64,000 bases of DNA from Alicyclobacillus tolerans (GTDB lineage: Bacteria > Bacillota > Bacilli > Alicyclobacillales > Alicyclobacillaceae), in NCBI RefSeq assembly GCF_001447355.1, contig NZ_JXBW01000010.1:1-64000 (forward strand). The letters run 5' to 3'. The notes beneath the pieces are model-generated. The model searched no databases. It worked only from the letters and a program-made list of their open reading frames with translations, and was not told where the DNA came from. Every line of letters starts with the position of its first letter. Position 1 is the first letter of the stretch. Positions 1-64,000 of the stretch are shown here, one piece after another. Position numbers and translations under genes: made by a program.

Positions 1-130
1 AACCGGTAAGTTTTGCATCGCTCACTCTCTGGCGAGCTCAGCATCTTGACCGACTGGCCACCGGGCGTTGCCGTAGGGCGCCGTCCGCAGCGGCATCGAC
101 TACTATACTACGCAGGACGTTGGTTGTCCA

Positions 131-295
131 CTAGAAGATGTTGGTGATCCAACTCATCTTTGAGGAACCCCACAACGCGTAGTTTGGCAAGATGAGCGCC
201 GCCATCACAGCGGCGAAAAGCATAGTAACACCCTTCGCCGCCTGTGTCAAGCGGTCGATCCTTTGTGCCAAGGCACTCGCGTCGCCGTTCGTCAT
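131..295 (-). CDS. Small single-pass membrane protein, coupled to the glucan synthase
   Basis: A 54-residue protein that I do not recognise. The first 22 residues are hydrophilic, then there is one hydrophobic stretch (about residues 23-41, rich in Met, Ala, Val and Leu) and a short tail ending SWITNIF. The start was chosen because its ATG overlaps the stop codon of the upstream glucan synthase half as TAATG, a typical arrangement for translational coupling. A longer reading frame reaches back into that gene but has no start with comparable support. Because it follows a membrane-embedded polysaccharide synthase, a role in that complex is possible, but this is inference from position only. Confidence 0.5.
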   Translation of the reverse strand: MTNGDASALAQRIDRLTQAAKGVTMLFAAVMAALILPNYALWGSSKMSWITNIF

Positions 296-3200
296 TACAG
301 AGAGCCGGTGCCTGTCTCTTGTTCTGGCTCCACCCCAATAATCAATGACACATCGTGCTCGCGACCATCGTCGGCAAGCACCAAGTAATCCGTGGCCAGA
401 CTCTGTCCATCCAAAGTCCATAGACCAGCCGCCACATGCGCCTCAACGCCCGCCTCACACCGCACCCGAATTCGGTACGTCGCACTATGGTATCGATACG
501 CGATTGTAAACTCATCCCACTCAGGCGGCACACAAGGGCGTATATACAGCCGATCCGCCCGGCGAACAACCCCCAAGATAGCCTCCAGGCCAGCTTGATA
601 CATCCAACCGGCCGCCCCCGTGTACCACGACCACCCCGCGCGCCCCGGATGCGGGCTTGCGGTGTAGATATCGGCCGTCATGACATATGGCTCGTTGCCG
701 TATGTTTCGACCTCACGCCTGGTCTTCGTGTGGTGGATTGGATTAAGCATCGTAAACAACTCGTACGCCTTATCGCTTCGACCCAACCTCGCCCAGGCAA
801 CAATGCTCCAGATTACGCCATGGGTATATTGGCCGCCATTCTCGCGAATGCCAGGCGGGTATCCCTGGATATAACCTGGACTCGGATCTGTCGTATCAAA
901 CGCCGGGGTCAAAAGTCGCGCAACCTGCAAGCTCCTATCGACCAATTCGCGGTCGAACGACCGCATCGCTCGCTGTTGACGCTCTGGCGGCGCCGCACCT
1001 GAGATGACAGACCAAGATTGGGCGATGGCATCGATTCTGCATTCCCTGTCCACGATGGATCCGAGCCACCTGCCAGCATCGGTGAAAGCTCGGCGATACC
1101 ACACGCCATCCCACGCGTGTTCGTTGACATTGTGGGCCAATTGATCGCGCGCGTTCCGCAGGCGCGAGCGAATATCCGCGGTAAACACAGGGTCGTGCAA
1201 ATCGAGCATGCGGTTGATCACGTCGATCAAAAACCACGCAAGCCATACACTTTCTCCGCGTCCCTTGGCACCGACACGACTGAGTCCATCATTCCAGTCG
1301 CCGATGCCGATGAGCGGCAACCCATGTTCACCAAAGCGCAGTGCCCGCAGGACGGCACGCAGACAGTGTTCGGCAATCGTACCTGACGTATCACCGACCA
1401 CCGTGTCCTCATACCGTTCCAACTCATCTTCGGCGAGCGGTCGACTCGTGAGAAACGGAACGCGCACGGCGAGGATGGAATTGTCCCCGGTGTGCTCCAC
1501 ATAACGCGAGACCGCATACGGTAGCCACAGCAAATCGTCCGCAAACTTCGTGCGAATTCCTTTACCCGTTTCTTCGTGCCACCAATGTTGCACGTCGCCC
1601 GCTTCATACTGATGGCCAGCATTAAGAACGATTTGCGCCCGCAGATACGACGGATCCGCATGTAGGAGGGATAAGGCGTCTTGCAATTGGTCGCGAAAGC
1701 CGAATGCGCCTCCCGCTTGGTAAAACGCCGTGCGCGCCCATAAGCGGCACGCCAGAGCTTGGTACAAGAGCCACCCGTTCATCAGAATGTCAAACGATCT
1801 ATCCGGCGTCGCCACTTGCACTTTACCCAATGTCTCCTGCCAAAGCGCCGCTGTTTCCGCAAAGGCCTCTGCACACGCCAGCGGATCGCGATATGTCCGC
1901 ACCAGGTTACGCACCTCGTCCACTGATTCCGCGCAGCCTAAAAGAACGATAATCGTCGCTTCGCCTCCAGGCTGTATTTCGATCTCGCGCTTAACAACGC
2001 CGCAGGCATTGGGTACGGCGCCACCCTTCGCCGAGAAGTGTCGTTCAACGAGGCCGGCGGGGCGTGCAAACGAACCGGCGTCCCCAAAGAACCTGTCGCG
2101 ATCGGCCGTCCACTCCGGTTCGCCTAAGTGTTCACCCGCCATATGCAGGAACGCGATCGCGCTGCGAAATGCCTCTTGGTACGTGTTGCGGGCGACAAGT
2201 GTCGCACTTTCCTCGTCCCAATCACTGACCACGAACGAAGTCTGCCCCTCGCGTGTTACGCCCAGCACCCATTCCGCATAGTAGCTGATGGCCAGTCGCC
2301 TCGTTTGTTTGCTTGTGTTACGCACCACGAGGCGCATCAATTTGACTGGATCGCTTGTTGGAACGCCAATATCAAACGTCCATTCAATACTATCGGCTGT
2401 AGCAGCAAATCTCGTCCCACCAAAGCGGTGCGTCACCGTATATGTAAGCTGATTGCCCGCTGGCTTTGGCGTTGCGGACAGCAGCTGCCCTGTGTCGAGA
2501 TCGCGAATGTACAGACACTCTCCGGGCGGGTCCAACACGGGATCGTTATTCCATGGCGTCAACTTACACTCGCGGCTATTGCGCCACCAGGTGTAGCCTG
2601 TCCCCAGTTCCGTGATCAAGCATCCGAAGTGAGGATTGGCGATCACGTTCGTCCATGGACGCACCAAATGCGCCCCTGGCTGTACGCGGATTTGGTAGGC
2701 CGTGCCGCCGTCGACAAACGCGCCATACCCGTTCGCAAATTCGCCGTCGACATGGTGTGACAACTCCTTGCGCCGTTCGCGCAAAGACAGCGGTTTTCCG
2801 TCCAGGCGTTCCGTTTTTCCATCCGGCACGAGTTCGCGCAACTGCGCCGCCACGCTCGGTCCGCCTGCGCGCAGCCAAACCCTGACCACGGCAGCCAATA
2901 GCGTACGCTCTGCGCTCGACAACTGCTCCGACTTCAAAAATGCTACCCGCGTAAGTGGCGCGATGCCGCGGCGAGCGAGTGCATCGCGAATTTGATCGAC
3001 CAACGCATCATGATAGCCACCTTTCGTCTCGTCGATCACGGCGAGATCGACCGCTATACCTTGTCTGCACAAATACTGGTGCATGCGAGCCACGAGGACG
3101 ACAAACGACAAATCGGCAGGCGATGTAAAGCTGACCGCCAGAATGGGAACGTCACCGCCTAAGCCGTGAGCCCAGAGGGCTGACTGACCCAACGGATTCG

Positions 3201-4017
3201 CCTCGATGGCGCGCTTGCGTGCAGCAGGTAATGCGCTTGGCCGCAGCAAGTGTGCCGCAATTCGCTGGGCGTCAATACTCTGCTTGACCGAAAGATGCGC
3301 GTGACGCAAGTCGATTTGCGCACGCACCCAGGCGAGTTGGAATGCACGCTCGGCCTGGCGCGCCTCCCGCAACGCCGAGGCCGCAGCAAATGCATGCTCG
3401 CGCGCGTTGGCGACACTCGTCAGCGCGTAGAGCACGGCGCTTTCCCCTGGTCCAAGATGCAGGCGACGGCGGATGACGAATGCGGGATCCGCCACCGAGC
3501 CGGTCGTCCCAGCGAGCCGCCCGGCGAGCCCTTGCGGTGTGTCGAGCCCATTGCCGCGACCGATGAACGCTGCCCGATCCGTCTCGAACTCATACGGCTC
3601 ACCCTCGCGTTCCACCGCATACAAGGTATGAACAGCCCACACCTCGTCATCCTTGTCCGAACGACGGCGGCGCTTGGCAAACAAAAAGCCTGTTTGCTCA
3701 TCGTGTCCGGTCTCGACAAATAGTTTCGCGAAGGCTGGATGAGCCAAATCCGCGGCTGGATCAGCAAGGCACAACTCGACGAACGACGTCACTTCCAAGG
3801 TGCGCGGCCGCTCACTCGTATTTTTTAATTCGAGGCGGCGCAATTCGACATCCTGTTCGGGTGCGATCACGACGTCCAGCTTGCTTTCGATGTCTGCGAC
3901 ACAGCGCCGAAATTGCGACTTATCCGGGCGGAAACACACGTCGATGGGACCGCCGATGACAGCCGGATAGGCGGGGGCGGCCGGCGGTCGCACTCCAGGC
4001 GAGCTCGCTGTCGACAT
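295..4017 (-). pseudogene. Cyclic beta-1,2-glucan synthase, C-terminal half (GH94 phosphorylase part), frameshifted from the N-terminal half
   Basis: About 1240 residues matching the second half of NdvB/Cgs-type cyclic beta-1,2-glucan synthases: two beta-sandwich segments that recur in GH94 proteins, then an (alpha/alpha)6 barrel of the cellobiose phosphorylase family. The catalytic-acid motif GDWNDG lies near residue 890 and is intact. In the family this part controls chain length by phosphorolysis. The reading frame overlaps the upstream half by about 100 bases in another frame. Its first ATG (4017) has no ribosome site, and family-like sequence (DVCFRPDKSQFRR) begins right after the junction. 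Together the halves give about 2700 residues, close to the usual length of one polypeptide. It is either one gene interrupted by a frameshift, a sequencing error or, less likely, a programmed frameshift. Confidence 0.8.
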
Positions 4018-7000
4018 CGTGGATATACATTACCGGTCCGCTCAGTTGCAGATGACGGTCTTCTCGCCAGCGCGTCACGGCGATCCCCCGCCAACGCAAG
4101 CTGCTCTCTCCGCGCGCCGTCGTCACGACCGCCAGCGATCCATTTGCCAAAGCGTTGACTTCCCAGCCATCTGCTTCCGTAAGTCGGCGTTCACCATCTT
4201 GCAGCGGCTGATCGAAATTCGGCAGGTACACGGAATTGGTTGGCCGTTCCAGCAACGCCACCTTGCGCGGTATCCTCTCCTGCAGAATATAATCGGTTGC
4301 TTGTACTTCGGGCACCGCGTGGAACCGCCGGATCATCACATCATCCAGCAATGCGTTTGTGATGGCGAGCATGCCCATGCCTTGGTGATGCGCCATAAAG
4401 CTTTGAATCACTTCGAATGTCCGCCCAGGGGGCATGCGCTCTGGCGTAAAATCGACCGCCTCATAGTAGCCGTAGGCGCCTTTTGCACCAAGCTTGGCGA
4501 ACTGCCGTAAGGATTGCAGGCTTGCCTCAGGCGCTAACGGCAACGCGAGAAGCGCAGCATATGGCGCCACCACCAACTGCCGCTCCAATCCCCTATCCAG
4601 TCCCAAACCAGGCACACCAAAGGCCCGATATTGGTAGTTCAATTGATAGTCGAACGCATAATACCCGCTTTCCGATATGCCAAGAGGTACTCTGCGCGCA
4701 TCTGCGTACGACTGCTGGCGGCGAATGACCCCTTGATAGGTGTACGCCCAAATCGTGTTGCGATCATGCCGCATAATGAGGCTCGGCATGAGGTACTCAA
4801 ACATGGTTCCCGACCACGACAACAACGTACGCCACCCATTGGCCATCGTCATCGTGCGACTGAGTGTGAACCAATGCGAGACCGGTATCTGCCCTAGCGC
4901 GATCGCGACAAAGCTCGCCTGCCGAGCCTCGGATGCGAGCAGGTCGTACAGGATGGACTCTCTTTCGTTGCGATCGACGTGAAAGCCAAGTGCAAAAAGT
5001 CGTTCCGCCGGACTGTAGAGCGGGCGAAAATCGGTGTCTTCGACGATCCGCCAAACCGCTTTGCGCAAAGCGTGTAATCGTTCGCGAAAAACGGCTTCCG
5101 ACTCCGCCCATTCGGCGAGCGCCTGATAGACGACAATCAAGCTTGCCACGAAGTTGCCGGAATCGACGGTCGACACGTAGCGGGGCGGCAAGGGAGCCTT
5201 GCTCTGCGTGTCGTACCAGTTGTACAGGTGACCGTGCCACGTCTCCAAAGATGCAATCGCATGTAATGCGGATTCCAGCCGACCGACCATGGTCCCGGTG
5301 TCGATGAACTGCAGATCGCGTGCAGCGACGACACACATCAGGTACAGCCCGATGTTGGTGGGCGACGTGCGATGCGCAATGCGCTCGACTGGCTCAAATT
5401 GAACGTTATCTGGAGGCAGCCAATTGTCGTCTGCCGTCACGTAGCGCTCATAAAACGACCAGATTTCTTTGGCCAACTCACGCAACTCGTCGGCATGCTC
5501 TGCGATGCGCTCTGAACGCTGGTCAATTTGCGGCTTGCGGCTAAGCCAGGCGGCGAGTAGATGCCCGGGAAGCCACGCACACAGCAAAACCACGGCCAAT
5601 GTCAATCGGCCCAGCGTGGGTTGCCAAAGTGCGGTTACGCAGCAAAGTACCGTCAACCCATACCCGACCGGCGCATACAACAGTGTGTGGCCGCGCCATC
5701 GCCCACGCTCCATGTGGGCAGAAGGAACCCACTCGAGCAGCTTGCGACGACTGATACACATGCGATAGAGTGCGCGCGCGACGGCGTCGATGTTCACCGC
5801 GGTCGTCCACGGCAACAGTGCAAACTGTACGAGGTTTTGCCCGCAGGTAAACGCCGCTGGCCGCCAATTGGGCGGAGCACTTGTCACGGTTGCCTCCAGT
5901 CCGCGAAGAAATGGTGCAAACAGCGATACCAATACGACGCCACCCCATGCCCACGCCGGGCCGGGCAACACGCCTCCAACCGCGAGCCACAACACGGCAA
6001 ACAAGGCCGGCGGCAGTAAACTACGGCGTGCGTGATCGACAATTTGCCAGCGAGTCAGCCCACACAAATCGACTTTGCGACGCTGGCCACCGCGATCGCG
6101 GCAGATGCGACGCAACCAATACAACAGTTGCCAATCGCCACGAATCCAGCGATGCGCACGCCGTTGGTGTGCATACACGGTCGCCGGCTGATCCTCGACG
6201 ACTTCGATGTCGGCGACGAGTCCAGCGCGCAAAAAGCCGCCTTCCAGAATGTCGTGACTCAGTACGCGATTGTCCGGAATGCGGTCGACAAGCGCGTGGT
6301 AAAACGCGTCGACGGCAAACACGCCCTTGCCGACGAACAGTGCTTGACCGAACCAATCCTGATATGGATTTGCCACCGCAAAAGCGTACGGATCGATGCC
6401 AGTTTCACCGGACCAAAGGGCGGCAAAACGCGATCTTTGTGTCGACGCATGGCTCACGCTCACCGCCGGTTGCAATACGCCGTAACCCGCTTCGACGCGG
6501 GTGCCATCGCGATTGAGTCGAGGGCGGTTGTACGGCAAATGGATGGTACCTACCATGCGGTTGACGACCCCAATGGGTAACTTGGTGTCGAGATCGACCG
6601 TAAACACGTAGCGCACAGCTGCGAGTATGGATGTATCGCCCAAAACGGTCGTGAAATTTGTGTCCCGTTTGCCTCGCAACAGCTCAACAAACTCCACAAG
6701 CTTGCCGCGCTTGCGCTCCCAACCCATGTACACGCGGTCGACAGGATTCCATGTGCGATCGCGATGGAACAAATAAAAACGATGCTGCCCGTATTCCTTT
6801 TGCAACGCCGCAATTCGTTCTATGGCACGTTCCAATAGTTCGCGATCCGTTTCGCACGTCCGCGACGAAGCGTCCGGATAATCGGCGAGGATCGCAAAAT
6901 GGATATAATCCCCACGGTTGGCCAAGTGGTGCACGAGTAGCTGGTTCACCGCATCGTCGACGTCCTCGACACTCGACCATATGACGGGCATCACGACCAT

Positions 7001-8386
7001 AGTTCGAGCTTCTTCGGGCAGGCCTTCGGAAAAGTCGTATCGCAACAAAGGTACGGGTCGAACACAGCGCACAATGACCTCGTGCACCAATACGACAACC
7101 CACTCGCTGACCGGCAACAAGAGTGCCGCAATGACTGCACAAATGGACGCAATAGGCAGCGAGAAGCCGCCTGTCAACCAATTGGATATAACGGCAAGCA
7201 GTGCAATGAACAAAACGCCTGCGCCTGCGAGGTAAGACAAGAGTGGCCGTTGCCTTGCTGCTAATTCCGGCAGTCGCCGCGGCTTGATGTGCTGTGCCAA
7301 TGCGCGGCGAAGCATTGCGAGTCCGTGAGCATCCACGAGATAATGCCCAAAAAACGCTTCTCGATCCGCCAGGCCTTGGCTATTTGCGCGCCCTTCGGCA
7401 AGGCGCACGGATGTTTCAGCGATCAGCGCTTCCGGGATGCGAAGTCGTTCCGCCAGGCGTACGACACGATCGCGCAACACATCCTGGCTATTGGCATCTA
7501 GGCGAGGATAATCGCCTGTCGGATCGCACATAAAAATCTGATCGACGCGACAAATACGCGAGAAAATGGATCGCCATGCAAGGCGTTCGAGGCGGTGCAA
7601 ACTTTGCACCAAATTTCCGCAGCGAACCTGCAGTTCAGCTTGTAGCTGATGTTCCAAAGAAACAATGCGTTCCAGACTCTCTGCGTTGTTTTCGATATGT
7701 AAGGTCAACCAATCGCGCACGACTTGAATATCTGGTTCCCACTCGCTCAAATGATGCACAAAATGAACAAGCTCGACAGGGGAGAGTGGCCTGCCCCCCG
7801 TGCGGCGCTCCAGGAGACGACGAACTTTTTGCTCGTCAGGCCCGGTTTTCCCCACGTCATCCAACAAGCGCTCAATGTCATGACACACTTCATGTCGTCG
7901 CCTGACTTCCGCCATACTGGCTGCTAGTCTTTCGATGATTGCGACGCGCAAAGCGTTGGGCAAGGTTGCGCATTCAACGGCTGTCAAAACGGCTACTTCC
8001 TGAAAGGCCTGAATGTAGACGACAAAGGTGTGTTCGTCGTAACGCCCATCGACACAATCTAAGTAATCGTCGCACAGAGCCAATACGCGCAGCCGCCCAG
8101 CTCCATGTAGATGCGGCAATCGACATAGCGTCTTACGGGGCCATTCGCGCTCCGCTACCTGTGCCTGCATCTCAATGAAAGCGACGTGATCGAGCAGCCA
8201 ATCTTCAGCGGGTTGCGCACATGCTGAGCGCTTCTGCTCGAGCAAGGATGCGAATGACCGCAGTTGGGCGACGTGACGACGTACGTCTGGCCATAGCTGT
8301 GCGCCCTTGTTGCGCGAGCGGTCGATTTCATCGGTCAAGGCAAACTCGTGTGCACGCACTTGCAACTCTGTATCTGTAAGAATCAT
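3920..8386 (-). pseudogene. Cyclic beta-1,2-glucan synthase, N-terminal half (GT84 glucosyltransferase and glucoamylase-like domain), frameshifted
   Basis: A 1488-residue frame with the N-terminal layout of NdvB/Cgs. It has a soluble helical region, two membrane segments near residues 395-455, a GT84 glucosyltransferase domain (acidic motif DLDTK, then SHDILEGG and RWIRGDWQ) and further membrane segments. A glucoamylase-like domain follows, with DSGNFVASL and SGTMFEYLMPSL. The family polymerises UDP-glucose into beta-1,2-glucan at the inner membrane. The start ATG follows AGGAGG with a 4-base gap. The last 20 or so residues (after YIHDVDSELAWSAT) leave the family pattern, because the frame shifts near a run of five G on the + strand (3973-3977). 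Removing one base there joins this frame to the downstream half. Confidence 0.82.
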
Positions 8387-8639
8387 AAGTCCTCCTGGAG
8401 TTGCGGAAAGGATTTGCGGATCGCAAACCGCGACACCGACCCATGTTCAGGTGAGAACACGGACAGCATATGTAAACATTCCCTTTTACAGGCTTGTTTA
8501 TAAATCCAGCCGGCAAACCCCAAGCTAACGCGTGATCGTGTTAAAATAGGAATAGGTGACATGGACGCCATGGAAAGCGCTTACGATCAAAGGCACCTCG
8601 ATTCTCTGACGTCTAAGGCAAACTATAGGAGGATAACTA

Positions 8640-9092
8640 GTGGATCAAGGGATCTTGGGGACGAAAGTCATTGCCCAAATCGGAATTCTCGTACACGACA
8701 TTGAAGCCACCAGCAAGGCTTATGCCGAGATGCTTGGCGTGGAGGTACCGACCTGGAACTGGACGGATACGGCGGATATAGCGAAGACAGAGTACTTAGG
8801 CCAACCGACCGAAGCACGCGCAAAACTCGCATTCTTCAACCTTGGTGGGCTGCAGTTGGAACTCATCGAGCCAGACCACAACCCTAGTACTTGGCGCGAG
8901 TGCCTTGACCGCAACGGCGAAGGTCCCCACCATATTGCCTTTTTGGTAAACGGCATGAAGCAGGTTGTCAAGCGTTTGGAAGACCGCGGCATGCCTGTAC
9001 TTCAACGCGGCGAATACACAGGTGGCCGCTATGCGTACATCGATGCAGAACGCGACTTGAAAGTGATCCTGGAACTGCTAGAGAACGACTGA
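8640..9092 (+). CDS. VOC-superfamily protein (glyoxalase / methylmalonyl-CoA epimerase-like)
   Basis: A 150-residue protein with two beta-alpha-beta-beta-beta units of the vicinal oxygen chelate fold. The first unit begins IAQIGILVHDIEATSKAYAEM, and the second carries GPHHIAFLVNGM and ends in an acidic strand with VILELLEN. The His and Glu residues at the usual metal positions (H of VHDI, E of LELIEPD, H of PHHIA, E of LELLE) fit a metal-binding VOC enzyme, with methylmalonyl-CoA epimerases and lyases as the nearest shapes. The GTG start has a perfect AGGAGG 7 bases upstream (8627-8632). The GH113-like glycosidase begins 76 bases downstream on the same strand, so a shared transcript is possible. 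The exact substrate cannot be read from the sequence. Confidence 0.75.
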   Translation: MDQGILGTKVIAQIGILVHDIEATSKAYAEMLGVEVPTWNWTDTADIAKTEYLGQPTEARAKLAFFNLGGLQLELIEPDHNPSTWRECLDRNGEGPHHIAFLVNGMKQVVKRLEDRGMPVLQRGEYTGGRYAYIDAERDLKVILELLEND

Positions 9093-9168
9093 TTGCCAAC
9101 AGTCTGAACCATGTCGGCTTGCGTCGTATAACGAAGTCCATCAACCTCGTAGAAAGGGCCGTGCGTCA

Positions 9169-10101
9169 ATGTCTTTTGCATATATCAAGGGAATGACGTG
9201 GGGATGGGTCGGTCACGCTGATACTTGGGACACACCCGAAGCGGAACACTCGATGCGCGAAATGGCGAAACTCGGGATCAATTGGACGGCCATCGCATTT
9301 CAAGGTCTACAGTCCGATCCGCACGCGACCACCATTCGCTTTAACGAGCCGCCGATGGTCAGCGACAAAGAAGTGACCGTCGCCATTGAACGAGCACACG
9401 CAATGGGGCTTAAAGTTTGTCTGAAGCCGGTCGTCAACTGCGCGGATGGCACTTGGCGCGCTCATATTGATTTTCCAGACGATGCACAAAGTAACGAGCC
9501 GTCGTGGAGCGCTTGGTTCGCCAGTTATAGCGAGTTTATCCTGCACTATGCGCACATTGCGGAGACGACAGCATGTGAGATGTTCTGCATCGGCTGCGAA
9601 ATGGTGGCGGCGGATCGCAGAGCCAACGAGTGGCGGTCACTCATCGAGCGCGTGCGGGAAGTTTATCACGGCCCCATCACATATAATTGCAATCACCATC
9701 AAGAGGAGAAGGTTACTTGGTGGGACGCGGTCGATCTCGTCTCCACGAGCGCCTATTATCCGGAAACCGAGTGGAAAGAGCGAGTTCCTGTCCTGCGCGC
9801 ATTCGCCCAAAGCGTGGGCAAACCCGTGTTCTTCATGGAAGTTGGCTGTCCAAGCCGCAAAGGCTCGGCACAAAAGCCTTACGATTGGACACATCCAGGC
9901 GCTGTCGATCTCGAAGAACAGGCCCAGTTCTATCGGACGATGTTTGACGCCATGGAAAACGAGTCTTGGTTCTATGGATTCATGTTGTGGGATTGGCCAA
10001 GTCGCCTCTACCCACGCGAGGAAGCTGCGCACAATCGGGATTACTGCATGTATGGGAAACCTGCCGAAGACATCATCCGGTCGTTTTACGCATCTCGATA
10101 A
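9169..10101 (+). CDS. GH113-like glycoside hydrolase (beta-mannanase-type TIM barrel)
   Basis: A 310-residue cytoplasmic-type TIM-barrel protein with no signal peptide. The N-terminal GMTWGWVG, the two active-site glutamates in FCIGCEM (E144) and FFMEVG (E224), and the C-terminal GFMLWDWPS fit clan GH-A. The size and pattern suit family GH113, which includes the beta-mannanase of Alicyclobacillus acidocaldarius (about 320 residues). By the GH-A rule the first Glu would be the acid/base and the second the nucleophile. Lack of a secretion signal suggests action on imported manno- or gluco-oligosaccharides. The ATG follows the weak site GAAAGGGCCG. It converges on the FGGY kinase gene with 15 bases between the ends. 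Family assignment is from memory of motifs, not a search. Confidence 0.75.
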   Translation: MSFAYIKGMTWGWVGHADTWDTPEAEHSMREMAKLGINWTAIAFQGLQSDPHATTIRFNEPPMVSDKEVTVAIERAHAMGLKVCLKPVVNCADGTWRAHIDFPDDAQSNEPSWSAWFASYSEFILHYAHIAETTACEMFCIGCEMVAADRRANEWRSLIERVREVYHGPITYNCNHHQEEKVTWWDAVDLVSTSAYYPETEWKERVPVLRAFAQSVGKPVFFMEVGCPSRKGSAQKPYDWTHPGAVDLEEQAQFYRTMFDAMENESWFYGFMLWDWPSRLYPREEAAHNRDYCMYGKPAEDIIRSFYASR

Positions 10102-10116
10102 ATTTCCAAGCAGGGT

Positions 10117-11463
10117 TCACCCTGCCCCGTTCGCATGTCGACGGCTCGCCGCTGCTGACGCATGGCGAGCCGCGCCAACGGCGGCCTCCTCACGTTCTTG
10201 CGACCACAATAAGCGCATACCAAACCGACGTTCAACTCGCCGAGCCAGGTGTGGGTTATTGCGTAATCCGTTGCCTGCCCCCACAATCCGCCATACTCTG
10301 CTTCGTATGTTCTGTGGAAGCGCGGCCCAGTAACCGTACAGTTCCTCGACAACGCCATCCAGCGTCGCGATCATAAAGTCGACAGGCGTGAAGTTATCCG
10401 CCGTCAGGTTGTCCATCCGCGCTTTCTCTGCCTCATCGTCTCGCGTGCCATAAAAGGTCGGCCGCAAACGAAGTGTACTCTCCGTTCTTCCCGCTTGTTC
10501 CGCAATCGTCAAAGCCTTGTCCATGGCGGCATAAAGCGATGCAGGCGGCTGAAAGCCAAACATATCAATGACTTGGCGAAAATACGACGCCAAAAGCGCA
10601 TATGCCTGACCTCCGGCCAAAGTGGCACCAACCAGCAGCCCACCCCCGCCAGGAAATGGACGCCATTCCCAGCCCGGAGCGGTTTCCCCGACGTCTACTC
10701 GAACAGATAGCTGCGCACCCGTTCCAACATTGATTAACACGCAGTGATCACGATTACCCACCGCGCCGAAATAGCTCGCTTGGTTATCGCCAATCGCCGG
10801 GTAGACCGGAATCCCGCGAAAATGACCCAGGGGCCGCCCCACGTTCGAGCATCTGGGCAATATCGAGCAATCGATCCCTGCGCGCTCCAATGCCGCGTCG
10901 CGAAACGACAACGCCATCACGTCAAAACCGCCGAGACTCGCCGCCATCGATGGATCGAGAATAGGACTCGCCGTTCTCGTCAGCAGCAAAGCAACGGCAT
11001 CTGCAAGCGTGCATAGTTTGGCGGCCGTGCGTGGCACTTGCCCCTGCACAACATGATAAAAATGTGTAGCCAACCCATAACCCGTTGGTACAGTTTGTCC
11101 CAACGCTGCCGAAAGTGCTGCACTATAAGTCATGCCGTCTCGATAGCTTGCGCCGGCGCGTCCGTCTTGCCACGTGTACAATGGGCTGACCATCTCGCCT
11201 TGTTCGTCGACATAGACGATACCGTGCATTTGCCCCGTTATACCGATGGCTTCGATGTCATCATAGCGCGCCACGAGTCGATCGACGATGGCCTCTGCCA
11301 GCTTGGCAATACCCCTTGCGTCTTGCAACTTGGCAAATGGCTCGCGGGCAGAGAGAGTAGCTCCATGCACTTGCGTTTCAAGCTCTATAACCCTTTCAAG
11401 ATCCGAATCCCAGACACAAGCGCCAATCGACGTGGTGCCTAGGTCAAGCCCAATGGTTTTCAT
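10117..11463 (-). CDS. FGGY-family carbohydrate kinase (sedoheptulokinase-like)
   Basis: 448 residues of the FGGY sugar kinase family in the ASKHA fold. The first ATP phosphate-binding loop is GLDLGTTSIGACVWD, and TGQMHGIVYVDEQG with LYTWQDGRAG form the substrate region. A second phosphate motif, NVGTGAQLSV, lies near residue 240, and the adenosine motif IVGAGNGLRNNP near residue 395. The TGQMHGIVYVD signature is closest to sedoheptulokinase and xylulokinase-like members. The start MKTIGLDLG was preferred over an upstream in-frame ATG because it begins right at the phosphate loop and is preceded by AAAGGATG. It likely phosphorylates a ketose or polyol released by the surrounding glycosidases. 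Substrate is not determinable here. Confidence 0.8.
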   Translation of the reverse strand: MKTIGLDLGTTSIGACVWDSDLERVIELETQVHGATLSAREPFAKLQDARGIAKLAEAIVDRLVARYDDIEAIGITGQMHGIVYVDEQGEMVSPLYTWQDGRAGASYRDGMTYSAALSAALGQTVPTGYGLATHFYHVVQGQVPRTAAKLCTLADAVALLLTRTASPILDPSMAASLGGFDVMALSFRDAALERAGIDCSILPRCSNVGRPLGHFRGIPVYPAIGDNQASYFGAVGNRDHCVLINVGTGAQLSVRVDVGETAPGWEWRPFPGGGGLLVGATLAGGQAYALLASYFRQVIDMFGFQPPASLYAAMDKALTIAEQAGRTESTLRLRPTFYGTRDDEAEKARMDNLTADNFTPVDFMIATLDGVVEELYGYWAALPQNIRSRVWRIVGAGNGLRNNPHLARRVERRFGMRLLWSQEREEAAVGAARHASAAASRRHANGAG

Positions 11464-11555
11464 CCAACGTGCATCCTTTCCAAGGGATAACATGGCCGAA
11501 GTTTGCAGAACGTTAACGTTGATGAGCGTACCACGCCGAAACAGGAGGTGGGTAG

Positions 11556-11738
11556 ATGGCAGACGAAACTCGTAAACCACACGTGGATAGAAAGTCAGGG
11601 GATGAAACCAAACTGGCACCGGGACTTGACGGTGTGGAAGGCTTGAATCGCGATGCAACCCGAGCCGAAATTGCACGCGGCGAAGCGACCCGCGTCGTCA
11701 AACTAGAATACGACGAATATGATCCGAGCGAGTCATAA
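11556..11738 (+). CDS. Small, highly charged hypothetical protein
   Basis: A 60-residue hydrophilic protein that I do not recognise. It is rich in Asp, Glu, Arg and Lys, has no hydrophobic segment, and is likely disordered or helical in part (residues 35-50, RAEIARGEATRVVKLE). An AGGAGGTGG site 8-12 bases before the ATG makes translation convincing despite its length. It stands alone between two minus-strand genes and is followed by a perfect 12-bp inverted repeat. Size and composition resemble the many short proteins of spore-formers that are made late in growth, but no small acid-soluble spore protein signature is visible. Confidence 0.65.
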   Translation: MADETRKPHVDRKSGDETKLAPGLDGVEGLNRDATRAEIARGEATRVVKLEYDEYDPSES

Positions 11739-11746
11739 TGCGGCGT

Positions 11747-11778
11747 TCCGAAAAGGGGATGCTTCCCCCCTTTTCGGA
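11747..11778. terminator. Perfect inverted repeat between convergent genes, possible bidirectional terminator
   Basis: TCCGAAAAGGGG (11747-11758) pairs perfectly with CCCCTTTTCGGA (11767-11778) across an 8-base loop. It lies between the stop codons of two convergent genes (ends at 11738 and 11797). No T run follows on either strand, so it would have to work through the four T (or A) inside the stem or act as an mRNA 3'-end stabiliser. A near-identical palindrome occurs at 28503-28528. Confidence 0.55.
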
Positions 11779-11796
11779 CGCGCACGCAATTCGCAA

Positions 11797-12912
11797 TTAG
11801 CGATGAAAGAATGACAGACGTATGCCATCTTCGTCAAATCCGACGGGCCATGGCATGGGGCGTTCGCAACGCGTAGTCATCTCGTAATGGCGTCCGCTCG
11901 TGGACGACACGTGGATGCCCTCCATAATTTCAAGTACATGCAAGGCAAGTTCGCCGTTTGCCCGATGCGGCCGCCCTGTTTTGACCGCATGTGCCATGTC
12001 GGCAACCGCTAAGCCACGACGGTTCTCCGAAAATCCGAACAAAGGCGCAACCTCGGTCCACTCTTCAGCACCTTGACGACGCACGCGCAAGGCGCCGCCA
12101 AAGTAGTTCGGATCAGGCACCGAGAGCGTGCCTTCCGTCCCGTAAATCTCAATTCTCGGCAACTCCGAGTGCCACACGTCAAACGAGGTGACAATCGTCC
12201 CGACCGCACCTTGTTCAAACTGCAACAATCCCGTCACATGCGTTGGAGTTGACACGGGAATGCGTTCGCCAAATCGATTTGGGCCAGTGATCACGCGCTC
12301 CGCAAACGTCGTCTGCGCAATCCCGGTCAACTGCCGCACGGGCCCCAACAGGTGTACGAGCGCTGTCAAATAGTACGGTCCCATATCGAACATCGGGCCG
12401 CCCCCAGGCTGATAAAAGAAGTCAGGGTTGGGATGCCAACGCTCAGGCCCATGGCTCATCATAAATGCCGTCGCGGCTATGGGGCGTCCAATCCAGCCAT
12501 CGTCAAGCACTTTGCGCGCCGTCTGAAGGTGACTGCCCAAAAACGTGTCCGGAGCCGCACCGATGCGTAGACCACGGCTGTTTGCAAGTTCGACCAAGGC
12601 CTTGCCTTCCTCGGTATTCAAGGCCAACGGCTTTTCCGAGTGCACATGCTTGCCTGCAAGCAGGGCCCGACGAGCAATGTCCGCATGGGCGTTTGGGATC
12701 GTCAAATTGATGACAATCTCGATCTCGGGATCATTCAACAACTCGTCGACCGAGCACGCCTTCGGCACACCAAACTGAGCCGCTCTGCTTTGCGCGCGCT
12801 CCAAATCAATATCGGCACAGGCGACGACGTCCATCCCAAACGTCTGACAATTTTTTAAATAGATTTCACTGATCACGCCACAACCAATCACACCGACTTT
12901 AACTTGTGCCAT
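11797..12912 (-). CDS. Gfo/Idh/MocA-family NAD(P)-dependent oxidoreductase
   Basis: 371 residues. The N-terminal Rossmann domain begins [18 protein letters not shown], and the family signature [15 protein letters not shown] follows near residue 95 with the catalytic-type Lys. The C-terminal domain is the usual open beta-sheet fold, with [16 protein letters not shown] near residue 170 and an inferred active-site His in HLLG. Members oxidise or epimerise sugars, inositols or sugar phosphates with NAD(P). The gene lies 88 bases downstream of the GH36 alpha-galactosidase on the same strand, so both may act on the same galactoside-derived pool. The start follows GAGGACGGTGA. The precise substrate cannot be assigned. 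Confidence 0.82.
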
Positions 12913-13000
12913 GTTGTCACCGTCCTCATCCTCATTATATCGCTTTCAGCAATCGCTTTCATATGTTTGCACCGGTTTGATCGCGTCAATTGCTCGCCGA

Positions 13001-15187
13001 TCAAACTTTGTGCAACCTCATTGTGACACTCTGATAATCTCCATCCATCAACGGCATGTTCATGCCAACGCGCATGAGCAACTCTCCTAGAAAGACCTCC
13101 CCGGTCTCCTCGATTCGATAGTGTGCCGATTCCCGCAGGCCCCGGAGGCGCAAGCGCCTGACTGGCTGCAGCGGATCGGGAAACACGCGAAAATACGCCA
13201 TATAAGCCTCGTCCTGCTGTGCAGAGACGAACATCCACGCCGCCTCGTTGCCTTCAAAAGGGCTCAGCAGACGATAGAAATCGCCAAACTGCACCAGGCT
13301 GCGGATGGACTTGTAGGCTGCCACTTGCTGTTTGGCCAATTCTTTTTCTTCCGCCGTAAACCTAGACAAATCGAGCTCGTAGCCAAAATTCCCAGACATG
13401 GCAACATGACCGCGAAACGACAAAGGCGTTAGCCGATGCATCTGATGGTTCGGCACGGCAGAGACGTGCGCGCCCATACTGCTCGCTGGATACACAATAC
13501 TGGTCCCATATTGAATTTTGAGCCGCGAGACCGCATCCGTGTTGTCGCTCGTCCACGTCTGTGGCATGTAGTACAACATGCCGGGGTCAAATCGCCCGCC
13601 ACCCGATGCACAACTTTCAAACAAGACGTCGGGAAATGCCGATGTGATGCGTTCGAGTACGTCGTACAACCCCAGCATATAGCGATGTGCCGTTTCACGC
13701 TGACGCTCCGGTGGCAAGGCAGCCGACCCAACCTCGGTCATCGGTCTGTTCATGTCCCACTTCACATAGCGGATGGGTGCGCTATGAAGCACATTGGATA
13801 CCGCCTCGACAATAAAATCACAGACGTCGGGACGCGATAGATCCAAGGTCAACTGATTGCGGCGCTCGGAACGCGGCCGTTCGGCGACGTGCAAACACCA
13901 GTCCGGGTGTTGGCGATACAAGTCGCTGTCCGGAGAGACCATTTCGGGTTCCATCCAGATGCCAAATTGCATTCCACAAGCCTCGACGCGCTTTGCGACA
14001 TCGGCAAGTCCTCCAGGCAACTTGCGCGGATCCGGATACCAGTCACCAAGCGAACAGTTGTCGCTGTCGCGCTTGCCAAACCACCCGTCATCGAGCACAA
14101 ATAGTTCCACGCCCAATTCACTGCCAGCCTTAGCGATCTCGACCAGCTTGTCGGCGTCAAAGTTGAAGTACGTCGCCTCCCAATTGTTCACAAGCACCGG
14201 TCTCGGCTCGTCCCGATAGCGACCTCGAGCAAGGCGCGTTCGGTACAACCGATGATACGTTCGCGACATCTCACCGATCCCTCTGTCAGAATAGACCAAC
14301 ACGACCTCGGGTGTCTGAAACGACGCACCGGGTTCAAGCAACCATGAAAAGTCATCTGGATGGATGCCCATTTGCACACGGACGCTCTGCCGCATCGGTT
14401 CAACTTCTGCTTTCGCGAGAAAATTGCCACTATAGACGAGACTGAATCCATACACATCGCCATGTTCCTCGTCCGCGCTCGGAGCAACCAAGGCGATAAA
14501 CGGATTGTGTTTGTGACCGCTCATACCGGAACGGCTGTACACCGATTGCTCGCCCGGGACAAGCTGTCTGCGCTCGACAAACCGCTCGCGAATCCACGCC
14601 CCGGAGAGTTGCAAAAACGCATAATCGGCTCCCGCCATGTCAATGGAGGCAGAAAGCGCGCGATGAAGCTGAAATGACTCATCGCTATCGTTGATGAAAG
14701 TGGCCGACCGCGCTATAGCACTGTGCTGTGCAAACGCCGTGTAGCGCAGAAGGACCCGCAAACGAAGCACTGGATCCAGCAGCTCGATTTCTAGCGTCTC
14801 CGCCTCTTCATCCGACTCGACGTATGTAGCCGGGAGTCCTGCCAACTTTGGCTTGCCAGGGACAATGCGATGACCCACATAGGTTAAGCAACTGGCGATG
14901 CTTCCATCAAAACGCTGCACCACGTAGGCAGGTGAACGATGATCGCCCATTCCGAATGCAGGAAATTCGTGAGGCCATGTCCCGACATCAGCGTTCGCGG
15001 GTTGCACGGGCCCTGTTAGCGACCCTCGATGGATCTGCAGAAGACCTCGCAAAGTACCTGCATCTTGAATCTCCTGTCCCCAGTACAAGTGTAGCAAGGT
15101 TCCTTCCGACGAAACCGCCATCACGTAACTTGTGCCCTTTGCCTGCACGTGAAAGATACGGCGTTCTTCGTCATAGTGAATGGTCAT
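13001..15187 (-). CDS. GH36 alpha-galactosidase
   Basis: 728 residues, the usual length of bacterial GH36 alpha-galactosidases of the AgaN type. There is an N-terminal beta-sandwich (about 1-320), a TIM barrel with the nucleophile motif KWDMNRPM near residue 475, and the acid/base segment CASGGGRFDPGMLYY followed by WTSDNTD near residues 530-550. A short C-terminal beta domain closes the protein. It would release alpha-linked galactose from melibiose, raffinose or galactomannan side chains. There is no signal peptide, so it is expected in the cytoplasm. Start ATG is 7 bases after AAGGAGG. It is divergent from the SBP-like/GGDEF pair, and the sugar-related genes around it suggest a galactomannan or galactoside use region together with the GH113-like enzyme. 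Confidence 0.92.
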   Translation of the reverse strand: MTIHYDEERRIFHVQAKGTSYVMAVSSEGTLLHLYWGQEIQDAGTLRGLLQIHRGSLTGPVQPANADVGTWPHEFPAFGMGDHRSPAYVVQRFDGSIASCLTYVGHRIVPGKPKLAGLPATYVESDEEAETLEIELLDPVLRLRVLLRYTAFAQHSAIARSATFINDSDESFQLHRALSASIDMAGADYAFLQLSGAWIRERFVERRQLVPGEQSVYSRSGMSGHKHNPFIALVAPSADEEHGDVYGFSLVYSGNFLAKAEVEPMRQSVRVQMGIHPDDFSWLLEPGASFQTPEVVLVYSDRGIGEMSRTYHRLYRTRLARGRYRDEPRPVLVNNWEATYFNFDADKLVEIAKAGSELGVELFVLDDGWFGKRDSDNCSLGDWYPDPRKLPGGLADVAKRVEACGMQFGIWMEPEMVSPDSDLYRQHPDWCLHVAERPRSERRNQLTLDLSRPDVCDFIVEAVSNVLHSAPIRYVKWDMNRPMTEVGSAALPPERQRETAHRYMLGLYDVLERITSAFPDVLFESCASGGGRFDPGMLYYMPQTWTSDNTDAVSRLKIQYGTSIVYPASSMGAHVSAVPNHQMHRLTPLSFRGHVAMSGNFGYELDLSRFTAEEKELAKQQVAAYKSIRSLVQFGDFYRLLSPFEGNEAAWMFVSAQQDEAYMAYFRVFPDPLQPVRRLRLRGLRESAHYRIEETGEVFLGELLMRVGMNMPLMDGDYQSVTMRLHKV

Positions 15188-15457
15188 GCCAGATCCTCCT
15201 TGCCGCCGACTCTGTTTCGACTCTTGGTAACCTCGATATTCCGCAAAGGTCCCCTTAAGAAAGCACTTACCAAGACACTGATGCTAGTTTAATACACAAG
15301 GGGCTAAATTGTATTGGTGGTTTTTCAAACAAGTTGCCGCCGGAAAGCTCGTTTCGGATAACCAAACAAAGAAGATTTGGATGCCGAGAGGAAATTCCAC
15401 AGCCAAGTGTCGAATCGTATATCAGACGTGAAAAGGCTTACCCTGGAGGTTGCAGTA

Positions 15458-16705
15458 TTGGCGGACACCCTTAAAGTATGGATTGTCAACGCGTATCGTG
15501 GCTCCGAGACAGTCAACTTTCTGCAAGAACAATTGCGCCCCTTTCTGTCTGCTCATCCGTCCATACGAATCGAATGGCGTCTGTTGACGTTTGCCAATGC
15601 GCTTACGGAATTCGTTCGAGCCTACAAGCAGGGAACGCCCCCCGATGTATTCGAATTCGGCACAACTTGGTTACCTACGCTCGCGCGATTACATATGTTA
15701 TCAGCGGTTCCGCACGGCATGATGTCCTCCCGACCGATAGCGCCTTATTTGGCAACGGCCTCCCGGTACGACGAGCGCGTGTACGGCGTCCCCTGGACGG
15801 CCGACACCACTTGTTTCATGGCCCGCAAGGATATCATCAAACAGTTTGCCATAGACCCTATGCGTCCACTTAGTTGGGATCAGTTCCGACACATTTGCCG
15901 CAAAATTGCGGAAAACCGTCTGTACGGATGCCAGGACGGGCGGGCTCCACGTCCGATTCATTTCTCATGTCGGCCGGAACGCGTGACATTGCACCGCATG
16001 TCTCCGTGGCTCTGGTCTGGTGGATTTGAGTTTCCACGGTTGCACGAGAAACCCGTTTCGATTATGACGTCGCCTAGATTGCAAAGCACCTTGGAGTATG
16101 TCGATGAACTGATGCACATCAGCGGATCGACGACCGAGGAGGCGCGAATGAGCAACTACGAAGGGAATCTCTCGTTCTTCATGTATGGTCATACCGCCTT
16201 CCACATGACAAGCTTGTTTGAGGCGATTCGCAACGTCGTATCCGGTCCCGATCCAGCCGTCAATCATATTCCTACGCAAGTGATTGCGATGCCTTGTGGT
16301 CCTTCGGGATCGATTCCATACGGGGGCGGATCCATGCTTGGCGTCTCCTCTGCAACAAAGAACCAAAATGCAGCTTGGGAACTGGTGGCAGCCCTGCAAG
16401 CACCGACGCTTGTCGCCGCATGGACGAGTTGGATTTATTCGTTGCCTGCGATCGAGTGTGATTTTTGGGAGCGCTATTTACAATGTCCCGATATTCAAGT
16501 GTTGTATGCCAACATGCAACGAGCCCGAACGTATCCTATGCATCCGATGTGGGGATCCCTCGAGCGGCGATTGGCCGTTGGGCTAAGCGAACTCATGTGG
16601 CACCTAGTCGAATTCGGAAAAAATACTGAAACCTTTGCCCGTGCGGCACGTATTGACAGCGAAATCAACGAAATTCTCAGTTTGTATTGGGAGGTGGAGA
16701 TATGA
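15458..16705 (+). CDS. Solute-binding-protein-like protein (ABC sugar SBP family 1) without signal peptide
   Basis: About 415 residues with the fold pattern of family 1 extracellular sugar-binding proteins. An N-terminal lobe (LKVWIVNAYRG, PPDVFEFGTTW, RVYGVPWTADTTC) is followed by the C-terminal hallmark GGGSMLGVSSATKNQNAAWELV. The start used is a TTG 8 bases after GGAGG. It leaves no signal peptide or lipobox, and the longer in-frame alternative (from 15377) also lacks one. The stop codon overlaps the ATG of the GAF-GGDEF gene (ATGA), and no permease genes are next to it. This suggests a cytoplasmic sensor that passes a sugar signal to its coupled partner rather than an ABC importer component. 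That role is inference. Confidence 0.7.
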   Translation: MADTLKVWIVNAYRGSETVNFLQEQLRPFLSAHPSIRIEWRLLTFANALTEFVRAYKQGTPPDVFEFGTTWLPTLARLHMLSAVPHGMMSSRPIAPYLATASRYDERVYGVPWTADTTCFMARKDIIKQFAIDPMRPLSWDQFRHICRKIAENRLYGCQDGRAPRPIHFSCRPERVTLHRMSPWLWSGGFEFPRLHEKPVSIMTSPRLQSTLEYVDELMHISGSTTEEARMSNYEGNLSFFMYGHTAFHMTSLFEAIRNVVSGPDPAVNHIPTQVIAMPCGPSGSIPYGGGSMLGVSSATKNQNAAWELVAALQAPTLVAAWTSWIYSLPAIECDFWERYLQCPDIQVLYANMQRARTYPMHPMWGSLERRLAVGLSELMWHLVEFGKNTETFARAARIDSEINEILSLYWEVEI

Positions 16706-18096
16706 ACGTCGAGCGCACGCTTGCCACGATGGGCTATCGCATGGCTGCCCTCCTCTATGACGGAGAAGCATCTGACGAAACGCTGCGGCGGGCGTTCCAA
16801 ACGATGTGGACTCAATTCCCATATGCTGCTCGCATTCAGCAGGTTAGCTGTTTCATCCGCGATGTCGACGGCATGTATCGCAGCGTCGTCGACGTTCAAA
16901 ACGGGCAACTATACCTAGAGTCAAACTACATGTCCGAAGACCAAGTTGCATCGGTTCTCGGCGACAATCAGGACATCGTGCGCAGGCATCGAAGCGGCCG
17001 TTACGAAATCTGGATTCCTGTGACATCCGACAAGCTGCTTGGCTTTGTGACAATTGCGGCGCAATCCGCTTTGCCTGAGCTGACCCTGGCGGCACTCACT
17101 GCGTTCCAGCAGACCATTTCACTTGGCATTCGCCATTATGTCACCTATCGTCCGCTTAAGGAGCGCCTGTCTTTCTTGCAATCATTAACCGACTTATCGC
17201 GACTAATCACGGTTTCCGACAACACGGAAGCCATCTTGCTCAACCTGGTTCGAGCTGGAGTCAACCTACTAGGGTTTGACCGTGCCACATTGTTTGTATT
17301 TAATGCAGAAGGAACTTCTATTGAACGAACGATCTACGCCGCGGTAGGATCTGCGCCGATGGAATTGCATCAAGCCCCACCCCTGCCTCCGTTTGGCGAC
17401 GAACCTATGGAACTGCCGAACCTCGAGGCGGTATGGGTACCCATTACAGCGCATGGACAACGGCTGGCGGCCTTACTACTTGACAACGTCTATTCACTGG
17501 ATAGGCCTCCACAAGATGCACTCCAAGCCGTGATCGAACTCGGAACACAAGTCGGATTGGCCCTGCAGAAGAGCCGACTGATCGAAACATTGAACGAGAA
17601 GGCGACCAAGGACGACCTAACCGGGTTGCACCGCGTTGACTACTTTTACGATTCTGCAAATGCTCAATTGGCTCGCCATGCCGATCTCGGCATCCCGTGC
17701 AGCCTTATCATGCTCGATATCGACTCATTCAAAGAAATCAATGATTCATATGGCCATCCTGCAGGCGATGCCGTGTTGGTACAAACGGCACAGATCATCC
17801 GCCGCACCATTCCGCCTAACGCAATTGCGGGACGCATTGGTGGAGATGAGTTTGTCGTGCTCGCGCCAGGCGCGAGTGCTGTCGTGGGAGAAGCCGTCGG
17901 CAAAGCCATTCTCGACGCATTGGCTTCGCCGTCAGGAGTCTTCTTGCCCGGCGACCGTCCTTTGACTGCGTCGATTGGCGTTGCGGTTTCCCCCAGCGAT
18001 GGCGTGACGGTGAGCGAACTGATTCACGCCGCGGACAAGGCGATGTATCACTCCAAACGATGCGGTAAGGCGCGTGTCAGTGTGGCCAAGAGATAG
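16702..18096 (+). CDS. Diguanylate cyclase with two GAF-like regions and a GGDEF domain
   Basis: 464 residues, no membrane segment. Residues about 1-150 look like a divergent sensory alpha/beta domain, residues about 160-300 form a GAF domain (NLLGFDRATLFVF, WVPITAHGQRLAALLLD), and residues about 305-460 are a GGDEF domain. The catalytic loop is an intact GGDEF (380-384), with DIDSFKEINDSYGHPAGD before it. The allosteric RxxD site that normally sits just upstream is absent (PNAI), so product inhibition is not expected. It would make cyclic di-GMP from GTP in the cytoplasm. The ATG overlaps the stop of the SBP-like gene and follows GGAGGTGGAG, so the two are surely co-translated. Confidence 0.88.
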   Translation: MNVERTLATMGYRMAALLYDGEASDETLRRAFQTMWTQFPYAARIQQVSCFIRDVDGMYRSVVDVQNGQLYLESNYMSEDQVASVLGDNQDIVRRHRSGRYEIWIPVTSDKLLGFVTIAAQSALPELTLAALTAFQQTISLGIRHYVTYRPLKERLSFLQSLTDLSRLITVSDNTEAILLNLVRAGVNLLGFDRATLFVFNAEGTSIERTIYAAVGSAPMELHQAPPLPPFGDEPMELPNLEAVWVPITAHGQRLAALLLDNVYSLDRPPQDALQAVIELGTQVGLALQKSRLIETLNEKATKDDLTGLHRVDYFYDSANAQLARHADLGIPCSLIMLDIDSFKEINDSYGHPAGDAVLVQTAQIIRRTIPPNAIAGRIGGDEFVVLAPGASAVVGEAVGKAILDALASPSGVFLPGDRPLTASIGVAVSPSDGVTVSELIHAADKAMYHSKRCGKARVSVAKR

Positions 18097-18171
18097 CGGA
18101 TCGTTCCCGGGGCTATTTCGCGTGCAATCTGCTATGTAATGCGCTAGGATCAGGTGGGAGCTGAGAGAAAC

Positions 18172-18918
18172 ATGCGTAAACTACATCTGGCCATTGCATC
18201 ATTTGTGACAGCAGCCTTGGCCATCCTCGTCACTGCCGAGCCCACCGCGCGCACGCCTGCTGGTGCATCGTTGACAAACGTATCGCAGCACCTTTCGTCC
18301 GTGCGCGTGATGGCAATTGGGGGCTCTATTGCCCACGGGTGGGACGATACCCCTTCCTCAGGAGGATACTTGGCACGAACATTTCGGTCCTTGTCACAGA
18401 ATCAAACGGCGTATGTGTTTACAAACGAGTCATCTGAAGGCAAAGGACCTTCCTACTATGTGACGCGCATGAACGCACTTTTGGCGAAGGACAAACCGAA
18501 TCTCGTCGTCATCTCATTTGGCATGCTCAACGACTTATTTGACCACCATCCAATATCGGAGATCAACCAGGACGTGGTGGTAGAAGTTCGCGACGCATTG
18601 GCCCACGACGCCCAGGTCGTTCTCGTCACGCCGCCAGTGGTCGGCGCATCCTACGTCGAATTTAAGACGCAAGAAGGCCCGACGCTCACCTCTGAAATTC
18701 GGGCCGTCGAAGCGCTGCGCAATCCGAACGTGCATGTCGTCGACTTGTTTTCGCAGATGAAAACCTATCTCCGCGTACATCATCAAACGTGGGAGATGTA
18801 TGCCGCCGACGGTTGGCATCCAAACGCTGCCGGCCATGCCTTAGCCGCTTCCATCCTAACGGCTGACCTGAAACACGACCGCTGGCTCAATCAAACGCCA
18901 ATCCCGCCTCAAGCATAA
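18172..18918 (+). CDS. Secreted SGNH/GDSL-type hydrolase
   Basis: 248 residues. An N-terminal signal peptide is evident: basic MRKLH, then a hydrophobic stretch to about residue 22 with an Ala-rich end. The SGNH blocks are visible: GGSIAHGWDD (block I, nucleophile Ser), SFGMLNDLFDH (block III, Asn) and DGWHPNAAGH (block V, Asp and His). Such enzymes are esterases, lipases or deacetylases that act on lipids or on acylated glycans outside the cell. The start 18172 was chosen over a GTG at 18154 because the signal peptide starts there and AGGTGGGAG lies 11 bases upstream. Its last 10 bases overlap the end of the convergent DUF3291 gene. Substrate unknown. Confidence 0.8.
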   Translation: MRKLHLAIASFVTAALAILVTAEPTARTPAGASLTNVSQHLSSVRVMAIGGSIAHGWDDTPSSGGYLARTFRSLSQNQTAYVFTNESSEGKGPSYYVTRMNALLAKDKPNLVVISFGMLNDLFDHHPISEINQDVVVEVRDALAHDAQVVLVTPPVVGASYVEFKTQEGPTLTSEIRAVEALRNPNVHVVDLFSQMKTYLRVHHQTWEMYAADGWHPNAAGHALAASILTADLKHDRWLNQTPIPPQA

Positions 18919-19418
18919 TCTCGTAATTTACGAAAGTCCGCTTGCAATCCGTGTACGTCATATGGGTGTTTCATGTCGAAAGCATACGGGGATGGCCCCT
19001 CCTGAATGAGATAATCCATGCGACGAGCTCCTTCATCGACAATGGCACGCTCGTCATCAGGATAAGCGTCGTCATCGAACCACCATAACACATCGTAGAC
19101 GGCTCTCCCGTTAGGCATCTTCTCATACGCGTCTGGCAACTCGCGCATCGCACGGCGATGGAGGTGCGTTTTATACGTAAAATGAAAGACAGACTCGAGA
19201 TCCCGCCACACAGTCATCGTATACGTTAGGAAACCGCTTTCAACAGGGACGTCGGGTGTCGGTGGGCGATAGCCAGCAGGCATTGCAACGCGCAAAAGGC
19301 CTGGTTCCTCCTGAACCTTCGCCAAAAGTGTCTCGCGAATGAACTGATGGTGGTTAGCCAGAAGTGGGGACTGTTCACTGATAAAGCCGACCGTATAGAC
19401 GCCGAGACGATACCCCAT
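18909..19418 (-). CDS. DUF3291 domain-containing protein
   Basis: 169 residues matching the DUF3291 pattern: an N-terminal YRLGVYTVGFI strand, SGFLTYTMTVWRDLESVFHFTYKTHLHRRAM in the middle, and a Trp-rich strand, VLWWFDDD, in the second half. The fold resembles dimeric alpha-beta barrel monooxygenases of the ABM type, but no function is known. The start ATG has GGGAGG 8 bases upstream. It lies 132 bases downstream of the SDR gene on the same strand, with a GC-rich hairpin (GCCGCC/GGCGGC, near 19471-19486) in between. Confidence 0.75.
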   Translation of the reverse strand: MGYRLGVYTVGFISEQSPLLANHHQFIRETLLAKVQEEPGLLRVAMPAGYRPPTPDVPVESGFLTYTMTVWRDLESVFHFTYKTHLHRRAMRELPDAYEKMPNGRAVYDVLWWFDDDAYPDDERAIVDEGARRMDYLIQEGPSPYAFDMKHPYDVHGLQADFRKLRDYA

Positions 19419-19550
19419 AACTCATTCCTCCCAGATGTCCGGTATTGCCGCCAGTTCGAAGACGCCCCGGCCGCCGCCCTAAGGCGGCGACAGGTTCCAA
19501 CCATATGACGAAATCCCGCCGATTATGCTCGAAACAGCCTATTGACAGTG

Positions 19551-20405
19551 TTATTCTGCGAAGCGCTTGATCTCGTCGCGCCAATGATAGATCGGCTGCC
19601 AGCCCAGCAATTCTTTAGCCTTGCGATTCGAAAGTAACGTTTCATAACTATCGAGATTGCCCCGTATGTCCTGGACGTCTGGATATGTTGCTTGCAAGAG
19701 TTCACGATTGGTCATGTCCATGCTTGACCAATCTGCCGCGATGTTCAATTTTACGGACCCTAGGCCGTCCTTCTCAATGGCGAGCCGATACGCCTTTGCA
19801 GCGTCCCGAGCGTCGATGTACGACCATAGAATTGTCTTGCGAATCTCGGGATCCTTTAAAAAGCTTGGAAAGTTTTGATACATATCAGGCGTAATCACGT
19901 TGCCCATGCGGAAAGACACCACTTGCATGCCAGTCCGACGATGAAACATGTCTGCTGTCAGCTCATTGACAACCTTCGACAACCCATACGCATCCTGGGG
20001 CAGTTGCGGATGGTCTTCGTCAATCGGCAGGTAAGCTGGTGAAAAGGGGTGCCTCGCAAAAACCAAACCATACGACGATTCGCTCGATGTGATCACGGCT
20101 TTCTGAATACCGAGTGCAGCCGCAGCTTCAAGCACGTTGTATGTGCTTACGACATTCGTTGTAAACGTCGCGGCATCCGGACGAATACCAACGCGCGGAA
20201 TCGCTGCGACATGCACCAGCGCATCTGTACCCTGCAATACGTCAAATGCTTCCCCAAGGTTTGTCAAATCGGCCAACAGCGTGGGACATAGCGGGTCATC
20301 TGGATACCGTGTATCGACGTTGAGTACATCGTATCCGGCTTCCACAAATTCGCGAACGACCCACGGTCCAAGTAGACCACTGCCTCCTGTGACAACGACT
20401 TTCAT
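19551..20405 (-). CDS. NAD-dependent epimerase/dehydratase (extended SDR)
   Basis: 284 residues of the extended short-chain dehydrogenase family. The Rossmann motif VVTGGSGLLGPWVVREF is at the N-terminus, NVDTRYPDD marks the second strand, and LVHVAAIPRVGI and ITSSESSYGL follow. The active-site tetrad appears as S (ITSSES) and YGLSK (Tyr and Lys) near residues 139-143. Family members epimerise or dehydrate nucleotide sugars or reduce related carbonyls. No sugar-biosynthesis partner is next to it, so the substrate is open. The start is preceded by a weak AGGGGATG. It is divergent from the hypothetical gene at 20601. Confidence 0.8.
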   Translation of the reverse strand: MKVVVTGGSGLLGPWVVREFVEAGYDVLNVDTRYPDDPLCPTLLADLTNLGEAFDVLQGTDALVHVAAIPRVGIRPDAATFTTNVVSTYNVLEAAAALGIQKAVITSSESSYGLVFARHPFSPAYLPIDEDHPQLPQDAYGLSKVVNELTADMFHRRTGMQVVSFRMGNVITPDMYQNFPSFLKDPEIRKTILWSYIDARDAAKAYRLAIEKDGLGSVKLNIAADWSSMDMTNRELLQATYPDVQDIRGNLDSYETLLSNRKAKELLGWQPIYHWRDEIKRFAE

Positions 20406-20600
20406 GAGCAGACATCATCCCCTGTTAAGTGGTAAGCAGACCATAGTAAGCATCTTCATTGTACACCCAAGTTGCGAATCGAGCAGCATTCGTGCATCAA
20501 AAAGCCGGATTCAGGGGACGATGCCAAACGAGTACACATGACGCTCAAAAAAGCCAGACACGCGGATTTACCATACAGGTTCACAGAGGAGGATGTTCTC

Positions 20601-21065
20601 GTGGAACATTTCGAGGAGCAATTGACGCGCATTCGCGACCGATCCGAATCCCTAAACGCGGCTTCTCACTTTGTCACGAGCCAAACGGAAGTCAAAGAAA
20701 ACCTTGTTCGGCTGTTCAACGAAATCGCCAGAACATTGCATGAGACCGACCCGAATCTCGAAGCGAAAGTCATTACGACCAAGGACGTGGAATTGGCAGT
20801 CGCCTTTTTGAACTCCCATTTTTATTCGCCACGCTGCAAAGTCACGGCCAAGTACGACGGCGACAACATCGACGTACGGGCGATCGACGAGTTCTGGCAG
20901 CAGTCTCCAAACGCAAACGGACTGTGGGGAGATTGGATTGACGAGCAAATCATCTATCAAGGACCGTTTTCTGATGGACAGATCCGCAACGCCATGGAGA
21001 AAACAGTTCTTGCTTGGTATAAGCGCCTTAAGGAAAACGGGGATCCTGGCCTGGCGCCGCAATGA
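20601..21065 (+). CDS. Hypothetical protein (about 154 residues)
   Basis: I do not recognise this protein. It is soluble, mixed charge, largely helical in the first 60 residues (EEQLTRIRDRSESL onward) and has a beta-rich middle (CKVTAKYDGDNIDVRAID). A GTG start at 20601 was chosen because AGAGGAGG ends 8 bases upstream. Upstream in-frame starts at 20472 and 20538 have no such site. There is no signal peptide or membrane segment. It is isolated between the divergent SDR gene and the convergent M14 peptidase gene. Confidence 0.6.
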   Translation: MEHFEEQLTRIRDRSESLNAASHFVTSQTEVKENLVRLFNEIARTLHETDPNLEAKVITTKDVELAVAFLNSHFYSPRCKVTAKYDGDNIDVRAIDEFWQQSPNANGLWGDWIDEQIIYQGPFSDGQIRNAMEKTVLAWYKRLKENGDPGLAPQ

Positions 21066-21151
21066 CGGCGACAGGCCACATCACCGATACGTTCGTGGCG
21101 TTCCAGATCGTCGACCCAATCTGACAGTCCGCCACGCCATCATAAAGAATC

Positions 21152-22837
21152 TTATCCTTCGATGCGAATCACTTGACTGACACGGCCAGCTCGCGGGCCG
21201 GCAAAGGACACGGTCAACTCTGTGCCCACTGCCGCCCGGATCAGCCATTCTGCATACCCGCGCTGTTGCGCAGGCGGTGCGTAGCGGCTGCGCACGCCGT
21301 ATCCATCGAGGTGCCCAACCGACTGCGGCGACGCTCCAGCGATCATTTCGTAAGATCCGCTCAACTCCGCGCGAATCCCTTCAAGAAGCAACTGCTTTCC
21401 CTTGTCCGTACTTGACGTCGGCAGAAAACCAGCGTTCGCCGCCTCCGCAACGATCCGATACACACCGTCTTCTACGCACTCGCACGATATGCTTGTGATA
21501 GTCAACTTCGCTGTGGAAAGACCCAGTTTCGTCAAAAACGCGCTGACCTTTTGGCATTCTTCCGGCAATAGGCGCAAAGGCGGATTCTGAATGATAAATT
21601 TTGGATCAAGCCCACCAATTTCTACAGGTCCGAAATCCGGGTGGTCAAATGGTTTCCAGTCGAAGTATCCATCTGCACCAAATTCCCTTGTCACGTATGC
21701 ATACACCTTGCGTTCGTCTTCCAGGATCTCTTCGGGCGACAGTGCGAGCAAGGCGCGCATCCCATGTTGGCCGTAACCGCGAGCCCCAGCCCGGCCATCC
21801 AAGTCCCAAATTTCAATGGTGAAACTAAGAACGCCGAGGTGGTCGTACATCCAGTCGTCAGCCGCACCAGGCATCAGAACCTTCTCGTGCCCCGTCGCGA
21901 ATTTTTCGTAGTTCGATCCGGAGAAATATCCGCTCACCTGTTCCCCAATTTTCGCGACCCGCGTAAACAAAGCGCGATCGACTTCTGAAAGAACCGCATC
22001 ATCACCCGTCGACGGCTGGCGCAAAATGACCCCGCCCGAAGTATGCAGTGCGGCGTAAGCCGAGATGTTAGGATGGCGATGGACGAAATCGGCAAGCGCT
22101 CGCAACTCTGGTTCCGAAAGCGGATACGGCCCAGCTCCGCGCTGCCCAGTTTCACCAGCCCAACGAATCGGGAAGTTGCGGTTAAAATCCATACCATGCC
22201 GCCGTGCCGCCTTCGCCGTCGGCAACGCAGGCAAGGGACCGGTCTTGGCAGCGCGATCGATCCGCCCCTCCGGAAATACATGGTAGTACTTGCCGCCGAA
22301 CTCGCCCGGTCGTCGCGGGCGCATGATGCGCGGATCGATCTCGTCGATCGCGTAGCCGCCGTCTTCGGCAGGTACGCGCATCATGAGCACACGGCCGTCC
22401 CCGTTCACATCGTCTTCCACGAATCCATCCGGGGTCTGCGAATGGGGATAAAGATGTGGACTGGAGCGAAAACGAGCTGGCGTCGTCAAATACAGTTCGG
22501 CCCCGTCCACAGCAATTCGTGGTATGACATACACCGTATGACTGCGAAGCAATTCTGTCGCCTCTGGATGTTGGCCGTATTGTTCAATACACCATTGAAT
22601 CCAGTACATGGCTACGGCGTTACCAGAAACCTCGCCGGCATGAATATTTGCGTCGACGAGCACCGCTGCCTTGTCGTCGGAGTTGCCAAAAGCCGCATCG
22701 GTGAGCGTTACCGCCGCGATATCCCTGCCCTGCCGGCTCTGACCGATGACTTCTACACGCATCAGCTGTGGATTTGCCGCTTCCAGTCGGCGCAATTCAG
22801 CCCAGATCTCGTCATGCGTCCAATATCGTGCCTGCAT
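21152..22837 (-). CDS. M14-family zinc carboxypeptidase
   Basis: 561 residues. The zinc-binding motif HxxE is present in NIHAGEVSGN (about residues 90-99), with the third ligand His in AALHTSGG near residue 265. FNRNFPIRWAGE gives the substrate-binding Asn-Arg pair, and the catalytic Glu is in FTIEIWDLDG. About 200 C-terminal residues form an extra beta-rich domain. No signal peptide is seen, so a cytoplasmic peptidase or amidase is likely, possibly acting on cell-wall peptides or short peptides. The ATG has AGGAGG 8 bases upstream. It is 30 bases downstream of prfC on the same strand and may be read from the same transcript. Confidence 0.85.
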   Translation of the reverse strand: MQARYWTHDEIWAELRRLEAANPQLMRVEVIGQSRQGRDIAAVTLTDAAFGNSDDKAAVLVDANIHAGEVSGNAVAMYWIQWCIEQYGQHPEATELLRSHTVYVIPRIAVDGAELYLTTPARFRSSPHLYPHSQTPDGFVEDDVNGDGRVLMMRVPAEDGGYAIDEIDPRIMRPRRPGEFGGKYYHVFPEGRIDRAAKTGPLPALPTAKAARRHGMDFNRNFPIRWAGETGQRGAGPYPLSEPELRALADFVHRHPNISAYAALHTSGGVILRQPSTGDDAVLSEVDRALFTRVAKIGEQVSGYFSGSNYEKFATGHEKVLMPGAADDWMYDHLGVLSFTIEIWDLDGRAGARGYGQHGMRALLALSPEEILEDERKVYAYVTREFGADGYFDWKPFDHPDFGPVEIGGLDPKFIIQNPPLRLLPEECQKVSAFLTKLGLSTAKLTITSISCECVEDGVYRIVAEAANAGFLPTSSTDKGKQLLLEGIRAELSGSYEMIAGASPQSVGHLDGYGVRSRYAPPAQQRGYAEWLIRAAVGTELTVSFAGPRAGRVSQVIRIEG

Positions 22838-22866
22838 ATCCCCATCCTCCTAACCCTTGACAGGAC

Positions 22867-24477
22867 TTAATGGTCGACGCTCGAGCTAAGCCCGTACGAC
22901 GTCATGTGCAAGGTCAGTCCTGCATTTCGTTCCAGCATCCAGTTGATTGCAAACTCTGTTTGAAACAGCATGACGGCGCGATCGTCCTGGTCCTTGACGA
23001 TGAGACTGGCATACCTGTCAAACTGCAGTTCATCGATGGGCAGTTCGGTCTCCACCCAACGCGCATAGGCATATGGCAAGCGCAAGAGCTCAACGTCCAC
23101 CCCGTACTCGGCGCGCATGCGGTGCTGAAAGACTTCGAATTGCAACTGTCCGACTGCCCCCAGGATCATATCCTCTGTGCGGTTGGCCTGACGAAATACC
23201 TGAATCGCTCCCTCTTCGGAAAGCTGTGCAACGCCCTTGTGAAACTGTTTGTACTTTAGTGCGTTGGGCACGGAAACGCGGGCAAAATGTTCAGGCGAAA
23301 ACAGCGGCAACGGTGGAAAGCGAAACGATCCGCGCTCGCAAAGCGTATCCCCAATGCGAAAATTGCCGGGATCGAAAATGCCGATGATGTCTCCGGCGTA
23401 GGCTTCGTCGACCGTCTCGCGCTCCTGACCAAAAAACTGTTGCGGCTGGCTCAGGGCGATGCGCTTTCCCGTGCGTACATGTTGCACGCTCATGCCGCGC
23501 TCGAAGCGCCCCGAACAAATGCGCACAAACGCCACGCGATCGCGATGTGCGGGATTCATGTTCGCCTGGATTTTGAAGACAAAGCCACTGAACCGTTCGT
23601 CCTCGGGGCGTACGACACCTTGGTCCGTCTCACGCGGCCCTGGCGGCGGCGCGAGTTCGAGAAAAGATCGCAAGAACGACTCGACGCCGAAGTTGGCGAT
23701 CGCGCTGCCGAAATAGACGGGCGTCAGCTTGCCGAGAGCAACCAGGTCGGGATCGAACGGATCGCCGGCGACATCGAGCAACAGCACATCCTCCTGCAGC
23801 CGCTGGTGCAAGGACTCGCCTAAGATGGTGGCAACAGCGGGATCGTCCAAATCCGGCATGGCAATCGAAACCATATCGTCTGTGCGACTCGTAAAGCGCT
23901 CGAAACGCCCTTCATGACGATGATAAATGCCTTGAAAATCTGGCCCCATGCCAATGGGCCAATTCATCGGACAAGAACGTATCCCCAGCACGCGCTCGAT
24001 CTCTTCGAGCAACTCAAGCGGCTCCTTGCCTTGGCGGTCGAGCTTGTTAATAAACGTAAAGATGGGAATGCCCCGCATGCGGCACACCTCAAACAACTTG
24101 ATGGTTTGAGGCTCGACGCCTTTGGCCGCATCAATGAGCATCACGGCGCTATCTGCGGCGGCCAACGTGCGGTAGGTATCCTCACTAAAATCCTCGTGAC
24201 CGGGTGTGTCGAGAATGTTGACCCGGCAACCTAGATAATCGAACTGCAACACGGTAGATGTCACTGAAATACCGCGCTGTTTTTCGATTTCCATCCAGTC
24301 CGACGTCGCGTGCCGGCGTGCCTTTTTACCCTTGACCGCGCCAGCCTCGCGAATGGCACCGCCAAACAACAACAGCTTTTCGGTGAGCGTCGTTTTGCCT
24401 GCATCCGGGTGCGAAATGATAGCAAACGTGCGGCGCGTCATGCAGACGGGCGCACTGTGAACATCTGGTTGTGTCAT
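22867..24477 (-). CDS. prfC: Peptide chain release factor 3
   Basis: 536 residues, the normal length of RF3. This translational GTPase removes RF1 or RF2 from the ribosome after termination. The G motifs are intact: SHPDAGKTTLTEK (G1), QRGISVTST (G2), DTPGHEDFSEDTYR (G3) and NKLDRQGKEPLEL (G4). The RF3-specific middle KKARRHATSDWMEIEK and the C-terminal FQHRMRAEYGVDVEL are as expected. ATG follows AGGAG by 7 bases. Residues 1-12 precede the usual start near TRRTFAIISHP, so a slightly shorter start is possible but has no better ribosome site. Confidence 0.95.
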   Translation of the reverse strand: MTQPDVHSAPVCMTRRTFAIISHPDAGKTTLTEKLLLFGGAIREAGAVKGKKARRHATSDWMEIEKQRGISVTSTVLQFDYLGCRVNILDTPGHEDFSEDTYRTLAAADSAVMLIDAAKGVEPQTIKLFEVCRMRGIPIFTFINKLDRQGKEPLELLEEIERVLGIRSCPMNWPIGMGPDFQGIYHRHEGRFERFTSRTDDMVSIAMPDLDDPAVATILGESLHQRLQEDVLLLDVAGDPFDPDLVALGKLTPVYFGSAIANFGVESFLRSFLELAPPPGPRETDQGVVRPEDERFSGFVFKIQANMNPAHRDRVAFVRICSGRFERGMSVQHVRTGKRIALSQPQQFFGQERETVDEAYAGDIIGIFDPGNFRIGDTLCERGSFRFPPLPLFSPEHFARVSVPNALKYKQFHKGVAQLSEEGAIQVFRQANRTEDMILGAVGQLQFEVFQHRMRAEYGVDVELLRLPYAYARWVETELPIDELQFDRYASLIVKDQDDRAVMLFQTEFAINWMLERNAGLTLHMTSYGLSSSVDH

Positions 24478-24635
24478 ACAGCAACTCCTGTGTGGTTACG
24501 GTTTTGTATCAACGGGCGACGCCGTGTTTTCACGCCTACATTCGCGCTGAAACGTCGTGTGAAATAGCCATGGCCAAACAACACGAGCCATGTACCATGC
24601 ATGATACATACATTGTACAAGAAGGGGGGCGTACG

Positions 24636-24896
24636 ATGGATAGAGAATCGGTCACCCCAAGCAAAAAGCGTGGCAATGGACGAGCGCTGGCGATTGCAGC
24701 ACTCGTCGCAACGGGAATCAATATTGCCGCCACCATGATCAACACATGGGCAACGGTCGTCAACAACATCGTGACAGCGCAAAATACCAAAGCAACGCTG
24801 AAAAACACAAAATCCGGGGGCCGCAACGATCCACCCAAAGCGCCAACAAAGTTGCATTCATCCCGCCGTCGTCAACGAAAACCTAAAACCGGATGA
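24636..24896 (+). CDS. Small membrane protein with basic C-terminal tail
   Basis: An 86-residue protein that I do not recognise. Residues 16-45 (ALAIAALVATGINIAATM and on) form one hydrophobic segment. The C-terminal 30 residues are strongly basic (SSRRRQRKPK). The ATG follows an AAGGGGGG site. It is divergent from prfC, and its last 25 bases overlap the end of the convergent aldo-keto reductase gene. Longer in-frame extension upstream has no ribosome site. Translation is likely from the site and composition, function unknown. Confidence 0.5.
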   Translation: MDRESVTPSKKRGNGRALAIAALVATGINIAATMINTWATVVNNIVTAQNTKATLKNTKSGGRNDPPKAPTKLHSSRRRQRKPKTG

Positions 24897-25852
24897 GGCA
24901 CGTATGGCTCCTCTAAAAACGCAATTTCTTCCTCGGTCAGCTTCACGTCGAGCGCCGCAACAGCGTCTTCCAGATGGTGCATCTTTGTTGCCCCGACGAT
25001 AGGCGACGTGACAACCGGTTTCGCTAGCACCCAAGCAAGTGCGATCTGTGCACGTGGCAACCCACGTCGTTGCGCCACTTCTCTAACGCGCTCGACGATC
25101 CGCTTGTCGGCATTTGCTGTTTGTGCGTACAAGCTCTTGCCAAACTCGTCCGTTTCCGATCGCGCAGTCTTGTCGTCCCAATCTCGCGTCAAGCGTCCAC
25201 GCGCGAGAGGGCTCCACGGGATTACGCCAACCTTCAAGTCTTCACACAGAGGCAACATTTCGCGCTCCTCTTCCCGATACAAAAGGTTGAGGTAATTCTG
25301 CATCGAAACGAACTGGGTCCAGCCGTGTTTCTCGGCCGTATATTGAGCCTTTAAGAACTGCCACGCGTACATCGAAGAAGCGCCGATATAACGAGCCTTA
25401 CCGGCCTTTACGACGTCGTGCAAAGCTTCCATCGTCTCCTCGATAGGCGTCGTGTAATCCCAGCGATGAATTTGATACAAGTCGACGTAATCCGTCCCGA
25501 GCCGACGCAGACTGTGATCGATTTCTGCCAGAATCGCCTTGCGTGACAACCCAGCGCCATTTGGCCCTTGGTGCATACGGCCATGCACCTTCGTCGCAAT
25601 CACAATTTCATCGCGCCTGGCAAAGTCGCGCAAAGCACGACCAACAATCTCTTCGCTGGTCCCATCCGAATACACGTTAGCGGTATCAAAGAAGTTGATA
25701 CCCATCTCAATCGCTCGGCGAATAAACGGTCTGCTTTGCTCTTCGTCGAGCACCCAGCGATGGTTGCCGCGTTCCGGCACGCCATAACTCATGCATCCCA
25801 AACATATGCGCGAAACTTCGAGCCCTGTGTTGCCAAGCTTCCTGTATTCCAC
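24872..25852 (-). CDS. Aldo/keto reductase
   Basis: 326 residues of the NADPH-dependent AKR superfamily. The N-terminal EYRKLGNTGLEVSRICLGCMSYG, the catalytic region FDTANVYSDGTSEEIVGRAL (Asp, Tyr), IATKVHGRM (Lys) and LYQIHRWD (His) form the classical tetrad. GASSMYAWQF and the C-terminal PIVGATKMHHLEDAV are family hallmarks. It would reduce aldehydes or ketones in the cytoplasm. Start is a GTG 10 bases after GGGAGG. An upstream ATG exists in frame but would add 18 atypical residues. It lies just downstream of lepB on the same strand, with 50 bases between them. Confidence 0.88.
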   Translation of the reverse strand: MEYRKLGNTGLEVSRICLGCMSYGVPERGNHRWVLDEEQSRPFIRRAIEMGINFFDTANVYSDGTSEEIVGRALRDFARRDEIVIATKVHGRMHQGPNGAGLSRKAILAEIDHSLRRLGTDYVDLYQIHRWDYTTPIEETMEALHDVVKAGKARYIGASSMYAWQFLKAQYTAEKHGWTQFVSMQNYLNLLYREEEREMLPLCEDLKVGVIPWSPLARGRLTRDWDDKTARSETDEFGKSLYAQTANADKRIVERVREVAQRRGLPRAQIALAWVLAKPVVTSPIVGATKMHHLEDAVAALDVKLTEEEIAFLEEPYVPHPVLGFR

Positions 25853-25902
25853 TACCCATGCGCCTCCCTGATTCCTATAACATAAAAGGGCGCCAAGCGC
25901 CC

Positions 25903-26463
25903 TCATATGTGCTGTGATATGAATCCGATTCTATTGAAGGGGTATAGGACGATATCGGCCTCCCCCACAATGGCCGACCGGCTTACATATTTATGTACCC
26001 ACATCCGGCTGTCGTCAGAAATCGGCCGATTGTCTCCCAACATGAAATAGTGTCCAGGCGGCACTTTGTACGTGCCTGTTTCTGCACCGTTTGATTTGGC
26101 AATGTCCGGATTGGTCTGCTGCAACTTCTTGCCGTTGATGTACACCGCGTTTTCCGTCACCGTGACGGTGTCGCCAGGCAATCCAATCACGCGTTTTACG
26201 AACAGCTCTTTTGGATCATCCGGCCAATGAAACACAACAACTTCCCCACGGTGTATCGGCCGCAGTTCGGTTGCCAGTTTATTGACGACGACGTACGCAA
26301 AGTCGCGCGAACTGGTCGCAGGTATGGTCGGGTACATCGATGCGGACGGGACGCGAGCAGGGCTCACAACCCATTGGCGCAATGCCAATGCCAACGCGAC
26401 GCCCACCGCAATGGGAATCACAATTCCGGTAAACCAGTTTTGCCTCTTCTTCTGCTCCTCCAA
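25903..26463 (-). CDS. lepB: Signal peptidase I
   Basis: 186 residues, usual for Gram-positive type I signal peptidases. One N-terminal membrane segment (residues about 11-28) is followed by the catalytic Ser in VPSASMYPTI and the general-base Lys in LFVKRVIGLPGD. The last box GDNRPISDDSR is intact. It cleaves signal peptides on the outer face of the membrane. The reading begins with a TTG, and the ribosome site is weak. No better in-frame start precedes the membrane segment. A TATAAT-like -10 lies upstream (complement of 26535-26540). Confidence 0.92.
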   Translation of the reverse strand: MEEQKKRQNWFTGIVIPIAVGVALALALRQWVVSPARVPSASMYPTIPATSSRDFAYVVVNKLATELRPIHRGEVVVFHWPDDPKELFVKRVIGLPGDTVTVTENAVYINGKKLQQTNPDIAKSNGAETGTYKVPPGHYFMLGDNRPISDDSRMWVHKYVSRSAIVGEADIVLYPFNRIGFISQHI

Positions 26464-26568
26464 CCTGCTGCCACATCCTCGCTTGTTCTTTCACCGGCAC
26501 GCTGCGGTTATGCAACCATACGGCGGTACATCCAATTATACGATAGATTGTCTGGCTTGACATCCGCA

Positions 26569-27564
26569 TCAATCGACAATCACGCGATACGTATTGCCCC
26601 GGACGAGCAAGATGTCATGGCCAGCGAGCGTAAAATGTGCGCCTCGAGGTGCCAACCACGTCAGCCCTTGCGCGGGTGCCGTCAAGGCATCGTGTGACAT
26701 GATGTACACTTGTCCAGCGTGATCGATGGCAATAGCGGACGGGGCGACGGGATGTTGCAGCGTGACGATGGTGTGCCAACGGCTGCCGTCGTACGATTTC
26801 ACCGCAAGAGCCTGCCCCCGTCCATCCAGGCTGGCACAGTAAAGGGTGTTCCCGCGGCCAGCAACGATGGCGACATCGGTGGCAATTTGCTTCATAAACC
26901 CTGCCCGCCATTGGTACAAGCGATTGGACACAACGCTCAGATACAGGGTAAGCGCAGTCGCGCTGTAATAGGCGCGCCGAATGGCGAGATCGTTAAAACT
27001 TCGCTCGTACATATGCTCGTTGGTGTCAAACTGAAATACCGTGTTTCCGGCATCGCTGGCGTAGATGACAAACACGTCGTTTGTGTATGTGCTAAAGGCA
27101 ATTTGGCGCAGACTCTGCCCCGCCGGCACATTTAGCTGTGCGATCGCGCGGACGCGCTGATTGAGTACGTCGTCTGTATAAAGAACATTGTCCGCAGTCA
27201 CCAAAAAAAGCAGCCTATCGCTAATCCAAGTGACGTGCACGATAGGCGCGTGCACCTGCACGCGATCTATGACAACGCCAGACTGTGCGGCAATTACCTG
27301 CAACTGTCCGCCTGTAGTTAAGATGGCAAGCATGTTCCCTGATGGACTCGCAGTCAATGCTCTCGCATTCGGCAGATCCGCCATCTTGATGGCCGGGCGT
27401 AAAGGCAGGGTTGGGTATGGCGCTGGCTCGCGCACATCGACCGTCTTCCAGATGACTTCTGCTGGACGCGCCAGGGCGGCGGCGCGAACGCCAACGATGG
27501 CTGCCGCCGCGACGCCAAGCGAAACGATGATGGATAAGGCCGTCTTGGATTTTTGTCGGATCAT
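26569..27564 (-). CDS. Secreted or membrane-anchored beta-propeller-like protein
   Basis: 331 residues, not assigned to a named family. An N-terminal hydrophobic segment (residues about 9-32) would act as signal or anchor. The rest shows repeated four-stranded blade-like units of about 40 residues, such as NARALTASPSGNMLAILTT and RLLFLVTADNVLYTDD, similar to a WD40-like or NHL propeller. It starts 4 bases after the end of the NAGPA-domain gene, with GAGGT inside that stop region, so the two are an operon. Both are exported, which suggests a shared role at the cell surface. Confidence 0.6.
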   Translation of the reverse strand: MIRQKSKTALSIIVSLGVAAAAIVGVRAAALARPAEVIWKTVDVREPAPYPTLPLRPAIKMADLPNARALTASPSGNMLAILTTGGQLQVIAAQSGVVIDRVQVHAPIVHVTWISDRLLFLVTADNVLYTDDVLNQRVRAIAQLNVPAGQSLRQIAFSTYTNDVFVIYASDAGNTVFQFDTNEHMYERSFNDLAIRRAYYSATALTLYLSVVSNRLYQWRAGFMKQIATDVAIVAGRGNTLYCASLDGRGQALAVKSYDGSRWHTIVTLQHPVAPSAIAIDHAGQVYIMSHDALTAPAQGLTWLAPRGAHFTLAGHDILLVRGNTYRVIVD

Positions 27565-27568
27565 CGTC

Positions 27569-28465
27569 TTACCTCACGATGAGCGCCGTACCCACACTGC
27601 GCTCTCCCAAAATGTCAGTCGGCTGATTTACAAGTTTGCCATCGAAGACCATGGTCGCGGACGATCCACCGTCGAGATTGGCCGCTGTCACAGCGCCGTA
27701 GGCCAGCATGAGATGTTCCATATCGCCAAGGCTTGCACCGATGTCGTTCGGCCCTGTCAACTCGCGTCCATCGGTGACAATCATGATGACCGTGCCATCT
27801 GCACGTTGGCCAATGGCGGTGCGCGGCGCATATCCCCAGTCACCGGCACCTTGAATCTGTCCGACGCCGTTTTGCACGAGTGTAGGCCCAAACATCAGCG
27901 CTTGCGTCACGTTCATGCTCTTTAGTTGCGCCAAGGTGTACGTGCCAGATATGAGTTTGCCGGCCGCGGTAAAGCCAATCACACTCTCGGGGCGCACAGC
28001 CGACGAAATGATTTTGCCATCGGAAATGACAATGCCCTGCACCTGTCCCCCAGTACCCTGCCAGTTGGTATCTGTAAACGATCCGCCGTTAATCCCCGCG
28101 ACCGCGTGGTGGTCATCGACAAACTGCTCGACTGTCTCACCGACGTCTCCCATATATTTTGTCGCGACGATAGAGATAAGCCGTGGATCCGCAACCGTCA
28201 ACACATACGCGTTGTATGTAGCAAAATGGCGTACATCCAGATGAATACCTTGAGGAACCACCTTCGGTTTGACCACAACGGGCGCAAAGTTGGGCTTGTC
28301 TGGTGGCGGCTCGGCGCGCGGCGGCGACGCCACATCCTGAAGGCGCGTGCGCACGACAGGCGGCTGCTTGACATACGCAAAAATCCAAGAGCAAATAGAG
28401 GCTAAAACCGCTATATATAGGGCCGCAACTGCAATTGACGCTCGCCGAAAATGGCGCACCCACAC
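27569..28465 (-). CDS. NAGPA-domain (phosphodiester glycosidase family) exported protein
   Basis: 298 residues. An N-terminal membrane segment (about residues 10-30) and a Pro-rich linker precede a domain of the phosphodiester glycosidase (NAGPA) family. GINGGSFTDTNWQGTGGQVQ, APRTAIGQRADGTVIMIV and the signature NLDGGSSATMVFDG are characteristic. Bacterial members occur with surface polysaccharide and spore or cell-wall genes and include phosphodiester alpha-glycosidases. GTG start follows AAAGGA. Its 3' end is close to the propeller-like gene (operon). Confidence 0.85.
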   Translation of the reverse strand: MWVRHFRRASIAVAALYIAVLASICSWIFAYVKQPPVVRTRLQDVASPPRAEPPPDKPNFAPVVVKPKVVPQGIHLDVRHFATYNAYVLTVADPRLISIVATKYMGDVGETVEQFVDDHHAVAGINGGSFTDTNWQGTGGQVQGIVISDGKIISSAVRPESVIGFTAAGKLISGTYTLAQLKSMNVTQALMFGPTLVQNGVGQIQGAGDWGYAPRTAIGQRADGTVIMIVTDGRELTGPNDIGASLGDMEHLMLAYGAVTAANLDGGSSATMVFDGKLVNQPTDILGERSVGTALIVR

Positions 28466-28502
28466 CAGTCCTTTATCTCATCCTGCACCTAACATGATCC
28501 AT

Positions 28503-28528
28503 GTCCGAAAGGGGTGCCCCTTTCGGAC
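28503..28528. repeat. Perfect palindrome similar to the one at 11747-11778
   Basis: GTCCGAAAGGGG (28503-28514) and CCCCTTTCGGAC (28517-28528) form a perfect 12-bp stem with a two-base centre. It lies between the 39-residue gene and the NAGPA-domain gene, both on the minus strand. No T run follows. The core TCCGAAA(A)GGGG is shared with 11747-11778, which suggests a repeated hairpin element used at gene ends. Confidence 0.6.
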
Positions 28529-28611
28529 AACTCATTCACCCTTATCTTCGTACAAGATGGGCCTAAGGTCTATTGGAATTTTTGCATTGCGCTTAGCGCA
28601 AACGCCGCCCA

Positions 28612-28731
28612 TCACTTTTTGCCTTTTCCCGACTGCGAACGCTGCTTTTCACCTTGCACACGCTCGACATGTTCTTCAATCGGCAGCGTCTTGTTTGCAT
28701 CGTTGTGCACAGGCTTTGGCTGTTTGCCCAT
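28612..28731 (-). CDS. 39-residue hydrophilic protein
   Basis: A very short gene, found by reading the strand directly. MGKQPKPVHNDANKTLPIEE is followed by a Lys- and Gln-rich tail ending GKGKK. It has no hydrophobic segment. An excellent GGGAGGG site lies 6-8 bases before the ATG, and the codon pattern is like that of its neighbours. Composition (Gln, Asn, Lys, Glu) resembles minor small acid-soluble spore proteins of Bacillales, but I see no family signature, so the function is left open. Confidence 0.6.
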   Translation of the reverse strand: MGKQPKPVHNDANKTLPIEEHVERVQGEKQRSQSGKGKK

Positions 28732-28862
28732 GGCTCATCCCTCCCACACGTAGTATCGGAGAATCCCAACAAAAGTATTTGTCTTCTTGTGCATTTGGCG
28801 TGCATGACGGCGCAATAGGCTGTATAATCAGAAATTACGGATTGGACTAGGAGGTTTCTACA

Positions 28863-30236
28863 ATGTCTTTCAAACCATCACCGCATCATGAATCACAGGC
28901 CAAAACAAGCAACGACGTGCATCACGAACTAAAACGCACGCTGTCCGTGTGGGATCTCATCATCTATGGCATGATTTTTATGGTACCCATCGCCCCTATG
29001 GCCATTTATGGACAAGTCGTCCAAACGGCAAATGGCATGGTCGTACTCACCTACTTCATTGGACTTGTCGGCATGATTTTTACCGCATTCAGCTATGCGC
29101 GAATGTCCGAGGCGTTTCCTGTCGGCGGATCTGCCTACGCCTATGTTCAGCGCGGCTGGAACCCCATGGTCGGTTTTATGGCAGGGTGGATGATCCTGCT
29201 CGACTACATCCTCGTTCCTGCCTTGCTCTACCTTGTAGCCGCATCATGGCTGACGCAGCTTGTCCCGAGCATTCCGACGACGGTATGGATCGTCGCGTTT
29301 GTCCTTTTCAACACCGCAGTCAACTTCTTTGGTGTGCAAATGACAAACCGCGCCAACTGGATCATGCTCGTCATTGAACTGGCCACCTTCGTCCTGTTTT
29401 GTGGCGCCGCACTGGTGTATGTAGCCGGGCACAAAGATGGTACTTCATTCACCATGGCACCCGTTTTTCAAAAACAAGGTTTCAGCCTGAGCATGGTCGG
29501 CGCCGCGACATCCATCGCCGTGCTCAGTTTTCTTGGCTTCGACGGAATCAGTACGCTTTCTGAGGAGACAAAAGGCGGACGCAAGACTGTGGGGCGTGCC
29601 ACCATTTGGGCGCTGATTTTCGTCGCCGTTCTGTTCATGATCCTGACATATCTTGCGGCTGTCGCGTATCCAGATTTTCGCCATTTTCCAAATGCCAACG
29701 TCGCGTTTTACTTTATCGCCGAACGCGTGGGCGGTACCTGGTTAAAAATGTTGTGTTTGGTTGTCACCGTGCTTGCCTCCGGTATTGCCAACGCCCTCGC
29801 CGCACAAGCCGCCATTTCGCGCTTGTTGTTCAGCATGGGGCGCGATCGCGTGCTACCGCCGGTGCTCGCGAAGATCCATCACAAGTTCCGGACGCCTTAC
29901 GTGTCGATTCTGCTCGTCGCCGTGGTTTCGCTCATCGTCAGTTCGCTGTCATCCATCGATGCGCTCAGCTCGCTGGTCAATTTCGGCGCCCTCACGACAT
30001 TCATGGCCCTGAACATCAGCGTCATCATTCACTTCTTCTTCCGCAAGCGCTCAGGTCGGTGGTTTAGCCACCTTGTCATGCCGCTACTTGGCTTCGCGGT
30101 CATTTTGTACGTGTGGATCAACTTCTCGCATACGACGTTCTACTTTGGCATCAGCTGGTTCGTGATTGGGCTGATCGTCTTGGCCATCACGACGCGCGGC
30201 TTTCGCAAATCGCCAAAAGTGCTGGACATTGAGTGA
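28863..30236 (+). CDS. APC-family amino acid/amine permease
   Basis: 457 residues with twelve predicted membrane segments and the APC N-terminal pattern SVWDLIIYGMIFMVPIAPMAIYG. GGSAYAYVQRGWNPMVGFMAGW in TM2-TM3 and FLGFDGISTLSEETKGG after TM6 are typical of the family. It would import an amino acid or small amine by proton or sodium symport. ATG follows AGGAGG by 8 bases. The acetamidase/formamidase gene begins 22 bases after its stop with its own strong ribosome site, so the two form an operon. The substrate may therefore be an amide or related nitrogen source (inference). Confidence 0.88.
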   Translation: MSFKPSPHHESQAKTSNDVHHELKRTLSVWDLIIYGMIFMVPIAPMAIYGQVVQTANGMVVLTYFIGLVGMIFTAFSYARMSEAFPVGGSAYAYVQRGWNPMVGFMAGWMILLDYILVPALLYLVAASWLTQLVPSIPTTVWIVAFVLFNTAVNFFGVQMTNRANWIMLVIELATFVLFCGAALVYVAGHKDGTSFTMAPVFQKQGFSLSMVGAATSIAVLSFLGFDGISTLSEETKGGRKTVGRATIWALIFVAVLFMILTYLAAVAYPDFRHFPNANVAFYFIAERVGGTWLKMLCLVVTVLASGIANALAAQAAISRLLFSMGRDRVLPPVLAKIHHKFRTPYVSILLVAVVSLIVSSLSSIDALSSLVNFGALTTFMALNISVIIHFFFRKRSGRWFSHLVMPLLGFAVILYVWINFSHTTFYFGISWFVIGLIVLAITTRGFRKSPKVLDIE

Positions 30237-30258
30237 TACCAACTAGGAGGTCTGTCCT

Positions 30259-31173
30259 GTGGCCAAACACAAACTCGCTAAGTCACATCTCATCTACGCG
30301 CTCTCGCCTGATGTAGATCCGGCTTTGCGCGTACAATCCGGTGACACAGTCGAGATCGAAACCTGTGACTGTTTTGAAGATCAAATTCAGGACGAGACAC
30401 AAGATTTCGGCACGCTCGACTGGGATCGTATCAATCCTGCGACTGGGCCAATCTACATAGAAGGCGCAGAACCTGGAGATTTGCTCGTCGTCGACATCTT
30501 GGCCATCGAACTGGCCGAACGTGGCGTGATGACGACTGGCCCCGGGCTTGGCGTGCTCGGCGACGAATTGCAACACAACGCCATTCGCATGATTCCTATC
30601 GACAACGGCCAGGCCGTATTTGCCGAAGGCCTACGCTTACCACTGCGGCCGATGATTGGCGTCATTGGTACGGCGCCCAAGGACACCGCCATACCTTGCG
30701 GCACGCCGGGCGATCACGGTGGCAATATGGACTGCACGCGCATTGGACCTGGTGCACGCTTGCTTTTACCCGTCAATGTTCAAGGCGCCCTGTTTGCCTT
30801 GGGCGATCTCCACGCCGCCATGGGCGACGGCGAGGTCGGCGTGTCCGGCATCGAGATTGCCGGCAGGGTCACTGTTTCCTTTCACGTGTGGAAGGACTCC
30901 GCGTGGCCTTGCCCGATGCTTATCGACCACGAACATGTCATGACCATCGCTTCCGCAGAGACGCTTGATGCGGCCGCTGAACGTGCCGTCAAGCAGATGG
31001 CTAGTTTGCTCGTTCGCGAGACGGGCATCGCGCCTGCGGATGCTGTCATGCTGATGAGTGCCGCCGCTAATCTGCGCGTGTGCCAAGTTGTCGATCCGCT
31101 GAAAACTGCACGTGTCGAACTGCCGAAAAACCTTGCAGAGCAACTTGGACTAAAACTCCCCTTGTTCGGATGA
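30259..31173 (+). CDS. Acetamidase/formamidase-family amidohydrolase
   Basis: 304 residues of the FmdA/AmdA family, which hydrolyse formamide or acetamide to ammonia and the acid. The pattern VQSGDTVEIETCDCFEDQI, NPATGPIYIEGAEPGDLLVVDI, CGTPGDHGGNMDCTRIGPG and LGDLHAAMGDGEVG is characteristic, and the His and Asp residues in these loops are the expected metal ligands. GTG start follows TAGGAGG by 10 bases. It sits right after the APC permease, which may bring in its substrate. Some members of this family act on other amides, so acetamide itself is not certain. Confidence 0.9.
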   Translation: MAKHKLAKSHLIYALSPDVDPALRVQSGDTVEIETCDCFEDQIQDETQDFGTLDWDRINPATGPIYIEGAEPGDLLVVDILAIELAERGVMTTGPGLGVLGDELQHNAIRMIPIDNGQAVFAEGLRLPLRPMIGVIGTAPKDTAIPCGTPGDHGGNMDCTRIGPGARLLLPVNVQGALFALGDLHAAMGDGEVGVSGIEIAGRVTVSFHVWKDSAWPCPMLIDHEHVMTIASAETLDAAAERAVKQMASLLVRETGIAPADAVMLMSAAANLRVCQVVDPLKTARVELPKNLAEQLGLKLPLFG

Positions 31174-31184
31174 TGCAAACGCAT

Positions 31185-31208
31185 GCCGGGCCGTTGCGCC
31201 CGGCTTTC
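31185..31208 (+). terminator. Intrinsic terminator after the permease-amidase operon
   Basis: GCCGGG (31185-31190) pairs with CCCGGC (31199-31204), extended by an inner C-G pair, followed by TTTCCT. It begins 12 bases after the amidase stop codon. Confidence 0.65.
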
Positions 31209-31382
31209 CTACATTCGTGATTCCGCCGCAGACCCTCCACGACCTGATCCAACCCAACGACATGAGTCGCACAAGCCTTTGGTAAAAGAATCGCAACAAG
31301 GATACAAAGGAAATCATTGACTGACCCAAGGCGGGTGCCTATGATATAGCCAAAATACTCAATGGGGCGAAGGTGAGCATTT

Positions 31383-32657
31383 GTGTTGCAGGGCAAACCT
31401 AGTGTCTTCCGCTTGCGAAATTTCTGGATACTACTGATTGGTTCGTTGTTCTCCGTGATGGGAGACAACGCCTATTTCACGATTCTCGGCTGGTTTGTCT
31501 TAAGTGTCACTGGCTCACAATTAGCCCTGGGTACTACCATGACCTTCGCTGCGCTACCTAGAATCGTGTTCATGCTGGTCGGCGGCGCCATTGCGGATCG
31601 CATCAGCCGCAAACTCATCATGTCGATCTCGCTGTCGTTGCGCGCAGTCGTCTTGTTCCTCTTTGCCCTTCGCCTTGTCACAGGTAGCGCCCATCCGAGT
31701 CTGTGGATGATTGAGACGATGGCGACCCTGTTTGGCGTGATCGACTCGTTTTACTATCCTGCAAGTGGTTCGGTGATCCAAGCTGCAGTGGCCGACCCGT
31801 TCGTGCCCCGTGCGACGAGCATTCTACAAACCGTCCAGCAGTCTTGTACCGTGCTTGGCCCCCTGCTTGCCGCCGGCTTGCTGTCCATGCACCGCTATGG
31901 ACTAATGTTCGTCACGATTGGTGCCTTTTTCGCCTGTGCTTCGTTGGTCGTGACGGCGTTGCGCTTGCGAGCGCTACTGCCGCAAGGCGACGTGCAGAAA
32001 AAGCCGGAACAAGCAACAACCACTTCTGTGCTTCGGGATATCGCTGAAGGCTTGCGCTATGTGCTGAGTATTCGGCTGTTACTCATCGTTATGTCCTTGA
32101 GCCTATGTATTAACCTGTTGTGCACGGGCCCGCTCAACATCGGCATTCCCGTGCTCATTCGATCTCGCGGTTGGACCGGTACCACCTTTGGTGTGTACGA
32201 AGCCGCGCTTGGCATCGGTGCTGTTCTGGGTGGGGTATTGGTGTCCGTTTTAAAAGGATTTCGTGGCAGACTTCTGTGGATTGGCGCCTTTGGCGTGGTC
32301 ATGGGATTGCTTATCGCCTTGCTCGGCTACATCCCCGCCCGGGTTGGGGGAGTGCTCGATATGGGCATCATTGGTCTCGTGATCAGCATGGTGAATATAC
32401 CGTTTCTCGCATTTTTACAAGAATTCGTACCAGGCGACAAACTCGGGCGAACAATGTCCGTGCTTATGCTTGTTGCAAATGGATTTACCCCCATCAGCTA
32501 CACCTTATCCTCATGGATCCTTCAACAACGCGTGCCGGCACCAGCGTTGTTGTTTGGATGCGGTATCGGGATGTCGGTCGTATTTTCACTGCTGTACGGC
32601 TCTCGTGAATACAGGCGGATCGATTCAAACACACCTGCGCATGAACCTGAAGTTTGA
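31383..32657 (+). CDS. MFS transporter (enterobactin-exporter/drug-efflux type)
   Basis: 424 residues with twelve predicted membrane segments. The segment GGAIADRISRKLIM between TM2 and TM3 is the MFS motif A. FWILLIGSLFSVMGDNAYF at TM1 and the central hydrophilic loop after TM6 (LLPQGDVQKKPEQATT) fit the MFS_3 / efflux-type subgroup. It likely exports a small molecule with proton antiport. GTG start follows GAAGGTGA by 8 bases. It faces the small minus-strand gene at 32712 with a hairpin between them. Confidence 0.8.
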   Translation: MLQGKPSVFRLRNFWILLIGSLFSVMGDNAYFTILGWFVLSVTGSQLALGTTMTFAALPRIVFMLVGGAIADRISRKLIMSISLSLRAVVLFLFALRLVTGSAHPSLWMIETMATLFGVIDSFYYPASGSVIQAAVADPFVPRATSILQTVQQSCTVLGPLLAAGLLSMHRYGLMFVTIGAFFACASLVVTALRLRALLPQGDVQKKPEQATTTSVLRDIAEGLRYVLSIRLLLIVMSLSLCINLLCTGPLNIGIPVLIRSRGWTGTTFGVYEAALGIGAVLGGVLVSVLKGFRGRLLWIGAFGVVMGLLIALLGYIPARVGGVLDMGIIGLVISMVNIPFLAFLQEFVPGDKLGRTMSVLMLVANGFTPISYTLSSWILQQRVPAPALLFGCGIGMSVVFSLLYGSREYRRIDSNTPAHEPEV

Positions 32658-32667
32658 CAGGGGGTCA

Positions 32668-32701
32668 GGCGACAGGAACCGGACCGCACGGGTTCGTCGC
32701 C
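32668..32701. terminator. Hairpin between convergent genes
   Basis: GGCGACAGGAACC (32668-32680) pairs with GGGTTCGTCGCC (32690-32701) with one bulge. It lies between the MFS stop (32657) and the end of the minus-strand gene at 32712. No long T run is present, so termination would depend mainly on the stable stem. Confidence 0.5.
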
Positions 32702-32711
32702 GACCTTACCC

Positions 32712-32981
32712 TTACCTTTCAAGATCTTCTTTCACTTCGTCAAGCTTTTGTGCTGCCGCCTGATAATGGTCAGTCAACCGCTCCACCGCAATTTGGTTCT
32801 CGGATTCCAACGTGACATCGATTGCGTTCTGCGCTCTATCCAAGGCGTTTTCGGCCTGGTCCACCAAGGTATCATTTGGATATGAAACTGCTTGTTTGAC
32901 GGCGTTTTCTGCTTTGTTGAGCGAATTCGAAGCATCCGTTAACGCCGTTTGGACATTTTGACTACGTGGACGCTTGGTCAT
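32712..32981 (-). CDS. Small helical (coiled-coil) hypothetical protein
   Basis: 89 residues, almost entirely predicted alpha helix, with Ala/Asp/Asn-rich heptad-like spacing (DASNSLNKAENAVKQAV, DQAENALDRAQNAIDV). It has no signal peptide or membrane segment. An AAGGGGGT site lies 8 bases before the ATG. I do not recognise the family. The composition resembles small stress- or spore-associated helical proteins of Bacillales, without a clear match. Confidence 0.6.
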   Translation of the reverse strand: MTKRPRSQNVQTALTDASNSLNKAENAVKQAVSYPNDTLVDQAENALDRAQNAIDVTLESENQIAVERLTDHYQAAAQKLDEVKEDLER

Positions 32982-33198
32982 GCGAAGCTACCCCCTTGAT
33001 TACAATTTCCTCGTTTAGGTTGCCCAAGCACCGTCGGGACATGCCAAAGGAAAGAGACACTCCACGTTTTTAGCACTGTACGCAAAATTTCATTCCCTAC
33101 GAACGCAATTGGGTGTTTGAAGCTTTTTTAAGAACCTTGCCCTATATTCCTCATATGGCCAGTAGTTAGCCAAATCTAGTATCAAGGGTGGGATTCGG

Positions 33199-33495
33199 GT
33201 GAAGAAGGTACTTTTAACAACCTTGGCAACCATGACTTTATTTGCAGCGCCGTCCATCGCGTTTGCTGGTACATCGAAAGATGCGCATGCCACCACAACG
33301 CATGTAGCTACGCATGCGGCTAAGAAAAAGACGACAGCCGCTAGCAAGGTGAAGCCTGGCAAAGTGAGCTCGAAGAAAAAGGTCACGGTGAACAAGAAAA
33401 GCACAACGAGCAAGAAAACAACCGTCCATAAAAAGGCGGCAAGCAAGACAACCAAGGCGAAGTCGTTAAGCAGCAAGGCCTCTAAGAAAAAATAA
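33199..33495 (+). CDS. Secreted lysine-rich low-complexity protein
   Basis: 98 residues. A clear signal peptide (KKVLLTTLATMTLFAAPSIAFAG, cleavage expected after AFA) is followed by a mature part made almost only of Lys, Ser, Thr, Ala and Val, with KK and SKK repeats to the end. It will be very basic and unfolded, and could bind wall polymers, DNA or spore surfaces. GTG start has AAGGGTGGG upstream. A terminator hairpin follows 14 bases after the stop. No family recognised. Confidence 0.65.
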   Translation: MKKVLLTTLATMTLFAAPSIAFAGTSKDAHATTTHVATHAAKKKTTAASKVKPGKVSSKKKVTVNKKSTTSKKTTVHKKAASKTTKAKSLSSKASKKK

Positions 33496-33508
33496 GGTGT
33501 TTCGGTAC

Positions 33509-33540
33509 GAGCGAGTGACCTGGTCATTCGCTCTTGTGTT
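33509..33540 (+). terminator. Intrinsic terminator after the lysine-rich protein gene
   Basis: GAGCGAGTGACC (33509-33520) pairs with GGTCATTCGCTC (33522-33533), one mismatch in a 12-bp stem, followed by TTGTGTTGTT. Confidence 0.65.
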
Positions 33541-33608
33541 GTTCAGATTTTTCGTAGCGGTGTCGATATGATACGGTTAACCTAAAAATCAATTAAGAGA
33601 GGTTAGCC

Positions 33609-34706
33609 ATGCACTCTCCGCACACTCTTTTTGCAGAAGCTCGCACCTTTATCGAACAATGTTACACTGAACTGGGCAAATCCAAGGCCGATCAGGCACT
33701 GCGCCTTGAACAAATTGCATCTGAACTTCGTTTTACCGGAACCTATCGCCACACGTTTGAAGAATTGGAACATGGCGCACGCATGGCATGGCGCAATAGC
33801 AATCGCTGTATTGGTCGTCTATTCTGGAAATCGCTAACGGTTATCGATGCAAGAACAGCCGATACACCTGAAACCGTGTATCGTTCCTTGCTCAAACATA
33901 TTGAGTACGCGACAAACAACGGAAAAATTAAACCGACCATAACGGTTTTCCGGGCATCTACCGCCAACGACGATGTGCGTATTTGGAATCATCAATTGAT
34001 TCGATACGCCGGATATGAAACAGGCTCGAATGGTATTGTTGGCGATCCACATTCGGTACCGTTCACTCGCGTCTGCCAAAGATTAGGATGGACCGGCAGC
34101 CAAGGCGCCTACGATGTCCTGCCCATCGTTGTCCAAGTTGGAAACCACGTTCAATGGTTTAGCATCCCGCCGTCATCCATTTTGGAAGTTCCAATTCATC
34201 ACCCATCGATTCGCGACATTTCAAAATTAGGCATGCGTTGGTACGCCGTGCCTATCATCAGCGATATGGCTCTCCTGATTGGCGGAATACGGTATAGCGC
34301 GGCACCGTTTAACGGCTGGTACATGGGAACGGAAATCGGAGCGCGGAATCTAGCGGATGCGAAACGCTACAACATGCTTCCTGCAGTGGCTGATGTTATG
34401 GGGCTACCACGAACCTCAGATGCCACTTTATGGAAAGACAAGGCGCTTGTAGAATTAAATATCGCCGTGCTTCACTCGTTCCGCGAAACAGGAGTCACAA
34501 TTGTCGATCACCACACAGCAGCACGGCAATTTGCGTATTTTGAACGAACAGAAGTCGATGCGGGTCGACGAGTTACGGGTGACTGGAGTTGGCTGATTCC
34601 TCCCTTGTCGCCAGCTACCACGCACATTTTTCACAGCCAATATCACAATGACTTTCAACTTCCGAATTACGTCCGCCAACCGTGTCCATATACGCACCTT
34701 CTATAA
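33609..34706 (+). CDS. nos: Bacterial nitric oxide synthase oxygenase
   Basis: 365 residues, the length of bacterial NOS proteins that have only the oxygenase domain. It converts L-arginine to citrulline and nitric oxide using heme and tetrahydrobiopterin or folate, with electrons from a general flavodoxin reductase. The heme-thiolate Cys is C67 in AWRNSNRCIGRL. The Arg-binding Glu is in NGWYMGTEIGARN, and the pterin-site Trp lies in GDWSWLIPP near the C-terminus. The start follows AAGAGAGGTTAGCC. It stands alone between the lysine-rich protein and a convergent luciferase-like gene. In Bacillales such enzymes are linked to oxidative-stress protection. Confidence 0.95.
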   Translation: MHSPHTLFAEARTFIEQCYTELGKSKADQALRLEQIASELRFTGTYRHTFEELEHGARMAWRNSNRCIGRLFWKSLTVIDARTADTPETVYRSLLKHIEYATNNGKIKPTITVFRASTANDDVRIWNHQLIRYAGYETGSNGIVGDPHSVPFTRVCQRLGWTGSQGAYDVLPIVVQVGNHVQWFSIPPSSILEVPIHHPSIRDISKLGMRWYAVPIISDMALLIGGIRYSAAPFNGWYMGTEIGARNLADAKRYNMLPAVADVMGLPRTSDATLWKDKALVELNIAVLHSFRETGVTIVDHHTAARQFAYFERTEVDAGRRVTGDWSWLIPPLSPATTHIFHSQYHNDFQLPNYVRQPCPYTHLL

Positions 34707-34713
34707 CTGAAAA

Positions 34714-34746
34714 GAAAAAGGCGGACTCCGTCATGGATCCGCCTCT
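34714..34746. terminator. Bidirectional intrinsic terminator between nos and the luciferase-like gene
   Basis: GGCGGA (34720-34725) pairs with TCCGCC (34738-34743), with TCC/GGA inside the loop. On the minus strand the stem is followed by TTTTTCTTTTC, a strong T run. On the plus strand CTCTTGGGTCTT follows. Both convergent genes end within 15 bases. Confidence 0.8.
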
Positions 34747-34752
34747 TGGGTC

Positions 34753-35778
34753 TTACTTTCGCATCACATCCGCCACGATCTCGTACGAGCGAACACGCGC
34801 GTCGTGATCGTAAATTTGTGTTGTGATGATGATTTCATCAGCCTTGGTCGCATCGCGAAAAGCCTCAAGCTTGCGCCGAACCGTATCGGGTCCCCCTACT
34901 ACCGCAAGGCGGCTGCGCGTTTGGATGGCCTGCCATTCCATTGGCGTGCACCAATCCTCGATGTTATCCACAGGCGGCTTCAATTGTCCCGGACGCCCGC
35001 GCAAGAGACTTAATTGTTGCAACTGCGACGAGGTTGCCAGATATTCAGCTTCTTCGTCGGTCGAAGCCGCGACAACCGCAGCCCCAACCATTGCATAAGG
35101 TTCGGAAAGCCATTCTGATGGCTGAAAGTGCGTTCGGTAGACATCAAGGGCAACAAACAGGTAGTCCGGTGCAAAATGGCTCGCATAGGCGAATGGCAGT
35201 CCCAATTCAGCGGCCAGTCGCGCACTGAAATCGCTCGAGCCAAGGAGCCAAATCGGTATGTCGATGCCTTCCCCAGGCACGGCGTGCACGGACCGCGGCT
35301 CACCAGCGGGCGGATGGAAGAACGACCGGAGCTCAGCCAACAAATCCGGGAAGTCCGCCCCGTGCCGATCCGGTGTGCGCCGCAACGCGCGAATCGTCGG
35401 TGTATCGGTGCCCGGCGCACGACCTAGACCAAGATCGATCCGGCCCGGATACAATGACGCCAGCGTGCCGAATTGCTCGGCCACGACGAGCGGTGCGTGA
35501 TTCGGTAGCATGATGCCACCCGATCCGACGCGTATGTGCTTGGTTCCACCCGCGATGTGAGCGATGACGACGGAGGTCGCCGAACTCGCAATCCCCGGCA
35601 TGCTGTGATGTTCGGCCACCCAATAACGGCGATAGCCAAGATCTTCGGCACGGCGAGCGAGATCGAGACTGTTGCGAAGCGCATCGGCGGCTGAAGCCCC
35701 TTCGACGATAGGCGCGAGATCGAGTACGGAAAGCGCAAGCCCGTCTCGCGCCAGTCCCATATCCTGATTCAATGCCAT
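34753..35778 (-). CDS. LLM-class flavin-dependent monooxygenase (bacterial luciferase-like)
   Basis: 341 residues of the luciferase-like TIM barrel family, subgroup with MsnO8-type name. [14 protein letters not shown] at the N-terminus, [44 protein letters not shown] and [16 protein letters not shown] are the classic pieces for FMN binding. It would oxidise an unknown substrate with reduced FMN and oxygen. The start was set at the ATG that follows AGGGAGGG; an in-frame upstream start adds 21 unlikely residues. It is 78 bases downstream of benE on the same strand and may share its control by the LysR regulator. Confidence 0.85.
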
Positions 35779-35856
35779 GACCCTCCCTGCGGGAACGAAA
35801 CCACGTATGACGACAATCGCCTCATTATACCGCGTTCGCAAGATAAAACCGAAACG

Positions 35857-37098
35857 TCACTGAGAAACATCACTGAGAGAAACATCCACGGACGCCGGCT
35901 GTGCTAATGTAGCGTGATCGTCCCGGTCCAGTACATAGGAGGCGCACACGCCGCCCACCAGTCCCCAGAATGGAGAACCGATGTGCAACACGCTCACGCC
36001 GGAAACCGTGATTAAGAATGAAAACAATGCACTCTTCTTGAAGCCGCCGCCAAAGCTCATTTTGAGTGCATCCGTCAGGACGCTGATCATGGCGATCCCG
36101 CCGAGCATTGAGATCGTCGACTGCGGGACAGCGTGCGGTATCGAGGCCGCAATCGGCGCAAACAGGCCAAACACAATTGATAGGATGCCTAGAACAACCG
36201 CGGCACTGTATTTCTGATCCGGCTCCCCCGATTCTTCCCCCGTCAACAACGCGGTCATGGGCCCCGCGACGCACGCCGTGTGTGCGCCAAACAATCCATT
36301 GATGATGGAACCAATGCCACTCCAACGCGTCATGCTATTGACCGGCGGCTGATAACCCTCGCTTTGTAGCACGGCAATGCCTTGTGCATTTTGAATGGCA
36401 ACCACCGTCAGCACAAGCGGCAGCACGAGTTGAGAGATGGCTCCTCCGTTCCACGAGGGCAAGTAAAGATGCGGCGTCGCCATCGAAACGGTGGCCCCCG
36501 CAAAATGCACCTGACGCGCGACGACAAGTGTCAGCGCGGTAGCGAGGATGGCTGCCAATATGGGTGGGAATTTTTTTGCCAAGCGCGGCGTTAAGTGAAA
36601 GGCCATGAACAGCAGAAGTGGCACGCCGTTGACCAACGGCTCTGTGCGAACCGCTTGAAATAAACCAACCCCAAACGGAAGTAAAACGCCAGACACCATC
36701 CCCATCATGACCGGCATGGGCAATACGCGCATAAGCCGATCGACCACACCTGTGATGCCAAGGATGAAAATGACGGCGCCCGTGATCAAATATGCGCCAA
36801 TGACCTCGGAAAACGAGTGATGTGCAAGCGTCTGCCCGACAAGCACAGCTCCCGGGATTGAAAACGCAAAGCCGATCGGTTGACGAAACAACAACGCCTG
36901 TAAAAGCGTCAAACAACCCGGAATCACGTAAATGCCAAAAATCCAGGAAGTCGTTTCTGTTTCCTGTAAATGACCTTGTGCCGCGGCTTGGAGCACAATC
37001 AATAATGGCCCCGTGGCCCCAAACAGCCAAGCGATCAGGCCATTCGTAAAACTCCCTAGCGACAAAGCCTTTGGCAACGCTATAACATTGCGAAACAA
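35857..37098 (-). CDS. benE: BenE-family transporter (benzoate/aromatic acid:H+ symporter-like)
   Basis: 413 residues, about twelve hydrophobic segments. It matches the BenE branch of the nucleobase-ascorbate transporter fold: FTNGLIAWLFGATGPLLIVLQAA, PIGFAFSIPGAVLVGQTL, LPMPVMMGMVSGVLLPFGVGL, and PLVLTVVAIQNAQGIAVLQSEGY. FGAHTACVAGPMTALLTGEE, the conserved half-helix 10 region, is intact. Substrate is probably an aromatic or related carboxylic acid. Start is TTG after GAGGTGAGG. It is divergent from the LysR regulator with dyad-symmetric sites between them, and the luciferase-like gene follows on the same strand. Confidence 0.85.
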   Translation of the reverse strand: MFRNVIALPKALSLGSFTNGLIAWLFGATGPLLIVLQAAAQGHLQETETTSWIFGIYVIPGCLTLLQALLFRQPIGFAFSIPGAVLVGQTLAHHSFSEVIGAYLITGAVIFILGITGVVDRLMRVLPMPVMMGMVSGVLLPFGVGLFQAVRTEPLVNGVPLLLFMAFHLTPRLAKKFPPILAAILATALTLVVARQVHFAGATVSMATPHLYLPSWNGGAISQLVLPLVLTVVAIQNAQGIAVLQSEGYQPPVNSMTRWSGIGSIINGLFGAHTACVAGPMTALLTGEESGEPDQKYSAAVVLGILSIVFGLFAPIAASIPHAVPQSTISMLGGIAMISVLTDALKMSFGGGFKKSALFSFLITVSGVSVLHIGSPFWGLVGGVCASYVLDRDDHATLAQPASVDVSLSDVSQ

Positions 37099-37154
37099 AC
37101 AACCTCACCTCGTCTGTCAGCAGTTCTGCTCTCAACAGGAGACCAAGAATCAAC

Positions 37155-37219
37155 TTACATCGAGGTTTTCCTATATGTAAAATATACATTGCAAATAAAA
37201 CGCATATATTTTATGTATG
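37155..37219. promoter_or_regulatory. Divergent promoter/operator region with LysR-type dyads
   Basis: Between benE and the LysR gene, ATGTA-N5-TACAT (37174-37188) is a perfect dyad. A second imperfect dyad, CATATATTTTATGTATG (37203-37219), lies just before the LysR ribosome site. Both are AT-rich in a GC-rich context, as expected for LysR binding sites that also cover the promoters. Position relative to transcription starts is not known. Confidence 0.5.
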
Positions 37220-37230
37220 GGGGTGATGTG

Positions 37231-38115
37231 GTGGATCTGAAAAAGCTCCAGTACTTCGTCGCGATCGTCGAAGAAGGACAGATTACGAGAGCGGCCCAGC
37301 GACTCCATATGGCGCAGCCTCCACTTAGCCTGCAGCTACAGGCGTTGGAGCGAGAACTTGGGATACAACTGCTTGCGCGAAACCGCGGCAAGGTCGAACC
37401 GACTGAAGCAGGTTGGGCGCTGTATCGGCGTGCGCAGGAGATTTTGCGCTCGGTAGACAGCATGGTCAACGAAGTCAAGGAGCTTGGCGCCGGCGTGCGT
37501 GGCAAACTGACAATCGGCACCGTGATGTCCTGTGTGTCGTATTTGCCTGACACCATGCGCAAGTTTCAAGCTCGCTATCCGCAGGTGACGTTTGAATTGT
37601 GGGAAGGCGATTCATATCAAGTGGAAGAATGGCTGCGAACAGGCGTTATTGAGCTGGGCATCACGCGCCTGCCAGTGCTCTCCGACGTTGAGATCATACA
37701 CTTGCATACGGAACCCCTGGTCGCCGTACACCCCCCAGACTGGGGAGCTGAGCACGAGCGCCGCATCGGATTGTCAGAGTTCGCCGACAAACCGCTGCTC
37801 GTTTTACACAGCCATGGCGGCAGAGGCATTTATGAGATGTTCATCGAGATGTGTCAGGCACAAGGAGTCCACCCGAACATCATCTGCGAAAGCCCGGATG
37901 TGGCGACGCTCCTGACCTTAACCGAAGCAGGCATCGGCGTCGCCATCGTCCCTGCACTGGCCGTGCGTCTGCGGCCAGAAGGCGCTTTGCGTTACGGCGT
38001 AATCGAACCGACCATCGAGACCGACACGGCCGTGATCTGGTCAAAACAGCGCGCCCTAACCACGGCCGCAACCCATTTTCAAGAGATGCTCGTAGCGCAC
38101 GTCACAGGCTCTTGA
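37231..38115 (+). CDS. LysR-family transcriptional regulator
   Basis: 294 residues. The winged helix-turn-helix at residues 1-60 is typical (LKKLQYFVAIVEEGQITRAA, then QPPLSLQLQALERELGIQLL), followed by a linker helix and a two-lobe effector-binding domain (from about residue 90: GKLTIGTVMSCVSYLPD). A GTG at 37231, 6 bases after GGGGGTGA, is preferred to the upstream ATG. It is divergent from benE and probably controls benE and the luciferase-like gene. It may sense the transported acid (inference). Its last 37 bases overlap the end of the convergent metE gene. Confidence 0.88.
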   Translation: MDLKKLQYFVAIVEEGQITRAAQRLHMAQPPLSLQLQALERELGIQLLARNRGKVEPTEAGWALYRRAQEILRSVDSMVNEVKELGAGVRGKLTIGTVMSCVSYLPDTMRKFQARYPQVTFELWEGDSYQVEEWLRTGVIELGITRLPVLSDVEIIHLHTEPLVAVHPPDWGAEHERRIGLSEFADKPLLVLHSHGGRGIYEMFIEMCQAQGVHPNIICESPDVATLLTLTEAGIGVAIVPALAVRLRPEGALRYGVIEPTIETDTAVIWSKQRALTTAATHFQEMLVAHVTGS

Positions 38116-40376
38116 CGCAATTGTCGCGCTGCCATCACCATCGCCTGCAAAGCCGCCAGCGTCTCTGCCTCGCCACGGGTCTTCAGGCCACAATCCGGAT
38201 TGACCCAGAGTTGCGCCGGATCGATCACGCTGGCCGCCTTGCGCAACAATCCGACCATGTCATGGACATCGGGCACGCGCGGGCTGTGAATGTCGTAGAC
38301 GCCGGGCCCGATGTCGTTTGTGTACTGAAAGGCTTCAAACGCCTGTAACAATTCCATGTGCGATCTCGACGTTTCAATCGAAATGACATCGGCATCCATG
38401 GCTTGAATGGCAGGCATGATATCATGAAACTCGGCGTAACACATATGGGTATGGATTTGCGTCTCGTCTTTCACACCACTGGCCGCGATGTGAAAACATT
38501 CGACTGCCCACTCAAGGTAGGCGTCCCAGTCTGCCCGCCGCAAGGGCAAGCCTTCGCGCAAAGCCGGCTCGTCAATCTGAATGACACGAATCCCTGCCGC
38601 CTCTAAATCCAACACTTCATCGCGAATGGCGAGTGCAATCTGGCGACACACCTCATGGCGCGGCAAATCGTCGCGGACGAACGACCACTGCAGGATCGTG
38701 ACAGGACCGGTCAACATCCCCTTGACAGGCCGCTCTGTCAGCGATTGCGCATAACTCGTCCAACGGACAGTCATCGGCTCGGGACGCGCCACGTCGCCGA
38801 CGATAATAGGAGGTTTCACACAGCGCGATCCATAACTCTGCACCCAACCGTGCCGCGTAAACAAAAACCCGTCCAGCTTTTCGCCAAAGTGCTCTACCAT
38901 ATCGGTACGCTCAAACTCTCCGTGCACAAGCACGTCGAGACCAAGTTCTTCCTGAATGACGATCCAACGCATAATCTCGCCTTGCAAGAACAACTCGTAT
39001 TCCGCATCTGAAATTTGCCCCTTGCGCCACTTCGCCCGCGTGTCGCGCACAGATTGCGTTTGCGGAAACGAGCCGATGGTTGTCGTCGGAAACGGTGGCA
39101 ACTGCAGACGCTCCTGTTGCTTGGACTTGCGCTCTGCAAACGACGATGCGCGTGCCAATTGCAAACCGCTCAACTGCGCCATCCGTGTGGCGACAGCCGA
39201 ATTGCGCAAGCGTGGAGACGCCGTCCGTGCCCTGCGCGCCTCACGACTCAGAGCCAAATGCTCCGCAATCGCATCCTTACCGTCGTTCGCCCCGCGCTTA
39301 AGCACCCGCAACTCAGACAGCTTTTGCACAGCAAATGCCAGCCACGACTTCACCTCTGGTTCCATGTCGCTTTCCAATTCCACATCCCAAGGCGCGTGTA
39401 ACAGGGAACACGACGGCGCGACGTGAACCTGCTCAAGCCCGGCGATAGAAGCGGCCTGCTCAACGAGCACCAGAGCCTCGTGCAAATCGGCCCGCCATAT
39501 ATTGCGACCGTCGATCACGCCGACAGACAGCCGTTTCTCTTGAGGCCAGCCATAGCGCGCCAGCTCCGCCAACTGCTGCGGTGCACGAACGAGATCCAGA
39601 TGCAGACCCTGTACCGGTAGTGACAAAGCCGTCTCCAAATTGTCAGCGATGGAACCAAAATATGTGGTGAGCAACATGTTGGGCACCGACTGCGCCGCGA
39701 GGTACGTATACGCCTCGTGCAAGCTTGACCGCTCGCTATCCGTCAGATCGAGAACCAGGCAGGGCTCGTCGATTTGCACCCACTGTACCCCGGCATCGTG
39801 TAGAGCGTTAAGTAGCTCGCCATAAGCAGGTAATAGTTGGGCCATCAGGGACAAGGGCTCCACATTTTGTTCGCGCACCTTGCCAAGGCGCAAAAACGAT
39901 ACAGGACCTAAGAGCACCGGCACGGTCTCGATGCCCAGTTGCCGCGCTTCCAAATACTCGGCCAACGGTTTATTGGCTCGCAGCCTAAAGTTTTGTTGCG
40001 CTGAGAATTCAGGAACGAGGTAATGATAATTCGTGTCAAACCACTTGGTCATCTCAAGCGCTGCCACGCCCTCAGCACCGCGCGCCATGGCAAAATACTG
40101 CGCGAGCGAGCCATCTGGTAGCCCACGAAAGCGGTCAGGCACGGCGTCGAATAAAACAGCCATGTCGAGAACGTGATCGTAAAGCGAGAAATCGTTGGAT
40201 GGGATCCAGTCGATGCCCGCCTCCTTCTGCAGTTGCCAGCGCAGGCGCCTGATGTCGGCAGCCGCTTTGCCCAGCTCTGCCTCCGTCGACTTGCCTTGCC
40301 AGAACGATTCGAGTGCCCGCTTGAGTTCACGGCGCGGGCCCATGCGCGGAAATCCTAGTGTTGCTGCAATCGCCAA
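38079..40376 (-). CDS. metE: Cobalamin-independent methionine synthase
   Basis: 765 residues, normal for MetE, which transfers the methyl group of 5-methyltetrahydrofolate (polyglutamate) to homocysteine. Two TIM barrels are seen. The zinc site in the second barrel is intact: His and Cys in IHTHMCYAEF near residue 640, a Glu in between, and Cys in WVNPDCGLKTRG near residue 725. The N-terminal LGFPRMGPRRELKRALE is as in the family. The start is TTG, 10 bases after GGGGAGG. Upstream lie a terminator and a cobalamin riboswitch, so it should be shut off when vitamin B12 is plentiful and a B12-dependent synthase can take over. Confidence 0.95.
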   Translation of the reverse strand: MAIAATLGFPRMGPRRELKRALESFWQGKSTEAELGKAAADIRRLRWQLQKEAGIDWIPSNDFSLYDHVLDMAVLFDAVPDRFRGLPDGSLAQYFAMARGAEGVAALEMTKWFDTNYHYLVPEFSAQQNFRLRANKPLAEYLEARQLGIETVPVLLGPVSFLRLGKVREQNVEPLSLMAQLLPAYGELLNALHDAGVQWVQIDEPCLVLDLTDSERSSLHEAYTYLAAQSVPNMLLTTYFGSIADNLETALSLPVQGLHLDLVRAPQQLAELARYGWPQEKRLSVGVIDGRNIWRADLHEALVLVEQAASIAGLEQVHVAPSCSLLHAPWDVELESDMEPEVKSWLAFAVQKLSELRVLKRGANDGKDAIAEHLALSREARRARTASPRLRNSAVATRMAQLSGLQLARASSFAERKSKQQERLQLPPFPTTTIGSFPQTQSVRDTRAKWRKGQISDAEYELFLQGEIMRWIVIQEELGLDVLVHGEFERTDMVEHFGEKLDGFLFTRHGWVQSYGSRCVKPPIIVGDVARPEPMTVRWTSYAQSLTERPVKGMLTGPVTILQWSFVRDDLPRHEVCRQIALAIRDEVLDLEAAGIRVIQIDEPALREGLPLRRADWDAYLEWAVECFHIAASGVKDETQIHTHMCYAEFHDIMPAIQAMDADVISIETSRSHMELLQAFEAFQYTNDIGPGVYDIHSPRVPDVHDMVGLLRKAASVIDPAQLWVNPDCGLKTRGEAETLAALQAMVMAARQLRQEPVTCATSIS

Positions 40377-40432
40377 AGTCGTGTCGCCTCCCCAGATGAT
40401 GTGATGCTAAACTCCCGAGCGCGAGCGGAATC

Positions 40433-40465
40433 AAAAAGCCCCCACTTCCACACGGGAAGCGGGGG
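40433..40465 (-). terminator. Riboswitch-controlled intrinsic terminator before metE
   Basis: On the minus strand a 5-bp GC stem (complement of 40461-40465 with 40439-40443), one mismatch, then a 5-bp inner stem (40455-40459 with 40445-40449) is followed directly by TTTTT (complement of 40433-40437). It lies between the cobalamin riboswitch and the metE ribosome site, where a B12-dependent terminator is expected. Confidence 0.8.
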
Positions 40466-40577
40466 TGCATGGAGACTGGATATATAGGCAAGCGTTGCAG
40501 CCGACGTCAACACACACCGGCCAAGCAAACAATCCTGCTTCGTTCCTGCCCCAATCCCAAACCCACGTGGGATACAC

Positions 40578-40752
40578 AGAGCTGCTTCGCCTGGCAGGTC
40601 TTCGGACTCGGATGTCATCCGCTGTCGCACAGCCTTCCCCGCATCCAAGCGAGTGGCTCGCGGCCGATAAGCCGCAACGTCAACAGCGTCGTTCCTCACC
40701 GCGGCGGGACCGTTCCGGATTCGCACCGGATTCCCTTTTCATTCACCGTCGT
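40578..40752 (-). ncRNA. Cobalamin riboswitch (metE leader)
   Basis: Read on the minus strand, the conserved boxes are all present in order. GGGAATCCGGTGCGAATCC and ACGGTCCCGCC are the 5' part, followed by a variable region with GCCACTCGCTTGG, and then the B12 box AGTCCGAAGACCTGCCAG (complement of 40591-40608). A promoter lies upstream at 40788-40816, and the terminator at 40433-40465 lies downstream. The 467-base interval between metE and the S53 gene is thus explained: riboswitch, terminator and promoter, with no coding gene. Confidence 0.92.
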
Positions 40753-40787
40753 AGTGAAACCAAGCGAGCATATCAAGTTGTGGGGCT

Positions 40788-40816
40788 ACTATATCACTGC
40801 CTTATTATTTTCGCAA
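40788..40816 (-). promoter_or_regulatory. Promoter of the metE riboswitch transcript
   Basis: On the minus strand, TTGCGA (complement of 40811-40816), 17 bases, then TATAGT (complement of 40788-40793). This is a good match to a vegetative sigma factor promoter and places the transcript start about 30 bases before the first riboswitch box. Confidence 0.7.
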
Positions 40817-40844
40817 TTGCCCAGCTAGACAGAAGCCTCTGCGA

Positions 40845-42524
40845 TCACGCCTGACCTCGATCTTGCTGCTGCAACTGCTGCAGTGCTGCAATGAGTCGAT
40901 TGGCAATCGGACTACCAAGGCCCGTGCACGGGTCCCAACCGGGCCCCGCCGCATAGACATCCCCTGTGCCGGCGATATCGTTGTTGCCCTGTGTAATGTC
41001 GCGAAATGCCTGCGCCGCTTTTGGCAAGCTATATAGCACTGGGTTGAGATAACCCACAGGCTGACCGATGGTCTTGTTTGCAATGGTGACCAGCCCCGCC
41101 CACAAGGGTGCCACGGCACTCGTCCCACCAATTGCCGCAGTTTCGCCGTCGACCAATACCTCGTAGCCTGTCGCAGGGTCAGCATCTCCCGCGACGTCCG
41201 GCACACCGCGTCCAACCGTGCCGCCGGGGTTTGAAGACGGTGGCACCTGTGCGTTTTGCTGCCAGCTGGGAAGCGCAAATACGCTACTCACGCCGCCCCC
41301 GGTGCTGCCACCTTGTGCGCCGTCGTTCCAGACGGTCTCACTCGCAATCTGACCATTTTCCACTACCAAACGCGTCCCCCCGCAAGCCAAGGCATAGGGT
41401 GACGATGCGGGAAAATCAACATGGTACAAACCGTCGTTCTCGCCATCTGTGGATCCGCTGTCCCCGGCCGCGACACACACGGTCACACCAAGCGCAGCCG
41501 CGTCCTGCAAAGCCCGATTCATCGCCTGGATAGAGGCCGGCGCCCAACCGTTCTCAGGACCGCCCCAACTGATAGAAATCACCATAGGTTTGTTCGTCGT
41601 ATCGTGAATAGCCGTCGTGATCGCGTTCAAAAACCCAGCGTCCGTATTTGGCGCAAAATAAACAGCGAGCTTTGCACCTGGAGCGACGGCGCCGGCAACC
41701 TCGATATCGAGCTCGACTTCGCCGTCCGGGCCATTCGGATCGCCGGTCGGTTGGTTGACTGCTCCATCTACCCCTACCGCAACAAGAGGTGGCGGCGCCA
41801 TACCAAGTGACGCGAAATACTCGCCGATATTTTGATCTGAATACCCACCGCCAAGCTCAATGATGCCGATACACTGCCCCGTACAATCGACGTTTTCCGG
41901 AAAGGCATAGGCCGCTGCAACCTGTGGCGGCGTGTAGGCAACCTGTTCAGTTGCTGTGGCGCGCATCGCCGCCCCCGCAGGTTGTCGCCGAATTCGAAAG
42001 TGTGGAGTCGCTTGCGGCCGTGTATCGAGACCAAGTACCGCCGTCACCACGTCAGCGATGTCCATCGGCACATGCACATCGCCGCTGTGTCCCCGATACG
42101 AGAACTCAGGATGTTGATACGTGCGAAGATCGATCCGAAACGCCTGATTCACATCGGCTACACGGCCCGTAAGCAATGCCGTGCCAGCTGCGACGTGCAC
42201 CTTCTCCAGCACCAGCCCGTGCGCATCGGCGAATGCCCGTACCTTCTCGATATCCTGCGAATCGGCGCCGTGGCGAACAGCAAACTCGTCGTGTGTGAGA
42301 TGCCTGCGTTGGCTGGGCGGCAACGATTGTAATGACTCAATCGTCGCTTCCAGTTGCTCAGGCGAACGCCGCCGCAATACGAGTGTGACGGATACGCGCT
42401 CGTCGGGATCCGCTGGCCCGACATCCGTCGCGCCAGCCGCGAGCGGCCGGACATGCCCAGGTAACGGGACAAAGTGGCTGCCTGCCTGCGTTCCTGTGTT
42501 TGACACGAATACCTGCTGATCCAT
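40845..42524 (-). CDS. S53 sedolisin-family serine carboxyl peptidase (kumamolisin-like)
   Basis: 559 residues with the pro-enzyme layout of kumamolisin. A propeptide of about 180-190 residues ([29 protein letters not shown]) comes first, then a subtilisin-like catalytic domain. The catalytic Glu and Asp are in [12 protein letters not shown], the oxyanion Asp in [12 protein letters not shown], and the catalytic Ser is S469 in [11 protein letters not shown]. The calcium site DITQGNND and [11 protein letters not shown] close the protein. The family works at very low pH and is common in acidophiles. No conventional signal peptide is seen, as reported for kumamolisin itself. Of three clustered ATG codons the third (MDQQVF) has the best spacing to TTGGAG. 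Confidence 0.93.
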
Positions 42525-42716
42525 ACACATCATCTCCAATTCGAGCGAGAGTGTAGAGAGTGCGACGGGTTCACGGTCAGTATAGCATGGATACATTTGG
42601 TTGTCCCTGGATCGGGCGAAAAATCCGCTTTTTCTCCATCTTCCCGGGTGTTCGTCACCTATGGCCTTGCAATCAATCGACATACAGTAAAATAAATCCG
42701 TGGGAGGTGACATCTC

Positions 42717-43703
42717 TTGATCCGCAACGCCTGGTATGCCGTGCTGACAGTGGACGAAGTCAGCGCGAGGCCGACGAAAGTGCGGCTCTTCAATCGCGAT
42801 CTCGTCGTGTTCATGGACCAAACGGGCCATCTTCGGGCCGTGCACGCATACTGCCCACATCGTGGGTGTGATTTATCTCTCGGCTCTATCGTGGACAATC
42901 TCCTTACGTGCCCGTATCACGGGTGGAAATTTGACAAAGATGGCGTGTGTAGGCACATACCAGCCAATCATAAGGGCGGGTCCATCCCGCGTTCCGCCCA
43001 CCTGCAAACATTTACTGCCCGCGAGGCAGCCGGTTTGGTTTGGGTCTCGCTCGCTGCGCCGGATGGTGCCGCATCTATACCAGGCCCAGCCGCCGCACCC
43101 GAATTGTCTGACCCAAACTGGCATTGGCTGTCGTTTCACACCGTGTGGAAGGCCAACATGTGCCGCGTTGCAGAGAGCGTATTAGACATCTCACACTTGC
43201 CGTTCGTGCATCCCGAAACGACAGGTGAAGACGTGTCGCCCATTGTCGATGGACCAGAATATGTCATGCAAGAAAAGAATATTCGAATTTACCCACGCCC
43301 CTTCACACATCCAATGGAACCGCCAAATCCCGAACACTTGGCGGACGACAACGACCTCCGGACGGAAATCGAAATGTGGTTTCCAAACCAGTGGATCATT
43401 CGGACGCCTATTGGCCTTGAGCGCCGGATGTCCACCTATTTGACGTTTACGCCGATAGATGCTGAAACGACCGTCATTTGGGGACAAATTGGGCGCAACT
43501 TTGACAGCGACTCCGACTTTCTGGACGTGTTTCATCTGGAGCACACACAGTTTGTCATGCACCAAGATCAAATTATTGTAGAGAGCCTGCGGCCTGTGCT
43601 GCCGCCAAAATTAAAAGAAGAAGCACATGTGCCGTCTGATGGGCCGGCTATTCGTTACCGCCACCTTTGGCTACAAGCAATCGCACAAGAAGCGGCGACC
43701 TAA
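42717..43703 (+). CDS. Rieske [2Fe-2S] non-heme iron oxygenase
   Basis: 328 residues. The N-terminal Rieske domain carries [11 protein letters not shown] and [12 protein letters not shown], two Cys and two His for the cluster. The catalytic domain has the mononuclear iron site in [15 protein letters not shown] (two His) with a downstream Asp in [10 protein letters not shown]. The layout is of the vanillate O-demethylase / PobA-like branch, not the alpha3-beta3 ring-hydroxylating dioxygenases. It would need a reductase, which is not visible nearby. The TTG start is 6 bases after GGGAGGTGA. It is divergent from the S53 peptidase. Substrate is unknown. Confidence 0.88.
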
Positions 43704-43800
43704 GCCGCCGCTTCTGCACCGATTTCATGTGTCGTCGTGCTCCTGATGGGGATCGAGTTTTGCTAAGCGGAACTGTGGGAATAAGTCTAACTTGCGATAC

Positions 43801-43953
43801 ATGAGCGCAACAGCAGACTCTGAGAGCCAAATTGGGAAACTTGCCACAGAGGTCTGGGCCATCGTCTTTCTGATCGTGCTTGTCGACGTTGCACTGTTAA
43901 AGCCGTACAAGAGCCATTACGAGAAGCGGATCGACGGAGACCTAGATACGTAA
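43801..43953 (+). CDS. Small single-pass membrane protein
   Basis: A 50-residue protein read directly from the sequence. A polar N-terminus (MSATADSESQIGKLATEVW) is followed by a hydrophobic stretch, AIVFLIVLVDVALLKPY, and a charged tail. I do not recognise it. The ribosome site is weak; a TTG three codons upstream (43792) is an alternative start. A large perfect hairpin begins 21 bases after the stop. The gene lies between the Rieske oxygenase gene and the convergent operon of the SqhC-type cyclase. Confidence 0.5.
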   Translation: MSATADSESQIGKLATEVWAIVFLIVLVDVALLKPYKSHYEKRIDGDLDT

Positions 43954-43973
43954 GGATTTTTCTTGAAGACTAT

Positions 43974-44023
43974 GGACACAACAGCTAGAGGGTGCCTGCG
44001 ACCCTCCTCTAGCTGTTGTGTCC
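43974..44023 (+). terminator. Very stable hairpin (18-bp perfect stem)
   Basis: GGACACAACAGCTAGAGG (43974-43991) pairs with CCTCTAGCTGTTGTGTCC (44006-44023). Inside, GGGT and ACCC can extend the stem. There is no T run after it, so it may terminate by stem strength or stabilise a 3' end. Confidence 0.5.
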
Positions 44024-44055
44024 CGCATCACGATGTTTTGCAAACTGCACCCGAT

Positions 44056-44100
44056 TACAAAAAGAGCAGGTGGAACGAAAAGTTCCGCCTGCTCGTTTTG
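44056..44100. terminator. Bidirectional intrinsic terminator
   Basis: GAGCAGGTGGAAC and GTTCCGCCTGCTC pair with one G-T pair around a GAAAA-like loop (44064-44093). On the plus strand GTTTTGTTT follows, and on the minus strand TTTTTGTAATC follows. It lies between the small membrane gene and the minus-strand operon of the 92-residue protein and cyclase. Confidence 0.75.
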
Positions 44101-44101
44101 T

Positions 44102-44380
44102 TTACATACCATAAACGACGTTCCACATGCGCATCTGATGCAGTGGATTGCGCGGATCGATGCGTTGCGCCATCAGCCAGTTGACAGCACCGGCGCGTTC
44201 CGCCGGCGTGATCGGCACAGCGAGAACGGTCGCCAAATGGTCGACCAAAGCGCCTGCTCCTGCTGGATTCGCAAGGTCTTCTCGACGATACGACATCAGC
44301 ACGCGATGTACGCGCCGCCAGTTGAGTGGATTGGCAATTTTGGAGCGGAAGATTGGTAATAACCTTGGGTGCAACCCCAT
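44102..44380 (-). CDS. Small hypothetical protein, paralogue of the protein at 50213
   Basis: 92 residues, soluble. It shares with the protein at 50213-50479 the motif IFRxKxANPLxWRxxxxV near the N-terminus, VPxxPxE in the middle and WLxAQxIxP...MxxW at the end, so the two are clear paralogues of a family I cannot name. Start ATG is 5 bases after the stop of the cyclase gene, with GGGGGTGA inside the overlap region, so it is in an operon with the cyclase. Helical with many Arg residues, it could bind nucleic acid or a protein partner. Confidence 0.65.
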   Translation of the reverse strand: MGLHPRLLPIFRSKIANPLNWRRVHRVLMSYRREDLANPAGAGALVDHLATVLAVPITPAERAGAVNWLMAQRIDPRNPLHQMRMWNVVYGM

Positions 44381-44385
44381 GATGT

Positions 44386-46263
44386 TCACCCCCCTTCTCG
44401 GAAGTTCTTGCCCGCGATAGAACGCTGAAAATGCAACAGCGCCGACGTGGGCCACACCTTCGGATAAATGTGATAGGTGATATACAGCGCCCCTGGAAAT
44501 GCGGATCCGTTCGGACAGGTATCAAACCATCCGTCCGCCGTTCGGTGATCGAGCAACCAATCCACCGCCATGGACGCGGATCTGTAAATGGCGGATTTGA
44601 CGGCTGTGTCGGCTGTGCAATCGTAAAGGTGAAGCAACGTATCCAATCCCCAGGCCGTTTGCGTGGGTTGACCTATAAAGGCCGAGCTATATCGCCCGAG
44701 CATGTCACTTTCGCAGAGTTCGCCAAAGCTCCCGTCTGCTCTCTGCACGGACAATAGCCAGCGCAGTGCACGCATGAGGCTGGGACTTGACGCTGGCAGG
44801 TTTGCTGCAACGAGCGCTTGCACCGCGCACCAAGTGCCATACAGATAGGTCGTTCCCCATCTTCCGTACCAACTGCCGTCGCGAAGTTGATTGGCTTGCA
44901 ACCAAGAAATCGCCCTCTTTATAGAGGAATCCGTCGAACTTAACACGCGCCGGCGCAGGAGAAAGGCGACGACCCGCCCCGTGATGTCCGCTGTGGAGGG
45001 ATCGCACATGGCGCGGCGCATATCGTTTGCCGGCAGTCGCTCAAGCCAACGTTTGTCGCAGTTGTGTTCAAAAGCCGACCACCCACCGTCGCGATTTTGC
45101 ATGGATAAAAGAAAGGACACACCTTTGTTGATGGGGGTGGCAGATGACTGCATAAACCCACGTAGAGCGTCTAAGCATGCGACCGTATCGTCGCAATCTG
45201 GATGGTTTTCGTTGTTACTCGAAAACCCCCAGCCGCCATCTGGCCTACCCGTTCTTCGTTCCACCTGCTGTTTCGCCAGCAAGTACGACTTGGCCTCTTG
45301 CAATTGCGGATGATATTCCGGTATGCCTGCATCGAGCAACACGCGACACGCCAAGGCTGTATTCCAAATATGAGCGTTTGTCGTTTGTTGGTGTACATAT
45401 CCGCTATGTTCCTCGACCACGAGATTTTGTCGCATGGATGCGATCGCGCAGCGGATGATGGGCGCATCAAAGTCTATGCCAAGTGCGTGCAGAGCAAATA
45501 GACTAAGCCATGTCGACGAGTGATAACCGGCCAAGGTTCCATCTTGGCCCATATGCGTGCGCAAGAATTCAAGACAGCGTTCTGCGCACCACGAGGCAAG
45601 CTTTGTGCGCATTGGGCTCGGGCGCTCATCGTCCCATTCCCGTTCGTCGCAATTCACGAGTTCCCGCAAAACACATGCAGCATAGCGCGATCGATAGCGA
45701 TACAACGACAGGACCAACATCGCTGGAACGTGCACGCGTGTGAAAGTAGCGATGTCTTCGATGGAAAAAGGCGAGCCTTTCATGAACATGAGGGTGTACA
45801 GCCAAGGACTGGGCAGCCAGGACCACGGAATCTCTCCGCCAACGGCGAGAAACATTTTCGTGAGGTTGCGACACCTGCGCACACCGCCATGGCGGGCAAT
45901 CCACGCTTTGGCACGGACCCGCGGCGCATCGTCGAGCGCCCAAGCCTTCATGAGTTCAAGGGCATAGAAGCATTCGACCGTCGTCGACAGATCGCCAGCA
46001 TCGCCAGGAAACAATCCCCATGATCCGTCCTCTCGCTGATGCTTACGAATGGCCCCAACGAGCGGCGCAGTCCATGTGACATCGCGATAACCAATCAGGT
46101 AAAGGGAAATCACCGTTTGTGCATTGGGCATCATGCCTGTATCAAAGCAGTCGGTCCACGCCCCATCTGCACCTTGATGCTGCAAAAGTTGGACGCACGC
46201 GGCTTTCACCGCTGCATCGACGTCTTCGCACCCTATTCTTGGATACGCCATCTTCATGGCCAT
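44386..46263 (-). CDS. sqhC: SqhC-type prenyltransferase-like terpene cyclase (tetraprenyl-beta-curcumene/squalene cyclase family)
   Basis: 625 residues with the repeated QW motifs (QREDGSWGLF, QNRDGGWSAF, NQLRDGSWYGRW) and the acid motif DCDDT (as DxDD) that protonates the polyprene. The detail HPDCDDTVACLDA and CDPSTADITGRV is closer, as I recall them, to Bacillus SqhC (tetraprenyl-beta-curcumene cyclase, sporulenol synthase) than to the squalene-hopene cyclase of Alicyclobacillus acidocaldarius, which has PDVDDT and TDPPSEDVTA. The enzyme sits on the inner membrane face and makes polycyclic terpenols or hopanoids. GGGGGC precedes the ATG. It is followed by the 92-residue paralogous protein in an operon. 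Confidence 0.85.
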   Translation of the reverse strand: MAMKMAYPRIGCEDVDAAVKAACVQLLQHQGADGAWTDCFDTGMMPNAQTVISLYLIGYRDVTWTAPLVGAIRKHQREDGSWGLFPGDAGDLSTTVECFYALELMKAWALDDAPRVRAKAWIARHGGVRRCRNLTKMFLAVGGEIPWSWLPSPWLYTLMFMKGSPFSIEDIATFTRVHVPAMLVLSLYRYRSRYAACVLRELVNCDEREWDDERPSPMRTKLASWCAERCLEFLRTHMGQDGTLAGYHSSTWLSLFALHALGIDFDAPIIRCAIASMRQNLVVEEHSGYVHQQTTNAHIWNTALACRVLLDAGIPEYHPQLQEAKSYLLAKQQVERRTGRPDGGWGFSSNNENHPDCDDTVACLDALRGFMQSSATPINKGVSFLLSMQNRDGGWSAFEHNCDKRWLERLPANDMRRAMCDPSTADITGRVVAFLLRRRVLSSTDSSIKRAISWLQANQLRDGSWYGRWGTTYLYGTWCAVQALVAANLPASSPSLMRALRWLLSVQRADGSFGELCESDMLGRYSSAFIGQPTQTAWGLDTLLHLYDCTADTAVKSAIYRSASMAVDWLLDHRTADGWFDTCPNGSAFPGALYITYHIYPKVWPTSALLHFQRSIAGKNFREGG

Positions 46264-46369
46264 GCCCCCGACCTTATGCAGTATTGCGATACATATTCGT
46301 ATTCATAGCGGGACTGGCGGCTTGTCGGCACCTGTTCAGATCGGGGAAATTCAGGCTGTGACCTCCGGA

Positions 46370-46395
46370 GATCATGCGGATAGGAATACATGATC
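46370..46395. promoter_or_regulatory. Inverted repeat before the APC permease gene
   Basis: GATCATG (46370-46376) and CATGATC (46389-46395) are a perfect 7-bp inverted repeat separated by 12 bases in the gap between the divergent cyclase and permease genes. It may be an operator. No regulator is directly assigned. Confidence 0.35.
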
Positions 46396-46442
46396 CTTCA
46401 GACACTACCATCGAATATCAACAGGAGGTGGATGGAATTTTG

Positions 46443-47834
46443 ATGAAGTCAAGAACCGTCGGGAGAATAGGGCGGGATCAAAGGGTTGGCACGCGGGTGC
46501 AGACCAAGCACAGCATGTCTCTATTTGAGTTAATTTTGGTGGGGGTCGGCGGCATTATTGGCGCAGGATACTTTCTCGGCTCCGGACAACCCATCCGCAT
46601 GGCAGGACCCGCGGTGCTTGTGGCATTTGCGATAGGAGGAGCGATCACGGCGCAAACGGTCGGCGCCTTAAACACACTCGCTTTGGATCATCCTTCGCCT
46701 GGCGCGTTCAAAACGTATGCGGACGCGTACCTTGGCAAATTCACCGGCTATATGCAAGGGTGGACCTACTACATCACAAGCATTTTGACCATTGCCAGCG
46801 AAGCGGTGGCATCCGCAGTTTTCGCCCGCCTTTGGTTGCCTGGTGTGCCGGTCTGGATGTTGGCGGCGGCTTTTGCGCTTATCGTCCTCGCCATCAACGC
46901 GTTTGGGGTGCAAAACTTCGGCCTTGTCGAGTCTGTGATGAGTGTTGTGAAGATCGCCGCGCTTGTGGGCTTCATCGTCACCATCGCCATCGTCCTGTTC
47001 GGCGCCCATCCGGCAACTATGGGCCGTATGATCTCTGGACCATCTGCGTCACTTTTTCCAAGTGGCTTCACCGGACTGGCCCAGTCCATGTTGATTGTCA
47101 TCTTCTGCTTTGCTGGAATCGGCGTCTTTGGAACGGCGGCCGTCGAATTGAAAGAGCCCAAGCATCTCGATCGCGGCGGCATCGCTGTCGTGACCATCCT
47201 GACGGGCCTGTACATACTGTCGATCGCGGCGCTGTTGTTGACGCTTCCCTATCGTACCGTGAGTACGACGGCCAGCCCGTTCGTCCAAGCGCTGATGGCG
47301 GCACATTTGCATACACTGGCCAGTATCCTCAACGCCGTCATCCTGATCGCATCGTTCAGCGTCATGGCTGGATCTGTCTTTTCGGCAAACCAGATACTTG
47401 TGAGCCTAGGACGGTACCGCGAAGCCCCAGCCTTTGTCAAACGCACCTTTGGCAAGCGCGCGGTCGCCTATGGCGCACTTGCTTTCACGACAGTGGGCGT
47501 CGCCATCTGCATCGCCTTGTCTTACGTTTTACCATCCACCGTCTACACGTTTCTCATTAGCGCCTCCAGCTTTCTCACGTTTTTCAACTGGTTCATCATG
47601 TTGTTGACCTTACTTGCATGGAAACGCAAAAACAAAGATAAGCCGATTTCGAAATTGGCCTTCGGACAGCCGGTCGGCACCTACGTGACCATGGCTTTGA
47701 TCGTGGTCATGGCAGGCTATGCGCTCGTCGAAAAGAGCCAGCGGTTAGGGTTCTTTGCCTGCCTAGGGATAGCGGCCGTGATCGCCATCGCGTATCTGTT
47801 CGTACGCAAGCACGTCCATAGCCCCGAAGCATAA
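46443..47834 (+). CDS. APC-family amino acid permease
   Basis: About 463 residues with twelve or more hydrophobic segments. The TM1 pattern SLFELILVGVGGIIGAGYFLGSG is the APC substrate-binding region (GVGGIIGAGYF), and VIFCFAGIGVFGTAAVELKEP matches TM6 of the AAT subfamily (YorF/YbgF/GABA-type). It imports an amino acid with protons. ATG at 46443 follows AGGAGGTG by 12 bases; a TTG at 46440 is equally possible. The gene is divergent from the cyclase gene, and a MarR gene converges on its end. Confidence 0.85.
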   Translation: MKSRTVGRIGRDQRVGTRVQTKHSMSLFELILVGVGGIIGAGYFLGSGQPIRMAGPAVLVAFAIGGAITAQTVGALNTLALDHPSPGAFKTYADAYLGKFTGYMQGWTYYITSILTIASEAVASAVFARLWLPGVPVWMLAAAFALIVLAINAFGVQNFGLVESVMSVVKIAALVGFIVTIAIVLFGAHPATMGRMISGPSASLFPSGFTGLAQSMLIVIFCFAGIGVFGTAAVELKEPKHLDRGGIAVVTILTGLYILSIAALLLTLPYRTVSTTASPFVQALMAAHLHTLASILNAVILIASFSVMAGSVFSANQILVSLGRYREAPAFVKRTFGKRAVAYGALAFTTVGVAICIALSYVLPSTVYTFLISASSFLTFFNWFIMLLTLLAWKRKNKDKPISKLAFGQPVGTYVTMALIVVMAGYALVEKSQRLGFFACLGIAAVIAIAYLFVRKHVHSPEA

Positions 47835-47840
47835 GCAACC

Positions 47841-48290
47841 TTACGACCGATGGCCTCGCGAAGTGTGGCTTTGGTCGAACTGTGTCGGATCTTTCTCTAA
47901 AAAGTTGCGGTGAGACAAGCCCAAACGCCCTAGTTCGCTAAGGTGCAAGACTGTCAGTTTATCAAGCAACTGCTTGCCGGCAGGCGTAAGGTGAATCAGA
48001 ACGCTGCGCTTATCCGCCGGATTCCTCTCCCGTTCCACCAAGCCCAGTTGTTCGCACCTCTGGATCAACCCGAGGCAACTGTGGTGGCGCAGTTGTAACC
48101 TTTCCGCCAACTCGGTCGGCGTCGCAAAGTCCCGTTCAGGAAACCCAGCCACCGCCAGAAGCAACTGATGCTGTTGCGGCGTGATGCCTACCGATCGCGC
48201 CGCTTCCTCGCTGAAATGCATAAATTTGCGCAGCCGATAACGGAATTCCGCCAATTGCACGTACTCCTGTTTAGATGGAACTCGGTTCAT
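47841..48290 (-). CDS. MarR-family transcriptional regulator
   Basis: 149 residues. The winged helix core is evident: SVGITPQQHQLLLAVAG (helix 2), ATPTELAERLQLRHHSCLGLIQRCEQLGLVER (recognition helix) and the wing NPADKRSVLIHLTPAGKQLLDKL. It is a dimeric DNA-binding repressor. The gene is divergent from the ClC gene at 48408 and may control it; the 117-base gap contains no clear dyad that I could single out. It converges on the APC permease. Confidence 0.88.
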   Translation of the reverse strand: MNRVPSKQEYVQLAEFRYRLRKFMHFSEEAARSVGITPQQHQLLLAVAGFPERDFATPTELAERLQLRHHSCLGLIQRCEQLGLVERERNPADKRSVLIHLTPAGKQLLDKLTVLHLSELGRLGLSHRNFLEKDPTQFDQSHTSRGHRS

Positions 48291-48407
48291 ACTATCCCCC
48301 CATTCGTTGCATTTTTCATCGTAACACGATATAAAATGTACCTGTGCCTATGCACACCATGAGCTATCCCGTGTCTATCACAAACTTTGAAAGGAGCCCT
48401 GTCCGTC

Positions 48408-50192
48408 ATGCAAGGTCACACCACGCGAGCCGGCGACTTCACGACCAACGGACAGATTGTCCGACTGTCTGGCGCTGCGGTGCTCGTCGGTGCCGCCTGC
48501 GCAGTTATTGCGATCGCGCTGTTGAAAGCCATCTACCTTGTCACCAATATAGCATTCTTTCATCGCCTGTCGTTTCAATATGTAACGCCCACAGACAATC
48601 ACTTAGGCGTCTTCAAGCTGCTGCCACCCATTATCGGGGCTCTTGCCATCGGCTTCATCGCTCGCTTTGGCAGCGAAAAAATTCGGGGTCACGGCATTCC
48701 GGAAGCCATTGAAGCGATGCTGGTCAACGGTAGCAAAGTGCAGCCAAAAGTAGCCTTTTGGAAGCCGATATCCGCCGCTATTTCCATCGGTTCAGGCGGA
48801 CCGTTTGGTGCGGAAGGTCCGATTATCATGACTGGTGGATCGTTTGGCTCCCTGCTGGGTCAATGGCTGCACACGTCGTCTATTGAACGTCGCATTCTGC
48901 TTGTTGCCGGTGCTGCGGGTGGCATGTCTGCAACGTTTTCCGCCCCCGTTTCGGCCGTCCTCTTCGCCGTCGAACTGCTTGTGTTTGAATTTAAGCCACG
49001 CAGTCTTGTCCCGATTGCACTGGCCAGTTCGGTTGCCGACGTCATTCGCATCGCCTGGATTGGGCCCGGTCCAATCTTCCCTGTTCCCTCCCTACATACC
49101 ATACCGTATATCGGCTATGGCGCGTCTGTAGGACTCGGGTTTGTGGGAAGTCTCGCCGCTATCGTCTTAACGCGGTCCATTTACGGTATGGAAGACTTGT
49201 TTCGCAAGTTGCCAGTGCACTGGATGTGGTGGCCCGCGCTCGGCGCAATGGCCATTGGCTTAGGCGGCATTGTCTCTCCACGCGCACTCGGAGTTGGCTA
49301 CGATACCATCGCGGCAGTACTCAACACGCAGTTATCGCTTCATACCGTACTCATCCTCCTTGTCGTCAAGGCTCTCATTTGGGTCATTGCGCTTGGCTCC
49401 GGCACTTCCGGTGGCATTCTGGCACCCATCTTGATGATTGGTGGGTGCTTAGGGGAAGCACTGGGCGTTGTCATGCACGCGCCACACCCTGGATTATGGG
49501 CCCTACTTGGCATGTCGGCCGTTTTTTCGGGCGTTACGCGCACGCCGTTTACGAGCGTGATCTTTCCCATCGAATTAACGCACGATTTTGGCGCTCTATT
49601 GCCCCTTTTAATCACATCGTGCATCGCCACTGGCACATCCGCTTTCGTTTTGCGCCGCTCAATTTTGACCGAACGGATTGCTCGCCGTGGGCTACATCTG
49701 ACACGCGAATACAGTGTCGATCCGCTGGAGATGCACTTGGTTCGCGAGATCGTGTCGAGATCGGACGTCAAAGTGTCTGTTCAGGCTCCCGTCAGACATG
49801 TCGCCAAGCTCATTCTCGAAAGCCAGACCGAGATGCCAACTTGGATTGAGCTTGTCGACACGTCCAATCATTTCGTTGGGGCGATGCAAAGTACGGCCAT
49901 CTTGCACAGTGCCAAACGCGACCCCAGCCGCACGATTGGCGCGTGTATGGGACGCGTCGTCGAAATGGCTGCCGACTTACCCGTAAAGCGCGTCCTAGAC
50001 TTTATGATTCAAGAGGATCTGGAGTGGGTTCGCATCAACGATGAGCAGCAACCGATAGGCTTTGTCTCTGTGCAGCAGATCCTGAAACTGCGAGAACGTT
50101 ACCTACAGGAGGAACAACATCGCCAGCGCACATTCAGCTTGCCTTGGTGGCAACCAACCATTGGCGATGGTTCGACGGTCCAAGACGCTTAA
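48408..50192 (+). CDS. ClC-family chloride channel/transporter with CBS domains
   Basis: 594 residues. About residues 1-430 form the ClC membrane domain, with the selectivity motifs GSGGPFGAEGP (helix D region) and GSGTSGGILAP (helix F region). A region without clear membrane segments (about 430-575) holds two CBS units: DVKVSVQAPVRHVAKLIL and MAADLPVKRVLDFMIQ. It moves chloride or another anion across the membrane. In an acid habitat it could balance charge during acid resistance (inference). ATG follows AAAGGAG by 11 bases. Divergent from a MarR gene. Confidence 0.9.
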   Translation: MQGHTTRAGDFTTNGQIVRLSGAAVLVGAACAVIAIALLKAIYLVTNIAFFHRLSFQYVTPTDNHLGVFKLLPPIIGALAIGFIARFGSEKIRGHGIPEAIEAMLVNGSKVQPKVAFWKPISAAISIGSGGPFGAEGPIIMTGGSFGSLLGQWLHTSSIERRILLVAGAAGGMSATFSAPVSAVLFAVELLVFEFKPRSLVPIALASSVADVIRIAWIGPGPIFPVPSLHTIPYIGYGASVGLGFVGSLAAIVLTRSIYGMEDLFRKLPVHWMWWPALGAMAIGLGGIVSPRALGVGYDTIAAVLNTQLSLHTVLILLVVKALIWVIALGSGTSGGILAPILMIGGCLGEALGVVMHAPHPGLWALLGMSAVFSGVTRTPFTSVIFPIELTHDFGALLPLLITSCIATGTSAFVLRRSILTERIARRGLHLTREYSVDPLEMHLVREIVSRSDVKVSVQAPVRHVAKLILESQTEMPTWIELVDTSNHFVGAMQSTAILHSAKRDPSRTIGACMGRVVEMAADLPVKRVLDFMIQEDLEWVRINDEQQPIGFVSVQQILKLRERYLQEEQHRQRTFSLPWWQPTIGDGSTVQDA

Positions 50193-50204
50193 ACATAAGA
50201 AAAC

Positions 50205-50224
50205 GGCAAAGCTCACTTTGCCCT
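50205..50224. terminator. Short hairpin at the junction of the ClC gene and the paralogous small protein
   Basis: GGCAAAG and CTTTGCC pair around CTCA at 50205-50222, followed by CTCTT. It overlaps the stop codon region of the minus-strand gene. Confidence 0.4.
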
Positions 50225-50479
50225 CTTCCAAATCATCATTCTATCCTTGCGACTTTGGGGATTGATGCCTTGCGCGCGCAGCCATTTGGCTGCCTCTGTT
50301 TTTTCTTCCGGTGAAAGAGGAACATCCAATTCGGCGGCCAGTGTCGAAATGAGGTGTTTCGTACGTTCAAGACTTTGGAGATCGGTTTCTGAATAACGAA
50401 GAAATACCTGATTCGCCTTGCGCCAATGAAGCGGATTGGCCATTTTTCGCCGAAAAATTTTCAGCGCCTTGGATTCCAT
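50213..50479 (-). CDS. Small hypothetical protein, paralogue of the protein at 44102
   Basis: 88 residues, soluble, basic. It shares LxIFRxKxANPLxWR, DL, VPxxPxE and WLxAQxIxPxxxxxxMxxW with the protein at 44102-44380. Start ATG follows GGGGAG by 8 bases. Unlike its paralogue it stands alone, convergent with the ClC gene, and does not follow a cyclase. The conserved WRK/WRR and WL.AQ motifs suggest a small DNA- or protein-binding domain, but nothing in it names a function. Confidence 0.65.
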   Translation of the reverse strand: MESKALKIFRRKMANPLHWRKANQVFLRYSETDLQSLERTKHLISTLAAELDVPLSPEEKTEAAKWLRAQGINPQSRKDRMMIWKRAK

Positions 50480-50714
50480 ATGCGTGTCTCCCCCTGCTTC
50501 CTGCTTTTCTGTTACCGGCAGTAGGTCTGGTTGCCTTAAGGTATGTATGACCCGGGCGTGGGTTGTCGGCAACCGCCCCAAAACGGCGTCCGTTGCTGGC
50601 GCAACACGTGATACCATCCGCCCACAAGGCGGACACGCCATGCCAATCTGTCATTGCGGGTTCACAGACGAGTCGCATACACTGTCACATCTTTGCAACC
50701 AGGGGGTGAAATCC

Positions 50715-50831
50715 ATGTACGACGGTGGAACATTCGGTGGCTACACGCGCTGGGCAGTGGTGTTCCTCATTATCTTCGTCTTGTTCTTCCTCCTTGTCCC
50801 AGCCTATGGAGCAACTGGCGCCGGCTACTGA
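50715..50831 (+). CDS. Small hydrophobic protein of the YjcZ/GY-rich type
   Basis: 38 residues: a Gly/Tyr-rich N-terminus (MYDGGTFGGYTRW), one hydrophobic segment (AVVFLIIFVLFFLLVPAY) and a short tail GATGAGY. Such mini-proteins, like YjcZ of Bacillus, occur in spore-formers and are often expressed in the spore compartment. An AGGGGGTGA site ends 5 bases before the ATG. It stands alone, followed by a stable hairpin. Confidence 0.65.
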   Translation: MYDGGTFGGYTRWAVVFLIIFVLFFLLVPAYGATGAGY

Positions 50832-50842
50832 TGGGGATACAA

Positions 50843-50870
50843 GACACAGGGTCGCTCCCGACCCTGTGTC
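50843..50870. terminator. Perfect hairpin between convergent genes
   Basis: GACACAGGGTCG (50843-50854) pairs perfectly with CGACCCTGTGTC (50859-50870) around CTCC. No T run follows. It lies between the YjcZ-like gene and the end of the minus-strand transporter gene. Confidence 0.6.
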
Positions 50871-50891
50871 CCCATCATTCTGCTGCACCTA

Positions 50892-52259
50892 TCACATCTG
50901 GTTCCCTACTTCTGACGCTTCGGCCGAGTTAAGAATTTCGAGCATCCGTCCTTTTGTCCGCGGCCCGAACCAAGCCGTGATAATGGCCAATAAAATCCAT
51001 GCCGCCGCGATGTAGATGAACACACTCTGGTACCCGTAGTGGTTGTAAATAGCGACCACAATCATCGGCCCAAACACGTTGGCCAGGCGGCCAACGCCAT
51101 AAACCAAGCCAGCACCGGAGTTGCGAACTTCGGTTGGATACAATTCAGGCGTATATGCGTACAACAGTGGCGCAAATGTCTGCAGAAACATTGCAACTAA
51201 GAAACCAAAGACAATGATGATAGCAGTCTTAAACGTCAGGCCGTACAACAGGCCACAGATGGAAATCGCGATCGCAAAAATCACGACGAGCCATTTCCGG
51301 TCCAGCCGATCCGAAAGCAGATATGCGATAAATGCGCCCGGTACGGCGCCAATGGACATTGCCGAAGACCAAGCAAGCGAATGAACCAGAGAAAAGCCGT
51401 GAGCCACGAGCAGCGTTGGCACCCAAGACATGAATCCGTAAAAACCGAGCGTCTGCAAAATCCAGACGACGAGCAGAACCAAGGTGCGACCAAGGTATTT
51501 TCCGCTGAACAACTCGCCATAGCCGCGCTGACTGACCGCCGGCTCCACTCGTTCGACAGGATTAGGCAACGGACCTTTTTCGGTCTCGACTTGACGTTCA
51601 ATGGCGGTCATCACGCTGTTGGCATCGGCGAGACGGCCTCTGTTCTCGTACCAACGCGGAGATTCATACATCCGGCCAGCGAGAATGGCGAAGATGAATC
51701 CGAGCGCTCCCCAAATGTACACAAACCGCCAACCCCATGGTGCGACGGGTACCAAAAAACGCGCGACGTAGGCCGTAATGGGAATTCCGCACAGGCCAAT
51801 CGTCATGATGAGACCTTGATACGTACCGCGCTTCTTGGCTGGAAAGACTTCGCTGATATAGGTGATGCCCACCACCGTCATAGCCGAAAGTCCGAATCCT
51901 GTGACCAGCCTCGTGACAAACAACATGGTCATACTCATGGCAAACGCATTCAACAGCGAAAAGATGGAATAAATCAGGATTGTAAAAATCAGACTGCGCT
52001 TGCGCCCAATCCGATCCGACACATACCCGATGACCGACGCGCCTAGAAACATGCCAAGAAACGTCGCAGAGGTCACGTTTCCAATCGCGGAAAGCTGCAA
52101 ATTCCACGCTTTTTCAATGGCAGGTGCCGTATACGACAATGTGTTGATGTCGCCCAATTCAAAGAAAAAGGCAAACGCGAGCACCCAGATCACATACCGG
52201 TGAAACGACGAAATAGGCAACCTCTCGAGGCGCGCGCCAATGGAAGCCGTCGATGACAT
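50892..52259 (-). CDS. tcuC: MFS transporter of the tricarballylate module (TcuC-like)
   Basis: 455 residues with twelve hydrophobic segments, sugar/carboxylate-type MFS (motif A as GYVSDRIGRKRSL between TM2 and TM3, SEVFPAKKRGTYQG after TM4). The N-terminus carries an extended loop before TM1. It is the last gene of the group tcuA-tcuB-prpF on the same strand, 80 bases after prpF, with a GGGAGGG site before the ATG. In Salmonella tcuC is the MFS tricarballylate carrier of the same gene set, so this one probably imports tricarballylate, citrate or aconitate. The specific substrate is inference from context. Confidence 0.8.
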   Translation of the reverse strand: MSSTASIGARLERLPISSFHRYVIWVLAFAFFFELGDINTLSYTAPAIEKAWNLQLSAIGNVTSATFLGMFLGASVIGYVSDRIGRKRSLIFTILIYSIFSLLNAFAMSMTMLFVTRLVTGFGLSAMTVVGITYISEVFPAKKRGTYQGLIMTIGLCGIPITAYVARFLVPVAPWGWRFVYIWGALGFIFAILAGRMYESPRWYENRGRLADANSVMTAIERQVETEKGPLPNPVERVEPAVSQRGYGELFSGKYLGRTLVLLVVWILQTLGFYGFMSWVPTLLVAHGFSLVHSLAWSSAMSIGAVPGAFIAYLLSDRLDRKWLVVIFAIAISICGLLYGLTFKTAIIIVFGFLVAMFLQTFAPLLYAYTPELYPTEVRNSGAGLVYGVGRLANVFGPMIVVAIYNHYGYQSVFIYIAAAWILLAIITAWFGPRTKGRMLEILNSAEASEVGNQM

Positions 52260-52339
52260 CGTCTTCCCTCCCAGCCCTGATTTTTGAAAGCGCATACACC
52301 AATGCCGTCATAACCGTTTTGCCTGCGCCTCACCACCCT

Positions 52340-53470
52340 TCAGATCCACGCCATACCCGCGATCAGCGGACGCGCAGTGCGCATAAGTGTCACTTTTGTC
52401 ACCCTTGGAACGGTGTCATCTTCAACCTCGGCACCCACTTCCAAGATGCCTGCCGGATGGCCAATGCGGATCATCCCAGGCGCTTTCCCAAGTTCGCTCA
52501 CATGGTCATGTGCCACCGTGCCTGGCAGTTTGCACGCGACAGCCAGCGCAATGGCGCCTGTTACAGCATATGTGGGATGCAGCCGCCCCATGGTGAGGAC
52601 ACGCGCCGAAATGTCGTATGCGCAGGCTTCCACTGCCGAGCCACTGGTTGTTTGGTAGGCAACCGGTGTGTGCACGAGCGCAATCTTAGGTAACGCATGG
52701 GTTGTCGGATTGATGATCTCGTGCTCGTCGTAGAGCCCCAACATCCGCCCTACCTGCTGCCGAACCCATTCGATGGTCGGCCAAGCGTGCTTCATGTCAA
52801 CCTCCCTCACTTCGCTGCCAAGCAGCCCCAGTTCCTCTGCAGCCATTAGCACAGTCAAATTGCCAGCGTCGATGACGGTCACGCGAAACCGGCGCCCATC
52901 CTTAATCACCACCTCGTCGACTCGCCGCCCCGTCGGCAACAGGCTGCCACTGACCCCGCCCCCAATGCGGAAGAAGTCGAGATAAATGGGCGAGCCCGTT
53001 CCCGGCACCCCTGCGATGCTGGTATCGCCCTCCGGAGCAAAACGTCTGTCCTTCACGGCAAAATGCGACACAATAAGGGCATCGGTATTCGTGTTGTAAA
53101 TGCGCACCGTGGCAATGCCGTCGCGCTGGACGTCTACCAGCCCACTGTTGACCGCAAACGGCCCCACAGCAGAGGAGATGTTGCCGCAATTAGGACGATA
53201 ATCGATGTACGGCTCGTCGATACTGACCTGGCCAAAGGTGTAGTCGACGTCCGCGTCCAATCGCGAAGAAGCTTCGACGATAGCCAACTTGCTTGTGGTC
53301 GGCGTCGCCCCACCCAACCCGTCGATCTGCCTCGAATCGGGACTGCCAAACAGACGGAGCAGAATGCGGTCACGCTCAGTCGGATCGGCAGGCAAATCGC
53401 GCCCGCGCACCATGATCCCTTTGCTCGTACCCCCGCGGTAAATGGCACACGGAATCGTACACAACGCCAT
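52340..53470 (-). CDS. prpF: PrpF-family isomerase, probable aconitate isomerase
   Basis: 376 residues of the PrpF family (diaminopimelate-epimerase-like fold, two similar halves). The pattern IPCAIYRGGTSKGIMVRGRDLP, IDGLGGATPTTSKLAIVE, YRPNCGNISSAVGPFAV and MKHAWPTIEW is typical, including the active-site Lys in TSKG. PrpF isomerises trans-aconitate and 2-methylaconitate to the cis forms. Here it lies in a tricarballylate gene set whose dehydrogenase yields cis-aconitate, so aconitate isomerisation fits better than the methylcitrate cycle. The ATG at 53470 was preferred over one 6 bases upstream on spacing to AAGGGGG. A promoter and a terminator-like leader lie upstream. Confidence 0.85.
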   Translation of the reverse strand: MALCTIPCAIYRGGTSKGIMVRGRDLPADPTERDRILLRLFGSPDSRQIDGLGGATPTTSKLAIVEASSRLDADVDYTFGQVSIDEPYIDYRPNCGNISSAVGPFAVNSGLVDVQRDGIATVRIYNTNTDALIVSHFAVKDRRFAPEGDTSIAGVPGTGSPIYLDFFRIGGGVSGSLLPTGRRVDEVVIKDGRRFRVTVIDAGNLTVLMAAEELGLLGSEVREVDMKHAWPTIEWVRQQVGRMLGLYDEHEIINPTTHALPKIALVHTPVAYQTTSGSAVEACAYDISARVLTMGRLHPTYAVTGAIALAVACKLPGTVAHDHVSELGKAPGMIRIGHPAGILEVGAEVEDDTVPRVTKVTLMRTARPLIAGMAWI

Positions 53471-53492
53471 GATCATCGCCCCCTTTGCGCAC

Positions 53493-53566
53493 AAAAAGCC
53501 CAGCACAATCCGAATGTCGGACCATGCTGGGCTTCACGCGATACTTCGCCAGAGGATGTCTGGCGA
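53493..53566 (-). promoter_or_regulatory. Leader with hairpin and terminator before prpF (possible attenuator)
   Basis: Minus-strand order: a hairpin, TCGCCAGA/TCTGGCGA (53546-53566), then a terminator stem AGCCCAGCA/TGCTGGGCT (53497-53533) followed by TTTTT. The terminator ends only about 10 bases before the prpF ribosome site, and the promoter lies upstream of both, so prpF is transcribed only if the terminator is bypassed. The same arrangement occurs before tcuA. Confidence 0.6.
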
Positions 53567-53604
53567 CTCGACACGAAACAGCAGTCTGTTATTTGATTAC
53601 CCTT

Positions 53605-53633
53605 ACCATAATGCGGCGATGTCACTGTGTCAA
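53605..53633 (-). promoter_or_regulatory. Promoter for prpF and the MFS gene
   Basis: On the minus strand TTGACA (complement of 53628-53633), 17 bases, TATGGT (complement of 53605-53610). It overlaps the very end of tcuB, giving prpF and tcuC a transcript separate from tcuAB with a leader of about 130 bases. Confidence 0.65.
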
Positions 53634-54709
53634 TGGCCAGACAAGCGGTGCATCCGCTCTTCTTCTGCGTACCGCACCAGCGCCAGACAGCGATAAATGA
53701 AGTGACCAAACTTCGAATATGGCGCGGTAAAAAAGAGAGCCGCCACGAAACTGAGATGGATGACCAGTACCGGGCCCATGACCGAAGTTTTGCGCAAGAG
53801 GAGCAACAAAAGTCCACTGCCAGCCACGAGTAGCATGGACCACAGAAAGGCTCGCCCAGACTGATACGCTCCCTCGTCAACCGTATCCCGATTCACACCT
53901 AGCTTGACATACAGCAATCCGGCGCATCCAACAAGCAAGCCCACGCCACCGATAATGCCTAGCAAAACGACGGGACTCGCGACAGGATAAGGGGCTTGCT
54001 TGTGCAGGATATGCGATTCGTATGCCGCTAGGCACGTCGATGCGAAATCGAGCAGGAATCCATAAAAGACACCATGATGAAACCACTTTCGCCATCGCGA
54101 TAGAGGTTCGTCCTTAGTGCCACCAAGATGGCGCAAGGACAGCGCATACCGCACGGCCTGCAGAATATCGCGCACCTGTACGGCGCTCGAGTCGAGCGTG
54201 CGTATGTCGCGCCAGAATCGCCATGCCCCAAGTCCCCAGCCGCAGACCAGCCATAAAGCCAAGGCTCCAAATACTGCTTCGAGCACCGCTTCCGACAAAA
54301 CGGTGTAAAACGATCCGCCCTCAGCGCCAAAGACCCTTCCTTGTGTCACAAGGGAAATCACAGAAAACAGGATACAGGCCCCAATGACAGCCCACATAAA
54401 GCCCCAGCCACCTTGGAATACCCGGGCGAACGGTCCCGGCCACACATATTTGCGATAGGACGCCTGCCGCAGTGCGGCGAACAAGCGCGGCGGATTGATG
54501 CCAAATTCGTGAGGCGGCGCAAATGGACAGGCAAAGACACATTCCTTACAATCGTGACAAAGGTTTGCAAAGTAAGCGAGATCGGCGTCCCGATAGTCGC
54601 GGCGCCACTCAATGGCGCGCCATACCGCGCAAAATCCTTCGCAATAGCGACAAGCGTTGCACACGCGCATTTGCCGCTTACCTTCCTCCATCAGTTCACC
54701 GTGCGACAC
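53630..54709 (-). CDS. tcuB: TcuB (CitB)-type iron-sulfur and heme membrane protein
   Basis: 359 residues. The N-terminus holds two [4Fe-4S]-type Cys clusters: CNACRYCEGFC and CHDCKECVFAC. The C-terminal two thirds have about six hydrophobic segments with several His residues that can bind heme. In Salmonella TcuB reoxidises the flavin of TcuA and passes electrons to the quinone pool. The GTG start overlaps the tcuA end by 14 bases and has GGGAGGGAG upstream, so tcuAB is translationally coupled. The protein is complete in length for the family. Confidence 0.9.
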   Translation of the reverse strand: MSHGELMEEGKRQMRVCNACRYCEGFCAVWRAIEWRRDYRDADLAYFANLCHDCKECVFACPFAPPHEFGINPPRLFAALRQASYRKYVWPGPFARVFQGGWGFMWAVIGACILFSVISLVTQGRVFGAEGGSFYTVLSEAVLEAVFGALALWLVCGWGLGAWRFWRDIRTLDSSAVQVRDILQAVRYALSLRHLGGTKDEPLSRWRKWFHHGVFYGFLLDFASTCLAAYESHILHKQAPYPVASPVVLLGIIGGVGLLVGCAGLLYVKLGVNRDTVDEGAYQSGRAFLWSMLLVAGSGLLLLLLRKTSVMGPVLVIHLSFVAALFFTAPYSKFGHFIYRCLALVRYAEEERMHRLSGH

Positions 54710-56087
54710 GTGCTGCTCCCTCCCCTGCGATCCGCCCTACAACCGCACCCATCGTCAGACCAAAGCCCGCCAAGTAACCGCGGCGCAAAACGTTGCCTGC
54801 CACCATCTCTCCCGCCGCAAACGCGTTTTCCATGGCCCCTCCACCGGCAAGCTGCACACGCGCGTCGGGTCCTATGCGCACGCCGCGATACGTGAACGTG
54901 ATGCCCGCCCGTAACGGATAGGCATAAAACGGCGGCGTATCGATCCGCTGCGCCCAATGAGATTTGCACGGCTCCACGCCCACCGTACGACAGTCATCGA
55001 GATCGCCCGGACGAAACGTGCCTGGCTGCACCGCCGCATTGTATGTGTCGACCGTCTGCTGCACGCGCGATGCATCCAATCCCAGCCGTATGGCGAGATC
55101 CGCCACCGAAGAGGCCACGATAGGTGGAAAGACAGACGGCATAAACTTGTCGACGACCTTGCTGTCGATGATGGAGTAGGCCACTTGACCCGGCTGTCGC
55201 GCGATGAGCCCTCCCCAGATGGCATACCGCTTTGGCCAAAAGTCCTCGCCCTCGTCATAAAACCGCTCGCCACGCTGGTTGACGACAATACCAAATGGCA
55301 CACTGTCCAATCTGGTCACGATACCGCCATCAAATTTGGGCGCCCGCCCGTCGACCGCAACCGCGTGAAACGCCTGTGGATGCCCAACCGGCTCTGCGCC
55401 AGCGGACAGCAACAAATCGATCGTGTTGCCTTGGTTGTAAGCTGTTCCGCGGATAATGAAGTTATCGGCCGCATCCCCCCAATGCTGCCGCAACCACGAG
55501 ATGTTCGCCTCGTATCCGCCTGCCGCAAATACGACAGCGCAAGCGCGGATCCGTACAACTTCGCCATTTTTTCGCACCTGCGCTGAGCCAAACACGTTCC
55601 CAGCTATATCGATGTCCTCAAGCATTGCGTCATACCAAATCGCAATGCGCTTTTTTTCCGCCGTACGATAGTAGGCATTCATCATGGCCCGACCGCCGCC
55701 CAGCATGAACATGTTGGTACGCGCCAGATGGAGTGTGCCAGCCAGAGGTTCCTGCCAGCGCACGCCTTGCTGAGACAGCCATGCTGGCAAAGCCTCCGAA
55801 CGCTCGACCACCAAGCGCGCTAATCCTTCGTCCATCTCACCGCCCGCCACGCGTCGCAAGTCGTCGAGAAACTCGCCTGGAGAATAGGTAGCCAGCATGT
55901 GCTCAGTAGGTTTCTCATGCATGATGCGGAAATCTCGCGTGTGCCTGCTGTTGCCACCCCGGTAGAATTGAGGTGCTCGCTCAATGACGATCACGCTTGC
56001 ACCGTGATCGCACGCGGACAAGGCAGCCGCCATGGCGGCATTGCCACCGCCGACAACGAGCACATCACAGGCAACAGAAGCTGTCAT
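54696..56087 (-). CDS. tcuA: FAD-dependent tricarballylate dehydrogenase
   Basis: 463 residues of the fumarate reductase/succinate dehydrogenase flavoprotein fold. The dinucleotide motif CDVLVVGGGNAAMAAALSA is at the N-terminus, RGGNSRHTRDFRI and MFMLGGGRAMMNAYY are typical of TcuA, and the catalytic region with Arg and His lies in GGIVTRLDSVPFGIV and following. GAFGL-like FAD end motif is AFAAGEMVAGNVL. It oxidises tricarballylate to cis-aconitate. ATG follows GGGAGGTGA by 6 bases. First gene of the tcuAB pair, with a terminator hairpin right upstream. Confidence 0.9.
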   Translation of the reverse strand: MTASVACDVLVVGGGNAAMAAALSACDHGASVIVIERAPQFYRGGNSRHTRDFRIMHEKPTEHMLATYSPGEFLDDLRRVAGGEMDEGLARLVVERSEALPAWLSQQGVRWQEPLAGTLHLARTNMFMLGGGRAMMNAYYRTAEKKRIAIWYDAMLEDIDIAGNVFGSAQVRKNGEVVRIRACAVVFAAGGYEANISWLRQHWGDAADNFIIRGTAYNQGNTIDLLLSAGAEPVGHPQAFHAVAVDGRAPKFDGGIVTRLDSVPFGIVVNQRGERFYDEGEDFWPKRYAIWGGLIARQPGQVAYSIIDSKVVDKFMPSVFPPIVASSVADLAIRLGLDASRVQQTVDTYNAAVQPGTFRPGDLDDCRTVGVEPCKSHWAQRIDTPPFYAYPLRAGITFTYRGVRIGPDARVQLAGGGAMENAFAAGEMVAGNVLRRGYLAGFGLTMGAVVGRIAGEGAARVAR

Positions 56088-56120
56088 AGATCGGTCACCT
56101 CCCAGTAACCAGTGCGCGCA

Positions 56121-56202
56121 AAACAAAAAGATGCACCCCGGCCTTCAGACCGACTGGTGCATCTTTGATTCCTTGCCCAACGGAGAATTGAGCAACTCAA
56201 AC
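56121..56202 (-). promoter_or_regulatory. Leader with hairpin and terminator before tcuA (possible attenuator)
   Basis: On the minus strand a weak hairpin, TTGCTC/GGGCAA (near 56173-56195), precedes a strong terminator stem AAAGATGCACC/GGTGCATCTTT (56127-56166) followed by TTTTTGTTTT. The tcuA ribosome site begins only about 17 bases later, leaving no room for a promoter, so transcription must pass the terminator. A trivial alternative is that it ends the DUF3870 transcript and tcuA has an unusual promoter inside the stem region. Confidence 0.55.
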
Positions 56203-56269
56203 ATGACAGTCTCGCATCGCTTTTGAAATGGATACTTCCATACTACGCTCGTCTTGCACAAATATGACC

Positions 56270-56590
56270 TCACGCATCAACCTGGCGTGCGTATTCAGCC
56301 TCCAGATCCTTTAAGGCAGCAATGATAGCCGCTTTCGCAGCACCGTGATAATGCAATTTGACCTGTTGGATCATCGGTTCCACTCCATCGTCCAACGACC
56401 ACCCGCGTAACAAGCCGCAAACAAAGTCCCGGCCAAGTTGCGTCGCTAACGTACACTCCGCTTTCAAAATGACGCCACGGCGCGTTTCGATCTCGACGAC
56501 AACCGCGAGTGTATCAAATGCTGTCTTGGCCGCCGAACCGACTGGAAGTTTACCGTGCCCTGCGAGAAACGCCGTAGTTACGAGTCCCAT
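56270..56590 (-). CDS. DUF3870 domain-containing protein
   Basis: 106 residues. The pattern TAFLAGHGKLPVGSAAKTAFDTLAVVVE, RRGVILKAECTLATQLGRDFV and LHYHGAAKAAIIAALKDLEAEY matches the DUF3870 family, a small alpha/beta protein without known activity. It lies upstream of tcuA on the same strand, 182 bases away, with a terminator hairpin between. The start was set at an ATG 5 bases after GGGGGAG; an earlier ATG in frame lacks a site. A link to the tricarballylate genes is possible but not shown. Confidence 0.7.
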   Translation of the reverse strand: MGLVTTAFLAGHGKLPVGSAAKTAFDTLAVVVEIETRRGVILKAECTLATQLGRDFVCGLLRGWSLDDGVEPMIQQVKLHYHGAAKAAIIAALKDLEAEYARQVDA

Positions 56591-56714
56591 CATGTCTCCC
56601 CCAAAAACAGAGTATCCTCCACACGAATCTATGTCGGACATACGGGGAATAGGACAATTCTCTGGGCTGGTGCGTTATATGCAGGACGACACTGCTCTTG
56701 CATGTTGTTCATGT

Positions 56715-56996
56715 TCAATCGAGAGCCCGTTCTTTTAGGGGTTGTTCATGATTGACCAGTTCGCCCTTCCGATGCTGTTCAAGGGCGTTCCGTGCAAGAA
56801 CCTCAACGGGGTCGCATGCCTTGACCACGCGAAAGCTGTCCCCATCTAGATGTACACGCAATGTATCTCCGGGGCGAATGTTGAATTGGTCACGCGGTTC
56901 TTCCGGTAATGAAAAACGCACGCTGGTATGTGCGAAAATCCATGAATGGTAGGTTAACGGCGCGGGGATCGCTCGCAAATTCGAAGTCTCACGCAT
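56715..56996 (-). CDS. AbrB/SpoVT-like domain protein, possibly degenerate
   Basis: The frame holds VRFSLPEEPRDQFNIRPGDTL and VHLDGDSFRVVK, the swapped-hairpin AbrB/MazE pattern (S/TIPxEIRxxLxIxPGDxL). A helical tail of about 30 residues follows. No good ribosome site or start is visible. The frame can begin at 56996 (MRETSN) or internally, and before the conserved part it looks shifted. No toxin gene is next to it. Antitoxin, transition-state-type regulator or decayed remnant are all possible. It abuts the degenerate end of the CRISPR array. Confidence 0.4.
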   Translation of the reverse strand: MRETSNLRAIPAPLTYHSWIFAHTSVRFSLPEEPRDQFNIRPGDTLRVHLDGDSFRVVKACDPVEVLARNALEQHRKGELVNHEQPLKERALD

Positions 56997-57007
56997 GCAA
57001 ACACAAG

Positions 57008-60000
57008 TTACTGGGCATCTCACAAGCCTCGATGTGGTATGATCAATACGCGCGTTTCCTGCAACAAGTGCGTGTCATAGTTCCCCCACAAGCCTCGATG
57101 TGGTATGATCAGGATGTTGATAGTGCGCTACAACAGGCCGTCATAGTTCCCCCACAAGCCTCGATGTGGTATGATTCCATGCCAGCAAACCATCTCATCG
57201 ATTTGGTCATAGTTCCCTCACAAGCCTTGATGTGGTATGATCAATAATAATAGCCTTGATGAGTTCGTTTGGTAATAGTTCCCTCACAAGCCTCGATGTG
57301 GTACGATAGGTGTGACAATGACTTGCCATATAGGCTTGTCATAGTTCCCTAACAAGCCTCGATGTGGTATGATTCCATGCCAGCAAACCATCTCATCCAT
57401 TTGGTCATAGTTCCCTCACAAGCCTTGATGTGGTATGATCAATAATAATAGCCTTGATGAGTTCGTTTGGTAATAGTTCCCTCACAAGCCTCGATGTGGT
57501 ACGATAGGTGTGACAATGACTTGCCATATAGGCTTGTCATAGTTCCCTAACAAGCCTCGATGTGGTATGATGCTGCACTATAACTACTAATTAACTTTTT
57601 GCGTCATAGTTCCCTCACAAGCCTTGATGTGGTATGATCAATAATAATAGCCTTGATGAGTTCGTTTGGTCATAGTTCCCTCACAAGCCTCGATGTGGTA
57701 TGATGCGGAATTGCGCGATGCGCTCGTCAAGGTGGTCATAGTTCCCTCACAAGCCTCGATGTGGTATGACTGGACTCCACGAAAAACAGCGGACTGGCGA
57801 GTCATAGTCCCCTCAAAAGCCTCGATGTGGTATGATGACCGTCAATAGTCCTCCACTTCACAATAAGTCATAGTTCCCTCACAAGCCTCGATGTGGTATG
57901 ACTGGACTCCACGAAAAACAGCGGACTGGCGAGTCATAGTCCCCTCAAAAGCCTCGATGTGGTATGATGACCGTCAATCGTCCTCCACTTCACAATAAGT
58001 CATAGTTCCCTCACAAGCCTCGATGTGGTATGATTGGACTCCACGAAAAACAGCGGACTAGCGAGTCATAGTTCCCTCACAAGCCTCGATGTGGTATGAT
58101 CTTTGCCCCGTCTGTGTGGGCTTCGACTACGTCATAGTTCCCTCACAAGCCTCTATGTGGCATGATTTTAGAGATTGAAAGTCGAACTGATTTTAAGTCA
58201 TAGTTCCCTCACAGGCCTCGATGTGGTATGATTTTAGATATTGAAAGTCGAACTGATTTTAAGTCATAGTTCCCTCACAGGCCTCGATGTGGTATGATTT
58301 TAGCCCCGTCTGTGTGGGCTTCGACTACGTCATAGTGCCCTCACAAGCCTCGATGTGGCATGATAATACCAGCGCAAAACGTAACACAACAAGCGTCATA
58401 TTTCCCTCACAAGCCTCGACGTGGTATGATAATACCAGCGCAAAACGTAACACAACAAGCGTCATATTTCCCTCACAAGCCTCGATGGGGTATGATTTTC
58501 AAACACCGCACCATTGGCCACATTGTGTCATAGTTCCCTCAAAAGCCTCGATGTGGTATGATAATACCAGCGCACAACGTAACACAACAAGCGTCATAGT
58601 TCCCTCACAAGCCTCGATGTGGTATGATTTTCGAACACCGCACCATTGGCCACATTGTGTCATAGTTCCCTCACAAGCCTCGATGTGGTATGATCATACG
58701 GATGTGCGATATATGGCATGTTCGGTCATAGTTCCCTCACAAGCCTCGATGTGGTATGATTGGGAAGAGGTTAAATACGATGCGTCATGTGTCATAGTTC
58801 CCTCACAAGCCTCGATGTGGTATGATGGTACAGACTCACATGGAACAGGGATACATGTCATAGTTCCCTCACAAGCCTCGATGTGGTATGATTGGGAAGA
58901 GGTTAAATACGATGCGTCATGTGTCATAGTTCCCTCACAAGCCTCGATGTGGTATGATAACTGTCCAAATGAGATACGTCTTATCCGTGTCATAGTTCCC
59001 TCACAAGCCTCGATGTGGTATGATTTCAGAGAAGATTTCATCGTTCAACATATTGTCATAGTTCCCTCACAAGCCTCGATGTGGTATGATTCGAGATATT
59101 TAACCTTTGACATATCATAGGTCATAGTTCCCTCACAAGCCTCGATGTGGTATGATAAATGCCTTCGACTTTACCCCAACGAATAAGTCATAGTTCCCTC
59201 ACAAGCCTCGATGTGGTATGATAAATGCCTTCGATTTTACCCCAACGAATAAGTCATAGTTCCCTCACAAGCCTCGATGTGGTATGATATTGTAAAGGAT
59301 ACTTTATCATTTTATTTGGTCATAGTTCCCTCACAAGCCTAGATGTGGTATGATTGTGACGATAGGCGCGTGCTGCTTTTTTATGTCATAGTTCCCTCAC
59401 AAGCCTAGATGTGGTATGATTGTGACGATAGGCGCGTGCTGCTTTTTTATGTCATAGTTCCCTCACGAGCCTCGATGTGGTATGATGACATGGTCGCAAA
59501 TGTATAATATAGTGAGGTCATAGTTCCCTCACAAGCCTCGATGTGGTATGATTCATTCTCACTGTACGGTTTGCCTAGCAAGGTCATAGTTCCCTCACAA
59601 GCCTCGATGTGGTATGATGACATGGTCGCAAATGTATAATATAGTGAGGTCATAGTTCCCTCAAAAGCCTCGATGTGGTATGATATCAACACTGATTGAT
59701 TGTTACATAATTACGTCATAGTTCCCCCACAAGCCTCGATGTGGTATGATGACATGGTCGCAAATGTATAATATAGTGAGGTCATAGTTCCCTCAAAAGC
59801 CTCGATGTGGTATGATATCAACACTGATTGATTGTTACATAATTACGTCATAGTTCCCCCACAAGCCTCGATGTGGTATGATATCAACACTGATTGATTG
59901 TTACATAATTACGTCATAGTTCCCTCACAAGCCTCGATGTGGTATGATTCATTCTCGCTGTACGGTTTGCCTAGCAAGGTCATAGTTCCCTCACAAGCCT

Positions 60001-60608
60001 CGATGTGGTATGATTAAAACGTCTGACCGAACTTTTGACCACGAGTCATAGTTCCCTCACAAGCCTCGATGTGGTATGATCTGATGGAATTAACTGTTTA
60101 CGTTCATGGTGTCATAGTTCCCTCGCAAGCCTCGATGTGGTATGATTAAAACGTCTGACCGAACTGTTGACCACGAGTCATAGTTCCCTCACAAGCCTCG
60201 ATGTGGTATGATTACTTGCCGTTATCTGCGCCTAGAATTTTTGTCATAGTTCCCCCACAAGCCTCGATGTGGTATGATTTCCCCGCCCCTCCACCTCTCG
60301 GTGCTACGGTCATAGTTCCCTCACAAGCCTCGATGTGGTATGATTTCCCCGGCCCTCCACCTCTCGGTGCTACGGTCATAGTTCCCTCACAAGCCTCGAT
60401 GTGGTATGATTTCCCCGGCCCTCCACCTTTCGATGCTACGGTCATAGTTCCCTCACAAGCCTCGATGTGGTATGATCCAGCAAGGGAGGCTATATCAATA
60501 TTTGTTGTCATAGTTCCCTCACAAGCCTCGATGTGGTATGATCCAGCAAGGGAGGCTATATCAATATTTTTTGTCATAGTTCCCTCACAAGCCTCGATGT
60601 GGTATGAT
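57008..60608 (+). CRISPR. Type II-C CRISPR array, 55 repeats and 54 spacers
   Basis: 36-base repeats start GTCATAGTTCCCTCACAAGC and end CTCGATGTGGTATGAT. All spacers are 30 bases except the ninth (31, at 57572), so the period is 66 throughout. The repeat resembles that of Geobacillus type II-C systems (GTCATAGTTCCC...GGTATAAT). The first repeat (57008-57043) is degenerate in its first 11 bases. Many repeats carry single-base variants. The spacers form only 30 families; see the findings. The transcribed strand is taken as plus from the repeat orientation, the extended -10 (TGGTATGAT) at each repeat end and the terminator after the last repeat. Long open frames across the array on both strands are chance results of the 66-base period. 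Confidence 0.98.
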
Positions 60609-60661
60609 ACGTGATCGCTCAATCCCTTGTAGTATCAGGGGTTGGGCGATTACGTATTTTT
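60609..60661 (+). terminator. Intrinsic terminator right after the last CRISPR repeat
   Basis: ATACGTGATCGCTCAATCCC and GGGGTTGGGCGATTACGTAT form a long stem with few mismatches (60607-60655), followed by TTTTT. It fits the end of a plus-strand array transcript and starts within the last two bases of the repeat. Confidence 0.75.
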
Positions 60662-60705
60662 GAAAAAGCGAATCGCCAAGCCGTTTCAAAGCGGCGGTGT
60701 CACGT
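60660..60705 (-). terminator. Hairpin at the end of the cas transcript
   Basis: On the minus strand CGCCGCTTTGAAACGGCTTG is followed by GCG and, after GATTCG, CTTTTTC. The stem CGCC/GGCG with an inner GCCG-type pairing could end the cas9-cas1-cas2 transcript head-on to the array. The pairing is imperfect. Confidence 0.4.
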
Positions 60706-60708
60706 TTT

Positions 60709-61029
60709 TTAAAAAAGCACCAACTGCTCACTTTGCATTCTCCGTTCATTAGGTGCATAGTTACCAACAAGAATTTTCATCCTCATGAACTGCTTTTCTG
60801 TGACCAGTAACGTTCGAATCGATCCTTTATCTGGTAAGTTCGCTTGAAGCCTCCTTTCGTGCTTTTCCGCCATCTCATAACTGCCGCAGATCCGACAGTA
60901 ACAAGAATACTGCATCATATAATACCCATCATTCAATAAAAATTGACGAAACCGAGTTGCAGCCTTTCTTTCCGCCTTTGTAGTCACTGGCAGATCAAAG
61001 AGCACCATCAAGCGCATAATCCTACTCAT
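60709..61029 (-). CDS. cas2: CRISPR-associated endonuclease Cas2
   Basis: 106 residues with the ferredoxin-like Cas2 fold. The catalytic-type Asp is in LMVLFDLPVTT, and RFRQFLLNDGYYMMQYS is the second conserved strand-helix region. Cas2 forms the spacer-integration complex with Cas1. The start was set at the ATG that overlaps the cas1 end by 8 bases, after GGGGGTCT. A start three codons later (MRLMV) is possible. The frame upstream of this ATG is out of place inside cas1. Confidence 0.92.
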   Translation of the reverse strand: MSRIMRLMVLFDLPVTTKAERKAATRFRQFLLNDGYYMMQYSCYCRICGSYEMAEKHERRLQANLPDKGSIRTLLVTEKQFMRMKILVGNYAPNERRMQSEQLVLF

Positions 61030-61945
61030 AGACCCCCATTTGAACCTCCGTAAGCCTCGGCAACTGTAAAGCACTTGGATCTTCGGTTGAAATCGCATTT
61101 GAAAAGCTGGAGACCATCGCTTCAATGCTTGCGGTCAGGTCGTATCGCTCGTTTTCCAGCCAAACCATCTGAGTGAGAATCTGCATCAATCTCCGCTTAT
61201 GTAGCTTCGAAAGTATGGGAGAGTCAACGTCGAGCTCGGACGCCACAACATAATCCACAATAGGCCGATATGGCTCCATAAGGTCGTCAGCAAGGTTAAA
61301 ATTATTGAGCTCGCTGTGATGTTGTAATCCAATGGATGGTTGAAATCCAAACGCACACAAACTTCTTGCAACTTGTCCACGAATCAATGCATATCCGTAG
61401 TTCATCGCTGAGTTAATGAAGTCATCCGAGCTACGCTTGAACGCTTTACCAAACAGATGCTTAAAGTACATTCGTGCGGCTTGGGATTCAATAGATCCCT
61501 TATCCCCAGATGCCACGCGGCCCGCAAGCGCTAACAGAGCTTCATCACCACTGCACCCACATAAAGTTAAACACGCGGCTTGATTCTCGATTTTGCGACG
61601 CACAACAGCCTGCCACAATCGCTTCACGAGTGGCCGCTTCATCTCAAGCTGGGATTGCATGATTTTTGGTCCTCGCGAATGCTGACAGTACGGTAGAAGT
61701 ACGCCGTTTGGTAAATGTTTTTCATCGCAAGTAAACACTGCAATTCGAAATTCGGCCAATCTGGCCAGGAGGGCCGACGTGATAATACTCTGTCGGTCCT
61801 CCAGCATGAGGGTGCGAATGTCCTCCAGAGGAATGGTGTATTCGCACGTTTCTCCAGAGGATTCGTCCTCTTGTCGCACGACAAGCTGGTTATTTCGACA
61901 ACTCAGCTTGGCACTGCGAGTGACCATCACATGTCGATGTGACAA
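61022..61945 (-). CDS. cas1: CRISPR-associated endonuclease Cas1, type II
   Basis: 307 residues. The N-terminal beta domain (TRSAKLSCRNNQLVV, then DIRTLMLEDRQSIIT) is typical of type II-C Cas1. The metal site is formed by Glu in GSIESQAARMYF, His in HSELNNFNLADD and Asp in the following helix. It integrates new spacers with Cas2. The gene begins with a TTG directly after the cas9 stop (TGATTG), preceded by AAGGAAG, and overlaps cas2 by 8 bases, so the three are one operon. Confidence 0.95.
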   Translation of the reverse strand: MSHRHVMVTRSAKLSCRNNQLVVRQEDESSGETCEYTIPLEDIRTLMLEDRQSIITSALLARLAEFRIAVFTCDEKHLPNGVLLPYCQHSRGPKIMQSQLEMKRPLVKRLWQAVVRRKIENQAACLTLCGCSGDEALLALAGRVASGDKGSIESQAARMYFKHLFGKAFKRSSDDFINSAMNYGYALIRGQVARSLCAFGFQPSIGLQHHSELNNFNLADDLMEPYRPIVDYVVASELDVDSPILSKLHKRRLMQILTQMVWLENERYDLTASIEAMVSSFSNAISTEDPSALQLPRLTEVQMGVYE

Positions 61946-64000
61946 TCAATTCATCTTCCTTTCCACACGAAATGGCATGCGCCGTTCCTTATAAACAGGA
62001 TGCGTGTCTCCTAACGGACCAACAACGTATTTTTCGAACACCTCTAGACCTTGTATACCCAAACCCTTCAGTTCTCCAGAATTGTCGTGCGTACGCAGAG
62101 TTAAAGTAGCGCCTGAAATATCCGCACCCGCAAAATACATCAGTCGTAATCCAACAGGTTCCTTCCTGTCCTTATAAGTTATATCCACTTCCCTACTAGG
62201 TTTAATCATCACCGCGTCGTTTGGATATAAGCTAAATTTAAATTGATAGCTATCATCCACAACTCTCCACTCGGAGTACGGCTTGTGCGCAGTGGCTAGG
62301 CGATTCGGAAGTTCCCGCTTCAGTACATCTGCGACATAAATCGGTACAAAGTAATACTTTCCGTCTTTTGCAAACACATCAATTCTCACCATTCCCCCAT
62401 TCTCTGCGATGCCTCGTCCGCCATGAACAGGTACACCGAGCGTCAACTTTTCTTGAATCTTGACCTTCCTAACGGGTGTTCGCACACTACCGTCCTTCGA
62501 AATCTTGTAAACAGGTTCTTTAAAAGCAGCCTTCGCATCGCCGCCAAATTGAACAAGCCTTTCGCGCAGAGTGTTGTACAATCTAGGATCATCTTCCGGT
62601 CGGAAATAATCCTTAATCTCCCCATCCTTTGTGAGCTTGAGTTCGGTAAGAGCCACCTTTGAAACCACGACCTGAATCTCTGTGCCCTTATTATCATCGA
62701 CTTTCACGATACGCGGGCTACGAATCGTCTCCTTGTGAGCCGCGCCCGTGACCTTCCTTGTCGGCATTCTCGAGACAAAGATAGGATCAATTTGCTCGGT
62801 TTCCGAATAGGTTAAGAGGCCAATAGCTCGTATATTTTTGCTAGGATCGTCGCTGAGTCTTGCCAACAGCTCGTCTCGAAAGAATGGCCAGGGCTCCAAA
62901 GGTTCGTTTGGGAGAAACTTGCGTTCGTCAAATGATTCCCACGTGAACACCTCACCCGTCTCTTTATCCACATATTGCGTGATGCCTTCGCTTTTGCTGA
63001 CCTGCTGCACATACCGGTTGCGATCGGCGAGCGCATTGCGCTTAAATTTGTCATACTTCGTGACGCGTTGAATAAGCGAATCTCCGATGCACGCAACAAC
63101 AACTGCATCGGCCGCATGGTGCTTATCACCGGCATTCCGATCCTTCGTCAATCCCCACCGCGCTCGCATATATGCCGTAACGGCGCCATTGACACAAACC
63201 ACACGCTTTGACCGCGTGGAAGCCGTTTCGTCAAATAACAACCATGCCTGAATGTGATTCATCAAAGCCCTGGTGATGTACCGCGTGTCCGAAAGATTTC
63301 TCTCGCGAAATCCTTCTTGTTCCAAATCGATCGCGCGCTTGTCCATTAACAAATGGTTCTTCTTCTTTTGCGACAATGGGATACTTTCTACCAACGCTAT
63401 AAACTTTGCCTTCTGCTCTGGCTTATCTCGCAGATACTCCAATGGCGTTCGGTTCCCCTTCTGACGATTTTGCTCCGTCTTGACAAGAACCTTGTTGTCA
63501 TAGCTATCGTCAAATGAAATCCCATACGGGATGATGTGATCCACTTCGGCGTAACCTGGCTCGAATAGACGTGTGACGTCCAACTTTTCCCCAGAATACA
63601 TGCAGAATTCCTGCTGCTGCTTGAATAGCTTGTACTTCACAATGTCTCGTCCGGTAACATGCGCACTTCCAAGAATCTCACGAATCTCGTCCTTGATCTG
63701 CTCGTTATTTTTTTGGTTTTCCTTCTGAGCCTTCTCAATTTTACGCCGCTCATCCAGATTCTTGGATAGCTCCCGGGCAAGCTCGATGTGAATAGATTCG
63801 GGCGAACCATGCTTGCGGATGACCGCATTCACAACTTTGATGGCCTGTGAAAGGGCACGCCGCACCACCGGATTGGTCACTTCTCCTTCACCCAAAGGTG
63901 GCAAAAGCCTCTGTTTTACGTACTCTGTTTTCCCTTGAAACTGATACCCAGCCAGCTCGCAGGCTACATCATAGCTGTAGCCATCCTCTAAGAACGGAAG
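61946..64000 (-). CDS. cas9: Cas9 endonuclease, type II-C (C-terminal 684 residues; N-terminus beyond the window)
   Basis: The frame stays open to the window edge, so the beginning is missing. The visible part starts in the region before RuvC-II. RuvC-II is SIHIELAREL, the HNH domain has EVDHIIPYGISFDDSYDNK with CMYSGEKL before it, and RuvC-III is DKHHAADAVVVAC. The PAM-interacting C-terminal part has PIFVSRMPTRKVTGAAH, FEKYVVGPLG and related strands. Catalytic residues are intact. The text is close to GeoCas9 of Geobacillus as I recall it (for example ACELAGY upstream, VDHVIPYSRSLDDSYTNK in HNH). The operon order cas9-cas1-cas2 without csn2 or cas4 defines subtype II-C. Confidence 0.95.
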   Translation of the reverse strand, partial: LPFLEDGYSYDVACELAGYQFQGKTEYVKQRLLPPLGEGEVTNPVVRRALSQAIKVVNAVIRKHGSPESIHIELARELSKNLDERRKIEKAQKENQKNNEQIKDEIREILGSAHVTGRDIVKYKLFKQQQEFCMYSGEKLDVTRLFEPGYAEVDHIIPYGISFDDSYDNKVLVKTEQNRQKGNRTPLEYLRDKPEQKAKFIALVESIPLSQKKKNHLLMDKRAIDLEQEGFRERNLSDTRYITRALMNHIQAWLLFDETASTRSKRVVCVNGAVTAYMRARWGLTKDRNAGDKHHAADAVVVACIGDSLIQRVTKYDKFKRNALADRNRYVQQVSKSEGITQYVDKETGEVFTWESFDERKFLPNEPLEPWPFFRDELLARLSDDPSKNIRAIGLLTYSETEQIDPIFVSRMPTRKVTGAAHKETIRSPRIVKVDDNKGTEIQVVVSKVALTELKLTKDGEIKDYFRPEDDPRLYNTLRERLVQFGGDAKAAFKEPVYKISKDGSVRTPVRKVKIQEKLTLGVPVHGGRGIAENGGMVRIDVFAKDGKYYFVPIYVADVLKRELPNRLATAHKPYSEWRVVDDSYQFKFSLYPNDAVMIKPSREVDITYKDRKEPVGLRLMYFAGADISGATLTLRTHDNSGELKGLGIQGLEVFEKYVVGPLGDTHPVYKERRMPFRVERKMN

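Follow-up and report, generated by a model that had tools for sequence, protein, structure and literature searches.

How a CRISPR array of 54 spacers came to hold so many copies of the same spacers is the question raised by a locus of Alicyclobacillus tolerans. The window, i.e., the whole stretch of DNA analyzed, comprises 64,000 nucleotides of contig NZ_JXBW01000010.1, within which the array lies close to the 3′ end. No description of this array was found among the titles and abstracts of the matches listed in the open-licence literature.

Array Organization and Spacer Families

57008..60608, + strand: CRISPR array, assigned to type II-C; 55 repeats, 54 spacers, 30 families
57008..57043, + strand: degenerate terminal repeat at the cas-distal 5′ end, probably the old one; 8 mismatches to the consensus

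The repeats are 36 bp long (consensus GTCATAGTTCCCTCACAAGCCTCGATGTGGTATGAT), and the spacers measure 30 nt in 53 cases and 31 nt in one. Clustering placed the spacers into 30 families (12 single, 12 double, and 6 triple), which agrees with an earlier note, made by reading the letters, that had counted 54 spacers and 30 families, 18 of them occurring two or three times. From 5′ to 3′, the family order is ABCDECDEFDGHIHIHJKKJLLMLMNOPOQRSTTUVVWXWYWYYXZaZbcccdd. The 30 same-family pairs comprise 14 identical pairs, 13 with one difference, 2 with two, and 1 with three; since spacers of different families differ at 12 or more positions, the families are not an effect of the clustering threshold. Among the 18 families with more than one member, 12 show sequence differences between copies (C, H, I, J, K, L, M, T, X, Z, c, and d), the same number as in the earlier note, whose "one or a few bases" proved to be one to three. 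Altogether, 24/54 spacers (44%) are redundant, and 30/55 repeats depart from the consensus (29/53 when internal repeats are counted).

Cas Genes and Flanking Features

60709..61125, − strand: cas2, ORF as listed; TIGR01573, E = 1.7e-21, residues 37–138 matched
61022..61945, − strand: cas1 of type II (cas1_NMENI); TIGR03639, E = 5.5e-84, 281.7 bits against a cut-off of 120
61946..64000 and on past the window, − strand: cas9, 1146 aa, open; coding start at contig position 65386
60606..60658, + strand: hairpin of 23 pairs, −34.8 kcal/mol, leading into a T-run; starts in the final three bases of the last repeat

The genes cas2, cas1, and cas9 lie consecutively beside the array, all on the − strand and with open frames; the true start of cas2 probably lies inside the listed ORF. 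Neither csn2 nor cas4 was present among the four neighbors scanned with Pfam (DabA, NuoL-like, DUF3870, and a weak MazE match). A repeat-like stretch located 75 bp upstream of cas9 (contig 65461–65496) is identical to the repeat at 30/36 positions; it is, as expected, a putative tracrRNA anti-repeat, whose sense is right if the tracrRNA runs with cas9. Judged by the order cas9–cas1–cas2, the type II Cas1, and this putative anti-repeat, the locus is a type II-C CRISPR-Cas system. In the parts of two reports that were available, II-C systems resemble it in the order cas9–cas1–cas2, in a mutated oldest repeat, and in repeats ending in TGGTATGAT; those parts do not describe internal duplication on the present scale (PMC12080349, PMC12638026). 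The AtCas9 of A. tengchongensis is reported to be 1147 aa long with the PAM N4C or N4RNNA (PMC10707453).

Several neighboring features were noted in passing. Within the cas9 gene, positions 62057–62297 (coding nucleotides 3090–3330) account for 27 of the 63 nucleotides at which the gene differs from that of A. hesperidum DSM 12489; this C-terminal patch probably belongs to the PAM-interacting domain, and recombination or a change of PAM specificity between close strains is possible. The tracrRNA/cas9 end is adjoined by DabA (PF10070) and a NuoL-like gene (L009 5126–9474, contig 65625–69973), a pair likely to serve inorganic-carbon uptake. At the other end of the array, a MazE/AbrB-like ORF (56715–57023, − strand; 21.1 bits, below the Pfam cut-off of 24.7) overlaps with its start the first degenerate repeat. 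Farther off in the window, a cobalamin riboswitch (40576–40778, − strand) stands just upstream of an ORF (38079–40376) which we take to be metE-like, an arrangement as for a B12-repressed methionine synthase.

Orientation and Growth of the Array

The number of variant repeats in each successive nine, from repeat 2 to repeat 55 in the 5′ to 3′ direction, falls unevenly (9, 6, 5, 2, 5, 2). In the related array of A. sacchari, the sole variant repeat is the first, and II-C systems are reported to acquire spacers at the 3′ end (PMC12638026, PMC12080349). Together, these three points make growth at the cas side likely; the array thus probably grows at its cas-proximal 3′ end, a point absent from the earlier note. 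The hairpin at 60606–60658 is likely, by its predicted fold and position, to be both a terminator and the flank of the acquisition end. At the equivalent place, A. sacchari carries a hairpin of other sequence and like shape (L023 6670–6728, − strand, −43.4 kcal/mol). The hairpin of the present array looks stronger than a terminator requires.

Linked Repeat Variants and Segmental Duplication

57201..57373, + strand: C-D-E segment, copy 1; 173 bp exact, with C23T, C3A+T33C, and C14A in common
57399..57571, + strand: C-D-E segment, copy 2; exact 173-bp repeat of copy 1
57735..57846, + strand: H-I segment, copy 1; 112 bp exact, with T36C and T9C+C16A in common
57867..57978, + strand: H-I segment, copy 2; exact repeat of copy 1
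58299..58328, + strand: spacer J, copy 2; first 5 nt as in K, remainder as in J; A18G repeat before it
59319..59466, + strand: tandem V-V units with a common C23A repeat; 82 bp exact, offset 66
59596..59750, + strand: W-Y segment, copy 1; 155 bp exact, with C16A and T13C repeats
59728..59882, + strand: W-Y segment, copy 2; overlaps copy 1 (tandem duplication)
60243..60572, + strand: c-c′-c″-d-d′, probably the youngest part; repeats consensus except the first, copies 1–3 bases apart

Rare repeat variants accompany the spacer copies. The variant C23T (CCTTGATG) precedes all three copies of spacer 4, C3A and T33C (GTAATAG and GGTACGAT) follow two of them, C14A (CCCTAACAAG) follows spacers 5 and 8, and T36C (GGTATGAC) precedes spacers 12 and 14. 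The earlier note had offered these variants and the duplicated spacers as examples of co-travelling units, and every example was correct. Its proposed check, the co-segregation of repeat and spacer variants, gave a result beyond what shuffling produces: in 13/30 same-family pairs, both copies are flanked on the same side by the same non-consensus variant, against means of 1.4 after shuffling throughout and 3.1 after shuffling confined to blocks of 8, and 0/20,000 shuffles reached 13 in either scheme. The linked pairs belong to 11 of the 18 families with more than one copy (C, D, E, H, I, J, K, L, V, W, and Y). Five of the 17 unlinked pairs have consensus repeats only and are uninformative, which leaves 12 informative ones; among all informative pairs, linkage is found in 9/13 identical and 4/12 variant pairs (Fisher p = 0.12). 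In C, I, and K, a point change separates copies whose repeats are linked.

The arrangement of the copies adds to this picture. Their mean spacing is 2.4 units, compared with 18.3 when labels are shuffled, and the blocks CDE, HI, LM, and WY recur in order, giving 6 repeated bigrams versus 2.0 expected when units are displaced at random by at most four positions (p = 0.01). The series C-[C23T]-D-[C3A,T33C]-E-[C14A] occurs twice. Because each uptake duplicates the repeat at the end where spacers enter, the process cannot generate this alternation, and on such alternating rare repeat variants, renewed uptake as the sole explanation was rejected for the 11 families. Segmental duplication is thus well supported for these families. 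The earlier note had argued for segmental recombination rather than repeated uptake throughout the array, and this part of its claim holds for 11/18 families. For the others (M, O, T, X, Z, c, and d), whose flanking repeats are consensus or bear unshared variants, we infer segmental duplication as well, with renewed uptake as a possible alternative.

The second copy of spacer J starts with TTTAG as does its neighbor K, and the A18G repeat before it is that of the second copy of K. A recombination junction inside the spacer, a few bases past the repeat, would probably account for this mosaic; the two differences could also be chance mutations.

Possible Renewed Uptake and the Search for Protospacers

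A mixed origin was weighed for the remaining variants, in which the identical linked copies arose by duplication and the unlinked variants (T, X, Z, c, d, and perhaps H′, L′, and M′) were taken up again from drifting viruses at positions fixed by the PAM. The unlinked state of 8/12 informative variant pairs speaks for it, as do the exact 30-nt register of the copies and the contrast in the young half between seven changes in spacers and unchanged repeat ends; even copy numbers and the mirror order J K K′ J′, which requires extra deletions under the duplication model, also fit. However, C, I, and K changed between linked copies, the mix of transitions and transversions in spacers is like that in repeats, and the PAM-proximal excess predicted by escape is not seen, with 4/15 changes in positions 21–30 where 5 are expected. 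Nor was a protospacer found for any spacer searched, and we regard renewed uptake of these variants as unlikely, though it retains some weight. Escape-driven spacer variants as such were rejected, the changed positions being spread along the spacer.

The protospacer searches relied largely on BLAST of 30-base spacers in a long query, which is insensitive to several mismatches. With phages, the only hits at E = 1 were six Synechococcus phage records, judged to be chance, and the plasmid search returned no protospacer. Among 41 family genomes, the organism's own included, 20 gave some match at E up to 1; besides the array itself, the related array, the shared terminal repeat, and anti-repeats, these matches were short, with E of at least 0.0165, and were judged to be chance. 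Six scans of viral contigs, covering families c, d, Z, H, M, and X out of the 30, yielded no exact match of 20–21 bases.

Drift in Spacer Copies and Repeats

When each spacer copy is compared with its nearest earlier copy, 15 substitutions (7 transitions and 8 transversions) and 0 length changes are counted. Repeats 2–55 hold 22 change events (12 transitions and 10 transversions), where a variant recurring within four units is scored as one event. Changes per base amount to 0.022 in spacer copies of the older half and 0.019 in those of the younger half, and to 0.019 in older-half repeats; in younger-half repeats, the value is 0.017 at positions 13–24 and 0 elsewhere, or 0.006 overall, and the rates can be said to agree only within roughly a factor of two, since the spacer comparison sums two lineages while repeats are scored against the consensus. 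Similar rates in spacer copies and in unconstrained repeat positions fit drift after duplication, and the "followed by mutation" of the earlier note accords with them. The overall gap in the younger half (repeats 0.006 versus spacers 0.019) fits drift only if the repeat ends are constrained.

Such a constraint is suggested by the location of the changes. All 6/6 repeat events of the younger half fall in positions 13–24 (p = 0.0014, for a window picked after seeing the data), compared with 7/16 in the older half (Fisher p = 0.046 for the difference between halves), where changes strike every part of the repeat. The repeat ends presumably contain the crRNA handle, and the end TGGTATGAT, by its sequence, presumably resembles an extended −10 promoter motif. 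II-C repeats carry promoters, as stated in two reports (PMC12080349, PMC12638026). The young units thus seem to retain their function, with similar drift in the spacer copies and in the middle of the repeat.

Synonymous divergence from A. hesperidum is 0.024 in cas1, 0.018 in dabA, and 0.048 in cas9; the divergence of about 2% between spacer copies is similar, so the array is probably old. In cas1, dN is 0.0014, giving a dN/dS of about 0.06 from 6 differences, which suggests that the Cas1 protein changes slowly. A mismatch-repair mutator is not indicated, as mutS and mutL, the only mutator genes examined, are both present in frames without stops.

A dying array, in which acquisition has been lost and the repeats evolve as a plain satellite, could also produce such variation, and the variant repeats (29/53 internal ones here versus 0/52 in A. 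sacchari) and the old-half changes in all parts of the repeat point that way. Yet the cas1, cas2, and cas9 frames are open, the dN/dS of cas1 is low, and the young-half repeat events all avoid both repeat ends. Furthermore, a decayed locus (L090, with a partial cas1 containing stops) has 16/33 variant repeats by a 25-bp consensus but only 2/34 redundant spacers; repeat decay alone thus need not bring duplication, and we consider a dying array improbable.

Comparison with Other Arrays and Relatives

The comparison set consisted of loci around type II cas1 genes, 36 (L023 and L058–L092) plus 11 more, cut at 20 kb or at contig ends and processed with the same script. Of these loci, 32/36 and 8/11 contained arrays with four repeats or more; after a 20-bp tandem repeat in L087, judged non-CRISPR, and L091, a duplicate of L090, were dropped, 44 arrays remained, which include type II-A and some others as well as doubtful repeat borders in L097 and L100. 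By the same rule, 15/1,027 of their spacers are redundant versus 24/54 here, and the word "unusual" in the earlier note is justified. Any redundancy was confined to 6/44 arrays (L064, L066, L068, L090, L103, and L104), the worst being L064 with 6/61 redundant spacers in one exact six-unit block. This 61-spacer array of another Bacilli genome (L064 11440–15502) has its block G–L recurring 19 units on.

A repeat-spacer-repeat query against 61 genomes gave two other matches, A. hesperidum DSM 12489 (Cas1 99–100% identical, flanks 98.8 and 99.4% identical) and A. sacchari DSM 17974 (Cas1 93% identical). The array of A. sacchari resembles the present one in locus, repeat family, and hairpin place; however, its spacers are unique in 53/53 cases and its internal repeats variant in 0/52, in contrast to 24/54 redundant spacers and 29/53 variant repeats here. 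In A. hesperidum (G003), a second Cas1-like match was observed within a 563-aa open frame (C50:865–1566), while the genome of the studied array gave a single match with the type II cas1 model under an E limit of 1e-20.

An assembly artefact, in which the draft merged or expanded copies or mixed strains, would also yield a redundant array. The genome is indeed a draft of 55 contigs (2.81 Mb), the longest exact repeats of the array measure 173 and 155 bp, and the assembly of A. hesperidum DSM 12489 lacks the array, its contigs breaking off on both sides; the degenerate terminal repeat recurs there in the same sequence, and the contig ends 5 bases on. However, assemblers mostly collapse repeats and rarely expand them, and many copies bear differences of their own and are therefore not products of simple expansion. 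Moreover, completeness is 99.79% and contamination 0.09%, and a copy divergence of about 2% seems excessive for one culture. An artefact is accordingly extremely improbable in our view; reads or pairs must have spanned the exact repeats of 173 and 155 bp, and certainty about copy number is lowest for the W-Y unit.

Internal duplication is a known kind of event. In the CRISPR1 array of S. agalactiae (II-A), the reported duplications span one or several units, lie side by side or apart, and are explained by slipped misalignment; a duplication is present in 73 isolates (35.6%; PMC5641575), and 25/450 spacers are stated to vary by one or two bases (PMC4466440). The likeness to the present array lies in these unit duplications and occasional one- or two-base spacer variants; there, however, changes between isolates span one to five units and internal repeats are nearly invariant, with SNPs in 6 isolates among 2,727 repeats, whereas here 24/54 spacers are redundant and 29/53 internal repeats variant. 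SpacerPlacer, applied to CRISPRCasdb, is reported to have marked 805/24,090 spacers (3.3%) as duplication candidates, with replication misalignment as the cause, and faster loss of duplicated spacers by slippage is deemed conceivable there (PMC11472070). That 3.3% stands against 44% here, although the measures differ, as theirs compares groups of arrays (PMC11472070). The distinctive point here is the degree, together with drift in both repeats and spacers.

Evenness of Copy Numbers

Simulations in which blocks were duplicated and deleted at random were filtered for runs with 35–53% redundancy; in these, the commonest family averages 4.6–7.6 copies and 34–52% of families are multi-copy, compared with a maximum of 3 copies and 60% observed. 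Three copies at most together with at least 55% multi-copy families occurred in no kept run of the seven usable settings, five further settings having kept too few runs, and in 0.5–3.8% of kept runs under twelve settings of single-pass stutter. In an earlier duplication/deletion set, the two features taken singly appeared in 0–19% and 0–20% of runs, and the first version of the simulation had scored redundancy, distance, and maximum only. Adding copy loss failed to bring the evenness back. The models tried (random tandem duplication/deletion, bursts, copy loss, protected loss, and single-pass stutter), all of them crude and unfitted, seldom or never gave even copy numbers and were set aside. 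Copy numbers are thus more even than random duplication/deletion models give, which the earlier note had not foreseen. Duplication that is limited in copy number and acts across the locus, possibly with renewed uptake, might keep two to three variant guides per target, a very improbable idea in our estimate; if true, the even copying of most spacers, often with about one changed base, would be no random decay but a crude diversification of guides against drifting viruses.

Origin of the Array and Its Significance

The array is probably best understood as a long-lived II-C array built in part by normal uptake and to a large extent by the duplication of one- to three-unit blocks within it, followed by neutral point mutation. 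Spacers copied along with rare repeat variants, the short distance between copies, and the similar substitution rates speak for this directly. In the proposed sequence of events, new spacers would be taken up, probably at the 3′ end next to the cas genes, and segments comprising one, two, or three repeat-spacer units would duplicate internally by exchange between the 36-bp repeats, either through unequal recombination or crossing-over or through replication slippage. The copies would afterwards acquire point mutations at an ordinary neutral rate, and exact copies may be lost again by slippage while diverged copies persist.

CRISPR arrays are read as time-ordered records of infection; in this one, almost half of the entries appear to be copies made within the array, and many spacer variants appear to be local mutations. 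Spacer counts, apparent repeat infections, and mismatches between spacers and viruses would therefore mislead if they were taken at face value in such an array. Since repeats and spacers both vary, duplication, drift, and loss can be traced unit by unit in this array.
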